Below, piece after piece: positions 1 through 54,477 of a stretch of DNA of 54,477 nt. The notes beneath the pieces are model-generated. The model searched no databases and had not been told where the DNA came from. It was given only the letters and a program-made list of their open reading frames with translations. Positions within the stretch are counted from its first letter, which is position 1, and each line of letters begins with the position of its first letter. A program made the position numbers and the translations under genes. The stretch comes from Limnohabitans sp. (lineage in GTDB: Bacteria > Pseudomonadota > Gammaproteobacteria > Burkholderiales > Burkholderiaceae_C): positions 1 through 54,477 of the forward strand of contig JAJTDK010000036.1 of assembly GCA_021300495.1 (NCBI GenBank), in the 5' to 3' direction.

Positions 1-52
1 TGGCGTAACGACCGTCCAACGGAGAAAGGGCGGAGATAGGGGAAGATGTCAT
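1..52 (-). CDS. purB: Adenylosuccinate lyase, 5' end only (partial)
   Basis: Reading the minus strand from the ATG at 52 gives 17 codons up to the window edge, MTSSPISALSPLDGRYA. This is the characteristic amino terminus of adenylosuccinate lyase: the SPLDGRY segment is nearly invariant. The enzyme cleaves SAICAR and adenylosuccinate in purine synthesis. A G-rich stretch lies directly upstream of the ATG as a possible ribosome site. The gene is divergent from the glutathione S-transferase, and the rest lies outside the window. The call rests on a short but very distinctive stretch. Confidence 0.85.
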   Translation of the reverse strand, partial: MTSSPISALSPLDGRYA

Positions 53-59
53 GCCCCCA

Positions 60-81
60 TTGTAAGTTCTAGCCCTTACAA
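60..81. promoter_or_regulatory. 7-bp inverted repeat between purB and the GST gene
   Basis: TTGTAAG at 60-66 and CTTACAA at 75-81 form a perfect inverted repeat with an 8-base spacer, in the 105-bp divergent region between purB and the GST gene. It could be an operator or a small hairpin in the purB leader. No regulator is suggested by the sequence itself. Confidence 0.3.
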
Positions 82-157
82 GGAAACCCCCTTTGGATTC
101 CTCTAGAATGCGTCACACAAAACCCTGTTTTTTGACACTCTTTGACAAGAACAAACC

Positions 158-772
158 ATGAAATTAATCGGTTCACCTACCAGCCCCTATGTCCGCAAAG
201 TCTGCATTGTGATGGCAGAAAAAAAACTCGAGTACCGCATGGTGGCCGAAGATGTTTGGTCAGCCACAACCACCATTCACGCCTCCAACCCGCTAGGCAA
301 GGTGCCTTGTTTGGTGCTTGAGGGCGGTGAGGCTGTTTTTGACTCTCGCGTGATTGTGGAATATCTGGATACCTTGTCTCCTGTGGGCAAGTTAATTCCA
401 AGCAACGGCCGTGAACGAGCAGAAGTCAAAACTTGGGAGGCCTTGGCCGATGGGCTGCTTGATGCCGCCATATTGGCTCGCATGGAAGCCGCATGGGTGC
501 ATCGCCCCCCTGAGCAGCGCAGTCAGCCATGGATTGATCGTCAACTCGACAAAATAAACAAGGCCCTGCGCGCCATGTCGCAAGGCTTGGCAGAAAAGCC
601 CTACTGCTCAGGTGCACACCTCAGTTTGTCCGACATTGCAGTTGGCTGTGCGCTCGGCTATTTGGATTTCCGCTTTCCCAGCATTCAATGGCGCAACACG
701 TACCCCAACCTTGACAAACTGCACGAAAAACTCATGCAGCGTCAAAGCTTCATTGACAGCCAGCCCAAATAA
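158..772 (+). CDS. Glutathione S-transferase family protein
   Basis: This is a 204-residue soluble protein with an N-terminal thioredoxin-like domain (about residues 1-80) and a C-terminal all-helical domain. Family marks are the SPTSPYVRKV start with a candidate catalytic serine, the cis-proline in GKVPCL, and the DSRVIVEYL segment that binds the glutathione gamma-glutamyl group. It resembles the YibF-type bacterial GSTs. Its stop at 770-772 directly abuts the stop of the convergent NTF2-like gene, leaving no terminator space. The start has no clear Shine-Dalgarno sequence. Substrate cannot be inferred. Its position facing a lipid and peroxide-defence operon is suggestive only. Confidence 0.9.
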   Translation: MKLIGSPTSPYVRKVCIVMAEKKLEYRMVAEDVWSATTTIHASNPLGKVPCLVLEGGEAVFDSRVIVEYLDTLSPVGKLIPSNGRERAEVKTWEALADGLLDAAILARMEAAWVHRPPEQRSQPWIDRQLDKINKALRAMSQGLAEKPYCSGAHLSLSDIAVGCALGYLDFRFPSIQWRNTYPNLDKLHEKLMQRQSFIDSQPK

Positions 773-1210
773 TCAGCTGCTATTGGCGCGCTTTTTTAAC
801 CAGCGCATGAGGCTGCCCACCCACGGCAGCTTTTCGTAAAGCTCCTCTGCTGCATCCCAATAGTCGCGGTGCAAGGTGATGCGCAATTGATCATCCAATA
901 CAAAGTGCGTGGTGCCCTTCACCACTTGCTCTGTGATGGTGTCAAAACGTTTGAATCGAAATTTGAAATCCCAGGTCATGAAAGCTTGATGGCCATCGAT
1001 CACCTGCGCGGTGATGACAAAGCGCGGACTCTCAAGGGACGCGTACATGTGCAGAAAAATTTGTTCAATGGCCTCGATGCCGTGCACCTGGTTGAAGGGG
1101 TCTTTGAATTGCGCCGTTGGACTGTAAAAATTTTTCAGTTGCGCAACACTCTGCGGTTGGAGTTCTTCAAAGAGCTGGGCTATTTGTGCAAATGTTTCGC
1201 GCTGGTTCAT
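773..1210 (-). CDS. NTF2-like / SnoaL-like domain protein
   Basis: This 145-residue protein has the pattern of the nuclear transport factor 2-like fold: an N-terminal helical FAQIAQLFEEL region, then FKDPFNQVHG and repeated aromatic beta strands (FMTWDFKFRFKRF). Proteins of this type often sit with SDR, DUF3833 and cyclopropane-synthase-like genes. It starts two bases after the upstream SDR stop and is the last gene of the nine-gene minus-strand operon. Many family members are isomerases or binding proteins, and no catalytic residues can be assigned here. Confidence 0.8.
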   Translation of the reverse strand: MNQRETFAQIAQLFEELQPQSVAQLKNFYSPTAQFKDPFNQVHGIEAIEQIFLHMYASLESPRFVITAQVIDGHQAFMTWDFKFRFKRFDTITEQVVKGTTHFVLDDQLRITLHRDYWDAAEELYEKLPWVGSLMRWLKKRANSS

Positions 1211-1212
1211 GA

Positions 1213-2076
1213 TCAGAGCCCGGTAAACCGACGAACCAACGCAAAGTAAACGCGATAAGGCAACAAACGCATGAGCTTCAACCAGCTTGTAAATCGCTTG
1301 GGGAAGTGAATGTCAAACAAGCCCTCTGCCCAACCTGCCAACATGGCTTTGGCAGCCTCTTCTGGCGAAATCAGAGCGGGCATTTGAAAATTGTTTTGTG
1401 CCGTCAAGGGGGTGGCCACAAAACCTGGGTTGATCACACTCACTCCAATGCCTTTGTCTTGCAAATCCATGTACAAGGTTTCGGCCAGATGCGTCATAGC
1501 AGCCTTGGTGGGTCCATAAGCCAAGCCATTTGGCAAACCGCGCCAACCCGCCACGCTGCTCACCAAGCTTATGTGGCCGTGGCCTTGCTGCAAAAAAATG
1601 GGCAGCACAGCGTCTAAAACCCGCAACAAGCCGTTGTAATTCACATCCTGATGCCTGAGCATGTCATTCAGGTCAAACGCTGTTGCGCGTTGCGCGCGGT
1701 AGTGCCCGGCGCAATACAGCACCAAGTCTAAAGGCCCGCCTGCGGCAACTTGCCGCGCAACATACTTCACTTGCAAGGCATCAGTCACATCCAGTGACAT
1801 TAACGCGACGGGCAAGCCCTTGGTCTTGCAGACTTCGGCCCACTCGGACAAGGTGCCTAAATCGCGCGCCGAAACAATCACGTGCGCACCAGCGGCCTGC
1901 ATTGCTTTGGCACAAGCCAAACCAATGCCGCTAGAAGCACCGACCAACCAAACTCGGCGACCTTGCCAATTCTGAATGGGCTGATTCATGGGTGCGCCCC
2001 ACCTGCGCTTGGCGATTGCAACTGGCGGCATTGTGCCGTCGACAGGGGGTGTCATTTTGGCAGCATGAAGACTCAT
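1213..2076 (-). CDS. Short-chain dehydrogenase/reductase
   Basis: This is a 287-residue classical SDR. The nucleotide-binding motif GASSGIG is at about residues 46-52, and the catalytic Ser (SLVSSVAG), Tyr and Lys (YGPTK) are present. I chose the ATG at 2076 because it overlaps the upstream stop as ATGA and has GGAGG six bases ahead. A later ATG at 1989 would give 258 residues and start just before the core fold. It probably oxidises or reduces a lipid-type substrate with NAD(P)H, by analogy with other copies of this cluster. The substrate is unknown. Confidence 0.9.
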   Translation of the reverse strand: MSLHAAKMTPPVDGTMPPVAIAKRRWGAPMNQPIQNWQGRRVWLVGASSGIGLACAKAMQAAGAHVIVSARDLGTLSEWAEVCKTKGLPVALMSLDVTDALQVKYVARQVAAGGPLDLVLYCAGHYRAQRATAFDLNDMLRHQDVNYNGLLRVLDAVLPIFLQQGHGHISLVSSVAGWRGLPNGLAYGPTKAAMTHLAETLYMDLQDKGIGVSVINPGFVATPLTAQNNFQMPALISPEEAAKAMLAGWAEGLFDIHFPKRFTSWLKLMRLLPYRVYFALVRRFTGL

Positions 2077-2684
2077 GGCTTGCCTCCAGCGACGGGCTCG
2101 CGCCGTGTGAAAGACAAAGTAACTTCGCCCAAAGTCAGGCCCAACTTGCTCATGACAGCTTTGTTCAACATCACTCGGTCGTCCATCAAATACATCCAAT
2201 CGTCAAATTGAACATGCCAAACCGAGCCGTCTACAGGCAAGGCCAAGGTGTATTGCCATTGAAAAGCATTGCCTTTTGTTTGGCCAAAAGCCGTGCCCAC
2301 TACATCGTCTGCGCGGCCTTCGTATCGGCCATTGGGCAGCGCCTTCAAGCGCCAGATCCTGCGCTCTTTTGTGCCGTCTGAATAGGTAAAGGCTTCATCC
2401 AGTACGCCTTCGTCACCTTGCCACTTGCAGTCCATGACCACCGTGAATCTTTTGACCACGCGGCCGCTTCGATCGGTGAAAACACCCCATGCGTCCACCA
2501 TGCCGTTGAAGTACGTGCGCAAATCTAAAGCAGGTGTTTGTGCCGCATAGTCAGAAATTTGAGGGCCCGCACAAGCCGATAAAGCCAGCGCGCTACCTGC
2601 GGCCAAGCTGACTGTGCTTGCGCGAACGAGAAACGGCGCAGTCAAGCCCTGCGTCATATTTTGTAACCACAGACGTCTGTTCAT
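2073..2684 (-). CDS. DUF3833 family lipoprotein
   Basis: This 203-residue protein has an N-terminal signal ending in a lipobox (LALSAC, cysteine near residue 38), so it should be a lipoprotein. The body (DLRTYFNG, VDAWGVFTDRSGRVVKRF, VWHVQFDDWMYLMDD) matches the DUF3833 family, whose function is not established. The ATG at 2684 overlaps the MFS stop as ATGA and is preceded by GGAG. DUF3833 genes recur beside cyclopropane-synthase-like and SDR genes, so a role in envelope lipid handling is a reasonable inference. Confidence 0.85.
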   Translation of the reverse strand: MNRRLWLQNMTQGLTAPFLVRASTVSLAAGSALALSACAGPQISDYAAQTPALDLRTYFNGMVDAWGVFTDRSGRVVKRFTVVMDCKWQGDEGVLDEAFTYSDGTKERRIWRLKALPNGRYEGRADDVVGTAFGQTKGNAFQWQYTLALPVDGSVWHVQFDDWMYLMDDRVMLNKAVMSKLGLTLGEVTLSFTRREPVAGGKP

Positions 2685-3979
2685 CCATCACTCCTAGATG
2701 CCGGCTGCTGCGCCGACGGTTGAATCCAAAACACAAACAACACGGCCAATGCCAAAAGCTTCAGCACACACGGCAATACGCCATAAGCCAAAGACAAAGC
2801 CCTCAAACCTTCTGCAGTTTGAGTGCCTGGCGAGTAACCCCAATAGGAAAGCAGGGGTAAACACAGGCCGGCGGCCAAAGCCAAATTCAATTTACTGGCC
2901 AGATTCCACCAGCCCAAATAAAGCCCTTCCGCACGACCGCGATGTCCCAGTTGATCAATCACGCGGTTCAGCAAAGCAGCAGGCACCACCAAGTCTGCGC
3001 CCAAGGCGATGCCCGACGCCAAGCAAATCGCCAAAAAAGCGATTTCGTCGCCAGGGCCTAAAAAAACAACGCTGCCAAAGCTCATGATGGCCAAAGCCAT
3101 ACCAATCAACCACGACTTGGCTAAACCATGCGCACGCACAAGTTTGAGCCACAAGGGCAAGGAAAGCGCACCTGACAAAAAGTACACGCCTAAAAACAAA
3201 GGCGACATGGCAGCCGATGCCTGAATTTGATCTTCAATAAAAAACATCACCAGCCCCGCAGGTACTGCACTGGCAATGCCATTTAACAGGAACACCCAAA
3301 GCAGTTTGCGAAAACTGATTTGCTTCAGTGGCAAGTAATTGTCTTTGTCCGTCAACTCAGTATGGCTGTCTTTGAGAATCCGTGTTTGAAGCAGCACACG
3401 AGACCAAACGACCAAACCCATGAACAACATCAGACCTAAAAAAGCCGTGGTTGAAAGCCAACCAGCCATCACGGGCAAAGCGGATGCGATGACAACACCC
3501 ACCAAGCCCGCACCCTCGCGCCATGCGACAACCCGGCTTTGTTGGCTTGCACCGCCGCCCAACCTAGAGGCCCAAGCTTGATGAAGAATGCTGATCCCGC
3601 TGTAGCTAAGGTGGCACAAAGTCACCCACACGCCTACCCAAATCACATAGTCAAAAGGGTCTGTGAAAGTGGGCGGGAAAAAAAGCGCGGCAAATGACAA
3701 CAACAAGCCAATCGCATAGGCCAAGGCCGCGCCCAACACACTCACAGAAGAGCGCAAATAAAGGGCGTCGCTCAAGCGCCCTAGCATGGGGTCTACCAAG
3801 GCGTCTATCAAACGACTGAACAGCAACACGGCCCCCAAACTTGTCAACGGCACTGCAAACTGAGTGGCATAGAAATGCGGCAAATTCACGTACATGGGCA
3901 ACGCCACAAAAGCCAAGGGCAATGCCAACAAGCCATAGCCCATGCTTTGCTTGTGTGTGATGTGTGGAAGCGCGCTCAT
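2681..3979 (-). CDS. MFS transporter, GPH (sugar:cation symporter)-like
   Basis: About 432 residues with roughly twelve hydrophobic segments. The LIDALVDPMLGRLSDAL stretch after the second helix is typical of the glycoside-pentoside-hexuronide branch of the major facilitator superfamily. The start at 3979 forms an ATGA overlap with the previous stop; another ATG lies 15 bases upstream. It lies in the middle of the lipid-modification operon. A sugar substrate is therefore not obvious, and it may move a lipid-related or protective compound. That last point is inference only. Confidence 0.85.
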   Translation of the reverse strand: MSALPHITHKQSMGYGLLALPLAFVALPMYVNLPHFYATQFAVPLTSLGAVLLFSRLIDALVDPMLGRLSDALYLRSSVSVLGAALAYAIGLLLSFAALFFPPTFTDPFDYVIWVGVWVTLCHLSYSGISILHQAWASRLGGGASQQSRVVAWREGAGLVGVVIASALPVMAGWLSTTAFLGLMLFMGLVVWSRVLLQTRILKDSHTELTDKDNYLPLKQISFRKLLWVFLLNGIASAVPAGLVMFFIEDQIQASAAMSPLFLGVYFLSGALSLPLWLKLVRAHGLAKSWLIGMALAIMSFGSVVFLGPGDEIAFLAICLASGIALGADLVVPAALLNRVIDQLGHRGRAEGLYLGWWNLASKLNLALAAGLCLPLLSYWGYSPGTQTAEGLRALSLAYGVLPCVLKLLALAVLFVFWIQPSAQQPASRSDG

Positions 3980-4515
3980 AGCCCCTTTAACCAAGCTTGC
4001 CGCATAGCCGGCGCCGTCGTTGATTCGTGCAACCAGATTCCAAGAAACAGTTTCGCAAACAAAGGGTCTTGTATGCGGCCAATCACTTTGTCGTTGAAGA
4101 GAAATTCAGTGCCTGTCGTTGGGACATAGACCGCCTGCAGTCGGTCACCTTTTTGAACATTGGGGAAAATATCCAACATGGCTTTCAGCCACATAGTTTC
4201 TTGATCGCGCGAGAAGACGCCTACTTTGCGCATTTCATCAATGGACCTTTTTGAAATGGCCGAGCCTTCAAGGCTTCTCAAGTAAGACAACTCCAAAACG
4301 AAAGCGTGCGCTGAATAGCTTGCCATGGAAAAGCCGGGACGAACCCATAGGCGCGCGTCATAAATATCAAAGCCCCAGACGCTCAATCGCTGTTGGGGCA
4401 AGGGCTGAACGCCGGGTAGCAAGGCTGGCGAGGCATGCACCAAGTTCAAAGCCAAGTGGCAAGCGAGCAAAGCAATGCCACACGAAAAATAGCGCTGAAA
4501 GCGAATGGCAAACAT
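3976..4515 (-). CDS. Chalcone isomerase-like family protein (secreted)
   Basis: This 179-residue protein has a signal peptide of about 28 residues (cleavage likely after LVHASPA). It matches the bacterial chalcone_isomerase-like fold family through RLSVWGFDIYDARLWV, the ELSYLRSLEGSAISKRSIDEM region and the C-terminal KLFLGIWL. Bacterial members are fatty-acid-binding-type folds rather than proven isomerases. It starts one base after the methyltransferase stop. An envelope lipid-binding or accessory role would fit its neighbours. Confidence 0.82.
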   Translation of the reverse strand: MFAIRFQRYFSCGIALLACHLALNLVHASPALLPGVQPLPQQRLSVWGFDIYDARLWVRPGFSMASYSAHAFVLELSYLRSLEGSAISKRSIDEMRKVGVFSRDQETMWLKAMLDIFPNVQKGDRLQAVYVPTTGTEFLFNDKVIGRIQDPLFAKLFLGIWLHESTTAPAMRQAWLKGL

Positions 4516-4516
4516 G

Positions 4517-5740
4517 TCAATGTTTTTTCTGTAAGGTGAACTGAATCACATCCGTGTTGGCCTCATCAAATGCAGCCTCGCAATAAGCCAAATAGAACTC
4601 CCACAAACGCAAAAACTGGGTGTCAAAACCTAAGGTCAAAACTTGCGCCTCTTGCGCCATGAAGTCATGGCGCCAGCGCCTTAAAGTTTCTGCGTAATCA
4701 GGCCCAAACTTCAACTCATCGATCACCTCTAAGCCTGCCATGCGGGCTTGTCTTCTGAACTCAGAAGGACTTGGCAAACACCCGCCAGGAAAAATGTACT
4801 GTTGAATAAAGTCTGTCGATTTCACATAGCGATCAAACAGCGCATCGTCAATCACAATGCTTTGAATACAAGCTTTGCCACCGGGCTTCAATTGTTGGCT
4901 CACGGTTTGGAAATAGGTTGGCCAGAACTCTTTGCCAACCGCTTCAATCATTTCAATTGAGCAGATGGCATCGTATGGGCCGTCATCAATGTCGCGGTAG
5001 TCTTGTAAGCGCAGGTCTGTTTTTTCAGCTTTGCCATTCCACTTCATGCGCGCATTGGCAAATGCCAGTTGCTCGGTCGACAAGGTCACGCCGGTCACAC
5101 TGGCGCCAAAATCCAGTGTGGCCATTTCGGCCAAAGCGCCCCAACCACAGCCAATTTCCAGCACCCGCGACCCCACGCCCACATCGGTCATGCGCAGCGC
5201 GCGTCGAACCTTGGCTCGTTGTGCATCGCCCATGCTTTGCTTGTAATCACCTTCAAACAAGGCCGAAGAGTAGTTCATGGTGCCATCTAACCAAAGCTCA
5301 TAAAACGCATTGCCCAAGTCGTAATGCGCATGAATGTTTTTTCGGCTATTGGCCTTGTGATTGCGATTGAGCAAATGCTTGATGCGGTAGGCCATTCGGC
5401 CCCACCACGTGCCAAAAATCAACTCGTCAACCACGCGTCTGTTTTGAATCATGACCCGCAGCAAGTCGCTCAATGAGGGCGTGCTCCAATCGCCGGCAAT
5501 GTACGTCTCTGCAAAACCAATGTCGCCCGACTTCAGGCTGGCCGTGAAGACGTTCCAGTTTTGAAGGCTGATGGCGGCGTGAAGGGTTGAAGACTTCCCA
5601 AACACTTTGGTGCTGCGGTCTGGAAACTGGACCGTCAAAGTGCCATGCTCCATTTTTTCAAGCAATTGCAAAACTCTGCGAACTGCCATGGGGGCAGATT
5701 GAAGTTCTAATGACGTGCTGGTTGAGGGGCTGGTGTTCAT
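4517..5740 (-). CDS. Cyclopropane-fatty-acyl-phospholipid synthase-like SAM methyltransferase
   Basis: 407 residues, full length for the family. The N-terminal lipid-binding region includes FAETYIAGDWS. It is followed by the hallmark HYDLGNAFYELWLDGTMNYSSA (from about residue 139) and the SAM-binding motif VLEIGCGWGAL (about 193-203). These enzymes transfer a methylene or methyl group from SAM to the double bond of membrane phospholipid acyl chains. Copies clustered with DUF1365 and an FAD oxidoreductase are often not the housekeeping Cfa. Related enzymes in alphaproteobacteria make methylated or furan fatty acids. Which product is made here cannot be read from sequence. Confidence 0.9.
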   Translation of the reverse strand: MNTSPSTSTSLELQSAPMAVRRVLQLLEKMEHGTLTVQFPDRSTKVFGKSSTLHAAISLQNWNVFTASLKSGDIGFAETYIAGDWSTPSLSDLLRVMIQNRRVVDELIFGTWWGRMAYRIKHLLNRNHKANSRKNIHAHYDLGNAFYELWLDGTMNYSSALFEGDYKQSMGDAQRAKVRRALRMTDVGVGSRVLEIGCGWGALAEMATLDFGASVTGVTLSTEQLAFANARMKWNGKAEKTDLRLQDYRDIDDGPYDAICSIEMIEAVGKEFWPTYFQTVSQQLKPGGKACIQSIVIDDALFDRYVKSTDFIQQYIFPGGCLPSPSEFRRQARMAGLEVIDELKFGPDYAETLRRWRHDFMAQEAQVLTLGFDTQFLRLWEFYLAYCEAAFDEANTDVIQFTLQKKH

Positions 5741-5742
5741 GT

Positions 5743-6582
5743 TCAGCTGATTTTGGAAATAATCGATGGAGACGCTTGACCGCGTGAAACCAATTCAGAG
5801 GGTGGTTCCGGCTTGGAAAAGAAAGGCACACGTTTAAGCCAAAGTAAAAGGGCATGCCAGTGAATGCGAAGCATCACGGCAAATGTGAAGAAGGGATAGC
5901 GCCAAAAAGTACGCCGAATTTCCGAGCGCGTGGCCGGCTGCAAAACGCCGCTGATGCTGGTTTGAATCAGGGGGCCGTTGTCATCGCCATGGTCAACCCG
6001 GGCGACAACGCGCTCAGCACCCGCTTGAAGTGTGCGCATGAACCTAAATTCATAGTCCCCTTTGACATCGCAAAAAGGTGAGACGTGAAAAATTTTATGG
6101 GCGTGTTCAGTGCGGCCAAATTTCGGTTCTGGCAACAAGTAGCAATGGCGCTCCCCAAAGGTGTTGTGGACCTCAGCCAAGATGGCGGCCAGCGAATTGT
6201 CTGGTCGATGGCAATACCAAAAGCTGACGGGCTTGAAGGTATAGCCGAGCACCCTGGGAAATGTTTGAAGCCAAATTTCTCCCTTGGCATCATGGATGTT
6301 TTCACTTTCAAGCAGCTCTTCAATCCAAGCCAAGGCGCCACCGTTTTCGGGTTGACGGCCATCGCCATGGTCGGTATCAAAAAACGACAACAACCCCGAT
6401 CTGTTGATAGACAATTCTGTTGGACTTGACTTGTCATTTTTTGAATGGTTGCGAGCTAAGTCCTGCAAATGCCGCATCGGCAGCATCAAAAAATAAGCGC
6501 TGTAATCAAAGGCGTGGCGTGCCGGCCTCAAGCGTACGTGACGAACTTGCCCATGGCCCAAAAGCACCCCGCCCGTGTTCAT
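5743..6582 (-). CDS. DUF1365 family protein
   Basis: 279 residues, clearly DUF1365: LLGHGQVRHVRLRPARHAF near the start, GEIWLQTFPRVLGYTFKPVSFWYCH in the middle, then CYLLPEP and KIFHVSPFCDVKGDYEFRF. The ATG at 6582 overlaps the stop of the FAD oxidoreductase. The gene sits in its usual place between the FAD oxidoreductase and the cyclopropane-synthase-like gene. The biochemical role of DUF1365 is not firmly known, but its constant company suggests a step or partner in fatty-acyl modification. Confidence 0.92.
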   Translation of the reverse strand: MNTGGVLLGHGQVRHVRLRPARHAFDYSAYFLMLPMRHLQDLARNHSKNDKSSPTELSINRSGLLSFFDTDHGDGRQPENGGALAWIEELLESENIHDAKGEIWLQTFPRVLGYTFKPVSFWYCHRPDNSLAAILAEVHNTFGERHCYLLPEPKFGRTEHAHKIFHVSPFCDVKGDYEFRFMRTLQAGAERVVARVDHGDDNGPLIQTSISGVLQPATRSEIRRTFWRYPFFTFAVMLRIHWHALLLWLKRVPFFSKPEPPSELVSRGQASPSIISKIS

Positions 6583-7916
6583 ACATTAACCCTCTTGAGC
6601 AGTTCTCTGGCCACCGACAATCCTGATTTCAAACCATCTTCATGAAAGCCATAACCCAACCAAGCACCTGCATACCAAGTATGTTGCTGTCCTTGTATCT
6701 GGTGCAAGTGCTGTTGCGCATCAATGGCCGGCAAATCAAACACGGGGTGCGCGTAGTCGATGGTTTGGATGATTTTTTTCGGGTCGATCGTTTGCGTTGG
6801 ATTGAGCGACACCACAACCGCTTGCGAATAAGGCAGCGGCTGTAATTTGTTCAAGAGATAGTGCAAACACACCCGGCTGCTTTCTTGCTGCTCATTTTCA
6901 GAGCGCACATAATTCCATGCCGCCCATGCTTTGCGTCTGCTGGGCAAAACTTTTTCATCGGTGTGTAAAACCGCCACATTGTCTTGATAGCGTATGGCAG
7001 ACAAGTACTGCGCCTCGGACTGGCTTGGCGCTCTGAGTAGTCGCAAAGCTTGATCTGAGTGCGTACACAGCACCACTTCGTCAAAGCGTTCAGCATGGCC
7101 TTGCGTCATCACTCGCACACCGTCTTCATCACGCTCAATCATTTGGACGGGCGTATTCAAACGCTTATCGGCAATGCCGCTCACGATTTTTTCAACATAA
7201 TTGCGTGAGCCGCCCTTGACGGTGAACCAACGTGGGCGATTGCTCACCTGAATCAGGCCATGGTTGTGGCAAAAGCGAATCATGGTGGCCACTGGAAAAG
7301 CCAACATTTGATCGGTTGGACAACTCCAAATGCAGCCCATCATGGGCAAGAAATACCAGTTCTTAAAAGCATCGCCAAAACCATGCTGATTTAAGAATTC
7401 AGAAAGTGGTTGACGCATTTCACTTTCTGCTTGTTGCTCGGCAATGCGCGTACACAGTTTATTGAAGCGCAAAACGTCATACAACATTTTTAAAAATTGC
7501 GGCCGTAGCAGGTTTCGGCGTTGTGCAAATACGGTGTCTAAGTCGCTGCCACTCCACTCCAAGGCCTCTTGTCCCCAGGCCTTGGGGGCTTGCACAGAAA
7601 ACGACATGTCTGACAAGGCCGTCTCGACACCCAACTCCGCGAACAGGTTGATCAAGTTGGGATACGTTCTTTCGTTGAAAACCAAAAACCCGGTGTCCAC
7701 GCCATAGGTGAGCATGCCCTTGTCCGTGGGCAAGGTGATGTCAACGGTATTGGCATGGCCGCCAAAGTACGCGCCGGCTTCAAACAGTGTGATATCTGCT
7801 TGACCTTGGAGGCTGTGCGCAACAGCCAAGCCTGAAATGCCCGAGCCAACAATGGCAATCTTTTTGTACTTCAAGATGTCGTTCTCTGTAGGGTCTAACA
7901 GGTTCTGCTGACGCAA
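6579..7916 (-). CDS. FAD-dependent oxidoreductase (amine oxidase/desaturase fold)
   Basis: 445 residues. An N-terminal dinucleotide-binding motif IAIVGSGISGLAVAHSL and the FEAGAYFGGHANTVD segment show an FAD-binding amine-oxidase-type flavoprotein. The C-terminal YAGAWLGYGFHEDGLKSGL closes the FAD site. It belongs to the branch that always travels with DUF1365 and cyclopropane-synthase-like genes. It likely acts on membrane fatty acyl chains, for example by dehydrogenation; this is inferred from context. It starts three bases from the end of the glutathione peroxidase gene (stop at 7920). Confidence 0.9.
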   Translation of the reverse strand: MRQQNLLDPTENDILKYKKIAIVGSGISGLAVAHSLQGQADITLFEAGAYFGGHANTVDITLPTDKGMLTYGVDTGFLVFNERTYPNLINLFAELGVETALSDMSFSVQAPKAWGQEALEWSGSDLDTVFAQRRNLLRPQFLKMLYDVLRFNKLCTRIAEQQAESEMRQPLSEFLNQHGFGDAFKNWYFLPMMGCIWSCPTDQMLAFPVATMIRFCHNHGLIQVSNRPRWFTVKGGSRNYVEKIVSGIADKRLNTPVQMIERDEDGVRVMTQGHAERFDEVVLCTHSDQALRLLRAPSQSEAQYLSAIRYQDNVAVLHTDEKVLPSRRKAWAAWNYVRSENEQQESSRVCLHYLLNKLQPLPYSQAVVVSLNPTQTIDPKKIIQTIDYAHPVFDLPAIDAQQHLHQIQGQQHTWYAGAWLGYGFHEDGLKSGLSVARELLKRVNV

Positions 7917-7919
7917 AGC

Positions 7920-8525
7920 TCAAGAGGCTTTGCGAGCGAGGCTTTTCTCAATGGCTTGGACCAAGCTTTTACTTTCAGGGCTGGTCATGCTGTTGTAGCT
8001 GTCAATCAACTTGCCATCGCGGCCAATCAAGTATTTGTAAAAATTCCATTTGGGTCTTTGTCCGGGATCTTGCGCCAACTGCTTGAAAAAGGGTGCGGCC
8101 GCATCGCCTGTGACGGATGTTTTGGTGAACATCGGAAACTTCACGCCAAAGGTGCTTTCACAAAAATCAGCGATGTCTTGGTTGTTGCCTTTTTCCTGTG
8201 CGAAGTCATTGGATGGAAAGCCCAAAACAACCAAGCCTTTGTCTTTGTATTGGCTGTAGACCGCTTCAAGGCCCTTGTATTGAGATGTAAAACCACAGTA
8301 ACTGGCGGTGTTGACCACCAAGATCACCTTGCCACTGTATTGACACAGCGATTGCGGTTTCTCATCTTGTAATCTTGGAAATGTATGGTTCAACAAAGCA
8401 GGGCATGACCCCGTCTGCGTCAGAGGCGGGGTGGCCGTCTGCGCCGAACTGACTGACATGGCCAGCACCCATAGCACCGCGGCCAACGATTTGATGAGTT
8501 TGTTGTTAAGCATTAAACTGTCCAT
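7920..8525 (-). CDS. Glutathione peroxidase family protein (secreted, Cys type)
   Basis: 201 residues with a signal peptide ending near SSAQT, so it should be periplasmic. The peroxidatic cysteine is Cys77 in NTASYCGFTSQY. Gln110 and the WNF triad at 160-162 complete the active site, and Cys122 could be a resolving cysteine as in thioredoxin-dependent members. The usual FPCNQF is FPSNDF. It is the first gene of the operon, and reduction of lipid hydroperoxides would fit the lipid-modifying genes behind it. The start at 8525 lacks a Shine-Dalgarno sequence; an ATG at 8513 is an alternative. Confidence 0.88.
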   Translation of the reverse strand: MDSLMLNNKLIKSLAAVLWVLAMSVSSAQTATPPLTQTGSCPALLNHTFPRLQDEKPQSLCQYSGKVILVVNTASYCGFTSQYKGLEAVYSQYKDKGLVVLGFPSNDFAQEKGNNQDIADFCESTFGVKFPMFTKTSVTGDAAAPFFKQLAQDPGQRPKWNFYKYLIGRDGKLIDSYNSMTSPESKSLVQAIEKSLARKAS

Positions 8526-8549
8526 TCTGTTTTGTGACTGGACAGTTTA
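8514..8549. promoter_or_regulatory. Operator-like 11-bp inverted repeat
   Basis: TAAACTGTCCA at 8514-8524 and TGGACAGTTTA at 8539-8549 form a perfect 11-bp inverted repeat with a 14-base spacer. One arm covers the putative -10 element, the other lies at the start codon region. It looks like a two-site operator for a dimeric repressor, or less likely a stem-loop controlling translation. The regulator is not encoded next to it. Confidence 0.6.
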
Positions 8550-8572
8550 CTTCTATTTATTTAACTTGTCAC
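8544..8572 (-). promoter_or_regulatory. Sigma70-like promoter of the peroxidase/lipid operon
   Basis: On the minus strand GTGACA (8572-8567) and TAAACT (8549-8544) are separated by exactly 17 bases and lie just after the glnE stop. Transcription would begin near 8537, giving a very short leader before the peroxidase start. The -10 element overlaps one arm of the inverted repeat, as expected for a repressible promoter. Confidence 0.5.
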
Positions 8573-11331
8573 GGGCTGTTTAATCCCTTTGCAGCTTCGG
8601 GAAAAACGGCCTGCCAAAGCGTCAAGATGGCGTCTCTTTCCTCTTGCAGTTCGGCTTTTGGTACCTGGGTGGGGGCCTCATTCAGCCGTGCTTTGTGTTG
8701 CACGCGGCGCAATTCGCGGTAAGCCGCAGAAGCTTTGACGCCAACGTCCTTGGAAAGCAATCCAGCAACTTCTGCCCGCTGCAGCAAGGCAATATTGCCC
8801 ACATTGTCTGCCATTTCAGGGTGCGCGCAGGCGTGCATCAGGACCAAAAACTGAACGGCAAACTCGGCATCTACCATGCCACCCGGACTGTGCTTCACAT
8901 CAAAAAGATCGGGCTTGATGCTGTGTGCTGTTCGAACCCGATTGCGCATGGTCACGATTTCAGATTTCAAAGAGGCTTCATCGCGGGGGGCGCTGATGAC
9001 GCTGCGCCGAACTTGGTCAAACTGGCTGGCCATCGCCTCATGGCCCATCACAAAGCGGGCGCGCGTCATCGCCTGATGCTCCCAAGTCCATGCCGTGTTG
9101 CTGCCTCTTTGTTGTTGATAATCTTGAAATGCAGCGAAAGTGGTTACCAACAAACCTGAGCTTCCATTGGGGCGAAGCGCCGTATCGATTTCAAACAAAT
9201 CACCTTCTGCGGTTTTGACCGTGAACCAATTGATGAGCTTTCTGACAAAGGCGCCGTAGACCTCTGGGGCCCGCTCATCCGGATCTTCATACACAAAAAC
9301 GATGTCTAAATCGCTGCCATAGCCCAGCTCTTTGCCACCCAATTTGCCGTAAGCCACAATGCCAAAAAGTGGTTCTTCACGGTGTCGGTTTTTCAAGCAC
9401 GACCAACACCATTCGGCCGTGACACGCAAAACGGCGTCGGCCATGGCACTCAAATCGTCGGCCACTTGTTCTACGGTCAGGCGCCCCTCCACGTCGCGTG
9501 CCAAGGTTCGAAAAACCTCGGCATGGTGCGCCCGGCGAAGCAAATTCAACAAGTTCTCTTCGTCGTCTTCAAGGGTTCTTTTTAAGGCGGCCCGCCTTGC
9601 CTGAAGTTCAGACTCAAAGTCTTGCGCTACAAACCTTTGTTGCAACACATCGCCATTGGCCAACTCATCGATCACACCTGGATGCTGTACCAAATAGCGT
9701 GCTGGCCACTTGGCAGCCCCCAACAGGCGAAGCAATCTCTCATGGACCGCGGGTCTCTCAAGCATCATGGCCAAGTAACTTTCGCGCCGCATCAAAGGCT
9801 CCATCCAGTCGGCCATCCGGACTACCGCGTCCTCTTCAACCCGACCTTCTTGAAGCCATTGGGCCGTGCGTTGCAATAGCCGCATGAGGCGGCCCCTTGC
9901 ATCGTCTCGAAGGCTTTTGACTTTGGGGCTGTCTTGCCAATGCGCCAAGCGGGTGCGGGCCTCGCCCTGAAAAAGGTCCAACACCGCCTCTAGCTCGGGC
10001 CTCTCGCTGGCGGCGCTCGTTTCACTAGCCTGGCATTGGCGATCACCGCCCAACAAAATATCAAACTCGTGTGCCACAACTTCGCGATGGCCATTTAAAT
10101 CGATCAGGAAATCATGGCTTTCCGCATACCCCATGGTGCTGGCAATCCACCGTAAGTCGGCATCTTGCGTGGGCAGCACATGTGTTTGCTGATCGTCTAA
10201 ATATTGAATTCGATGCTCCACTTTGCGCAAAAACACATAGGCTTGCGTGAGGGCCTGTGCGGTTTCAGCAGGCATCAAACCGGCTTTGGCCACGCGCTGT
10301 ATGGCATCTAGCGTGGGGCGAGTTCGCAGTTCTGGAAACTGGCCGCCCCGCACCACCTGCAACAGTTGCACCGTGAATTCAATTTCACGAATGCCGCCCC
10401 TTGAAAGTTTGACATCGTTGGCGCGCTCGGGGTGTCCGGCACTTCTCTTGGCGGCATGGTCGCGAATTTGTTGGTGCAAGGTTCTCAAAGACTCAAACAC
10501 GTTGTAGTCCAAATACCGTCTGAACACAAAGGGCAAAACGACACTGCGAAGCTTGTCAGCTGAAGCATTTTGGAGGGCGCTTCTGGGTGCGATGACCCGG
10601 CTTTTCATCCACGCAAAGCGCTCCCACTCGCGGCCCTGAACGAGCAAGTACTCTTCCAACGCACCCAAAGAGACCACGCTGGGCCCAGAGTTACCGTTCG
10701 GCCGAAGCGCCAAGTCCATCCGAAAAACAAAGCCGTGCTCCGTGGTCTCGCCAATCAAAGTGAAAAGGGCTTTGACAGCTCGGCTGAAATATTCTTGCAC
10801 CGAAATTTTGCCGATGCCCTGTGCGTTGCCAGCTGTTTCGCCATCTTCGTCATACACATAAATAAGGTCGATGTCGCTCGAGACATTCAGTTCGCGCGCG
10901 CCCAACTTGCCCATGCCGATCACCCAAAACTCTGCTCTTTCGCCAGATGCCAGCATTGGCGGGCCGTGCCGCTCATCCAAGTCATGAAATGCCTGCTGAC
11001 ACGCTTCGTCTAAGGCCATTTCCGCCAAGTGGGTCACCCCCAAGGTAATGGTTTCAAGTGACGCTCCTTGATCACAGTCAAGAGCGAGCAAGCGAGCCAT
11101 GCTCCACTGGCGCAAGATACGCAAGGCGGGACCCACCGCATGGCCTTGGCTGCGCAATTGTTGGTAGGCCTGATTCAAAAGCTCGCGGTGAGGCACGCCC
11201 GTCGGCAAGGTGGCAAAGACATCGACATAGCGCCTTTGAAGCCTTTGAAAAAAACGCGAGCCTTCTGAGTGCGGCGGGGGATGTTTTGAATCCATGTCTG
11301 GGTCTGTCTCAAATGGGCTGGTGGCGGTCAT
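8569..11331 (-). CDS. glnE: Bifunctional glutamine synthetase adenylyltransferase/deadenylyltransferase
   Basis: 920 residues, the normal length. Two nucleotidyltransferase domains are visible: the N-terminal one (deadenylylation) with SSDIDLIYVYDEDGE near residue 150-160, and the C-terminal one (adenylylation) with GYGSDLDIVFVYEDPDE near residue 665-675. Each is followed by a GIREIEF- or GGMVDAEF-type segment. It adds or removes AMP on glutamine synthetase in response to PII, tuning nitrogen assimilation. It is divergent from the YhdP gene, with only 40 bases between starts. Its stop lies 43 bases ahead of the peroxidase start. Confidence 0.97.
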   Translation of the reverse strand: MTATSPFETDPDMDSKHPPPHSEGSRFFQRLQRRYVDVFATLPTGVPHRELLNQAYQQLRSQGHAVGPALRILRQWSMARLLALDCDQGASLETITLGVTHLAEMALDEACQQAFHDLDERHGPPMLASGERAEFWVIGMGKLGARELNVSSDIDLIYVYDEDGETAGNAQGIGKISVQEYFSRAVKALFTLIGETTEHGFVFRMDLALRPNGNSGPSVVSLGALEEYLLVQGREWERFAWMKSRVIAPRSALQNASADKLRSVVLPFVFRRYLDYNVFESLRTLHQQIRDHAAKRSAGHPERANDVKLSRGGIREIEFTVQLLQVVRGGQFPELRTRPTLDAIQRVAKAGLMPAETAQALTQAYVFLRKVEHRIQYLDDQQTHVLPTQDADLRWIASTMGYAESHDFLIDLNGHREVVAHEFDILLGGDRQCQASETSAASERPELEAVLDLFQGEARTRLAHWQDSPKVKSLRDDARGRLMRLLQRTAQWLQEGRVEEDAVVRMADWMEPLMRRESYLAMMLERPAVHERLLRLLGAAKWPARYLVQHPGVIDELANGDVLQQRFVAQDFESELQARRAALKRTLEDDEENLLNLLRRAHHAEVFRTLARDVEGRLTVEQVADDLSAMADAVLRVTAEWCWSCLKNRHREEPLFGIVAYGKLGGKELGYGSDLDIVFVYEDPDERAPEVYGAFVRKLINWFTVKTAEGDLFEIDTALRPNGSSGLLVTTFAAFQDYQQQRGSNTAWTWEHQAMTRARFVMGHEAMASQFDQVRRSVISAPRDEASLKSEIVTMRNRVRTAHSIKPDLFDVKHSPGGMVDAEFAVQFLVLMHACAHPEMADNVGNIALLQRAEVAGLLSKDVGVKASAAYRELRRVQHKARLNEAPTQVPKAELQEERDAILTLWQAVFPEAAKGLNSP

Positions 11332-11371
11332 AATTCCCTGCCTAGGTCTTTATGTCCATACCGTCACTCGA

Positions 11372-14300
11372 ATGTTGAAGTTTTCTACCCTTGCCCAAAT
11401 CTGCAGCACCGCCTTGCGCTTTGCCGCGTGGGTTTTGTTGGTGGGTGGCTTTGTCTTGGGAATGGCTTGGGCGGCATTGCATTTTTGGATTGTGCCCCGA
11501 ATTGAAGACTTCAGGCCCAAATTCGAAAACTTAGCCACGCAAGCCATTGGGGTGCCTGTCCACATGGGCAAGTTGCTAGCCGTTTCAACGGGTTGGATGC
11601 CGACTTTCGAAATCCATGACCTCAGCCTGATGGATCCAGAGGGACGACCCGCCCTCACTTTGCCCAAAGTTATTTTTGCCATCAGTATTCGGTCTGTACT
11701 CAGCCTGGGCGTCGAGCAGCTGGTCATCGACTCTCCTACCTTGGACATTCGTCGAACCGAAAAGGGTGACTGGCGAATTGCGGGTCTTGCCTTGAAAAAA
11801 GACAACTCACCTGACTCGGCTTTCGCTGACTGGGTTTTTGCGCAAAAAGAAATCCTGGTGCAGCAGGGCACCGTGGTGTGGACCGACGAGTTCAACCCGT
11901 TGAGCCGCGATAAGTCGGCCTTGAATTTGAATCAGGTGTCTTGGGTTTTGCGAAATTCTGCGCGCCATCACCAATGGCGACTAGACGCCACACCCCCAGC
12001 AGGTTGGGGTGTGCCCTTCACCTTCATGGGCGATGTGCGCCGCGGCCTTTTGTCAACTCATCCTGGGCGTATCAAAGATTGGAGTGGTCAGCTTCATGCA
12101 GAATTCTCAGATGTGAATCTGTCACAACTTGGCCCCCACCTGCCTTGGAATGTCAACGCCACACAGGGCCAAGGCGCCTTGCGCATGTGGCTTGACCTAA
12201 ACCATGGCAACCTACAACAGGCCACGGCCGACTTGGTGCTAGAAAATGCCAAAGCGCAACTCAGCCCTGAATTGGAGGGCCTGTCATTCAAGCACATTGC
12301 GGGGCGTGTGTCGTTCAAACCCATGGCCAATGGTTTTGATTTTTCGACCGAGGGTTTGAGCTTTGACACCGCCGATGGTTTGCATTGGCCTGGTGGCAAC
12401 ATCAGCCTTTCTTATGCAGAGGCTGACAAGGGCACGGGCGCGCAAGGGCGATTTCATGGTGATCAATTAGATTTACTCGCACTTCGAAACATTGCACTCC
12501 AATTGCCTTTGCCAGAACCCGCCCGAAAGGCCTTGCAAGAGCACAAGGTCAGTGGATTGGTCAACCCCCTGCACATCGAGTGGACCGAAAAAAACACAGG
12601 CCAAGACAAAACTTACCAAGTCAAAGCGGCCAACGGCCGCGTTGATAACTTCTTTTTTGAAGGTGGCAAACCAGGCACCGCTACCGAAAATTGGCCAGGC
12701 ATTGAGAATGCCAATATCAGCTTTGACATGAATGCAGAGGGCGGCCGTGTCAATGCTTCGATTCAAAAAGGGGCGCTGCAAATTAATCGCTTGTTTGAAG
12801 ACCCACGCATCCCCTTGGAAAAGCTGCAAGCAGCGATCAAGTGGCAGCACCAAAGTAATGAACTTGTGGTTCCTGAGTGGCAGTTAAGTTTAAGCAATGC
12901 CGATGTCAAGGGTGATTTCAAAGGCAGTTGGAAGCCCAGTCCGCTTGCTGGCAGTTTGGGTATTTTGGATTTGCAAGGCAATATTCAACAAGGCGATGCT
13001 TCGCGTGTTCACCGATACCTGCCCTTGAACATTTCACAAAGTGTTCGCTACTATGTGCGCGACTCGGTTTTACAAGGGAGCCTTCAAGGCGTTGGCGTCA
13101 AAATCAAGGGCGATCTAAAACAACTGCCATTTGCAAACCCCAAAGAAGGCGAGTTTAGATTGGCCGGCAAGGTCAAAGAGCTTCAATACGCTTACGCTCC
13201 AACGGCAAACGCCAACACGGCGAATCGCAATGCAAGTTCAGCGGGCATTTGGCCAACCATGAACAGCATCAATGCTGACATCGTCTTTGACCGGCTTAAC
13301 TTCAAAGTCAATGCGGCATCGGGCAAATGGGGCAACATGCCCTTCACACAAATCAAAGCTGAAATACCCAGCCTCAAAGGCCCCGTGATTGTGAACGTTC
13401 AAGGAGAATCTAAGGCCAGCGCAAGCGTTGTCTTGAATGAGCTGCGACTTTCACCTGTCAGCAACATGCTGAGTGGCGCTTTGGAGCAAGCCAGCAGCAC
13501 GGGCACACTGTCGACGCGCTTGAAAATGTCCTTGCCTTTAGCTGATCTTGAAAAAACAAGCCTTCAAGGCAGCGTCGCGCTGAGTGGCAATGACATTCGC
13601 ATGCAGCCCGTGTTACCGGTGATTGAAAAAGCACAGGGCAACATACAGTTCACGGAGGCTGGCTTCAATTTAACTGGCGTCAACGCGCAGTTTTTAGGTG
13701 GCCCCATTAAGCTAGAGGGCGGTACTCGAAAGCTTGCGCCGCGCAGCACAGAAGCCAACCCGCTCATTCGCATTCAAGGGCAAGTCACCGCCAATGGCTT
13801 GCGACAAGCCAAGGAAATTCCTGCGCTCAGCTTGCTCGCTCAGCATGCCAATGGCGCAAGCAACTACACGGCAAGCCTAGGTTTCAAAGGCGGACAACCC
13901 GAGTTGAGCATTCAGTCGCAACTTCAAGGCTTAGCGTTCAATTTGCCAGCGCCGCTTCACAAAAAAGCCGAAGAACAGGTGGCCTTCAAGTTCGAAAATC
14001 TGGTTCAAAGCGTCAGCTCCTCCAACCCCAGCAAGGCTTTGCGCGATCAACTCCAGCTGACATGGGGCCGCTCTTTGTCTGCCTCTTATTTGCGCGACGT
14101 GAGTGGCGCTGATCCTCGCGTCATTCAGGGCCGCTGGCAGGTCGGAGAAAACTTTGCCACTCCTGGCGTTGCGCTGGCCGAGACCGGTGTGACGGCCTCT
14201 TTCAATTTGCCATCTCTGTCTTTAGACGACTGGGTGCAAGTGCTGTCGCCACCGAAGTCTAGCCCCACTTGGCGTCCAGCTCAAAGTTCCGCCCTGAGTC

Positions 14301-15430
14301 CTGCAACACAAAGCTACCTGCCAACTCGAATGACACTGAAAGCCAATGAGGTCACGGTGCAAGGCCGGCAGCTGCGCAGTGTCTTGGTCAGCGGCTCACG
14401 TGACGGCTATGTGTGGCGATCCAACTTAGACGCCAAAGAGTTCAGTGGTTATTTAGAATACCGGCAACCCAACAACCAAAATGCGGGCCGCATTTATGCA
14501 CGGTTAGCGCGCTTAAGTTTGCCGCCTTCGGCAGATCAAACCGTGGAATCATTGCTAGAGGACTCTCCTTTAAGCATTCCTGCACTGGACATTGTGGTGG
14601 AGGACCTTGAGCTGCGCGGCAAAAAATTGGGCCGCGTTGAAATTGAGGCGGTGAACACAGAAACCTCACTTCCACGCAATACAGCCGGCGGTGAATGGCG
14701 CTTGAACAAGCTGAACATCACCCTGCCTGAAGCCAGCTTCAAAGCAAGTGGCAAATGGGTTACTTCAAAAGATGGGTCGCAACAAGCCAGCACCGAAATG
14801 AATTTTCGACTGGACGTTTCTGATGCGGGTAATTTGTTGACTCGCCTAGGAACCAAAGACGCACTGCGCGGAGGCGCTGGGAAATTAGAAGGACAAGTCA
14901 ATTGGCAAGGCTCTCCCATGACCTTGCATTATCCAAGCTTGGGCGGCCGCTTCAATGTGAACATCGGACGCGGACAGTTCCTTCAAGCTGAACCCGGTGT
15001 TGCCAAGTTGTTGGGGGTCTTGAGCCTGCAAGCTCTGCCGCGGCGTTTGTTGTTTGATTTCAGAGACGTATTCAGCGCGGGTTTTGCCTTTGATACAGTC
15101 CGCGGGGACGTGTTGATTCAACAGGGCATTGCCAGCACACGCAATTTGCAAATGAAGGGCGTCAATGCCATTGTGCAAATGGATGGCAGCTCTGACATTG
15201 AAAAAGAAACTCAAAACTTACGCGTCCTGATCTTGCCCGAAGTAGATGCGGGCACCGCTTCATTGCTGGCGGGTATAGCGCTGAACCCTGCCATTGGTTT
15301 AAGCACATTCTTGGCGCAACTGATTCTCAAGCAGCCGCTAAGCCGAGTTAACACTCAAGAGTTTTTAATTGACGGCACTTGGAGCGACCCCAAGGTGACC
15401 AAGGTTGCAGCCACCGCTGTTGCACCTTAA
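11372..15430 (+). CDS. yhdP: YhdP family protein (AsmA-like, phospholipid transport)
   Basis: About 1352 residues from the ATG at 11372; a start 78 bases upstream would overlap glnE. One N-terminal membrane helix (WVLLVGGFVLGMAWAALHF) is followed by a very long beta-rich periplasmic body. The C-terminal AsmA-type region has the VRGDVLIQQGIASTRNLQMKG and SLLAGIALNPAIGLSTFL segments. YhdP, with TamB and YdbH, is known in enterobacteria to carry phospholipids from inner to outer membrane as a bridge-like protein. The size and architecture match. Its neighbourhood next to glnE is common in betaproteobacteria. Confidence 0.9.
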   Translation: MLKFSTLAQICSTALRFAAWVLLVGGFVLGMAWAALHFWIVPRIEDFRPKFENLATQAIGVPVHMGKLLAVSTGWMPTFEIHDLSLMDPEGRPALTLPKVIFAISIRSVLSLGVEQLVIDSPTLDIRRTEKGDWRIAGLALKKDNSPDSAFADWVFAQKEILVQQGTVVWTDEFNPLSRDKSALNLNQVSWVLRNSARHHQWRLDATPPAGWGVPFTFMGDVRRGLLSTHPGRIKDWSGQLHAEFSDVNLSQLGPHLPWNVNATQGQGALRMWLDLNHGNLQQATADLVLENAKAQLSPELEGLSFKHIAGRVSFKPMANGFDFSTEGLSFDTADGLHWPGGNISLSYAEADKGTGAQGRFHGDQLDLLALRNIALQLPLPEPARKALQEHKVSGLVNPLHIEWTEKNTGQDKTYQVKAANGRVDNFFFEGGKPGTATENWPGIENANISFDMNAEGGRVNASIQKGALQINRLFEDPRIPLEKLQAAIKWQHQSNELVVPEWQLSLSNADVKGDFKGSWKPSPLAGSLGILDLQGNIQQGDASRVHRYLPLNISQSVRYYVRDSVLQGSLQGVGVKIKGDLKQLPFANPKEGEFRLAGKVKELQYAYAPTANANTANRNASSAGIWPTMNSINADIVFDRLNFKVNAASGKWGNMPFTQIKAEIPSLKGPVIVNVQGESKASASVVLNELRLSPVSNMLSGALEQASSTGTLSTRLKMSLPLADLEKTSLQGSVALSGNDIRMQPVLPVIEKAQGNIQFTEAGFNLTGVNAQFLGGPIKLEGGTRKLAPRSTEANPLIRIQGQVTANGLRQAKEIPALSLLAQHANGASNYTASLGFKGGQPELSIQSQLQGLAFNLPAPLHKKAEEQVAFKFENLVQSVSSSNPSKALRDQLQLTWGRSLSASYLRDVSGADPRVIQGRWQVGENFATPGVALAETGVTASFNLPSLSLDDWVQVLSPPKSSPTWRPAQSSALSPATQSYLPTRMTLKANEVTVQGRQLRSVLVSGSRDGYVWRSNLDAKEFSGYLEYRQPNNQNAGRIYARLARLSLPPSADQTVESLLEDSPLSIPALDIVVEDLELRGKKLGRVEIEAVNTETSLPRNTAGGEWRLNKLNITLPEASFKASGKWVTSKDGSQQASTEMNFRLDVSDAGNLLTRLGTKDALRGGAGKLEGQVNWQGSPMTLHYPSLGGRFNVNIGRGQFLQAEPGVAKLLGVLSLQALPRRLLFDFRDVFSAGFAFDTVRGDVLIQQGIASTRNLQMKGVNAIVQMDGSSDIEKETQNLRVLILPEVDAGTASLLAGIALNPAIGLSTFLAQLILKQPLSRVNTQEFLIDGTWSDPKVTKVAATAVAP

Positions 15431-15450
15431 GACTTGCGCGTGTTTTGTTC

Positions 15451-17256
15451 ATGACGCCAACCGACCCTTTACCGCTGCAAAACACGCATCCTTTGTGGAC
15501 CTTTTTCAAGTCTGTCACGCGCTCGTTTACCGACCGTCGCTTTTCATTGTGGATTGCCTTGTTTGGACTGGTGGTTGCTCTTTTGGTGACCTTGGTTTGG
15601 CTTGCGGGTCGGTATGAGGCCAGTCAATATCAAGCTGAATTAGACCGTGACACGGCAGATGCCGTGACTGACATTCGCAATGGTTTCAGCAGGCACATTG
15701 TGAGCCTGCAAACCTTACAGCTTAAGTCGTTGCCCACCAACTTATGGCAAGCAGAAGTGTCGCTTCTGTTGAGTCAAAACAGGGCTTGGCTTCGCGTTGA
15801 AAGAAGAGACCTGCAGGGCGTGATCTTAGATGCCTCGGCCTCTCCCTTTCAGCCAAACTTGTTTGACGCTCAAACGCGAATGAACGAGCAAGCTGAAATC
15901 GTTCAAACCTGTTTGCGATCCAAACGACTCAATGGACCCGCCTATTCGCGAAGTTACTTTGTACCCCAAGCCAATGGCATTGGTTTGGAGGTGATGGAAA
16001 TGTGCCTGCCCTTTCTCGTGCAGGGACGTGCCGTCGGATTTACGCTTTTAACCTACGGGCTTCAAGAAATTCTGGCCACAGAGTTGGGCGAGACCTATGG
16101 TCGTCGCAATGAAATTTCTTTCATTGAGCCCGATGGCACGCGACTGGCCGTTCACGGTAGCTTGCCACGCGCCAAACGGCTGTTCACTGCAACTCAGTTG
16201 CTGGACTTGCCAGGCACAACGCTGATGCTTCGAATGGATGGTCGGCGCGCTACACCAGATGGGTTTACAAACATCTTGCCTGCCTTGGTCTTGGCGATGT
16301 CGATCGCCTTGGTCTCCGTTTTGGTTTTGCTGGTGAAAGATTCTCGGCGCCGACTTAAAGCGGAACGCGACTTGGCCGATGCGCTGGCCTTTCGAAAGGC
16401 CATGGAAGACTCCTTGGTCACGGGTTTGCGTGCGCGTGATTTGAAAGGTCGAATCACCTATGCATTTTTGGACGTCAGCGAACAACGCCGCATTGAAGAG
16501 CTTTCGCGCTCTAGTCAAGAGCGCCTGCAAGCCACTGCGCGACTTGCGACAGTGGGTGAGATGGCTTCACTTTTAAGCCATGAGTTGAACCAACCGCTGG
16601 CCGCGATTTCAAGCTATGCAACAGGCTCTTTAAACCTGCTGCGGCACCCTGAGTTCAGCGATACGCCCCCGCCATTGAGCGACCTTCAAATGGCCTTTGA
16701 AAGAATTTCTGAGCAAGCTGGACGTGCTGGAAAAGTCATTAACAGCGTTCATGATTTTGTGCGGCGGCGTGATCAAGACAAAGAAGTCGTAAGCCCTCAA
16801 GCCATCATTGATGCTGTCATGCCACTGGTGCAGTTGCAAGCTCACAAGTTACAGGTTCGCATCGAAACCAAATTGGATGTGCGCCTATCGCCTATTTTGT
16901 GTGACCGAACCATGGTCGAGCAAGTCTTGTTGAATTTGGCGCGCAATGGCATGCAGGCCATGGACTACCCCCACTGCCACAAGCGACTCCTCACACTTCA
17001 AGTTAAAAGAGCGACACCTGGCGAATCACATGGTTGGGTTGAGTTTTCCGTCATTGACATGGGGATCGGAATTTCGCCAGACATTGCGCAGCAATTGTTC
17101 ACGCCTTTCTTCACCACCAAAGCAGAAGGCATGGGCCTGGGGCTTAGTCTTTGCCGAACCGTTGTCGAGCAACATGGCGGACGTTTGGAGTTCGAAGCAC
17201 AAGAGCCCTGTGGCACTCTTTTTCGCTTTACCCTTCCCACAGCCCCCGAGCTGTGA
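15451..17256 (+). CDS. Sensor histidine kinase with periplasmic sensor region
   Basis: 601 residues from the ATG at 15451, 20 bases after yhdP. The first membrane helix is at about residues 30-50 (LWIALFGLVVALLVTLVWLA) and the second near 280-300. They enclose a periplasmic sensor domain of about 230 residues. The cytoplasmic part has the phospho-acceptor box LLSHELNQPLAAI (about residue 375-390), an N box (LARNG), and G boxes DMGIGI and GMGLGLS. The architecture resembles DctB/FixL-type kinases. The stimulus is not identifiable. It pairs with the FixJ-type regulator that follows. Confidence 0.92.
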   Translation: MTPTDPLPLQNTHPLWTFFKSVTRSFTDRRFSLWIALFGLVVALLVTLVWLAGRYEASQYQAELDRDTADAVTDIRNGFSRHIVSLQTLQLKSLPTNLWQAEVSLLLSQNRAWLRVERRDLQGVILDASASPFQPNLFDAQTRMNEQAEIVQTCLRSKRLNGPAYSRSYFVPQANGIGLEVMEMCLPFLVQGRAVGFTLLTYGLQEILATELGETYGRRNEISFIEPDGTRLAVHGSLPRAKRLFTATQLLDLPGTTLMLRMDGRRATPDGFTNILPALVLAMSIALVSVLVLLVKDSRRRLKAERDLADALAFRKAMEDSLVTGLRARDLKGRITYAFLDVSEQRRIEELSRSSQERLQATARLATVGEMASLLSHELNQPLAAISSYATGSLNLLRHPEFSDTPPPLSDLQMAFERISEQAGRAGKVINSVHDFVRRRDQDKEVVSPQAIIDAVMPLVQLQAHKLQVRIETKLDVRLSPILCDRTMVEQVLLNLARNGMQAMDYPHCHKRLLTLQVKRATPGESHGWVEFSVIDMGIGISPDIAQQLFTPFFTTKAEGMGLGLSLCRTVVEQHGGRLEFEAQEPCGTLFRFTLPTAPEL

Positions 17257-17275
17257 GCAACGCTAAAATCTATTG

Positions 17276-17920
17276 ATGCAACCTGCCCTGAACGCCTGTG
17301 TTTTCATCGTTGATGACGATGCCAGTGTTCGTGACGCGATGGCTTGGTTGCTGCGCTCGCGACGACTGATGAGCGAGGCATTTGCAAGTGCCGATGATTT
17401 TGAGCGCATGCTGCTAGAACGCTTTCCCGGCCCCAAAACACCTGTACCCACCCAAGCTGGCTGCATTTTATTGGACGTTCGAATGCCCGGGCAGAGTGGC
17501 TTGTCTCTGTTTGAGACGCTCATCGGTAACGGTTTGGCACATACTTGGCCGGTTATTTTTTTAACGGGGCACGCCGATTTGCCAACGGCCGTTGACTGTG
17601 TCAAGCGAGGTGCATTTGATTTTTGCGAAAAGCCGTTCTCTGACAACGCTTTGGTTGACCGCGTGGAACACGCCTTGGGTTTGTCAAGTGAGCGTTTGGC
17701 GGTTCACCTTCAAAGTGCGGGCTTGGTATCACGCCTGCATGACTTAACCGATCGAGAACGTGATGTGATGCAGCTGGTGGTAGAGGGCTTGCCCAACAAG
17801 CTCATTGCCGACCAACTTGACATCAGTGTGCGAACGGTAGAGGTTCATCGATCGCGGGTTTTCGAAAAAATGGATGTGAAGTCGGCGGTCGAGTTGGCGA
17901 ATTTGTTGCGGGAGATTTGA
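17276..17920 (+). CDS. Response regulator, FixJ/NarL type (receiver + LuxR HTH)
   Basis: 214 residues. Receiver domain: acidic residues in VDDDAS (13-15), phosphorylatable Asp67 in CILLDVRMPGQSG, Thr in FLTGHAD and Lys in CEKPF. The C-terminal LuxR-type helix-turn-helix is LTDRERDVMQLVVEG followed by LIADQLDISVRTVEVHRSR. It starts 19 bases after the kinase stop, so the two are almost certainly co-transcribed. ATG at 17276 is preferred to the TTG directly before it. Targets are unknown; yhdP-adjacent or mltA-adjacent envelope genes are only a guess. Confidence 0.93.
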   Translation: MQPALNACVFIVDDDASVRDAMAWLLRSRRLMSEAFASADDFERMLLERFPGPKTPVPTQAGCILLDVRMPGQSGLSLFETLIGNGLAHTWPVIFLTGHADLPTAVDCVKRGAFDFCEKPFSDNALVDRVEHALGLSSERLAVHLQSAGLVSRLHDLTDRERDVMQLVVEGLPNKLIADQLDISVRTVEVHRSRVFEKMDVKSAVELANLLREI

Positions 17921-17949
17921 ATGCGTTTGAAAGACCACAAGTCTTTGTG

Positions 17950-18096
17950 TCATTCTTTGGGCGGCCCTTTTGACTCAGGCTCATTTGGCTTTTCAGACTT
18001 CAGCTCGCCCTTGTCACGGCCTGAAAACATGGTCCACCAAACAATTGCCAGCAAGATCAACAACGCCAACAACGCTTCTAACAAGATCAAACCCAT
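17950..18096 (-). CDS. Small membrane protein, 48 residues
   Basis: A 48-codon gene on the minus strand. Residues 3-22 are a membrane helix of Leu, Ile and Ala ending in VWWTMF. A short charged, Pro/Lys/Glu-rich tail follows (SGRDKGELKSEKPNEPESKG). A strong AAGGAG lies seven bases before its ATG, which is the main reason to call it. Its start codon overlaps that of mltA on the other strand by two bases. I recall similar short proteins in Comamonadaceae genomes, but no function is known to me. The tail lies antisense to the upstream open frame of mltA. Confidence 0.7.
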   Translation of the reverse strand: MGLILLEALLALLILLAIVWWTMFSGRDKGELKSEKPNEPESKGPPKE

Positions 18097-19264
18097 GCAT
18101 CATCTCCTTGGTTCGTGGATTTTAGGCAGCTTATTTGTTTTAGGTGTTTTCCTTTTGTCGGCATGCTCTTCTCCCGAGAAAAAGCCAACACCACAAACCG
18201 CCATCACACCACCCAAGGCGCCTGTTCTAGACTCGGCGACGGCGCCTGAAAATGCGCCCACCGTTTTAATCAAGCCCAAAAGTCGCTGGCTGTTGGCCAG
18301 CTGGTCTGACCTTCCTGGCTTTAACGCCGACAACTTCAACGAGGCGTGGGTCGCTTGGCGACAAAACTGTGCCCGAAACTTACCCAACACACAACGCCTT
18401 TGTGCCGATGTCAGGCGCTTGGACGGACAGCCTTCCGCATTGCAAAAAGCCTGGGTGATGGAAAACTTTCAACCCTTTCGCGTTGAGCATTTAAATGCCG
18501 CCGCCGCGCCCTCCAACGGGCTTTTGACGGCTTATTACGAGCCTGTTTTTGAAGCCTCTCGTACGCCAAGGCCTGGCTTTGAAGTGCCTTTGTATGGCGT
18601 TCCCGCCAATTTAAAAGCACGATCTCCTTGGTTCAGCAGAGAAGAGATTGCCAAATTGCCAGCAGCCCAAGCCGCCCTCAAGGGCAAAGAAATCGCCTAC
18701 ATTGCCAGCCCCGTAGATGCCATGGTGCTTCACATTCAGGGGTCGGGGCGCTTGTGGCTTACTGACCGCGATGGCCGTCGCACCCAAATCAGATTGGCCT
18801 TCGCCGGCACCAACGAGCACCCCTATCAAAGCATTGGCCGATGGCTACTTGATCAAAACCTGACCAAAGATGCCACCTGGCCGGGCATCAAGGCTTGGCT
18901 TGCTCAAAATCCGCGCAGAACCAATGAGCTCATGTGGCGCAACCCGCGCTTCATTTTCTTCAAAGAAGAAGCCCTTCTCGGCGCCGAGGCGCTTTTGGGC
19001 CCTAAAGGCGCAATGGGCGTCCCCCTAACACCAGGACGGTCCATTGCGGTCGATCCGGGTAGTATTCCGTACGGTTCTGCCGTCTGGCTTTCCAGCAGCG
19101 GGCCTCAAACCTTATTAAATCGGCTGGTTTTTGCGCAAGATACTGGCAGCGCCATCCTTGGCGCCGTGCGTGCTGACTATTTTGTAGGTTCTGGCGACGC
19201 TGCAGGCGAAGTGGCCGGCCGTCTCAAACAAGATATGACAGCATGGGTTTTGCTTCCAAGATAA
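18095..19264 (+). CDS. mltA: Membrane-bound lytic murein transglycosylase A
   Basis: 389 residues from the ATG at 18095, giving a clean lipoprotein signal (MHHLLGSWILGSLFVLG then LLSAC). The frame is open further upstream, but that part would put the signal peptide inside the protein. MltA marks: LLTAYYEPVFEAS, VDAMVLHIQGSGRL, the catalytic Asp in FAQDTGSAI, and the RADYFVGSGDAAGEVAG segment. It cleaves peptidoglycan strands with formation of 1,6-anhydromuramic acid at the outer membrane. There is no obvious Shine-Dalgarno sequence, perhaps because the divergent small gene occupies the region. Confidence 0.92.
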   Translation: MHHLLGSWILGSLFVLGVFLLSACSSPEKKPTPQTAITPPKAPVLDSATAPENAPTVLIKPKSRWLLASWSDLPGFNADNFNEAWVAWRQNCARNLPNTQRLCADVRRLDGQPSALQKAWVMENFQPFRVEHLNAAAAPSNGLLTAYYEPVFEASRTPRPGFEVPLYGVPANLKARSPWFSREEIAKLPAAQAALKGKEIAYIASPVDAMVLHIQGSGRLWLTDRDGRRTQIRLAFAGTNEHPYQSIGRWLLDQNLTKDATWPGIKAWLAQNPRRTNELMWRNPRFIFFKEEALLGAEALLGPKGAMGVPLTPGRSIAVDPGSIPYGSAVWLSSSGPQTLLNRLVFAQDTGSAILGAVRADYFVGSGDAAGEVAGRLKQDMTAWVLLPR

Positions 19265-19312
19265 GCTGTGTCGATCTACACTGCGCCTAAATGCTTTTGA
19301 AAGTGGCACACC

Positions 19313-22300
19313 ATGAACGCTCCCTTGCCTGAACATTTGCGCCAAGCACTGGCCAATGTCACCCTTGACGACAAATACAGCCTGAAATCAGGTAGAGCCT
19401 TCATGAGCGGCGTTCAAGCCCTGGTTCGCTTGCCGATGCTGCAACAAGAGCGCGATGCCTTGGCTGGCAAAAGAACTGGCGCTTTGATCAGCGGCTACCG
19501 TGGCTCGCCTTTGGGTGGTTATGACCAGGCTTTGTGGAAAGCCAAGTCTCACCTTGAAAAACATAACATCGTTTTTCAACCAGGCGTCAACGAAGAGCTC
19601 GCGGCCACAGCATTGTGGGGTACCCAGCAGTTGGGGTTTGCGCCACCAGGCAGCCAAAAACTGGATGGCGTTTTTGGCATTTGGTATGGCAAGGGGCCCG
19701 GAGTAGACCGCTGCTCTGATGTTTTCAAACATGCCAACATGGCGGGCACCACGGCTTGGGGCGGCGTCTTGGCCGTCGCTGGTGACGATCACATTGCCAA
19801 AAGCTCTACAGCAGCGCACCAAAGCGACCATATTTTCAAGGCCTGTGGCCTGCCAGTGTTCTTTCCTGCTTCTGTTCAGGACGTGTTGGATTTGGGTGTT
19901 CACGCCATTGCGCTAAGCCGTTTTGCTGGCGTCTGGTCTGGCATGAAAACCATTCAAGAAATTGTTGAGTCGAGCGCAACGGCCGACATCAATGCCGATC
20001 GGGTCAAGATTGTTTTGCCTGAGTTTGAAATGCCCCCTGGCGGCGTTCACATTCGGTGGCCTGATGCGGCCCTTGATCAAGAAGCCCGCTTGTTTGACTA
20101 CAAATGGTATGCCGCACTGGCCTACATTCGCGCCAATCGTTTGAACCACAACGTCATAGAAGGCCCCAATGACCGCTACGGCATCATGGCCAGTGGCAAG
20201 GCCTACAACGATACAAGACAAGCCCTGGTTGATCTAGGTTTAGACACCGATACTTGCCAGCGACTGGGTATTCGGGTTCACAAGGTATCGGTTGTTTGGC
20301 CTTTAGAGGCTCAAAGCACACGGGAGTTTGCCAAGGGCCTGAAAGAGATTTTGGTGGTTGAAGAAAAACGTCAAATCATTGAATACCAACTAAAGGAAGA
20401 GCTTTACAACTGGCCCGATTCACAGCGCCCGCGCATTGTGGGTAAGTTTGATGAACTCGAAGGCGATGACTCCGGCGGCGAGTGGTCTGTACCCAATCCT
20501 ATGGCGCATCGACTGCTTCGCGCCAATGCTGACCTCACACCCACCTTGATTGCCAAGGCTCTGGCCAAGCGACTCAAAAAACTTGATTTGCCCTCTGATG
20601 TGTTGGCACGCATAGATGCTCTGCTAGAGACCATCGACGCCAAGGAGCGCGCACAAAACAGTTTGGTTCTCAATCCATCGGCAGACCGCATGCCTTGGTT
20701 CTGCTCTGGTTGTCCCCACAACACCAGCACAAAAGTTCCCGAAGGCTCGCGGGCCATGGCGGGCATTGGCTGCCACTTTATGAGCGTTTGGATGGACCGC
20801 AGCACCGTTGGCTTTACGCAAATGGGCGGTGAGGGTACCCCTTGGATTGGCCAGCAACACTTCAGCAATGAAAAACATGTGTTTGCCAACATTGGCGATG
20901 GCACTTATTTTCACAGTGGCATCTTGGCCATCCGTCAGAGCATTGCCGCAGGCGTGAACATCACCTACAAAATTTTGTACAACGACGCGGTTGCCATGAC
21001 GGGTGGTCAGCGGGTTGGCGAACGTGCTGAAGGACACACGGTTGTTCAAATTGCACAAAGCATGCGTGCAGAAGGTGCCATCGTGATCAAAGTGGTCACA
21101 GATGAACCCGAAAAATACGACGGCATTGCTTTGGCCGATGGCGTGTTGGTTCACCACCGCGATGAACTCGATGCCATTCAGCGTGAACTGCGCGAAGTCA
21201 AAGGTTGTACCGTCATTATTTATGACCAAACGTGCGCTACTGAAAAGCGCCGTCGCCGCAAGCGCGGCACCATGGTTGATCCGGCCGTTCGCGTGATGAT
21301 CAATGAGCTGGTGTGTGAAGGCTGTGGCGATTGTGGTGTTCAATCCAATTGTTTGTCTGTTGAACCGCTCGAAACTGAATTTGGTCGCAAGCGAACCATC
21401 AATCAAAATACCTGCAACAAAGACACCAGTTGCCTCAAAGGTTTTTGCCCCAGTTTCATCAGCATCGAAGGGGGTCAACTTAAAAAGAAATCCAAAGAAC
21501 AGAAGTTCAGTTGGGATTCTTTGCCCGCTTTGCCCTTGCCAGTGGTACCCAATTTAGACAATGTGCATCAGCCCTATGGCGTCGTCGTTGCAGGTGTTGG
21601 CGGTACAGGTGTCATCACCATTGGTCAGCTTTTGGGCATGGCAGCACACTTAGACGGTCTTGGCATCGTGACACAAGATTCTGCTGGTTTGGCGCAAAAG
21701 GGCGGTGCAACTTGGAGCCATGTTTTATTGGCAAAACACCAAGATCACATTCAAACCACACGCGTGAGCATGGCAGCGGCTGATTTAATTTTGGGCTGTG
21801 ATCCCATTGTGGCCGCTGGCAAAGAAACTTTGTCTAGGATGATGGCAGGGCGAACTCACGTTGCTTTGAATTCTCACAGCACACCCACTGCTGAGTTTGT
21901 TAAGAACACACAGTGGCAAAACCCAGCCGACAGTTGTGCATCTGAAATTGCTTCTGCCGTTGGCATTCAAGGCTTGGCTTCTTTTGATGCTGACCATCTT
22001 TCTTCTCAATTGATGGGTGATACGATTTACATCAATCCCATGCTTCTGGGTTATGCCTGGCAAAAAGGCTGGGTGCCTTTGAGCCTTGATGCTTTGAAGC
22101 GTGCCATCGAACTCAATGAAGTGGCTGTTGCGCAAAACCTAGCTGCCTTTGAATGGGGACGCCATGCAGCGCATCAATTGCCAGCCGTTCAAGCTTTGTT
22201 AAAACCACAGCAAATCATTCACTTCAAAAAACGCGACAGTTTAGAAGACTTGATTGCCACACGCGTCGATTTTTTAACAGCGTATCAAAATGCTGCATAC

Positions 22301-22867
22301 GCCAAACACTACGAAAATTTTGTTTTGAAAGTCAAGGCCAAAGAAAGTACTTTTGGCTCATCGTTGCTGACAGAAACAGTTGCCCGCCAGTTGTTCAAAT
22401 TAATGGCTTACAAAGATGAGTACGAAGTCGCCCGCTTGCATACCGACAAACAGTTCCTAGAACGCGTTAAAACCCAGTTTGAAGGCGATTTCAAGGTTTT
22501 CTACCACTTAGCCCCACCCCTCCTTGCCAAACGCAATGAGAAGGGCCAGCTCATTAAACAAAAAATGAGCCCTCACATGTTGTTGGCATTCAAGTTTTTG
22601 GCTCAGTTTAAATTCTTGCGTGGCACAGCCTTGGATATTTTTGGTCGCACCGAAGAAAGGCAGACTGAACGTGCGCTGATTCAGGAGTACAAGGATGCCA
22701 TCGATGAATTATTGGTGTCTCTGAAATCAGAGAACCTTGCCTTGGCCGTCAAAATGGCCAACGTGACTGAACAAGTCAAAGGTTTTGGTCATGTGAAAGA
22801 AAAACATTTAGCGGCTGTCATGGTGCAGTGGCAAAACTGCATGGATGCATTCAGAAAAGCAATTTAA
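19313..22867 (+). CDS. Indolepyruvate ferredoxin oxidoreductase family protein (fused alpha+beta/gamma)
   Basis: 1184 residues, typical of the fused proteobacterial form. An N-terminal pyrimidine-binding region (LISGYRGSPLGGYD) is followed by a TPP-binding core (GIGCHFM, NIGDGTYFHSG, NDAVAMTGGQ) and a cysteine cluster for iron-sulfur centres (CEGCGDCGVQSNC then NKDTSCLKGFCPSF). The C-terminal gamma-type domain has GVGGTGVITIGQLLGMAA. It oxidatively decarboxylates an aryl- or branched-chain 2-oxo acid to the acyl-CoA with ferredoxin. In Burkholderiales it is usually linked to amino-acid breakdown. It stands alone, 48 bases after mltA, and its 3' end borders the candidate origin. Confidence 0.93.
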   Translation: MNAPLPEHLRQALANVTLDDKYSLKSGRAFMSGVQALVRLPMLQQERDALAGKRTGALISGYRGSPLGGYDQALWKAKSHLEKHNIVFQPGVNEELAATALWGTQQLGFAPPGSQKLDGVFGIWYGKGPGVDRCSDVFKHANMAGTTAWGGVLAVAGDDHIAKSSTAAHQSDHIFKACGLPVFFPASVQDVLDLGVHAIALSRFAGVWSGMKTIQEIVESSATADINADRVKIVLPEFEMPPGGVHIRWPDAALDQEARLFDYKWYAALAYIRANRLNHNVIEGPNDRYGIMASGKAYNDTRQALVDLGLDTDTCQRLGIRVHKVSVVWPLEAQSTREFAKGLKEILVVEEKRQIIEYQLKEELYNWPDSQRPRIVGKFDELEGDDSGGEWSVPNPMAHRLLRANADLTPTLIAKALAKRLKKLDLPSDVLARIDALLETIDAKERAQNSLVLNPSADRMPWFCSGCPHNTSTKVPEGSRAMAGIGCHFMSVWMDRSTVGFTQMGGEGTPWIGQQHFSNEKHVFANIGDGTYFHSGILAIRQSIAAGVNITYKILYNDAVAMTGGQRVGERAEGHTVVQIAQSMRAEGAIVIKVVTDEPEKYDGIALADGVLVHHRDELDAIQRELREVKGCTVIIYDQTCATEKRRRRKRGTMVDPAVRVMINELVCEGCGDCGVQSNCLSVEPLETEFGRKRTINQNTCNKDTSCLKGFCPSFISIEGGQLKKKSKEQKFSWDSLPALPLPVVPNLDNVHQPYGVVVAGVGGTGVITIGQLLGMAAHLDGLGIVTQDSAGLAQKGGATWSHVLLAKHQDHIQTTRVSMAAADLILGCDPIVAAGKETLSRMMAGRTHVALNSHSTPTAEFVKNTQWQNPADSCASEIASAVGIQGLASFDADHLSSQLMGDTIYINPMLLGYAWQKGWVPLSLDALKRAIELNEVAVAQNLAAFEWGRHAAHQLPAVQALLKPQQIIHFKKRDSLEDLIATRVDFLTAYQNAAYAKHYENFVLKVKAKESTFGSSLLTETVARQLFKLMAYKDEYEVARLHTDKQFLERVKTQFEGDFKVFYHLAPPLLAKRNEKGQLIKQKMSPHMLLAFKFLAQFKFLRGTALDIFGRTEERQTERALIQEYKDAIDELLVSLKSENLALAVKMANVTEQVKGFGHVKEKHLAAVMVQWQNCMDAFRKAI

Positions 22868-22917
22868 TTTGAATTCTGAGTTTGTCTTTGTATTCTTCTT
22901 TTATAGAGATTAATACA

Positions 22918-22929
22918 TAGTAGTAGTAG
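22918..22929. other. DnaA-trio element (TAG x4)
   Basis: Four consecutive TAG triplets on the plus strand (CTA on the minus strand), followed after one base by TAA. DnaA-trios are known to guide DnaA from double-stranded boxes onto one strand during melting. The element lies 18 bases from the DnaA box at 22948 and borders the AT-rich tract, as in known origins. Confidence 0.62.
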
Positions 22930-22934
22930 ATAAG

Positions 22935-22967
22935 GAGAGGCTTGTTCTGTGGACAAGTCTCTTTTTT
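22935..22967 (+). terminator. Rho-independent terminator after the ketoacid oxidoreductase gene
   Basis: GAGAGGCTTGT (22935-22945) pairs with ACAAGTCTCTT (22953-22963), with two or three G-T pairs and a 7-base loop. It is followed by a run of six T at 22962-22967. It would end transcription 70 bases after the 22867 stop and keep transcripts out of the origin. Confidence 0.6.
22948..22956 (-). other. DnaA box, one mismatch (TTGTCCACA)
   Basis: TGTGGACAA on the plus strand is TTGTCCACA on the minus strand, one change from TTATCCACA. It is oriented towards the DnaA-trio. It also lies in the loop and right arm of the terminator hairpin at 22935-22967. Confidence 0.6.
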
Positions 22968-23065
22968 CTTTATAGATCAATGCATTGAATCATTTTGAAG
23001 GGTGTGCACGGCGCTGCTACTGCTGTGTCACTCAAATATGAATAACTTTAGAAAAATAAAATAAC

Positions 23066-23074
23066 TGTGGATAA
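23066..23074 (-). other. DnaA box, perfect consensus
   Basis: TGTGGATAA on the plus strand is an exact TTATCCACA on the minus strand. With the GTTATCC at 23082-23088 it forms a 7-bp inverted repeat (GGATAAC, 6-base spacer, GTTATCC), so a weaker box faces it. Confidence 0.7.
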
Positions 23075-23093
23075 CTTGCTTGTTATCCCAAAA

Positions 23094-23102
23094 CTATCCA
23101 CA
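23094..23102 (+). other. DnaA box, one mismatch (CTATCCACA)
   Basis: CTATCCACA differs from TTATCCACA only at the first base and lies 19 bases from the perfect box, in the opposite orientation. A more degenerate site (TTATCCCAA, 23083-23091) lies between them. Confidence 0.55.
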
Positions 23103-23165
23103 TGTTTATTCGTTGACAAAATGTGCATGTTCAATGATTGATTTCAATGGTTTAAAACCAGCTGT

Positions 23166-24047
23166 TTATGTACCGAAAAGACCCGCTCTGAAATCATCTA
23201 CTGCTTGTATCAGTTCTTCACGCGTATTCATGACAAATGGCCCATGTTGTGCAATGGGTTCGTTCAGAGGCTGGCCTGCTATCAAAAGAATTTTGGCACC
23301 AGGTGAGCCTTCAATGACAACACCATTTCCTTCATTTTGAAGGATGGCCATTCTGTGTAAATTAACGGCTGTTTTTGCGCTGTCACTGATCACATTGACG
23401 TGACCTCGATAAACAAACAAGAAGGCGTTGTGAAGGGGGTTCAATCTTTGTTGAAAACAACTCTCAGCTTCAAAATGGATGTCTAAGTAAAGTGGGTTGG
23501 TAGGAAACAAGTCAATGGGCCTGTGAATTGCACCTTGTACACCGTTGGATTCACCTGAAATGACCCGGACCCTTATGGACTCATGGGGCTGGTATTCTGG
23601 GATGGTGTCACTTTGAATATCTTCATAAGCAGGCGAGCACATTTTTTGGGAGGAAGCTAAGTTCAGCCAAAGCTGAAACCCCTCCATCACACCTTCTTCT
23701 TGTTCAGGCATTTCACTGTGAACAACGCCTCTACCGGCCGTCATCCATTGAACACCACCATTTTGTAAAAGTCCCTCGTGACCGGCACTGTCCTTGTGCC
23801 GCATTCTTCCTGCAATCATGTACGTGACGGTTTCAAAACCCCGATGGGGATGATCTGGAAAACCACCACCGTAATCATTGGGATCATCGCTGCCGAAGTT
23901 GTCAAGCATCAAGAAGGGATCGAGCCGCCTCTGGTGAGCTTGCGTTAAAACGCGCGTGAGTTTGACGCCATCACCGTCTCGAGTGGCGTGGCCCATGACT
24001 TGTTGTTCAACGCGGCGACCCAGAAAAGCTTTGTTGTTTGAGCTCAT
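23166..24047 (-). CDS. Pirin family protein
   Basis: 293 residues with the two-cupin architecture. The first cupin carries the metal-binding cluster HPHRGFETVTYM (His66 and His68) followed by GGVQWMTAGRGVVHSEMP, both diagnostic for pirin. Bacterial pirins include quercetinase-like dioxygenases and enzyme-binding regulators, and the exact role here is open. It lies ten bases after the damaged old yellow enzyme gene on the same strand, so the two were probably an operon. Its 3' end faces the candidate origin. Confidence 0.93.
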   Translation of the reverse strand: MSSNNKAFLGRRVEQQVMGHATRDGDGVKLTRVLTQAHQRRLDPFLMLDNFGSDDPNDYGGGFPDHPHRGFETVTYMIAGRMRHKDSAGHEGLLQNGGVQWMTAGRGVVHSEMPEQEEGVMEGFQLWLNLASSQKMCSPAYEDIQSDTIPEYQPHESIRVRVISGESNGVQGAIHRPIDLFPTNPLYLDIHFEAESCFQQRLNPLHNAFLFVYRGHVNVISDSAKTAVNLHRMAILQNEGNGVVIEGSPGAKILLIAGQPLNEPIAQHGPFVMNTREELIQAVDDFRAGLFGT

Positions 24048-24056
24048 GAAACAGTC

Positions 24057-25015
24057 TTAGAGGCTTGGATAGTCGGTGTAACCAGCAGCCAGTCCGCCAT
24101 AAAAAGTAGCGCGATCTGGGGTGTTGTAAGGGCCGTTTTGCTTCAACCTTGTGGCCAAGTCTGGGTTGGCAATGAAAGACTTTCCAAAGGCAATTAAGTC
24201 TGCACCGTCGGCAATGGCTTGGTCAGCCAAGGCCCTGTCATAGGCATTGTTGAGCATCCAGGCGCCATGGCCGCCGCCTTGTTGATAAGCCTTCTTCAAT
24301 GCCATGTAGTCAAAGGGTACCTCACCTTGTTGAAAATCACGGGCAGCACCCGTCGAGCCTTCAATGGTGTGCACATAAGCCAGACTCAAAGTACCAAGGA
24401 AACTTGCAACGTGCTCAAACAGGGCTTGTGGCGAGGCGTCACTCGCATCGTTGGCTGGTGTGACGGGCGAAATGCGAATACCGCAGCGACCGCCACCAAT
24501 CTCTTGGCTCACGGCCAGCATCACTTCTTTTAAAAGGCGAGTGCGATTTTCAATGCTGCCACCATAGGCGTCAGTGCGGTGATTGCTGTCAGCTCTTAAA
24601 AACTGATCAATTAAATAGCCATTGGCCGCATGCACTTCGATCCCATCAAAGCCAGCATCGATGGCATTTTTTGCAGCGCGCCGATAGTCTGAAACGATGC
24701 CCGGTATTTCCGCCAACTCGAGCGCACGTGGCACCGATGTTGGGACAAAGCTTGGAACGCCATTCTCAATCAGCACCGTTTTTGACTTGGCAACAATGGC
24801 CGACGGCGCAACGGGCGCTTGCCCGTTGGGCTGAAGGCTGGTGTGTGAGATGCGACCAACGTGCCAAAGTTGCGGTTGGCGCGTTGCGCATAGTATTCAG
24901 CCATCAGCGCGTTTGCCAGGGCTTGTGGCGCTCGGTTGCGAGTGAGAGGTGCCATCACAATGCGTGAGGCAAGTTGCAGTTGGCCAGCTTGGCAAGGTTC
25001 AAATAAGTTTTTCAT
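24057..25015 (-). pseudogene. Old yellow enzyme / NemA-type alkene reductase, internal deletion and frameshift
   Basis: The N-terminal part from the ATG at 25015 (NLFEPCQAG, IVMAPLTRNRAP, ALMAEYYAQRA) is a normal OYE start. At about 24872-24885 the frame changes. The other frame continues as QLWHVGRISHTSLQPNGQAP and runs correctly to 24057 (FDGIEVHAANGYLIDQFLR, GADLIAFGKSFIANPDL). Compared with the family, about 50-55 codons between YYAQRA and QLWHVGR are missing, including the usual ISEATQIS region. As written, no functional FMN reductase can be made. It could be a pseudogene or an assembly error, since four more genes here show the same kind of lesion. The start codon overlaps that of the divergent MFS gene. 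Confidence 0.85.
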
Positions 25016-26026
25016 GACGCAAAGCATAAGGTTTTTCACAGCGCTCTGGTTGGCAATTTGCATTTCTATGGCGGCTGCCGTTTCGCTTGGCATGACCCGT
25101 TTTGCATATGCTTTGCTACTGCCACCCATGCGCGATGACTTGTCTTGGACTTACACCATAGCAGGCAGCATGAACACCTTCAATGCGGTGGGCTATTTAA
25201 TCGGTGCCCTGATCACGCCTTCCATGTTGAAACGTTGGGGCGCGGTGTCTGTTTTGATTGGCGGCGCGTTCATGGCTTCTTTGTTGATGGCCTTGACAGG
25301 GTTTTTTTCTGAAACACCCATCCTTTTGCTTCAACGTTTGTTGGCGGGTGCGGTCAGCGCGGCGGTCTTCGTCTCTGGTGGTTTGTTGGCGGCTAGGCTT
25401 GGTTCGCATTGGCCTGCGCAGTCGGGCTTGTTGCTGGGCCTTTATTACGGCGGAACAGGCTGGGGGATTGTTTTGTCTGCACTCTTTGTCCCTGCTGCAC
25501 TGTTGGCTGCAAATGAACAATCGTTTGTTCATCCTTGGGCGTGGGCTTGGTGGGCCTTAGCATTAGCGTGCTTCGTCATGACGCTTGTACTTTTTGCCAT
25601 TCGTTTACCCATGAAAAATGGGACAGCAGAGTTGAAGCCCTTGAACACCCTAGACGAAACACCCGCACATCAAGCCCGAAAAATGCATTGGCCCGATTGG
25701 CTATTTGGGTTAGCAGGGTACGGCCTTTTTGGTGTGGGCTACATTGGTTACATGACCTTTGTTGTGGCCGTCTTGCGCGAGCAAGGCGCAAGCGCATCTC
25801 AGATTACTTTCTTCTATGCCTTGCTGGGATTTGCGGTTGTTGCTTCATCCAGAATTTGGGCGGGCTTGTTGAATCGCTATCGAGGCGGGCAGTCTTTGTC
25901 GATTTTGAAGTGGGTTGGATTGCCGATGGCCCGGGAGGGCTTCAGCGGGGCCTTCTTTTTTCTGCCGGCGCCTTGCTACTGGGCGCCGTCTTGGCGTGGC
26001 AGCAAAAACCTATTCAGAAAAACTGA
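25014..26026 (+). pseudogene. YbfB/YjiJ-type MFS transporter, internal deletion and frameshift
   Basis: From the ATG at 25014 the first 300 residues are a regular YbfB-type MFS protein (GMTRFAYALLLPPMRDDL, GGTGWGIVLSAL, DWLFGLAGYGLFGVGYIGYMTF). After RYRGGQSLSIL, at about 25908-25912, the sense frame shifts by one. It resumes as VGWIADGPGGLQRGLLFSAG to a stop at 26024-26026, leaving 7 bases before the aldolase stop. Roughly 70 codons covering two or three C-terminal helices are absent. Read straight through, the unshifted frame gives a nonsense tail ending at 26105 inside the next gene. The same lesion type occurs in OYE next door. Confidence 0.82.
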
Positions 26027-26033
26027 AGCACTT

Positions 26034-26819
26034 TCAGACGTCGTAGCCAGGATTTTCGCGATTGAGTTTTCGCAACAAAGAGGGCCAAACAAAACTGCCT
26101 CCTAAGCCGCCAGTTTGGACCTTCATCACGTGTGCAATGCCCTTCAAAATCTCTGGGTTGACCGCGGTCAGATCGGCTGCGCCGCTTTGACCTGCAAGTG
26201 CATCGACTTGAATGCGGCAGGTGTTTTCAAACGTGTACATGCTCAAAAAAGCATCGGCAATGGTTTTGCCAACCGTCAGTAAGCCATGATTGCGCAGCAT
26301 GAGAAAGTTGGCCTCTCCCAGGTCTTTTTGCAAGCGCGTTTTTTCATCGTCGCGTATCGCAACGCCTTCGTAGTCGTGATAGGCCAGCGAAGCCAAGACA
26401 AAAGTGCTTTGCTGGCTGATGGGCAATACGCCTTGCTCTTGTGCGCTCACCGCCACGCCTGCGCGGGTGTGCGTGTGAAGCACACACTCTGCGTCTGGGC
26501 GCGCCTCATGCACGGCGCTGTGAATGACGAAGCCTGCGGGGTTGACCGGATAAGGGTTCTCTGCATCCAGTTTGTTGCAATCCATGTCGATCTTTACCAG
26601 GCTTGATGCAGTAATTTCATCAAACATCAGGCCATAGGGGTTGATCAGAAAATGATGCTCATCGCCACACACCGAGGGTGGCAATTTGGCGCTGATGTGG
26701 GTAAAAACCAAATCGCTCCAACCATACAAAGCAACCAGTCGATAGCAGGCCGCCAAATCGACACGAAGCTGCCATTCATCAGGGTGGCAGCGTTCTTGAT
26801 GGGTTTGGGCTTGGCTCAT
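26034..26819 (-). CDS. Class II aldolase/adducin family protein
   Basis: 261 residues from the ATG at 26819, chosen because AGGAG lies just upstream. The FTHISAKLP motif, the zinc-site histidines in VLHTHTRAGVAVSA and the NHGLLTVGKT segment are class II aldolase marks. Members include fuculose-phosphate aldolases and decarboxylases; this subgroup (also common beside aromatic or sugar genes) has no assigned substrate. It is divergent from mnmG, separated by 157 bases that carry a 9-bp inverted repeat (26853-26861 with 26926-26934). Confidence 0.88.
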   Translation of the reverse strand: MSQAQTHQERCHPDEWQLRVDLAACYRLVALYGWSDLVFTHISAKLPPSVCGDEHHFLINPYGLMFDEITASSLVKIDMDCNKLDAENPYPVNPAGFVIHSAVHEARPDAECVLHTHTRAGVAVSAQEQGVLPISQQSTFVLASLAYHDYEGVAIRDDEKTRLQKDLGEANFLMLRNHGLLTVGKTIADAFLSMYTFENTCRIQVDALAGQSGAADLTAVNPEILKGIAHVMKVQTGGLGGSFVWPSLLRKLNRENPGYDV

Positions 26820-26852
26820 GGAATCTCCTGTTGGGGTGTGTTTGGAGCTTAG

Positions 26853-26934
26853 CGTGAGAGGGCGATAGAGACCAGTCACGCAAGGAACACCTGATGCAGA
26901 TAAAATCAACCCCCTTGGCCACTGGCCTCTCACG
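26853..26934. repeat. 9-bp inverted repeat upstream of mnmG
   Basis: CGTGAGAGG at 26853-26861 and CCTCTCACG at 26926-26934 are exact inverted copies 64 bases apart in the region between the aldolase gene and mnmG. It could be a looped operator pair or a chance match. Confidence 0.35.
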
Positions 26935-28374
26935 GCGCGAGCAGCGCCGACCTTACGGTGATGGACTGGTGATTTGATGCTTTACCCACAAGAATTTGAT
27001 GTGATCGTTGTCGGCGGCGGCCATGCTGGCACCGAGGCCGCCTTGGCGTCTGCGCGCATGGGTTGTAAAACCCTCTTGTTGACGCACAACATTGAGACCT
27101 TAGGTCAGATGAGTTGCAACCCCTCTATTGGCGGCATTGGCAAAGGCCACCTGCTGAAAGAGGTCGATGCTTTGGGTGGCGCCATGGCCATCGCAACGGA
27201 CGAGGGCGGCATTCAGTTTCGCATTTTGAACAGCTCCAAAGGCCCTGCTGTGCGCGCTACGCGTGCCCAAGCAGACCGAATTTTGTACAAGGCGGCCATT
27301 CGCCGTCGTCTCGAGAACCAAGAAAACCTGTGGTTATTTCAGCAGGCTGTTGACGACCTCATGGTTGAGTCAAACGGCACAGAAGACCGTGTGGTGGGGG
27401 CTGTGACGCAAGTGGGCGTTCGCTTCCGATCAAAAACAGTGGTCTTAACGGCAGGCACGTTCCTAGATGGCAAGATCCATGTGGGTCTGGAAAATTATTC
27501 GGCCGGTCGGGCAGGAGACCCCCCTGCGGTGAGTTTGTCTGCTCGCTTGAAAGAACTTAAGTTGCCACAAGGCCGTTTGAAAACGGGTACACCACCGCGC
27601 TTAGATGGCCGCACCATTGACTTTTCAAAGTGCCAAGAACAGCCGGGAGACGGGATGCCTGGTGGCTTGAATGCCGAGGCCGGCGTTCCCGTTTTCAGCT
27701 TCATGGGGCGCGCAGACATGCACCCTGTTCATGGGAAAAATAGAAGGTGTTGGCCCAAGGTACTGCCCAAGCGTGGAAGACAAGATCAATCGGTTTGCCG
27801 ACAAGGACAGCCATCAGATTTTTTTAGAGCCCGAAGGTCTCACGACGCACGAGTTTTACCCCAACGGCATTTCAACCAGTTTGCCATTTGACATTCAATA
27901 CGCATTGGTCCGCTCCATGAAGGGGCTTGAGAATGCGCACATTCTGAGACCTGGCTATGCCATTGAATATGACTATTTTGACCCGCGCTCGTTGAAGAGC
28001 AGTTTTGAAACGCGCCAAATTGGCGGACTCTTTTTTGCGGGACAAATCAACGGTACAACGGGTTACGAAGAAGCGGCCTCGCAGGGCTTATTTGCTGGCA
28101 TCAATGCGGCGCTTCAATGTCGATCCTTGTCTGGTGTTGGCAATGACATGGGCGGCTCTTGGTTGCCCAGCCGCGACCAAGCTTATTTAGGTGTGTTGGT
28201 CGATGACCTTATTACCAAGGGCGTGACAGAGCCGTATCGCATGTTTACCAGCAGGGCAGAGTTCAGGTTGCAGCTGCGGGAAGATAACGCAGACATGCGC
28301 TTGACAGAGCTTGGCCGTCAAATAGGCTTGGTAGACGATGAGCGCTGGACTTCCTTTTGCACAAAGCGGGAAGC

Positions 28375-28390
28375 TGTTTCACGTGAAACA
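28375..28390. other. parS: parS centromere site 1 (perfect)
   Basis: TGTTTCACGTGAAACA is the exact 16-bp bacterial parS palindrome bound by ParB. It lies inside mnmG, where it encodes VSRET in the working frame. Confidence 0.95.
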
Positions 28391-28563
28391 GAGCGTCTGA
28401 AGTCTACGTGGGTCAATCCAAAAAACCTTCCCGAGGCGGAGTCTGCGCGTGTGTTGGGCAAGTCTATTGAGCATGAGCACAACCTGTTTGACTTGCTCCG
28501 TCGACCCGGCGTGAGTTATGAAGGCCTGATGTCCTTGGATGCAGGACGGTTTGTTGCAACAGC

Positions 28564-28579
28564 TGTTTCACGTGAAACA
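28564..28579. other. parS: parS centromere site 2 (perfect)
   Basis: A second exact TGTTTCACGTGAAACA, 189 bases after the first and in the same mnmG reading frame, again encoding AVSRET. Paired parS sites within mnmG next to parAB fit a chromosomal centromere near the origin. Confidence 0.95.
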
Positions 28580-28929
28580 TTGGGCGATCTCACAACATCC
28601 GTGATTGAACAGGTTGAGATTGCTGCCAAGTATTCTGGGTACATTGACCGCCAGAGGGTTGAGGTAGAGCGGGCCGCACATTTTGAAAATCTGAAGTTGC
28701 CCGCAAAACTTGACTACCTTCTGGTCTCCTCTTTGTCGATCGAGGCCCGACAAACCTTGTCCAAGCATCGTCCAGAAACCCTGGGCATGGCGTCCCGAAT
28801 TTCTGGAATTACCCCTGCAACCATTTCCTTGTTGCTGATTTATCTCAAAAGGGGTGGTTTTAAGGAGTTCGTTTCGGTCAAGCCCGAAGTGGCGGAGTCG
28901 GTTGCGGAAGGCCTGGAGAGTTTGGCGCC

Positions 28930-29640
28930 ATGACCGCCGCGGCCGAAGTGCCTGAAGTGGCGCTTCTTCAAGCGCTTTCCGTGGGCGGAAAGGCCTTAGG
29001 GCTGAATGTGACAGAGGCTCAGCAGCGACAGTTGTTGAGCTACATGGCGCTCATTCAAAAGTGGAACAAAGTCTATAACCTCACTGCTTTGAAAACGCCT
29101 CAGGAAATTTTGACTCACCATTTGTTAGACAGCTTGTCCTCAATTTCTCCCTTATTTCGCTATCTTGCTCAGGGCGCAAAGGGCGTCGACCAAGAAATCG
29201 AGTTGTTGGATGTGGGTTCAGGCGGCGGTTTGCCAGGTGTGGTGATTGCCATTTGCTGTCCCAGCATCCGTGTCACATGTGTCGATACGGTTTCTAAAAA
29301 GGCGGCATTTGTGCAACAGGTTGCCGCCAGTTTAAAGTTATCTAACTTGCGCGGGCTTCATGCGCGGGTAGAAAGCTTGAAGGGGCCGTTTGACGTCGTA
29401 TGCTCCCGAGCATTTGCCTCTTTGCCAGACTTTGTAAACTGGTCGGTTGGCGCCTTGTCCGAGCAGGGCGTTTGGATGGCCATGAAGGGCAAGTTGCCCG
29501 AAGCAGAGATGGCGGCGTTGCCTTCTTTTGCAGAAGTGTTTCACGTGGAACAACTCCAGGTTCCTGGTTTGGCGGCTGATCGTTGCATGGTCTGGATGAA
29601 AAAATCAGTAACTTTGTCTACTGAAGCAAGCGCGACCTGA
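28930..29640 (+). CDS. rsmG: 16S rRNA (guanine527-N7)-methyltransferase
   Basis: 236 residues. The gene overlaps mnmG by ATGA. Family marks are [28 protein letters not shown], the SAM-binding [17 protein letters not shown] and [13 protein letters not shown]. RsmG methylates G527 of 16S rRNA in the 530 loop; loss gives low-level streptomycin resistance. The mnmG-rsmG pair upstream of parAB is a classic origin-proximal arrangement. Confidence 0.96.
29537..29552. other. parS: parS-like site 3 (one mismatch)
   Basis: TGTTTCACGTGGAACA inside rsmG differs from the parS palindrome at one base (G for A at position 12). ParB usually tolerates such changes with weaker binding. Confidence 0.75.
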
Positions 29641-29680
29641 GTTTCGCCCCTTACACTTGGGCTCATTGAGAAAGCCTTTG

Positions 29681-30295
29681 ATGTTTGGAATTTCTGATTA
29701 CGGCGCTTTTGTTGCAGCCTTCGTGTTGCTGTTGTTCTTGCCTGGACCTGGCAATCTGGCCTTGATTACCTCTACCACCCAAGGCGGCATGAGGGGTGGC
29801 ACGGCCTCAGTTGCGGGTTTGATTTTGGGCGACCAAATTTTGTTGTGGATGACCGTTGCGGGTGTTGCGGCACTTCTGCAAACCTATCCGCATTTGTTTT
29901 TGGCCTTGAAATGGGTGGGCGCTGCTTACCTTGCTTGGTTGGGTTTTAGAATGGTCTTTGCAAAGCCGGGTGAGGGGCCATCGATCAAGATCACACCGGG
30001 TCACTATTTCAAAGAAACCATGTTCATCACCTTGCTCAATCCTAAGGCGATCATGTTTTACTTTGCTTTTTTCCCGCAGTTCATTGACCCCGAGCAACAC
30101 CAAGGAATGATAACTTTTGTATTCATGGCGGTGAACATTGCCGTTTTGGGCTTCCTGTACTGTTTTGGCGTTGTCCTCATCACCCACAGGATGGCAACAC
30201 GCCTTAGAGCGAACCCCAAAGTGTCTGGGTTCTTGCAAAAAATTGCTGGCTTGTTCTTAATCGGTTTTGGTCTGAAATTGGCCTTGGGCAAATAA
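29681..30295 (+). CDS. LysE/RhtB family amino-acid exporter
   Basis: 204 residues from the ATG at 29681; a TTG at 29657 is in frame but less likely. It has six hydrophobic segments and the family start GAFVAAFVLLLFLPGPGNLALI, then TQGGMRGGTASVAGLILGDQ. The central ETMFITLLNPKAIMFYFAFFPQF is typical of LysE/RhtB carriers that export amino acids or related metabolites. It is embedded between rsmG and parA on the same strand and is probably co-transcribed with them. Substrate unknown. Confidence 0.93.
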   Translation: MFGISDYGAFVAAFVLLLFLPGPGNLALITSTTQGGMRGGTASVAGLILGDQILLWMTVAGVAALLQTYPHLFLALKWVGAAYLAWLGFRMVFAKPGEGPSIKITPGHYFKETMFITLLNPKAIMFYFAFFPQFIDPEQHQGMITFVFMAVNIAVLGFLYCFGVVLITHRMATRLRANPKVSGFLQKIAGLFLIGFGLKLALGK

Positions 30296-30323
30296 TCGCT
30301 TCGTCGGAAAAAAAGAGTTACAA

Positions 30324-31094
30324 ATGGCAAAGATTTTCTGTGTTGCAAATCAAAAAGGTGGTGTTGGCAAGACCACGTCAGCGGTTAACTTGGCTGCGGG
30401 CTTGGCCAAAGTGGGGCAGCGTGTTTTGTTGGTTGACCTCGATCCACAGGGCAATGCAACCATGGGTTCGGGGGTTGACAAGCGGCAGTTAGAGCTCAGT
30501 GTGTACGATGTTTTATTAGAGTCGGCCAGCATTCAAGAGGCCGCCATTTTTTCAGAAAAATGTGGCTATCACGTTTTGGGCGCCAATCGCGAATTGGCCG
30601 GTGCAGAGGTTGAACTGGTTGACCTTGAAAGGCGCGACCAACGGTTGAAGTCAGCATTGGAAGTGGCAGACAAAGACTTTGACTTTGTCTTAATTGATTG
30701 CCCGCCGTCTTTGTCCATGCTCACCTTGAATGGTTTGTGTGCCGCGCATGGCGTGATTGTGCCGATGCAGTGCGAGTATTTTGCGCTGGAGGGGCTGACC
30801 GATTTGGTGAACACCATCAAGCAAGTGCATGCCAATTTGAACCCTGATTTGAAAATCATTGGTTTGCTGCGCGTCATGTTTGATCCGCGAATTACTTTGC
30901 AACAGCAAGTGAGTGAGCAACTTAAATCGCACTTTGGAGACAAAGTTTTTAACACGGTCATTCCTCGAAATGTGCGGCTGGCAGAGGCGCCTAGCTATGG
31001 TTTGCCAGGCGTTGTGTTTGACCCTTCTGCCAAAGGCAGCCAAGCGTTTGTAGAGTTTGCCAGGGAGTTGGTACAGCGCATTCCAACGCTTTAA
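30324..31094 (+). CDS. parA: Chromosome partitioning ATPase ParA (Soj)
   Basis: 256 residues, the chromosomal ParA length without an N-terminal DNA-binding extension. Deviant Walker A is KGGVGKTTSAVNLAAG (about residue 10), then VDLDPQGNATMGSGV, Walker B VLIDCPPSLSML and IPRNVRLAEAPSYGLP. It works with ParB and parS to segregate the origin region. It starts 28 bases after lysE. Confidence 0.97.
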   Translation: MAKIFCVANQKGGVGKTTSAVNLAAGLAKVGQRVLLVDLDPQGNATMGSGVDKRQLELSVYDVLLESASIQEAAIFSEKCGYHVLGANRELAGAEVELVDLERRDQRLKSALEVADKDFDFVLIDCPPSLSMLTLNGLCAAHGVIVPMQCEYFALEGLTDLVNTIKQVHANLNPDLKIIGLLRVMFDPRITLQQQVSEQLKSHFGDKVFNTVIPRNVRLAEAPSYGLPGVVFDPSAKGSQAFVEFARELVQRIPTL

Positions 31095-31112
31095 GGCCAC
31101 GAAAGCGCGTTG

Positions 31113-31667
31113 ATGGAAAATCCAATAGTTCTTATATTACCGGGTTGGCAGGGAAGTGGGCCTTCACATTGGCAAAGCCTTTGGACCCGTCAATATGCTG
31201 ATCAGCTTGTAGAGCAACATGACTGGATGAGGCCACTTCGCGGCGATTGGTTGGCGCGATTGGACGATGTGATGTCCGACTTGAGTGGGCCCGTCTTCTT
31301 GGTTGCACACAGTTTGGGTTGCATTCAAGTCGCAGCTTGGGCGCAAATTTCTGCACAATGCCACAAAGTCAAAGCGGCTTTGTTGGTTGCGCCTGGCGAC
31401 GTAGAGGCCTCGCCTGTGCAAGATGTTTTTTCAAGTTGGCGTCCGATTGCTTTGACTGCGCTGCCCTTCAAATCAATTTTAATTGGCAGTGAAAACGACC
31501 CTTATTGCACCCTTGCACGTGCAGAACAGTTTGCGCTGGCCTGGGGGTCTGAGTTTTTAAACTTGGGCGAATGCGGACACGTGAACGCAGAATCAAATTT
31601 GGGTGACTGGCCTGAAGGCCGCGCCTTGTTGAATGAATTGATGAAAGAAAAAAGACATGGTGACTAA
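31113..31667 (+). CDS. RBBP9/YdeN-type alpha/beta hydrolase
   Basis: 184 residues from the ATG at 31113 (a TTG precedes it). The fold marks are LPGWQGSGPSHWQSLW, the nucleophile in VAHSLGC (Ser), the aspartate in SENDPYC and the histidine in GECGHVNAES. RBBP9/YdeN proteins are small serine hydrolases of poorly known substrate. The gene sits between parA and parB, overlapping parB by 11 bases, so it is translated within the partition operon. I recall this insertion in other Burkholderiales genomes. Confidence 0.9.
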   Translation: MENPIVLILPGWQGSGPSHWQSLWTRQYADQLVEQHDWMRPLRGDWLARLDDVMSDLSGPVFLVAHSLGCIQVAAWAQISAQCHKVKAALLVAPGDVEASPVQDVFSSWRPIALTALPFKSILIGSENDPYCTLARAEQFALAWGSEFLNLGECGHVNAESNLGDWPEGRALLNELMKEKRHGD

Positions 31668-32583
31668 AAAACCAAAGGGCTTAGGCCGAGGGCTGGAAGC
31701 TTTATTGGGCCCTAAAGTGCAGGACGAACCCAGTTCGCCTCAGGCCGTTGAGGCGGCAGCCAATCGAACACCCAGTAGTTTGTCTTTGAGTGAGTTGGTG
31801 CCAGGCATGTACCAACCTCGAACACGAATGGACGAGGGCGCACTCTATGAGTTGGCCGAGTCCATCAAGGCTCAAGGCATCATGCAGCCCATCTTGGTTC
31901 GCAAGTTAAGTGATGGCCCCAATGCCGGCAAGTATGAAATCATTGCAGGGGAACGTCGTTTTCGCGCATCGCGACTGGCGGGTTTGAATGAGGTGCCAGT
32001 TTTGGTTCGCGATGTGCCCAATGAAGCGGCAGCGGCCATGGCCTTGATTGAGAACATTCAACGTGAAGACCTCAACCCGCTTGAAGAGGCTCATGGTTTA
32101 CAGCGCCTCATCAAAGAGTTTGGACTCACCCACGAAACAGCAGCCCAGGCTGTGGGACGCTCGCGTAGTGCGGCCAGCAACTTGCTTCGTTTGTTGAACT
32201 TGGCAGAGCCCGTGCAAACCATGCTGATGGCAGGTGACATTGACATGGGTCACGCCCGGGCATTGTTGGGTTTGGACAAGGCCGCTCAAATTACAGCGGC
32301 GAATCAAATCAGCGCCAAAAAAATGTCGGTGCGCGAAGCAGAGAGTTTGGTGAAAAAACTCAGCGCAGAATTTTCTTTGGTGCAACAAAAACCGAAAAAA
32401 GAAAAATCACGCGACATCAAACGCGTTGAAGAAGAACTCTCAGACTTGCTCATGGCGCAAGTCGAAGTGCGCGTTAAAAAGCGCGTGAAGCGGCACGGCC
32501 GTTTTGAGGAAATGGGTGAGCTGTCAATCCAGTTTGGATCACTCGACGAACTCAATGGGCTGATTGACAAGCTGCGCGGTTAA
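31657..32583 (+). CDS. parB: Chromosome partitioning protein ParB (Spo0J)
   Basis: 308 residues. The N-terminal KGLGRGLEALLGPK is the ParA-interacting peptide. The CTPase and arginine-rich box follow (IIAGERRFRASRLAGL), then the central helix-turn-helix (VGRSRSAASNLLRLLNL). The C-terminal dimerisation part is rich in lysine and glutamate. ParB loads at parS and spreads as a CTP-dependent clamp. Its likely sites at 28375, 28564 and 29537 lie 2-3 kb upstream. Confidence 0.97.
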   Translation: MVTKKPKGLGRGLEALLGPKVQDEPSSPQAVEAAANRTPSSLSLSELVPGMYQPRTRMDEGALYELAESIKAQGIMQPILVRKLSDGPNAGKYEIIAGERRFRASRLAGLNEVPVLVRDVPNEAAAAMALIENIQREDLNPLEEAHGLQRLIKEFGLTHETAAQAVGRSRSAASNLLRLLNLAEPVQTMLMAGDIDMGHARALLGLDKAAQITAANQISAKKMSVREAESLVKKLSAEFSLVQQKPKKEKSRDIKRVEEELSDLLMAQVEVRVKKRVKRHGRFEEMGELSIQFGSLDELNGLIDKLRG

Positions 32584-32590
32584 CGTCGTG

Positions 32591-32614
32591 AAAAAGGGCC
32601 CGCAGGCCCTTTTT
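32591..32614. terminator. Bidirectional terminator between parB and the FAD oxidase
   Basis: AAAAAGGGCC (32591-32600) and GGCCCTTTTT (32605-32614) form a perfect 10-bp stem with a four-base CGCA loop, with A and T tracts on either side. It serves both parB and the convergent oxidase gene, whose stop starts at 32615. Confidence 0.85.
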
Positions 32615-34039
32615 TCAGTGAAAGATTTTTCCGGGGTTCATGATGTTGTGAGGGTCTAAGGCTTGCTTCAAGGTGCGCATCATGTTGACAGCACCAACGC
32701 CCGCTTCTGTGACTAAGAAATCTATTTTGTGCAGGCCAATGCCATGCTCGCCAGTGCAGGTGCCGCCAAGGCGCAAGGCGCGGCTGACAAGTTTGTAATT
32801 CAGGTCTTCTGCAATCTCTCGCTCTTTTGGAATTTCAGGGTCGATCAAATAGCCAAAGTGAAAATTGCCATCACCGACGTGTCCGACCAAAAAGTAAGGC
32901 AAACCACTGGCTTCAGTTTCGGTCACAGAGTCAAGCAGGCAGTCTGCCAACTTGCTGATGGGCACGCAAGTGTCGGTGCTGATGGCTCGGCAGCCCGGCC
33001 TGCTTTGCAGCGCTGCAAAATAAGCATTGTGACGCGCCGTCCAAAGGCGTGTTCGCTCCTCTGGCGTGGTGGCCCATTCAAATGCATTGCCGCCCTGGTC
33101 GCTGGCAATTTCTTGAACCGTTTCGGCTTGCTCTTTCACGCCCGCTGGCGATCCATGAAACTCCATCAACAGCATGGGCTCTTCACGCAAGCCCAACTTG
33201 GCATAAGCGTTCACCATGCGAACGGTGTTGTGATCGATTAACTCAACACGCGCAATGGGCACGCCCAACTGAATCACTTGAATCACCGTTTGAACCGCTG
33301 CCTCAATGCTGGGGAATGAGCAGATGGCCGCTGAAATGGCTTCTGGCAAGGGGTAAAGCTTGACAGTGACTTCGGTCATCACGCCCAAGGTGCCTTCGCT
33401 GCCGACAAATAAACGTGTGAGGTCATAACCCGCACTTGATTTTTTGGCCCGGGTGCCTGTTCGAATAATTTCTCCAGAGGCTGTGACAACTTCAAGGGCC
33501 AATACATTCTCACGCATGGTGCCATAGCGAACGGCATTGGTGCCGCTGGCGCGTGTGGCGCTCATGCCGCCAAGGGTGGCATCGGCGCCTGGGTCGATGG
33601 GGAAAAACAAGCCCGTTGATTTGATTTCTTCGTTCAACTGTTTGCGGGTCACGCCTGGTTGCACCGTCACCGTGAGGTCTTCTGCGTTGATCGACAAAAC
33701 CTTGTTCATGCGTGTGAGGTCGATGCTGATACCGCCTTGAACGGCGAGCAAATGGCCCTCTAAAGATGAACCAACACCAAAAGGAATGACCGGCACTTTG
33801 TAGTCGCTGGCCAACTTGACGGCGTCGGCTACATCTTGTGTGCACTCGGCGAAGATCACGGCGGAGGGCGGGGGAACTGGCGCAAATGCAGATTCGTCGC
33901 GGCCGTGCTGCTCTCGAATAACCATGGCGGTTGAGCAGTTGTTGCCAAAGCGCGCCTTCAAAGCATCTATGAAAGCCTGGGGGACGGGGCGAGCGTTGAC
34001 GACGGGCGCTAAATGGGCGGCAGGCGTTGGTGCATTCAT
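32615..34039 (-). CDS. FAD-linked D-2-hydroxyacid (D-lactate/glycolate-type) dehydrogenase
   Basis: 474 residues from the ATG at 34039; the frame extends upstream but without family similarity. FAD-binding PCMH-type domain: IPFGVGSSLEGHL, VTVQPGVTRKQLNEE, GADATLGGMSATRASG and FVGSEGTLGVMTEVTVKL. The C-terminal cap has VGDGNFHFG and GTCTGEHGIGLHK. It belongs to the GlcD/Dld-type flavoproteins that oxidise D-2-hydroxy acids, passing electrons to cytochrome c or the quinone pool. No GlcE/GlcF partners are present, which favours the single-subunit D-lactate type. Confidence 0.9.
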   Translation of the reverse strand: MNAPTPAAHLAPVVNARPVPQAFIDALKARFGNNCSTAMVIREQHGRDESAFAPVPPPSAVIFAECTQDVADAVKLASDYKVPVIPFGVGSSLEGHLLAVQGGISIDLTRMNKVLSINAEDLTVTVQPGVTRKQLNEEIKSTGLFFPIDPGADATLGGMSATRASGTNAVRYGTMRENVLALEVVTASGEIIRTGTRAKKSSAGYDLTRLFVGSEGTLGVMTEVTVKLYPLPEAISAAICSFPSIEAAVQTVIQVIQLGVPIARVELIDHNTVRMVNAYAKLGLREEPMLLMEFHGSPAGVKEQAETVQEIASDQGGNAFEWATTPEERTRLWTARHNAYFAALQSRPGCRAISTDTCVPISKLADCLLDSVTETEASGLPYFLVGHVGDGNFHFGYLIDPEIPKEREIAEDLNYKLVSRALRLGGTCTGEHGIGLHKIDFLVTEAGVGAVNMMRTLKQALDPHNIMNPGKIFH

Positions 34040-34188
34040 GGTGAGGCTCCAAATAAAAGGGCGGTCTAAACAGGTGACATGACGGCGCACAATGACCATG
34101 AATGGAGAAATGTTCCCAAACTCGGTCAAAATCAGAGTTTACGCTGAGACCTGCATTTTTGCACTCGGCCACGTACAGGGAAAACACC

Positions 34189-34749
34189 ATGGGACACAGA
34201 CTGACACAAATCGCCACGCGAACAGGCGACGAAGGCACCACCGGCTTGGGCAACAACCAACGCGTGTCTAAAAATAGCTTGCGTGTGCACGCCATGGGCG
34301 ACGTGGATGAATTGAACTCGCACATTGGTTTGTTGTTGTGTGAAAAAATGCCAGAGGATGTTTGTGATTTGTTGGTCGAAGTTCAGCATCAACTTTTCAA
34401 TTTGGGCGGCGAGTTGTCCATTCCTGGCTTTGAGTTGCTAAAGGAAGAGGCTGTTTTGGTTCTGGATCAAGCTTTGGAAACATACAACGCAAAGTTGCCA
34501 AAGCTGGAAGAGTTCATCTTGCCGGCCGGCAATCGTGCGGCGGCCCAAGCGCACATTTGTCGCACGGTGGCCAGGCGTGCAGAGCGGGCAACCGTAGCTT
34601 TGGGCAATGAAGAGGCGCTGAATGATGCGCCCCGTCAATACTTAAACCGAATTTCCGATTTAATGTTTGTGCTCTCTCGGGTGTTGAACCGGATGGATGG
34701 CGGCACCGATGTTTATTGGAAAAGCGAGCGGATGAAAAGCAAGGACTGA
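34189..34749 (+). CDS. Corrinoid adenosyltransferase, PduO type
   Basis: 186 residues from the ATG at 34189, with AGGG ahead. The N-terminal TRTGDEGTTGLGNNQRVSK binds ATP, and the FILPAGNRAAAQAHICRTVARRAER helix carries the conserved arginines and glutamates of PduO-type enzymes. It adenosylates cob(I)alamin to make coenzyme B12. The window also encodes the B12-dependent methionine synthase, though that enzyme uses methylcobalamin. The gene is divergent from the FAD oxidase. Confidence 0.94.
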   Translation: MGHRLTQIATRTGDEGTTGLGNNQRVSKNSLRVHAMGDVDELNSHIGLLLCEKMPEDVCDLLVEVQHQLFNLGGELSIPGFELLKEEAVLVLDQALETYNAKLPKLEEFILPAGNRAAAQAHICRTVARRAERATVALGNEEALNDAPRQYLNRISDLMFVLSRVLNRMDGGTDVYWKSERMKSKD

Positions 34750-34838
34750 CAAAAGGCCGTCCTGAAGCATGAAACTGTCGCCAAAGCGCAAGCATTGGGG
34801 ATTTTCAGGGTGACAGGCGGCAACTCGCAGGCTAGGCT

Positions 34839-37049
34839 ATGGCCATGAACGCTAGCACCCCCACGCCATTTTTATCGCCGTATCTTTCTTCGCTTGCTGA
34901 CTTGCCCAAGTCTGCGCCCCAAGCGCCGCATGCCTACGTGCCCCAAATTCGACTGTACCAAGACTGGTTGAAACAGAACCGAGGCCTGTCTTTTGAGGCG
35001 TACAAAGACTTATGGCAATGGTCGATTACGGAGCTTGAAGCATTTTGGCAAAGCATTTGGGACTACTTTGACATTCAATCGCCCACACCGCATCAGGCCG
35101 TGCTGGTCAACAATGCCATGCCAGGCGCCATTTGGTTTCCTGGCGCACAGGTCAACTATGCAAGCCAAGTTTTAAGGCATGTCGATCAAGCCCATGCGGC
35201 AGGTTTTGCGGCCTTGATTGCCCAAAATGAAAAAGGCCAGCACCAAGAAATTTCATGGCCCGAACTGCAGCGCCAAGTGGCGTCAATGGCTTTGCATTTA
35301 AAAGCACAAGGTGTGCAGCCAGGTGACCGCGTGGCGGCGTACTTGCCCAATATTCCCGAAGCCATTGTGGCCTTCTTGGCCACCGTCAGTGTCGGAGGTG
35401 TGTGGAGCATTTGCGCACCCGACATGGGAACCTTGGCCGTGTTGGATCGTTTCAAGCAGATAGAACCGAAGGTGCTCATTGCCTGTGATGGCGTGACGTA
35501 TGGCGCCAAAGATTACGACCGCATGGCGGTGGTGCAAGAACTCAAGGATGCATTGCCTACGGTGCAGCACGTGATCTTGCACGACAACTTGGGTGTTGCA
35601 GATTTGGCCAGTAGCGAAGTGGCTTCGGCGATTCGGCTGTCGCAGACCACGTCCAAGCACGGACCCGAGGTCGAGGCCTTCAAACCCATGTCATTGCCCT
35701 TTGATCATCCGTTGTGGATTGTTTATTCAAGCGGCACCACGGGCTTGCCAAAGCCGATTGTGCATGGCCATGGCGGCACCGTCATTGTGGCCTTGGCGCT
35801 CAAAATTTTGCACAACGATGTGGGTTGCAGCTATCACCCTAACAGCTGGGGTGAGCGCTTTCATTGGTACAGCTCAACCGGCTGGGTCATGTGGAATGCG
35901 CAAGTGGGTGGCCTGATGAATGGCACCACCTGCGTCATTTACGACGGCAATCCGGGCGGTAGCAAAGACAACCCTGACTGGAGTACGCTGTGGCGTTTTG
36001 CAGCAGAAAACAAGGTGACATTTTTTGGCGCAGGCGCCGCGTTTTTTGCCAATTGCCAAAAGTCCGGCATTGATCTCACGCAGTGTGGTGACTTGTCTCG
36101 TGTGCGTGCATTGGGCACCACAGGTTCACCGCTTTCGCCTGAAACGCAAAATTGGGGCAACGAACAATTCCAACGCATTAAAACGCAGCACGCTCATTCC
36201 CCTTACCTTCACCGTGAAACAGATGGCGACATTTGGTGGTGCAACATTTCGGGCGGCACCGATTTTTGCGGCGCCTTCATTGGTGGCAATCGGGAGTTGC
36301 CGCAAGAGGCGGGTGTCATGCAGTGCCGCTTGTTAGGCTGCGCCGTTGAAGCGTGGAATGAAGCGGGCGAGCCCGTGCATGGCGAGGTGGGTGAACTGGT
36401 GTGTTCGCAGCCTATTCCATCCATGCCTTTGTATTTTTGGAACGACAAAAATAACGCCCGCTACTTGGCCAGTTATTTTGAAATGTACCCCGCGGGCCAT
36501 GGCCGTAAACCAGGTGGTGGCGATGCAGATGCCACATATGGAGGAGTTTGGCGGCACGGCGATTGGCTGCGAATTGGTGCGGCAGAGCAAGGCCAAAACG
36601 GCGGCGAAGGGTGCGTCATTTTTGGCCGAAGTGACGCGACCATCAACCGCCATGGTTTGCGAATGGGTACCAGCGAACTTTACAGCGCGGTTGAAGCTTT
36701 GCCAGAAGTGATCGACAGCATGGTGGTTGATTTGGAATACTTAGGCCGCGAAAGTTACATGCCTTTGTTTGTGGTGTTAAGGGCCGGACTGACTTTGGAC
36801 GCCGCCCTGAAAAGCACCTTGAACAACGCCATCAAGACAGCCTTGAGTCCGCGTTTTATCCCAAATGAAATTTTTCAAGTCGCTGAAATTCCGCGCACCT
36901 TGTCGGGCAAAAAACAAGAGCTCCCCATCAAAAAACTCATGCTGGGGCAGCCTTTAGAAAAAGTCGTCAACAAAGATGCGATGGCCAATCCTGCTTGCCT
37001 AGATTGGTATGTTGATTTGGCAAAAAAACATTTGGCCAAATCGGCATGA
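34839..37049 (+). CDS. Acetoacetate-CoA ligase
   Basis: 736 residues at most; an ATG two codons on (34845) is also possible. ANL-superfamily adenylation motifs are IVYSSGTTGLPKPIVHG (P-loop), GWVMWNAQVGGL, and GDWLRIG with FGRSDATINRHGLRMG. The last is typical of acetoacetyl-CoA synthetase rather than acetyl-CoA synthetase. It activates acetoacetate for ketone-body or polyhydroxybutyrate metabolism. It is slightly longer than usual because of a Gly-rich insert (AGHGRKPGGGDADATYG) just before the GVWRHGDW motif. A strong terminator follows. Confidence 0.92.
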   Translation: MAMNASTPTPFLSPYLSSLADLPKSAPQAPHAYVPQIRLYQDWLKQNRGLSFEAYKDLWQWSITELEAFWQSIWDYFDIQSPTPHQAVLVNNAMPGAIWFPGAQVNYASQVLRHVDQAHAAGFAALIAQNEKGQHQEISWPELQRQVASMALHLKAQGVQPGDRVAAYLPNIPEAIVAFLATVSVGGVWSICAPDMGTLAVLDRFKQIEPKVLIACDGVTYGAKDYDRMAVVQELKDALPTVQHVILHDNLGVADLASSEVASAIRLSQTTSKHGPEVEAFKPMSLPFDHPLWIVYSSGTTGLPKPIVHGHGGTVIVALALKILHNDVGCSYHPNSWGERFHWYSSTGWVMWNAQVGGLMNGTTCVIYDGNPGGSKDNPDWSTLWRFAAENKVTFFGAGAAFFANCQKSGIDLTQCGDLSRVRALGTTGSPLSPETQNWGNEQFQRIKTQHAHSPYLHRETDGDIWWCNISGGTDFCGAFIGGNRELPQEAGVMQCRLLGCAVEAWNEAGEPVHGEVGELVCSQPIPSMPLYFWNDKNNARYLASYFEMYPAGHGRKPGGGDADATYGGVWRHGDWLRIGAAEQGQNGGEGCVIFGRSDATINRHGLRMGTSELYSAVEALPEVIDSMVVDLEYLGRESYMPLFVVLRAGLTLDAALKSTLNNAIKTALSPRFIPNEIFQVAEIPRTLSGKKQELPIKKLMLGQPLEKVVNKDAMANPACLDWYVDLAKKHLAKSA

Positions 37050-37054
37050 CATGA

Positions 37055-37086
37055 AAAAAGCCAGTGTGAAAACACACTGGCTTTTT
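37055..37086. terminator. Strong bidirectional terminator
   Basis: AAAAAGCCAGTGTG (37055-37068) and CACACTGGCTTTTT (37073-37086) are perfect 14-bp complements around a four-A loop. It lies 5 bases after the acetoacetate-CoA ligase stop and 36 bases after the convergent dapD stop. Confidence 0.92.
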
Positions 37087-37122
37087 AAGCATTCGAAACG
37101 CGCAACGAGCGCAATTTCAAAA

Positions 37123-38106
37123 TTAGTTTTTGTGCAAATCTGCGTTCAAGCTGCCCCAGCTTTCGGTGCGAGGAATGACTTGCACGGCGCCTGATTGTGA
37201 ATCGCGGCGGAACAAAATGCCATTGCGGCCAGACAACTCGCGCGCCTTGACCACGCTGCCATCGGGCATTTTGACGCGCGTGCCGCCAGTGATGTAGCAA
37301 CCTGCTTCCACCACGCAATCGTCACCCAGTGAAATGCCAATGCCAGAGTTGGCACCCAGTAAACAGCGCTTGCCCACTGAGATGACTTCTTTGCCACCAC
37401 CCGACAAGGTGCCCATGATGGAGGCGCCGCCGCCCACATCACTTTGATCATCGACCAACACACCGGCACTGATGCGGCCTTCAACCATGGAGGCGCCCAA
37501 GGTACCGGCGTTGAAGTTGCAAAAGCCTTCGTGCATGACGGTGGTGCCAGAGGCCAAGTGCGCACCCAAGCGCACGCGGTCAACGTTGGCAATGCGCACA
37601 CCGGATGGCACGACGTAGTCGGTCATGTAAGGGAATTTGTCAACGGCTTTCACATCAAACACAACACGTGCCGCGCGAGCGCGCAGTCGTGCATCTTGCA
37701 GTTGGTCTAAGGGGCAAGGGCCCATGGAAGTCCATGCCACATTGGCCAACATGCCAAAAATACCTGCCAAGTTGGCTTGATGGGGTTTGACCAATCGGTG
37801 GCTAAGCAAATGCAAACGCAAAAACACATCGTGCGTGTCCTTGGCCGGCTCTGCCAAAGTGGCGATGCTGGTTTTGACGGCCACCACATTGACACCACGC
37901 AATTCGCAAGGGCCCAGTGTTTTAACAAAAGCCTCACCCAAATGCGTACGCGCATCGGTTTCGCTGAGAACTTGGCTGCCGCTCTCTTTGACGCCTTCGG
38001 CCAGTTGAGGGCTAGGGTACCAAGTGTCTAACACGGTACCGTCTTTGGCGAGGGTGGCTAAGCCGTAGGCTATAGCGCCACTTTGAATCATAGGAGGGGT
38101 TTGCAT
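37123..38106 (-). CDS. dapD: Tetrahydrodipicolinate N-succinyltransferase, long (Pseudomonas/actinobacterial) form
   Basis: 327 residues. The C-terminal half is a left-handed beta-helix of hexapeptide repeats (GVRIANVDRVRLGAHLASGT, MVEGRISAGVLVDDQSDVGG). The LSGGGKEVISVGKRCLLGANSGIGI and VVEAGCYITGGTRV stretches are those of the long DapD seen in Pseudomonas and Mycobacterium. It succinylates tetrahydrodipicolinate in lysine and diaminopimelate synthesis. The common betaproteobacterial DapD is a shorter, different subfamily, so this may be a second or replacing copy. No Shine-Dalgarno sequence precedes the start. Confidence 0.85.
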   Translation of the reverse strand: MQTPPMIQSGAIAYGLATLAKDGTVLDTWYPSPQLAEGVKESGSQVLSETDARTHLGEAFVKTLGPCELRGVNVVAVKTSIATLAEPAKDTHDVFLRLHLLSHRLVKPHQANLAGIFGMLANVAWTSMGPCPLDQLQDARLRARAARVVFDVKAVDKFPYMTDYVVPSGVRIANVDRVRLGAHLASGTTVMHEGFCNFNAGTLGASMVEGRISAGVLVDDQSDVGGGASIMGTLSGGGKEVISVGKRCLLGANSGIGISLGDDCVVEAGCYITGGTRVKMPDGSVVKARELSGRNGILFRRDSQSGAVQVIPRTESWGSLNADLHKN

Positions 38107-38162
38107 GGCTGTATCTAAAAAATCAAAAAAGAGATTATCGGGCTTTGTGGCGTGGTTTGTCT

Positions 38163-39248
38163 TTAGCGCAGTTCAGACAAGGCGATGGTTTGCTTTTTCA
38201 GCCATTCGCCCTGTGTATTTTGGAAGCCCAATTGAATTTCCTGTTTAGACCAATCCATTTCAATGAGGCCGAAGTGGTTTTGTGTGATGAGGTCGCCCAA
38301 ACGATTGGGGCCGTCTTCTTTGGCCGACGCCCAAGCATGCGTCATGCCGCTAGAGGTGATTTCGTACAAGGGATAGCCAAGTGTGCCACTGCTTTTGTAG
38401 ATGGCGCCAATGTGCCGATCGCCCGATAAAAGAACAACACCTTTTGCACCTGTTTTCAGAATGAGCTGCTTCAGCTTTTCTTGTTCGAGAGGAAAGTTGC
38501 GCCAGCCCTCCCAGCCATGGCCCTCCACAATCACTTGAACGCCAGAAACAATCAAGCGAATTTCGGCGGGTATTTTCAATTGCGCTTCAAGCCACTGCCA
38601 CTGCATTTCGCCCAGCATGGTTTTCTGCGGATCGGTGTCTGGAACGTAGCGTTCTTTGCCGGGTGCATTGCGCTGGTCCGTGACGCGCAGCTTGGAGCGA
38701 AACCATCGGGTGTCTAACAAAATAACCTGGACGCGCTGGCCTACCGCACCCAAAACATGGGCGTGGTAAAGACCTTCGCGAGTCCTTCGGGGATCTTCAA
38801 CAGGCAGTCGCCAAAAATCCATGAATTCATCTTTAGCCGATTGTTTGTGAGGGAACTCTACGCCGCCATCGTTCAATCCCATGTCGTGATCGTCCCAAAT
38901 GGCCATGTGCGGCACGCTTGCACGCAAAGCGGCGAAGCCGGGTTGAGCGGCTTGGGTTGCGTAGGCGTTTTTTAAGTTTTGCAATTGCCAGGGTTGGTTG
39001 CTGGCGTAGACGTTGTCGCCACCAAAAATAAACAAATCGGGCTTGGCAGCCAGGATGGATTGCCAAATGGGCTGCGCTTTGTTTTGATCAATGCAAGACC
39101 CAAAAATGATTTTTTGGACTTTGGAGGGCCAAGCTGGCAGCCCCTTACTTTTATCAAGCGCATTGGCCGTGTTGATTTGCGCACAAGCGCCAAGGGCAGT
39201 CAGTAGGCTGCTGTAAGCGCTGATTTTCAATAATTGACGGCGGTCCAA
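38163..39248 (-). CDS. PhoD-like metallophosphatase (lipoprotein)
   Basis: 361 residues. The N-terminus combines RRQLLK (Tat-like) with a lipobox (LGAC near residue 21), so it is probably exported as a lipoprotein. Metal-ligand motifs of the PhoD family are FGSCIDQNK, FGGDNVYA, IWDDHDMGLNDGG, LLDTRWFRSKL and LSGDRHIGAIY. PhoD-type enzymes hydrolyse phosphate mono- and diesters outside the cytoplasm. No pho box or phosphate genes are seen nearby, so regulation by phosphate is unproven. Confidence 0.88.
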   Translation of the reverse strand: MDRRQLLKISAYSSLLTALGACAQINTANALDKSKGLPAWPSKVQKIIFGSCIDQNKAQPIWQSILAAKPDLFIFGGDNVYASNQPWQLQNLKNAYATQAAQPGFAALRASVPHMAIWDDHDMGLNDGGVEFPHKQSAKDEFMDFWRLPVEDPRRTREGLYHAHVLGAVGQRVQVILLDTRWFRSKLRVTDQRNAPGKERYVPDTDPQKTMLGEMQWQWLEAQLKIPAEIRLIVSGVQVIVEGHGWEGWRNFPLEQEKLKQLILKTGAKGVVLLSGDRHIGAIYKSSGTLGYPLYEITSSGMTHAWASAKEDGPNRLGDLITQNHFGLIEMDWSKQEIQLGFQNTQGEWLKKQTIALSELR

Positions 39249-39339
39249 GGGCTCTCCTGTCTTTTCAAAGGGTGGCAGATGTAGACGACAAGGTTATTTT
39301 ATGACCGGCGAGTACAAAATCTCTGATCGTCGCTAAAAT

Positions 39340-40014
39340 ATGCTTATGAATGCAATTCTTGAGCCCCTCAAAAAGTCTTTCAAAGCCCAAATGCTAGAGG
39401 CCAGAGAGCAAGCGATTACAGCTTCGGTCAATCGGCTTTTGTCTGAAAAAGGCTTTGACGCCATGACGGTGGACGAGGTTGCGGCAGAAGTCGGCATTGC
39501 CAAGGCAAGCCTTTACAAGCACTTCAACAGCAAGGAAGAGCTGGCTTGCGCAGCCATGGTGCAGGCCATTCAAAAAGCACAAGCGTATTTAGAAGATCTC
39601 AATGCGCAATCTGCAGCCTTCACGGAGGCAGAATTAGAAGGCGCGCTGACCAGCGCAGCCCTGCACAAACTCAAGGCTTCCACACGCTGGACCTTGCAAC
39701 TGAAACTGGCCGGGCAAATGCCTACCTTGCCTAGCCACAACTCTAGCTTGCGCGCCAGCCTCATGGCCAGCCGCCCCTACATGGATGGGTTGATGAAAGT
39801 GAGTGACCTGCTCGGCGCATGGATAGTTCAAGCGCAGAAGGAGGGCTTTATCAATGCCGCCTTGCCCCCCATTACGGTGCTCTACACTTTGTATGCACGC
39901 GCGTGTGATCCGGTGGTGGAGTTTCTGAAAATGAGTGAACTTCACAGCAACGAAGAAATCATTGAGATGGTGATGACCACCTGCTTTGATGGCTTGATGG
40001 TCAGAAAAAACTGA
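39340..40014 (+). CDS. TetR/AcrR family transcriptional regulator
   Basis: 224 residues. The N-terminal helix-turn-helix spans about residues 22-70 (LLSEKGFDAMTVDEVAAEVGIAKASLYKHFNSKEEL). The C-terminal ligand-binding helices are not typed. It is divergent from the PhoD-like gene, 91 bases apart, so that gene is the first candidate target. An in-frame ATG at 39346 is an alternative start. Confidence 0.93.
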   Translation: MLMNAILEPLKKSFKAQMLEAREQAITASVNRLLSEKGFDAMTVDEVAAEVGIAKASLYKHFNSKEELACAAMVQAIQKAQAYLEDLNAQSAAFTEAELEGALTSAALHKLKASTRWTLQLKLAGQMPTLPSHNSSLRASLMASRPYMDGLMKVSDLLGAWIVQAQKEGFINAALPPITVLYTLYARACDPVVEFLKMSELHSNEEIIEMVMTTCFDGLMVRKN

Positions 40015-40021
40015 TATCAAC

Positions 40022-40849
40022 CTAGACGTCAATCCGCACTAATTTTTGCGGATCAAATTTGATTTGCTCATTCTTGCGAGCATAGCCAAATGGGTTGGCA
40101 AGCACTCGACAATCGTGCTGAACATAATCTTGCGCGCAATGCAGATGGCCATGCAACCAGACATTGGCCTTGGGCATTAGATGGTCAAGCGCATTGCAAA
40201 AACCAGCCGTGCCAGGTGTCAGGCCATAGCGTGGATCGGCACTTTTCAAGCTGGGCGCGAAGTGCGTGACCACCACCGTAGGCCCTTCAAAATGTTCTGA
40301 CAAGGCCTTGGTCAACCAGGCCTGATCGTCTTGCGCTTTGGCCCTCACGGCAGCTGCCAAAAAGGGCTGGCCACTCAAAGTAGTGCCTGTTTTGCGAAGG
40401 TAAAAGTCGGCCGCCCGTTCTGCTTTTTGACGTGCTTTAAGTTGTTGTGTGAGGGGCCCACTCTGTGGAACCAAGGCTTCAAAATCACTCCACAAGGTGC
40501 AGCCAATCAAGCGCACACCCTGCAACACAACAAGCCGTTGATGCAAGAAAGTGATCTCAAGTCGCTCGCATGTTTCGCGCAGCCTTGCATCGGCTTCTTC
40601 AAAAGGCAAGCCGTCATATTCATGGTTGCCAGGCACAAAGAAAACGGGAACAGGCCATGCGGCTAAATCTTTGCGCGGAGAAAAGCGCGCCAAACCAAAA
40701 TCATTGTCTTGTTGATCAAACAGCATCGAGCCGGTTTGGTAAGAGCCAATGTCTCCCGCCAGCACAAGCGCATCGGCCAATGGTGAGATCTTGGGCACAA
40801 AATGCGGATGCGTTTCAAGGTGCAAATCAGAAAGCAATTGAATGTTCAT
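40022..40849 (-). CDS. Metallophosphoesterase, calcineurin-like
   Basis: 275 residues from the ATG at 40849, which overlaps the LysR stop as ATGA. The five metallophosphoesterase blocks are visible: LLSDLHLETH, LAGDIGSY, VPGNHEYDG, VVTHFAP and WLHGHLHCAQDY. Substrate is unknown; relatives hydrolyse phosphodiesters. Co-translation with the LysR gene suggests a functional link. It converges on the TetR gene with seven bases between stops. Confidence 0.92.
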   Translation of the reverse strand: MNIQLLSDLHLETHPHFVPKISPLADALVLAGDIGSYQTGSMLFDQQDNDFGLARFSPRKDLAAWPVPVFFVPGNHEYDGLPFEEADARLRETCERLEITFLHQRLVVLQGVRLIGCTLWSDFEALVPQSGPLTQQLKARQKAERAADFYLRKTGTTLSGQPFLAAAVRAKAQDDQAWLTKALSEHFEGPTVVVTHFAPSLKSADPRYGLTPGTAGFCNALDHLMPKANVWLHGHLHCAQDYVQHDCRVLANPFGYARKNEQIKFDPQKLVRIDV

Positions 40850-41841
40850 GACGGTCTTGTGCTTTTGAAAACGTCGCGCGCAATGTCGATCAACTTCTCT
40901 CTCAACCATCGGTGCTCGCTTTGCGCATGATTGCGTCTGTGCCACACTGCATCTACATGCAAAGTAGGAACTTTGAATGGCAGCTCGCACATGAACAGTT
41001 CTTTGGCAATGCCTGTCGTGGGCACAAAATGTTTGGGCAAAACAGTGAGCAGATCGGAGTTCACAACCACGCGGCCCGCCGTGAAAAATTGGTTCACGGT
41101 CATGACTACGCGACGTTGTTCGCCAATTGATGCCAGGGCCTCATCGATAAAGCCATAGGGGCGACCTGAAAAACTCACAAGCAAGTGCCTTGCATTGCAA
41201 AACTCCTTCAAGCTGATGTTCTTTTGAGCTAAGGGGTGCTTGCGTCGCATCACACACACATATTCACCGTCGTACAGGCGGTGGTGATCGTAAGCAAGGG
41301 ACTCACCCGATTGTGCTTTTGCCGTGAGGTCTGCCAAGACGGCAGGAAAATAACCCAATGCCAAATCTGCAAGGCCGTCGTTCAACATGTTTCTAGGGTC
41401 GCGGGTGGTCAGCGGCAAAACGCGAATCGACACATTGGGCGCTTGCTTTTCAAGCGCCTGACCCAAATTCCCCATCAACTCGGCGGCGGTGGCGTCGGCC
41501 ATGGCCATGACAAAAGAATTGCGGGCTTCGGCCGGGATGAAGTGTTGTGGCACCAAGGCGGTTTGCAATTGGTCCAGAGCCGATCTGACGTTAGGCCAAA
41601 GCATCAGTGCAAAGGGTGTGGGCGTGATGCCATGGCCATCGCGGCGAACCAGGTCGTCCCCTAATGTTTCGCGAAGGCGTCGCAGCGCATTGCTTACAGC
41701 GGGTTGCGTGATGGACAAATTGCGCGCAGCTTTGGTCAGGCTCTTTTCAGCCATGACTTCGTCAAAGACCCGAAGTAAATTCAGGTCCAAGGTTCGGAAA
41801 TTGGTTTGGATGGCCTCAATCATTTCTGCTGTGAATGACAA
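40846..41841 (-). CDS. LysR family transcriptional regulator
   Basis: 331 residues. The N-terminal winged HTH is LRVFDEVMAEKSLTKAARNLSITQPAVSNALRRLRE, followed by GDDLVRRDGHGITPTPFA. A substrate-binding domain completes the protein. It is of the NodD/NahR-like subgroup judging by VRRDGHGITPT and the PLTTRDPRN region. It is divergent from the two-helix membrane protein at 41968. The intergenic 126 bases include TGGGT-TTT-ACCCA at 41910-41922. Confidence 0.93.
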   Translation of the reverse strand: MSFTAEMIEAIQTNFRTLDLNLLRVFDEVMAEKSLTKAARNLSITQPAVSNALRRLRETLGDDLVRRDGHGITPTPFALMLWPNVRSALDQLQTALVPQHFIPAEARNSFVMAMADATAAELMGNLGQALEKQAPNVSIRVLPLTTRDPRNMLNDGLADLALGYFPAVLADLTAKAQSGESLAYDHHRLYDGEYVCVMRRKHPLAQKNISLKEFCNARHLLVSFSGRPYGFIDEALASIGEQRRVVMTVNQFFTAGRVVVNSDLLTVLPKHFVPTTGIAKELFMCELPFKVPTLHVDAVWHRRNHAQSEHRWLREKLIDIARDVFKSTRPS

Positions 41842-41967
41842 ACATCATGAATATAAAGTTGAACAACACTAGAGTAAACCCTATGATTCGGGCATGGTCA
41901 AGCAAAAAGTGGGTTTTACCCAACGCTAAGACCCTTATGAAACAGCTTTATGAACGAGGAAATCAAA

Positions 41968-42462
41968 ATGAACCGCAACTCTGTCCACTTAGATTACCCC
42001 CTGACACACCCTGGCGTCGAGCGTGCCGAGCAAGTCGTTGCCAACTTCAAACGCTTGAGCGACAGCTTCAGCCCGACGCACACCTTGGCCGCCATGCTCT
42101 TGGCTGCCATCGTGGCGGCCTTTGTGGTTGTGGCCGATCAGATGATGGCCACATGGGCCGATGGTCATCTGTTTGCAGCTTGGGTTGCGCTTTGGGCGGT
42201 GGCCTTTGCGGCCGTCGGCTTGTTTGGTGGCGTCTCCAAAACAATGGCCATTCAAATGAAGCAGAGCTTGGACGCGTGGTCAGCCCGCATGGCGCAAAGC
42301 CGATCAGATGAGCGTTTGTGGGCCATTGCTCAAACGGATGCCCGCTTGATGTCTGAGTTGCAAACCGCAATGAACCGCAGTGACGAACAAGAACTTTTTG
42401 GCGAAACCAGTACCCAACGCCGAGTTGCCCGCATGTTGCAAAACCGTCAATACTACATTTGA
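41968..42462 (+). CDS. Two-helix membrane protein, unknown function
   Basis: 164 residues from the ATG at 41968, chosen because GAGGA lies seven bases before it; an ATG at 41950 is in frame. Two membrane helices (TLAAMLLAAIVAAFVVVADQ and LFAAWVALWAVAFAAVGLFGGV) are followed by a charged cytoplasmic tail of about 70 residues rich in Arg, Gln and Ser. I do not recognise the family. The last ten bases overlap the 3' end of the convergent transporter gene. Confidence 0.8.
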   Translation: MNRNSVHLDYPLTHPGVERAEQVVANFKRLSDSFSPTHTLAAMLLAAIVAAFVVVADQMMATWADGHLFAAWVALWAVAFAAVGLFGGVSKTMAIQMKQSLDAWSARMAQSRSDERLWAIAQTDARLMSELQTAMNRSDEQELFGETSTQRRVARMLQNRQYYI

Positions 42463-43313
42463 TCTGATTTGCCGGCCGTTGCCTTTTGCGAAGCCAGGTA
42501 AATGCCTGGCAAAATGAATGCAGCACCTACAGCGTGATGCCATCCCAAGGTTTCATCCAAAAAGAGCCACGCCACCAAGCCGCCGTACAAAGGGCCTAGA
42601 TAAAGGCTGGTAGCGACTCGGCTGGCGCCTAAAGTTTTCTGACAAAAACCATAAGCCCAGTAAGCGCCCACTCCTGGAAAAACTGCTGCTGCTACGACAA
42701 GTAGGCTGGCACTATCGCTCCATCCGGCATGCTCTGTCGCAACCCATTCGGTGATTGCCAAGGGGAGCAAAACAAGGCAACCGGCAAAACATGTGGCAGC
42801 CAACCTGGCTGTGGAGCTCAAGGGGCTTGCCCACTTCTTAAGCAGTAAAGCATAGGCGGCCCAGGCGACCATGGCAATGACCACGAGGCCATCACCGAAG
42901 ACCCAAATGACTTGTGACAGTGCTGCCCACTGGCCTTTGACAACGACGTGCAAAACGCCCAGCAAAGCAATGACAACCCCCAGAGACTGCCGCCAAGAAA
43001 ACGACTCTCTCAAGCCGATGACGGCGCCGAGCGTAATCAAAACGGGCGAGGCTGCATAGATCAGTGCGATGTTGATGGCCGTGGTTGTCTCTGCGGCCCA
43101 GTAAACCCAAGCACCGCAAATGAGCATGCCTAAACTACCCAGCACCAGATATTGCCTCCAAGCGTTCAATGTGCTCTGACGTTCTTGCCAAAGCTCACTG
43201 CGCGCAATGAAGGCCAAAATAAGGCCCGCCAAAAACCACCGACCCAATGCCAACACGTGGGGGCTGATGATGCCAGGGGCGGTTTTGGCAACGACATAGT
43301 TCACCGACCACAA
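42453..43313 (-). CDS. EamA/DMT family transporter (start uncertain)
   Basis: 286 residues from a TTG at 43313, ten hydrophobic segments, EamA repeats (YVVAKTAPGIISPHVLALGRW, ALIYAASPVLITLGAVIGL, ATSLYLGPLYGGLVAWLFLDE). The TTG start truncates the first helix. The frame is open further upstream and reads KLAQVLIWVTPALWSVNY, so the true start is upstream. There is no ATG or GTG there, only a CTG at 43373 that overlaps the pckG stop. Either a rare start is used, or the true 5' end has been lost in the same way as segments of neighbouring genes. Metabolite exporter of unknown substrate. Confidence 0.85.
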   Translation of the reverse strand: MWSVNYVVAKTAPGIISPHVLALGRWFLAGLILAFIARSELWQERQSTLNAWRQYLVLGSLGMLICGAWVYWAAETTTAINIALIYAASPVLITLGAVIGLRESFSWRQSLGVVIALLGVLHVVVKGQWAALSQVIWVFGDGLVVIAMVAWAAYALLLKKWASPLSSTARLAATCFAGCLVLLPLAITEWVATEHAGWSDSASLLVVAAAVFPGVGAYWAYGFCQKTLGASRVATSLYLGPLYGGLVAWLFLDETLGWHHAVGAAFILPGIYLASQKATAGKSDQM

Positions 43314-43369
43314 GGCCGGTGTGACCCATATTAAAACTTGCGCTAGTTTTTCGCGCGAGGCAACGGTAG

Positions 43370-45137
43370 TCAGACAGCCGCTAGGCGTTGGGCCAACGCC
43401 GCTTTGGTGTCAAGCAAGGCTTTGGGCATGTTGTAAGCCAACTGCTCAAAGTGCGTGTTGTGCAACTGGAGTTCTTGTTGCCAAGCCGCTTTGTCAATGC
43501 TGGTGACAGTTTTGAACTGATCGGCTGTGAAGCTCAAACCGGTCCAGTTCAACTCGCCATACGTGGGTGTGATGCCGAAGATGGTTTCTTGGCCTTGAGC
43601 CTGACCCTCTAAGCGATCGATCATCCATTTCAAGACGCGCATGTTGTCGCCATAACCTGGCCAGACAAACTTGCCCGCTTCGTCTTTGCGGAACCAATTG
43701 ACGCAGTAGATATTGGGCAACTTGTGACCACCGGCCTGTACCTTGGCGCCCACATCCAACCAGTGTTGGAAGTAGTCGCTCATGTTGTAACCGCAGAAGG
43801 GCAACATGGCAAATGACCAAAGGCACGGTGGTAGAGCGGCGGCCGCCGAAGATGAAGGCGTCGATGGACACGCCTGCGGCATCGTCCCAAGCAGGGTCTA
43901 GTGCGGGGTTGTTGATGGCAGACACGGTGAAGCGTGCATTGGCGTGCGCCGCTTTGGCGCCGGTCTCTTTGGCAATTTGAGGTGTCCAGTCTTTGCCTTG
44001 CCAATCAATTAAATGATCGGGCAATTTGCCGGTGTCTTTGTCCATGCCTTCCCACCACACGTCGCCGTCATCGGTCAAGGCTACGTTGGTGAAGATCACG
44101 TTTTTGCCCAAGCTGGCCATGCAGTTGGGGTTGGTGTGGTGGTTGGTACCCGGGGCCACGCCAAAGTAACCGGCCTCGGGGTTGATGGCCATCATCTTGC
44201 CGTTGGCTTGGGGTTTGATCCAAGCGATGTCGTCGCCAATGGTGGTGACTTTCCAGCCATTGAAGCCTTCGGGTGGCACCAGCATGGAGAAGTTTGTTTT
44301 GCCGCAAGCGCTGGGGAACGCGGCTGCCACGTGGTATTTTTTTCCTTGCGGATTGGTCACGCCCAAGATGAGCATGTGTTCGGCCAACCAACCTTGTTCG
44401 CGCCCCATGCTGGAGGCGATGCGCAAGGCCAAGCACTTTTTGCCCAGCAAGGCATTGCCGCCGTAGCCAGAACCGTAAGACCAAATTTCGCGAGTTTCTG
44501 GGTAGTGAACGATGTACTTGACGGTCGGGTTGCAAGGCCAAGAGGTGGTGTCTTTGGCGCCATTCACCAAAGGTGCACCCACGGTGTGCAAGCAGGGCAC
44601 AAACTCGCCATCGGTACCAATCACATCAAAAACCGCTTTGCCCATGCGGGTCATGAGCTTTTGGTTGACAGCCACGTAAGCGCTGTCTGTGAGTTCAATG
44701 CCGATGTGGGCAATGTGTGAGCCCAAAGGGCCCATGGAGAAAGGCACCACATACAGGGTTCGGCCTTGCATGCAACCGTCGAACAAGGGGTTCAAGGTTT
44801 GGCGCATTTCGGCGGGGGCCATCCAATTGTTGGTGGGGCCAGCGTTTTCTTTCTTCTCAGAGCAAATGTAAGTGCGGTCTTCGACGCGCGCCACATCAGA
44901 CGGATCAGAGCAAGCCAAAAAGCTGCCTGGGCGTTTTGCTGGGTTGAGCTTTTTGAAGGTGCCGTTGTCAACCAGAAGTTGGCAAAGGCGGTCGTATTCT
45001 TCTTCTGAGCCATCGCACCAGTACACATTGGCTGGCTTGCAAAGAGCCGCCATTTCTGCCACCCAAGCAATCAGCTTGGGGTTTTTGACATAGGCGGGGG
45101 TGTTCAGGTTCAAGCCCTGCATCACGGGTGAGTTCAT
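43370..45137 (-). pseudogene. pckG: Phosphoenolpyruvate carboxykinase (GTP), frameshifted in this sequence
   Basis: GTP-type PEP carboxykinase converts oxaloacetate to PEP at the start of gluconeogenesis. From the ATG at 45137 the protein is normal through the P-loop [23 protein letters not shown] and [15 protein letters not shown]. At about 43809-43815 the frame changes; the other frame continues as [20 protein letters not shown] to the stop at 43370-43372. About 35 codons of the family (TEARNW to RRDP) are missing, including part of the active-site lobe. As written it cannot be functional. The same kind of lesion is in recQ and mnmG, so sequence error is possible. Confidence 0.88.
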
Positions 45138-45313
45138 GGGGAAAGCTCCAAAGTTTAAAAATCGTTTTTTGAAAAGGCCTGTCCGTGCACCATGTGCGCA
45201 GAAATTGACTTTTTCAAAAAACGACAAGCGGGCTTGTAACCGGCCCGTAACCTGACCTGAATTTTAAAGACGATGGCAATAAAAGGGCTGTGAAAAAAAT
45301 TAATTCCTTTCAA

Positions 45314-45343
45314 AATGTATGCAAAACTTGCATAACCTGTCAA
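45314..45343 (-). promoter_or_regulatory. pckG promoter with operator in the spacer
   Basis: On the minus strand a perfect TTGACA (45343-45338) and a TACATT -10-like element (45319-45314) are 18 bases apart. The spacer is filled by the palindrome TATGCAA-AAC-TTGCATA (45318-45334). A palindrome between -35 and -10 is the classic place for a repressor. The leader to the pckG start would be about 170 bases. The rest of the 305-base region 45138-45442 holds only the terminator at 45371 and no gene. Confidence 0.6.
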
Positions 45344-45370
45344 TAGATGAAAAACGCTTCAATTTTCTGG

Positions 45371-45400
45371 AAAAAAAACCCGCCTGCAATGGGGCGGGTT
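45371..45400 (-). terminator. Rho-independent terminator of the 44-residue membrane protein gene
   Basis: AACCCGCC (45377-45384) and GGCGGGTT (45393-45400) form an 8-bp stem with an 8-base loop. Eight A residues (45371-45378) become the U tract when read on the minus strand. It ends the small gene that stops at 45443. Confidence 0.88.
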
Positions 45401-45442
45401 GTGTCGGAGCCAGCTTAAGAACAAGCCAGTGACGCGTTGGCT

Positions 45443-45577
45443 TTAGGCCATGAAAACGGCAATGAAAGCCAGCAAGAAAATGAGAACTGCGCCAACCACG
45501 GGAATGACGACGGGAATGTGTTTAACAACAGCTTCAACTGGATCTTGAGATTCGTGAGAATCGTTGTGTGCGGACAT
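45443..45577 (-). CDS. Small single-helix membrane protein, 44 residues
   Basis: A 44-codon gene, MSAHNDSHES then QDPVEAVVKH and a single membrane helix (IPVVIPVVGAVLIFLLAFIA) to the C-terminus. GAGG seven bases before the ATG and a terminator 43 bases after the stop support expression. The His/Asp/Ser-rich N-terminus would face the cytoplasm or periplasm. It is not a known subunit that I can name. It lies 26 bases after the recQ stop on the same strand. Confidence 0.78.
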   Translation of the reverse strand: MSAHNDSHESQDPVEAVVKHIPVVIPVVGAVLIFLLAFIAVFMA

Positions 45578-45603
45578 GAAAAAACCTCGGTTTGATTAGC
45601 CGG

Positions 45604-47200
45604 CTATTTTAGCTGAACACGGCACACTTGCAAGACTTCTTGGCCGTAGGCTTCGAGCTTTTTGGCGCCAATGCCACTGATTCCGTTCAGGTCATTGAGG
45701 CTCTGAGGGTCGGCACTGGCAATCAAGGCCAAGGTGGCGTCGTGAAAAATGACATAGGCTGGCAGGTTGTGTTCTTTGGCAACCTCTGAGCGCCAAGCTT
45801 TTAAGTTGATGTACCTCACCAAGGCCTCTTGGTTTAAATTGGCAGCGGCTGGGCTTGGGGCTTGTGACTTGCGGCTTCGTTTCTCTGCTTTCTGACTCAC
45901 AGATTCGCGAAGGAGCACACTGATTTCGCCGCGCAATACCGCCCGTGAACCCTCTGTCAATTGCAGCGTGTTGAAAACTTGCCCCTGCACATTCAAGGCG
46001 CCCATGGCAATAAGTTGTCTTAAAACACCGCGCAATTGCACCTCACTGAAATTGGCGCCGATGCCAAAAGTGCTTAGCTTTGCATGGCCATATTGCGATA
46101 CCTTTTCGGTAGATTTGCCGCGCACGATGTCCATGATGTGGCCAGAGCCGAACGAAAAGCCACTGTGTTGTTCAGCGCGAAACACAGTGGACAGTAATTT
46201 TCGAGCGGCATCGGTGCCATCCCAAACAGCGGGTGGATTCAAGCAGTTGCGCCTTTGGTTAACGACATCTTGCAGACCGTAGGCCATCCACGCGTTGGCA
46301 CGCAAACCGTCGCGCCCAGCGCGCCCGGTTTCTTGGTAATAACCTTCGATGTTTTTAGGCATGTCCAGATGCGCTACAAATCGAACATCGGGTTTGTCAA
46401 TGCCCATGCCAAAAGCAATGGTGGCGACCATGACAACACCTTCATCTCGCAAAAATCGATCTTGGTGTTTTTGACGAATGGCCGCGTCTAAGCCCGCATG
46501 GTAGGGCAGTGCATCGATGCCCGTTTGGGCCAACATTTCGGCCACTTCTTCAACGCGTTTGCGCGACTGACAATAGACCACACCCGCTTCACCTTCGTGC
46601 TCACGCTCAATGAATCGAAGCAATTGCGCTGAGGCATCTTTTTTTTCAACAATGGTGTACCGAATGTTGGGCCGATCAAAGCTGCTGATGAAAAGCTGGG
46701 CGTCTTCAAGCTGAAGACGCTCAATGATGTCGGCGCGAGTTAGGGCATCGGCGGTGGCCGTGAGCGCCACCCTTGGCACAAAGGGCATCCAGTTGCGCTA
46801 AAAATCGGGGTGTATTGATGCGCTCTGGCGCTGCATAGAGCAGCGTGACTTCACCCCGGCGCAGGCGCTGCTCGATGGTTTGAGCATCCTCTGGTGAGAG
46901 TGTGGAATTTAAAAAAGCAGCACTGACCCCAGCCTCGTGCAAGGCACCAACTTGGTCGTGCATGAGTGCAATGAGGGGCGACACCACAATGGTGATTCCC
47001 TGCCCTGCGCTTTGTCTGGCAATGGCTGGTATTTGATAACACAAGCTCTTGCCGCCGCCTGTGGGCATGAGCACCAAGGCGTCGTGGCCGCTGGTGACAT
47101 GCTCGATGATGTTGCGCTGCGGCCCTCTAAACGACTCATAGCCAAAGACTTCACTGAGGATGCTCAGAATATTGGGAGGGTTAAGGACTTCGGTAGACAC
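45604..47200 (-). pseudogene. recQ: ATP-dependent DNA helicase RecQ, frameshifted in this sequence
   Basis: From the ATG at 47200 the protein has motif I MPTGGGKSLCYQIPA and proceeds to [11 protein letters not shown]. At about 46780-46790 the frame changes. The other frame resumes as [18 protein letters not shown] and then carries motif VI ([12 protein letters not shown]), the RQC region and the HRDC domain ([11 protein letters not shown]) to 45604. About 40-45 codons are lost, including the DEAH box, so ATP hydrolysis would be abolished. The junction reads sensibly in both frames over GTGCCAAGG, suggesting a deletion between short repeats. RecQ unwinds DNA in recombination and fork repair. 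Confidence 0.87.
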
Positions 47201-47312
47201 AGCATGTATTGTCTCCGAAGCGCTGGTGTGCTTTTGAAACCTGAACGGTCAATTTCAAGGTATTTGATTGCAAGTGGCTTCAAGCGGCGCTGATGTTTTT
47301 TACAATAAGGGC

Positions 47313-48359
47313 ATGAAACCTTTGAACTACACTCGCGCCCAAGCTCTACCAGCCATTCTGGAAAAACGCATTGCCATCCTCGATGGCGCCATGGGCACCA
47401 TGATTCAGCGCTTCAAATTGAGCGAAGCCGATTACCGTGGTGAGCGCTTCAAAGACTTTCCCAAAGACGTCAAGGGCAACAACGAACTGCTCAGTCTCAC
47501 ACGCCCTGATGTGATTCGCGATATTCACGAAGGCTATTTGGCGGCTGGCGCCGACATGATCGAAACCAACACCTTTGGCGCCACCACCATTGCGCAAGAA
47601 GATTACAAAATGGCCGACTTGGCCATTGAAATGAACCGCGCTTCTGCGGCCTTGGCGCGCGCTGCCTGCGATAAGTTTTCCACACCCGACAAACCTCGCT
47701 ATGCCGTGGGCGCCTTGGGCCCAACCCCCAAGACCGCCAGCATCAGCCCCGACGTGAACGACCCCGGCGCGCGCAATGTGGACTTTGAAACTTTACGCAA
47801 AGCCTATTACGAACAAACCCAAGCCTTGGTGGAGGGCGGCGTGGACGTGTTATTGGTGGAAACCATCTTTGACACACTCAACGCCAAAGCCGCCCTGTTT
47901 GCCATTGAAGAATATTTTGAAAACAGTGGTGAGCGCCTGCCCCTCATCATCAGTGGCACCGTGACCGATGCCTCTGGCCGCATCTTGAGTGGCCAAACCG
48001 TCACCGCGTTTTGGCACAGCGTGCGCCATTCGCGTCCTTTGGCCATTGGCCTGAACTGCGCTTTGGGGGCCACGCTCATGCGACCCTACATTCAAGAACT
48101 GGCCAAAGTGGCGGACGACACCTTCATCAGCTGCTACCCCAATGCCGGCTTGCCCAACCCCATGAGCGACACCGGCTTTGATGAGACGCCCGAAGTGACC
48201 AGTCGTTTGTTGCATGAGTTTGCAGCGGAAGGCTTGGTGAACATTGTGGGTGGCTGTTGCGGCACCACGCCAGATCACATTGGGGCTATTCAGCAAGCGG
48301 TGAGCCCTCTTGCACCCAGAGGATTGCATGTTGGGGCGTTTTACAAGGAAGCCGCCTGA
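47313..48359 (+). CDS. metH: Methionine synthase part 1: homocysteine methyltransferase domain
   Basis: 348 residues from the ATG at 47313. It is only the first module of Met[12 protein letters not shown] at the start, [15 protein letters not shown], and the zinc-binding cysteines in GLNCALGAT and [10 protein letters not shown]. The folate, cobalamin and reactivation modules are in a second gene starting at 52369. MetH transfers a methyl group from methylcobalamin to homocysteine. A split MetH is known in Burkholderiales, so this is not a broken gene. Here a cyanate operon separates the halves. It is divergent from recQ. Confidence 0.92.
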
Positions 48360-48414
48360 GTTGGTGCTTTCAACTTCAGTGGCGCACCAAATCACAACGT
48401 GCAAGGCGAATGTG

Positions 48415-48431
48415 TGCGCCGTTTTGGTGCG
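48415..48431. promoter_or_regulatory. NtrC-like binding site 1
   Basis: TGCGCCGTTTTGGTGCG matches the NtrC pattern TGCACC-N5-GGTGCA with only three changes. It lies about 90 bases upstream of the sigma54 promoter, a usual enhancer distance. Confidence 0.6.
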
Positions 48432-48459
48432 GCGGCCCGTCTGCATTTGAAGTATCAGC

Positions 48460-48476
48460 GCACCTTACCTAGGTGC
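48460..48476. promoter_or_regulatory. NtrC-like palindrome 2
   Basis: GCACCTTACCTAGGTGC is a palindrome with GCACC and GGTGC arms, but with a seven-base spacer instead of five. It may be a second, weaker NtrC site. Confidence 0.4.
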
Positions 48477-48517
48477 TAAAGCGCCAAGTCACTCAATCAG
48501 CAAAGCCGGTTAAGAGC

Positions 48518-48533
48518 TGGCGCGTTGTTTGCA
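48518..48533 (+). promoter_or_regulatory. Sigma54 (-24/-12) promoter of the cyanate operon
   Basis: TGGCGCGTTGTTTGCA has the required GG, ten bases, GC spacing and is close to the TGGCACG-N4-TTGCA consensus. Transcription would start near 48544. This rules out the upstream ATG at 48529 and fixes the gene start at 48568. With NtrC-like sites upstream it implies nitrogen-limitation control. Confidence 0.68.
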
Positions 48534-48567
48534 TAGTGCCTCTTGTCTTCACAGAAAAGAGGTTGCC

Positions 48568-49974
48568 ATGTCTGAGTTCTTTGACCCCTATAACGCCGAT
48601 CGCCCATTGATGCTCAAATGTAGCTGTGGTCGCGATCACTCCCCCGCTGACCACCATGCAGAAATTGCTGCCGATGCCGCCGCAGCCACTTTGCGTGCGC
48701 GATCAGAAACTGCCGAGTTTGAAGCCTACAGCCAAGAGTTCATTGAAGCTACCTTGGTCAAAGCATTGTTTCCACACGACCAAGAGCGTCGAAACTTCTT
48801 GCGCGCGGTGGGCAAGAAAACCGCCATGGCCGCCATTGCCAGCGTGTTGCCCGTGGCCAGTTTGCAAGCCATGGCGCAAGAAAAAGGGCCACTTGAAAAA
48901 CCAAACTTGAAGATTGGTTTTATTCCAATCACTTGCGCTACGCCGCTCATCATGGCGCACCCCTTGGGCTTCTACAGCAAGCAAGGCTTGAATGTGGAAG
49001 TGACCAAAACAGCGGGCTGGGCCTTGATTCGCGACAAGATGATCAACAAGGAATATGACGCGTCCCACTTTTTGTCGCCCATGCCTTTGGCCATCAGCAT
49101 GGGGCTCGGTGCCAACACCACACCCATGAATGTGGCCACCATTCAAAACGTCAACGGCCAAGCCATTACCTTGAGCCTCAAACACAAATCAAACCGCGAT
49201 CCAAAGAACTGGAAGGGATTTAAGTTTGGTGTGCCGTTTGATTACTCCATGCACAACTTCTTGCTGCGCTACTACTTGGCAGAAAACGGTTTGAACCCCG
49301 ATACCGATGTGCAAATTCGCGTCATTCCACCTGCAGAGATGGTGGCCAACTTGCGCGCCGGCAACATCGATGGTTTCTTAGGCCCCGATCCTTTCAATCA
49401 GCGCGCGGTATTTGATGAGGTGGGCTTCATTCACATTCTCACCAAAGATTTGTGGAATGGCCATCCTTGCTGCGCATTCGGCACCAGCACTGAGTTCATC
49501 CAAAAAAATCCGAACACCTTTGCGGCGCTGTTCCGTGCAGTGCTCACCGCAGCCGCGATGGCACGCTTGCCAGGCAACCGTGAGTTGATTTCCAAGGTGA
49601 TTTCGCCCACGCAGTACTTGAATCAGCCCGAAGCGGTCATTAGCCAAGTATTGACGGGCAAATTTGCAGATGGCTTGGGCAAGATTCAAAACGTGCCCGA
49701 CCGCGCAGATTTTGACCCCATGCCTTGGCAGAGTTTGGCGGTGTGGATGCTCACGCAAATGAAGCGTTGGGGATATATCAAAGGCAATGTGGATTACAAG
49801 CAAATTGCCGAAAAAGTTTTCCTGATTACCGATGCGCGCAAACACATGAAGGATTTGGGGCAAACCGTGCCACCTGGAGGTAACTACATCAAGCACAAGA
49901 TCATGGGCAAAGAGTTTGATGCGTCCAAACCCGAAGAGTATTTGAAAAGCTTTGCCATTCAAAAGATGGGTTGA
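48568..49974 (+). CDS. NrtA/CmpA-type ABC transporter substrate-binding protein, probably for cyanate
   Basis: 468 residues from the ATG at 48568. An unusual N-terminal segment of about 75 residues contains CSCGRDH and several histidines. It precedes a Tat-like signal (RRNFLRAVGKKTAMAAIAS). The binding domain follows: LKIGFIPITCATPLIMA, FGVPFDYSMHNFLLRYYL, NIDGFLGPDPFNQRAVF. NrtA/CmpA relatives bind nitrate, bicarbonate or cyanate. The cyanase gene downstream makes cyanate the best guess. The Cys/His-rich leader before the signal is odd for an exported protein and may bind metal. Confidence 0.85.
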   Translation: MSEFFDPYNADRPLMLKCSCGRDHSPADHHAEIAADAAAATLRARSETAEFEAYSQEFIEATLVKALFPHDQERRNFLRAVGKKTAMAAIASVLPVASLQAMAQEKGPLEKPNLKIGFIPITCATPLIMAHPLGFYSKQGLNVEVTKTAGWALIRDKMINKEYDASHFLSPMPLAISMGLGANTTPMNVATIQNVNGQAITLSLKHKSNRDPKNWKGFKFGVPFDYSMHNFLLRYYLAENGLNPDTDVQIRVIPPAEMVANLRAGNIDGFLGPDPFNQRAVFDEVGFIHILTKDLWNGHPCCAFGTSTEFIQKNPNTFAALFRAVLTAAAMARLPGNRELISKVISPTQYLNQPEAVISQVLTGKFADGLGKIQNVPDRADFDPMPWQSLAVWMLTQMKRWGYIKGNVDYKQIAEKVFLITDARKHMKDLGQTVPPGGNYIKHKIMGKEFDASKPEEYLKSFAIQKMG

Positions 49975-49980
49975 TTGATT

Positions 49981-50847
49981 GTGAACACCATTTCAATTAA
50001 CTTGCGAGCGGCCTTGGTTTCATTTTTGATCTTGGTTTTTTTCTTAGGTGCGTGGCAGCTTTCATCGCAGGGACCCTCGATTGGTGCTGCAACAAAAGTG
50101 GGTGCGACGGCAGAAGAAATTGAATATCAAAAGATGATGGGCAAAGACCCGGGCGCCAGCAAGAGCACGGGCTTTCCGCCGCCCGTCGAGGTTGCCAAGG
50201 CTGTGCTCAAACAGCTGTCCAATCCGTTTTATGACAACGGCCCCAACGACAAAGGCATTGGCATTCAATTGGCGCATTCTTTGGGCCGCGTCGGTTTGGG
50301 TTTCGCGTTGGCGGTGTTGGTGGCGTTGCCCTTGGGTTTTTTAATTGGCATGTCGCCGCTCATGCAAAAAGCCTTTGATCCGTTTATTCAAGTGCTGAAG
50401 CCCATCAGTCCGTTGGCCTGGATGCCTTTGGCTTTGTACACCTTGAAGGACTCCAGCATCAGCGGCATTTTTGTGATCTTCATTTGCTCGGTGTGGCCCA
50501 TGTTGATTAACACCGCGTTTGGTGTGGCATCGGTCAAACGTGAATGGCTGAATGTGGCCAATACCTTGGAAGTGAACCCGCTTCGCAAAGCCTTCTTAGT
50601 GATCTTGCCAGCGGCTGCGCCCACCATTGTGACGGGCATGCGCATCAGCATGGGCATTGCCTGGTTGGTGATTGTGGCCGCAGAAATGTTGGTGGGCGGC
50701 ACCGGCATTGGTTACTTTGTTTGGAACGAGTGGAACAACTTGTCTCTGGTGAATGTGATCTTTGCGGTGCTGGTGATTGGTGTGGTGGGCATGTTGCTCG
50801 ACATGGCGTTTGCCAAGCTGCAAAAAGGGGTGACCTATGTTGAATGA
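49981..50847 (+). CDS. ABC transporter permease, NrtB/SsuC type (probably cyanate)
   Basis: 288 residues from the GTG at 49981; a TTG at 49975, right after the previous stop, is an alternative. The first helix and a periplasmic loop of about 65 residues are followed by five more helices. The permease signature LEVNPLRKAFLVILPAAAPTIVTGMRISMGIAWLVIVAAEM is of the NrtB/TauC/SsuC family. The stop overlaps the ATPase start by 11 bases, showing translational coupling. Confidence 0.9.
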   Translation: MNTISINLRAALVSFLILVFFLGAWQLSSQGPSIGAATKVGATAEEIEYQKMMGKDPGASKSTGFPPPVEVAKAVLKQLSNPFYDNGPNDKGIGIQLAHSLGRVGLGFALAVLVALPLGFLIGMSPLMQKAFDPFIQVLKPISPLAWMPLALYTLKDSSISGIFVIFICSVWPMLINTAFGVASVKREWLNVANTLEVNPLRKAFLVILPAAAPTIVTGMRISMGIAWLVIVAAEMLVGGTGIGYFVWNEWNNLSLVNVIFAVLVIGVVGMLLDMAFAKLQKGVTYVE

Positions 50848-51694
50848 ACAAGCTGTTTTGCAAACGACGTCTCAAGCTGCGGCGCAGAGTGTTTTGGTAC
50901 AACCAGGATTTTTAAAAATCGAAAAGCTGGCCAAAACGTATGTGGCTGATAAGCCGGTGTTTGCTGACGTGTCGTTCACGGTCGCTCGCGGTGAGTTTGT
51001 TTGCATCATCGGCCATTCTGGCTGTGGCAAAACCACCGTCTTGAATGTGTTGGCTGGATTGGACACCGCCACTGAGGGCCATGCGTTCATGGACGGCCGA
51101 GAAATTGCAGGGCCCAGTTTGGAGCGCGGCGTGGTGTTTCAAAGTCACGCCCTCATGCCTTGGCTCACCGTGCGTCAAAACATTGCGTTTGCTGTGAAGT
51201 CGAAGTGGCCCGATTGGAAAACACCCGAAGTCAATGCACATGTGGAAAAGCATGTCGACATGGTGGGCTTGTTGCCTGCGATTGACAAAAAGCCCAGCCA
51301 GTTGTCGGGCGGCATGAAGCAACGCGTTGGCATTGCAAGAGCCTTTGCCATTCAACCCAAGATGCTTTTGCTAGACGAACCCTTTGGCGCATTGGACGCA
51401 TTAACCCGCGGCACCATTCAAGACGAACTCATGGGCATTGTTCGTCAAACACAGCAAACTGTTTTCATGATCACTCACGATGTGGACGAAGCCATTTTGT
51501 TGTCTGATCGAATATTGCTCATGAGCAATGGCAACGAGCACAAAGGCCATTACGTGCCGGGTGGCTTGGCCGAGGTGGTGGTCAACCCCTTGCCGCGCGA
51601 TCGAACTCGCGCGCAGCTTCATCATCTGCCAGGCTATTACGACGTTAGAAATCACATCGTTGATTTCTTAGTGTCACGCGCCAAAGCGCATTAA
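50837..51694 (+). CDS. ABC transporter ATP-binding protein, NrtD/SsuB type (probably cyanate)
   Basis: 285 residues. Walker A GHSGCGKTTVLN, Q-loop VFQSHALMPWLTV, signature LSGGMKQRVGIARA, Walker B MLLLDEPFGALDALT and the switch histidine in MITHDVDEAIL. It energises uptake with the preceding permease and binding protein. The extra C-terminal tail (RTRAQLHHLPGYYDVRNHIVDFL) is typical of NrtD-type subunits. It ends 40 bases before cynS. Confidence 0.92.
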   Translation: MLNEQAVLQTTSQAAAQSVLVQPGFLKIEKLAKTYVADKPVFADVSFTVARGEFVCIIGHSGCGKTTVLNVLAGLDTATEGHAFMDGREIAGPSLERGVVFQSHALMPWLTVRQNIAFAVKSKWPDWKTPEVNAHVEKHVDMVGLLPAIDKKPSQLSGGMKQRVGIARAFAIQPKMLLLDEPFGALDALTRGTIQDELMGIVRQTQQTVFMITHDVDEAILLSDRILLMSNGNEHKGHYVPGGLAEVVVNPLPRDRTRAQLHHLPGYYDVRNHIVDFLVSRAKAH

Positions 51695-51734
51695 ATTCCT
51701 TCTCATTTTTTTAACTTTCATTGACGAGGCTCTT

Positions 51735-52178
51735 ATGAACCGTTTAGACATCACAGAAAAAATCATCAGCACCAAAGTGTCCAAAGGCATTAAATGGAGC
51801 GACGTGGCCGACAAAGTAGGCTTGTCCAAAGAGTGGGTCACAGCCGCTTGTTTGGGGCAAATGACGCTCGACGCCAAGCAAGCGAAGGTCATCGGCAAAA
51901 TTTTTGGGCTGACAGCAGAGGAGCAAAAGTGGTTGCAAGTGGTTCCCTACAAAGGCTCGCTGCCCACAGCCGTCCCTACCGACCCGCTGATTTACCGCTG
52001 GTACGAAATTGTGAGCGTCTATGGCACCACCATCAAAGAGCTGATTCACGAGGAGTTCGGTGACGGCATCATGAGCGCCATCGATTTCAGCATGGACATT
52101 GTTCGTCAGCCAGACCCCAAAGGCGACCGCGTGAATGTGGTGTTGTCGGGCAAATTCTTACCCTACAAGCAGTACTGA
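51735..52178 (+). CDS. cynS: Cyanate hydratase (cyanase)
   Basis: 147 residues, full length. The N-terminal helical DNA-binding-like domain and the C-terminal catalytic domain are intact. Catalytic residues are Arg88 and Glu91 (YRWYE) and Ser114 (IMSAIDF), matching Arg96, Glu99 and Ser122 of the E. coli enzyme. It converts cyanate and bicarbonate to ammonia and CO2. With the ABC transporter it lets the cell use cyanate as a nitrogen source and removes a toxic compound. No carbonic anhydrase (cynT) accompanies it here. Confidence 0.97.
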   Translation: MNRLDITEKIISTKVSKGIKWSDVADKVGLSKEWVTAACLGQMTLDAKQAKVIGKIFGLTAEEQKWLQVVPYKGSLPTAVPTDPLIYRWYEIVSVYGTTIKELIHEEFGDGIMSAIDFSMDIVRQPDPKGDRVNVVLSGKFLPYKQY

Positions 52179-52245
52179 TCTCCTTGGCGGGTAGAAAAAG
52201 CCCGCGTTGTCGTCGCTGCTACCTTGGCCGTGGTTAAAATACGCA

Positions 52246-52325
52246 CATTCCCAAGGAGCGTTGCAGCCCGCCAGCCATTTCGGCCGCGGGTCAGGCTTGG
52301 GGCTCAATTCGGGGCTTTGCCCCCT
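52246..52325 (+). ncRNA. S-adenosylhomocysteine (SAH) riboswitch upstream of metH part 2
   Basis: The stretch from 52250 carries the SAH riboswitch core. P1 arms are CCCAAG (52250-52255) and CTTGGG (52296-52301), with the conserved GGAGCGTTGC inside. P2 arms are CCCGC (52267-52271) and GCGGG (52286-52290), followed by the conserved TCAGGCTTGG. A GGGGC-TTT-GCCCC hairpin follows at 52311-52323. These riboswitches turn on genes of SAH removal and methionine regeneration when SAH is high. The gene start is 46 bases downstream. Confidence 0.9.
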
Positions 52326-52368
52326 TTCTATTGCAAACCACGCTCACCTGCGATTCAAGGGGTGAGTT

Positions 52369-54477
52369 TTGTTGTCTGCTTCAGTTTCTAGTTCTGTCTC
52401 GCCACTCAAACTGTCTGGTCTAGAGCCCGTCTCTATTGGTACCGACTCTTTGTTTGTGAACATTGGTGAGCGCACCAATGTCACAGGCTCTAAAGCATTT
52501 GCCCGCATGATTTTGAATGGCGAGTACGAGCAAGCTTTGGCAGTGGCCCGGCAGCAAGTTGAAAACGGCGCGCAGATTATTGACATCAACATGGACGAAG
52601 CCATGTTGGACAGCCAAGCGGCCATGGTTCGATTCTTGAACCTGATTGCGTCTGAGCCCGACATTTCCCGCGTGCCCATCATGATCGACTCTTCCAAATG
52701 GAGTGTCATTGAAGCGGGTTTGCGTTGCATTCAAGGCAAGGGCATTGTCAATTCCATCAGCATGAAAGAGGGCGTGGAAGGCTTTAAGCAACAAGCGCAA
52801 CTGATTAAGCGATATGGTGCGGCGGCGGTGATCATGGCTTTTGATGAAAAAGGACAGGCAGACACCTACCAACGCAAAATTGAAATTTGCGAACGCGCTT
52901 ACCGCGTCTTGGTGGACGAGGTGGACTTCCCACCCGAAGACATCATCTTTGACCCCAACATTTTTGCCATTGCCACGGGCATTGAAGAACACGACAACTA
53001 CGCCGTCGATTTCATTGAAGCCACGCGTTGGATCAAACAAAACTTGCCCGGCGCCAAAGTGTCGGGCGGTGTGTCCAATGTGTCTTTTAGCTTTCGCGGC
53101 AACGACCCCGTGCGCGAAGCCATTCACACGGTGTTTTTGTACCATGCCATTCAAGCCGGCATGGACATGGGCATTGTGAATGCCGGCATGATGGGCGTCT
53201 ATGACGAGCTCGAACCCGACTTGCGTGAGCGCGTTGAAGATGTGGTGTTGAACCGCCGCCCCGATGCAGGCGAGCGTTTGGTGGAGGTAGCAGAAAACGC
53301 CAAAGGCGCTGCCAAAGACGATTCACAAAAGCTGGCTTGGCGCGGCACGCCCGAAGCGCCGGTGACCGTGTCTGCTCGGTTGTCCCATGCCTTGGTGCAT
53401 GGCATCACCGACTTCATTACCGAAGACACCGAAGAGGCGTATCAAGAAATTTTGGCCAAGAACGGAAGGCCATTGCATGTGATTGAAGGCCCGCTCATGG
53501 ATGGCATGAACGTGGTGGGTGATTTGTTTGGCCAAGGCAAGATGTTCTTGCCGCAAGTGGTCAAGTCTGCGCGCGTCATGAAGCAAGCCGTGGCGCACTT
53601 GGTGCCTTACATTGAAGAAGAAAAGCGTCAGCAAGAAGCTGCCGGCCAGGATGTGAAATCCAAAGGCAAGATTGTGATTGCCACCGTCAAAGGCGACGTG
53701 CACGACATTGGCAAAAACATTGTGACAGTGGTGCTTCAGTGCAACAACTTTGACGTGGTCAACATGGGCGTGATGGTGCCTTGTCACGAAATTTTGGCCA
53801 AGGCCAAAGAAGAAAATGCCGACATCATTGGCTTGTCGGGCCTCATCACCCCCAGCTTGGAAGAGATGCAGTACGTGGCCAGCGAAATGCAAAAGGATGC
53901 GCATTTCCGTTTGCGCAAAATGCCTTTGCTGATTGGTGGCGCTACCACCAGCCGTGTGCACACTGCTGTCAAAATTGCACCGCACTACGAAGGCCCTGTA
54001 GTCTATGTGCCCGATGCATCGCGCAGTGTGAGTGTGGCGCAAGGTTTGTTGTCAGACCACGCCGCTACTTACGTTGACGAGCTCAATGCCGATTACGCCA
54101 AAGTGCGCGAGATGCATGCCAATAAAAAACAAACACCTATGTGGCCACTGGCCAAAGCACGTGGCAACAAAACGGCGCTTGACTGGACTGCCTTCAAATC
54201 GCCCACACCTAAATTCATTGGCCGCCGTGTTTTCAAGAATTTCGATTTGGCCGAATTGGCACGCTACATTGACTGGGGCCCTTTCTTTCAAACTTGGGAT
54301 TTGGCCGGCCCTTACCCCGCCATCTTGAAAGACGAAGTGGTAGGCGTTGAAGCGCAAAAAGTTTTCAATGATGCTCAGAAGATGTTACAAAAAATCATTG
54401 AAGGCAGATGGATCACCGCGCATGGTGTGATGGGCTTGTACCCCGCCAACAGCGTGAATCACGATGACATTGACTTG
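52369..54477 (+). CDS. metH: Methionine synthase part 2: folate, cobalamin and part of the activation module (3' end outside window)
   Basis: 703 residues are present and the frame runs off the window. No ATG is available. A TTG at 52369 or 52372 follows a stop and has AAGGGG at a good distance, so a TTG start is likely. Pterin-binding module: [46 protein letters not shown]. Cobalamin module: the cap helices and DVHDIGKN with the axial histidine (about residue 450). The N-terminal part of the activation region follows near the edge. It completes the enzyme begun at 47313. Confidence 0.93.

Follow-up and report, generated by a model that had tools for sequence, protein, structure and literature searches.

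A predicted chromosomal origin away from dnaA in a Limnohabitans-group bacterium, and a family-wide origin module whose address relative to dnaA has changed

Introduction

Where does replication of the chromosome begin in a bacterium of the Limnohabitans group whose most origin-like DNA lies away from dnaA? The question is raised by a stretch of 54,477 nucleotides (the window), which is contig 131 of a metagenome-assembled genome (MAG) in 132 contigs (2.43 Mb, 86% complete). An earlier note had read an intergenic region of the window as a chromosome origin with DnaA boxes and a DnaA-trio, physically separate from dnaA. We asked whether the layout of this region, its conservation and the GC skew of related genomes bear this reading out, and we conclude that positions 22861-23117 are very probably the oriC of this bacterium, separate from dnaA.

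Results

Layout of the element and its surroundings

Direct reading and a DnaA box scan of the window found four DnaA boxes or box-like 9-mers, a (TAG)4 run and an AT-rich tract, arranged as described. The perfect box, the two one-mismatch boxes and the four TAG triplets of the earlier note were all recovered at their positions. The neighbouring genes that it had named were identified with Pfam and the parS sites by 16-mer matches to the parS consensus. The features are as follows; A1 and R1 are the family alignment and the model derived from it, described below.

22861-22917, no strand: AT-rich tract, presumed DNA unwinding element (instability, A+T content, conservation in close relatives)
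22914-23117, plus strand: whole predicted oriC module, R1 match of 126.6 bits (the window is one of R1's 34 sequences)
22918-22933, plus strand: DnaA-trio-like block of (TAG)4, one A and TAA (sequence; block conserved in A1)
22934-22947, no strand: 14-bp spacer from TAA to box 1 (sequence; A1)
22948-22956, minus strand: DnaA box 1, one mismatch, TTGTCCACA (box scan; kept in relatives, A1)
23003-23006, plus strand: TGTG, invariant in 34 of 34 aligned origins (A1)
23037-23045, minus strand: weak box-like TTATTCATA, overlapping a conserved ATGAACAACTTT-like block (scan; A1)
23066-23074, minus strand: DnaA box 2, perfect, TTATCCACA, starting 118 bp after the start of box 1 (box scan)
23094-23102, plus strand: DnaA box 3, one mismatch, CTATCCACA, facing box 2 at 28 bp start to start
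19313-22867, plus strand: POR/TPP-domain ketoacid oxidoreductase (IOR), left neighbour (Pfam)
23166-24047, minus strand: pirin, right neighbour (Pfam)
26974-28933, plus strand: mnmG (Pfam), frame broken near 27.7-27.9 kb in the MAG assembly
28375-28390, no strand: parS, perfect 16-mer inside mnmG
28564-28579, no strand: parS, perfect 16-mer inside mnmG
28930-29640, plus strand: rsmG (Pfam)
29537-29552, no strand: parS, one mismatch, in rsmG
30324-31094, plus strand: parA (Pfam)
31657-32583, plus strand: parB (Pfam)

The (TAG)4 run occupies 22918-22929, with 18 bases between it and the box at 22948. The TAA at 22931-22933 is one base out of frame with the run and ends 14 bases from box 1. Together, boxes 1 to 3 span 155 bp, and relative to the AT tract box 1 has the same orientation as box R1 in Escherichia coli oriC. 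The AT-rich tract beyond the TAG triplets has an A+T content of 0.77-0.80 (30-bp steps). By nearest-neighbour energies, 22861-22920 is the least stable 60-bp stretch in all 54 kb.

Between 24057 and 28933, mnmG is split over two overlapping frames near 27.7-27.9 kb, and the FMN-oxidoreductase and MFS genes that precede it matched their Pfam profiles only in part. Both the split frame and the partial matches probably reflect indel errors of the MAG.

Conservation within the genus

Box-like 9-mers might gather in an AT-rich intergenic region by chance. Consistent with such a cluster, single one-mismatch boxes were not enriched across the window (37 found versus 35 expected). Among 300 windows simulated with a first-order Markov model, three had four boxes inside 160 bp, and none had (TAG)4 at any position. 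Conservation speaks against chance more directly. We gathered 80 loci by the IOR protein alone, without regard to the element. In 21 of them the three-box array was present with its fixed spacing, immediately behind IOR in 5 and about 2.1 kb beyond that point in 16. The array was not seen in the other 59 within the available DNA, which ended less than 300 bp past IOR in L004, L011, L035, L036 and L037. The family-wide module and the invariant alignment columns described in the next section likewise argue against a chance cluster, which we judge to be refuted by sequence conservation and to have a negligible probability.

The earlier note had made its reading depend on conservation in close relatives. 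The five closest named genomes whose DNA extends beyond the IOR stop all kept boxes 1 and 2; four of them had box 3 with at most one mismatch (two mismatches in L007), and four kept (TAG)4. A BLAST search with the 305-bp element gave a match in 51 of 90 genus genomes, several of only 40-60 bp; the 39 genomes missed by BLAST include G009, whose array is present but diverged. The element lies about 83-84 kb from dnaA in G010, G019, G007 and G048.

A first reading of 700 bp after IOR found the element only in the closest genomes, which suggested a clade-specific relocation. This candidate was dropped because a 10-kb scan revealed 16 more loci with the same array, lying about 2.1 kb farther along.

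The cell division genes minC and minE follow a related pattern. MinC and MinE were found in the same 9 of 23 genus genomes tested (chosen from the 90), and neither was found in the other 14, all of the window clade. Six of these 14 genomes have a completeness of 99% or more, and in every one of the 14 the element comes directly after IOR. By coordinates, the order is IOR, minE, minC, element in seven of the nine MinC/MinE genomes; the other two, G006 and G046, gave no element match in the 90-genome BLAST search. Considering that minC and minE are absent from 14 of 14 clade genomes and lie between IOR and the element in sister lineages, they seem to have been lost from beside oriC in the window clade.

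A module shared by the family

We then looked for the array across the GTDB family of the window bacterium. Boxes 1, 2 and 3 occurred at fixed spacing (117-120 and 28 bp) in 73 of 145 loci, giving 61 distinct sequences; the 145 loci include same-genome duplicates, 60 loci retrieved for their similarity to the element, four 20-kb stretches and the 80 IOR loci, which alone were collected independently of the element. Alignment A1, the source of model R1 (208 positions), holds 34 of 60 module sequences, including that of the window. Its order is TAG block, box 1, an invariant TGTG, a AACAACTTT-like block, box 2, a TTGTTC-like stretch and box 3. Thirty-four columns are invariant over the 34 sequences, those in the boxes being favoured by the choice of rows. 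Within the TAG block, four columns are invariant and several more nearly so, and none of these was used to pick rows.

Model R1 matched 294 of 300 family genomes at an E-value of 0.01 or better, covering 114 of 115 genera; some matches were weak (down to E 2.4e-4), and 18 of the 294 genomes had supplied sequences to the model. The misses were G163, G175, G182, G219, G291 and G301. Each matching genome had one to four R1 places, mostly one or two, and all five Limnohabitans genomes in the set had a single place, which was this element. Outside the family the model is weaker: among 150 genomes drawn from the order, 49 matched at E 0.001, namely the window's own genome, four others from its family and 44 from outside it, and the best match in another family scored 49.5 bits. 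The element is thus a module of about 210 bp that is common to the family.

Several genomes (G339, G293, G349, G221, G125, G215, G287 and G384) contained two module matches separated by anything from a few kb to tens of kb, some in opposite orientation. Genomes with two matches possibly have bipartite or duplicated origins.

The MAG also contains perfect DnaA box pairs upstream of dnaB after rplI (L281:1846-1887) and between hemE and priA (L282:1626-1822), with genes named from sequence. R1 did not match at either pair. These pairs may possibly reflect DnaA control of primosome genes.

GC skew and the dnaA locus

The genome of the window is a fragmented MAG, and skew was measured in closed relatives by spaced samples plus one contiguous stretch each. 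In G010, a closed genome of the same genus (2,948,795 bp), the element directly follows the same IOR gene, at 343,298. The cumulative GC-skew minimum of the contiguous stretch (220-400 kb) is at 335,177; its distance is 8 kb to the element and 75 kb to dnaA (260,574). Forty samples of 20 kb were negative between 100 and 340 kb, positive from there to 1.82 Mb and negative or near zero from 1.9 Mb, except for a discordant positive sample at position 1. G010 therefore has one main skew switch near the element and the opposite switch near 1.8-1.9 Mb. In G009, also closed and of the same genus (3,372,992 bp; 20 samples), the minimum at 3,141,088 (contiguous 3.08-3.20 Mb) is 1 kb from the boxes at 3,139,982-3,140,137, and dnaA is at 2,852,412; discordant positive samples occurred at 2.70 and 3.08-3.12 Mb. 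In G152, a closed genome of another genus (4,522,913 bp; 20 samples), the skew was noisy, with a minimum at 140,532 (60-200 kb stretch), a box pair at 139,436 and dnaA at position 70. Within the window the local skew minimum is 3.5 kb off the element. The skew to the left of the element is weak, at -0.026 in the window and between -0.012 and +0.002 in L002, L005, L006 and L007. That G010 and G009 have their minimum close to the element instead of at dnaA is the outcome that the earlier note's proposed skew check would predict.

In the MAG, dnaA is located on a different contig (C10), flanked by rpmH-rnpA-yidD and, on the opposite side, by dnaN (neighbours named from sequence). The helix-turn-helix portion of domain IV is missing from this dnaA (C10; L001:2340-2540), whose reading frame continues into dnaN. 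This break is probably an assembly fault, since the dnaA C-termini were intact in all ten relatives compared.

The true origin might nonetheless be rpmH-dnaA-dnaN, with the element serving only as a DnaA-titrating or regulatory cluster. Clusters of this kind exist in E. coli, examples being datA and DARS. One perfect DnaA box upstream of the MAG dnaA (C10:10051) counts for this alternative and against the oriC reading. The alternative is also favoured by 37 family genomes in which an initial scoring placed the module next to dnaA. Against it, dnaA of G010 sits in negative skew, far from the minimum. In 30 Limnohabitans dnaA loci, including that of the MAG (some loci are cut by contig ends), R1 had no match even with E-values allowed up to 1, and the sole R1 place in each of the five Limnohabitans genomes is this element. 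The module also marks the dnaA-linked origin, because the box pair lies between dnaA and dnaN in 8 of 8 loci that contain both genes. We therefore consider a purely titrating or regulatory element very unlikely and retain the reading of the element as oriC.

The address of the module relative to dnaA

Separation of oriC from dnaA is common in the family. Among the matches listed, the module was beside dnaA in 40 of 84 scorable genomes and away from it in 44, at distances of 8.5-611 kb. No score was given to a further 24 genomes in which the module and dnaA fall on separate contigs. For dnaA placement we took 80 of 109 genomes; those left out were mostly fragmented assemblies, plus six already read as linked. 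The linkage check covered a few hundred bases on each side of dnaA, the upstream side being cut where dnaA starts a contig. G303 was scored as linked, as were G185, with a second module at a contig end beside dnaA, and G195, with a second, partial module beside dnaA. A 13-bit match near dnaA in G336 was not counted.

On a DnaA tree of 80 of the 84 scored genomes and G152 (36 linked, 45 unlinked), the fewest address changes required were 14 (12-15 in bootstraps), and at least six changes between linked and unlinked fell on well-supported branches. This is a single-gene tree on better-filled columns, in which G286 has a very long branch. It superseded a quick DnaA tree, also single-gene, that gave 12 changes, 2 of them forced. 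The address of the module relative to dnaA has thus changed several times.

The flanks of 37 ori loci consisted of dnaA-dnaN in nine and minC plus minD in six, and differed otherwise, including an alpha/beta hydrolase and a QueD-like or SGNH protein (named from sequence). The six loci with the module directly beside minC-minD are L244, L246, L248, L288, L302 and L309, from genera g1, g37, g101 and g112.

Is the TAG block a DnaA-trio?

The earlier note had recognised the order of a basal unwinding system (BUS), with box, spacer, trio and AT tract. The order is present; of triplets that fit the formal trio rule, the window has only weak ones. The rule, as given in PMC8287927, asks for three or more consecutive NAN trios at a distance of 0-16 bp from a box that has no more than two mismatches. 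In the window this is found only as GAT AAG GAG at 10 bp, while the TAG run at 18 bp falls outside. Across the family, 34 of 60 module sequences fitted the rule, as did 931 of 3000 shuffles (31%), and three TAG or TAA triplets in a row under the rule occurred in only 10 of the 60.

These results leave room for a different opening step, in which the element is oriC, the TAG repeats are not functional DnaA-trios and an E. coli-type loop hands the single strand to DnaA on distant boxes. The orientation of box 1 relative to the AT tract, shared with E. coli box R1, fits such a loop. Model R1 also weakly matches 82 bp of E. coli oriC (E 0.0018), running from the end of TTATTAG across box R1. Next to the TAG block of the window there is one clear DnaA box and no tandem pair. 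In Bacillus subtilis box orientation matters, reversal of box 6 or boxes 6/7 having abolished function; we counted this against our explanation of the element. In favour of a trio, the constrained columns of the TAG block owe nothing to row picking, and immediately past the block comes the least stable tract. We regard a loop without functional trios as a serious alternative whose chance falls somewhat below even. The TAG block probably matters, because it is well conserved. Its putative role as a DnaA-trio is only partly borne out and is a weaker proposal than the identification of the element as oriC.

Discussion

How the predicted origin would work

The location of the element, its fixed architecture, the skew switch and the instability of the duplex come directly from computation. 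By analogy with known systems, DnaA would bind box 1 and the convergent pair of boxes 2 and 3. An ATP-DnaA oligomer would extend leftwards from box 1 over the spacer onto the TAG-bearing strand and open the AT tract at 22861-22917, where the helicase would be loaded. ParB on parS, 5.3-6.4 kb away, would then move the new origins apart. As far as can be told, the mechanism would be ordinary.

If the reading is correct, the dnaA start of eight closed Limnohabitans genomes, which are described in two papers as rotated to begin at dnaA, is not their origin. Replichore, gene-dosage and growth-rate (peak-to-trough) analyses should then centre on the module. The family also offers a natural comparison of dnaA-linked and unlinked origins. 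Since both kinds share one architecture, one could test what is gained or lost when oriC stays next to dnaA.

Comparison with known systems

With the BUS of B. subtilis, as described in PMC8287927 and PMC6669920, the window shares the order of AT tract, TAG block, short spacer and DnaA box. Unlike that system, its predicted origin is not between dnaA and dnaN, has one good box instead of two and shows only weak triplets under the formal trio rule (PMC8287927).

E. coli K-12 oriC (NC_000913) also lies away from dnaA, with mnmG adjoining it there and 4 kb off here. Its box R1 is oriented as box 1, with TTATTAG 13 bp from R1. In contrast to the window, E. coli has no regular TAG block and a different box spacing, and model R1 covers only 82 bp of it. 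PMC6669920 notes that oriC is separate from dnaA in E. coli and links this loss of dnaA as a neighbour to the way in which E. coli oriC has diverged from the box-trio layout. At slightly less than even odds, oriC in the family of the window bacterium would be a portable module of about 210 bp that keeps its boxes, TAG block and spacing much the same while its address switches repeatedly between dnaA-dnaN and sites 8-611 kb away, beside minC in four genera. If so, leaving dnaA need not entail losing trio-type unwinding, contrary to the suggestion made for E. coli.

Cupriavidus metallidurans belongs to the same GTDB family as the window bacterium. On chromosome 1 of C. metallidurans CH34, the skew switches about 90 kb from dnaA, by three perfect DnaA boxes in 213 nt (PMC2864759). 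That origin resembles ours in lying away from dnaA and in having three boxes close together (155 bp here). The trio and the family-wide module are described only here, a difference set against the description in the available part of PMC2864759 and not against the sequence. The predicted oriC of the window is not the first of its type, since origins away from dnaA are known in E. coli and C. metallidurans. In the partly accessible literature on oriC, dnaA and the replication origin in Limnohabitans and Comamonadaceae, we found no description of the family module; DoriC may already place some of these origins, and the origin of Acidovorax citrulli has been predicted with Ori-Finder (PMC6595937).

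The closest likeness is within the family, to the dnaA-dnaN origins of other genera (L231-L233, L249, L250 and L257), which have the same three-box spacing and a similar TAG block. Unlike the origin of the window, those adjoin dnaA. What is added to known work is a family-wide module with a repeatedly changing address relative to dnaA.
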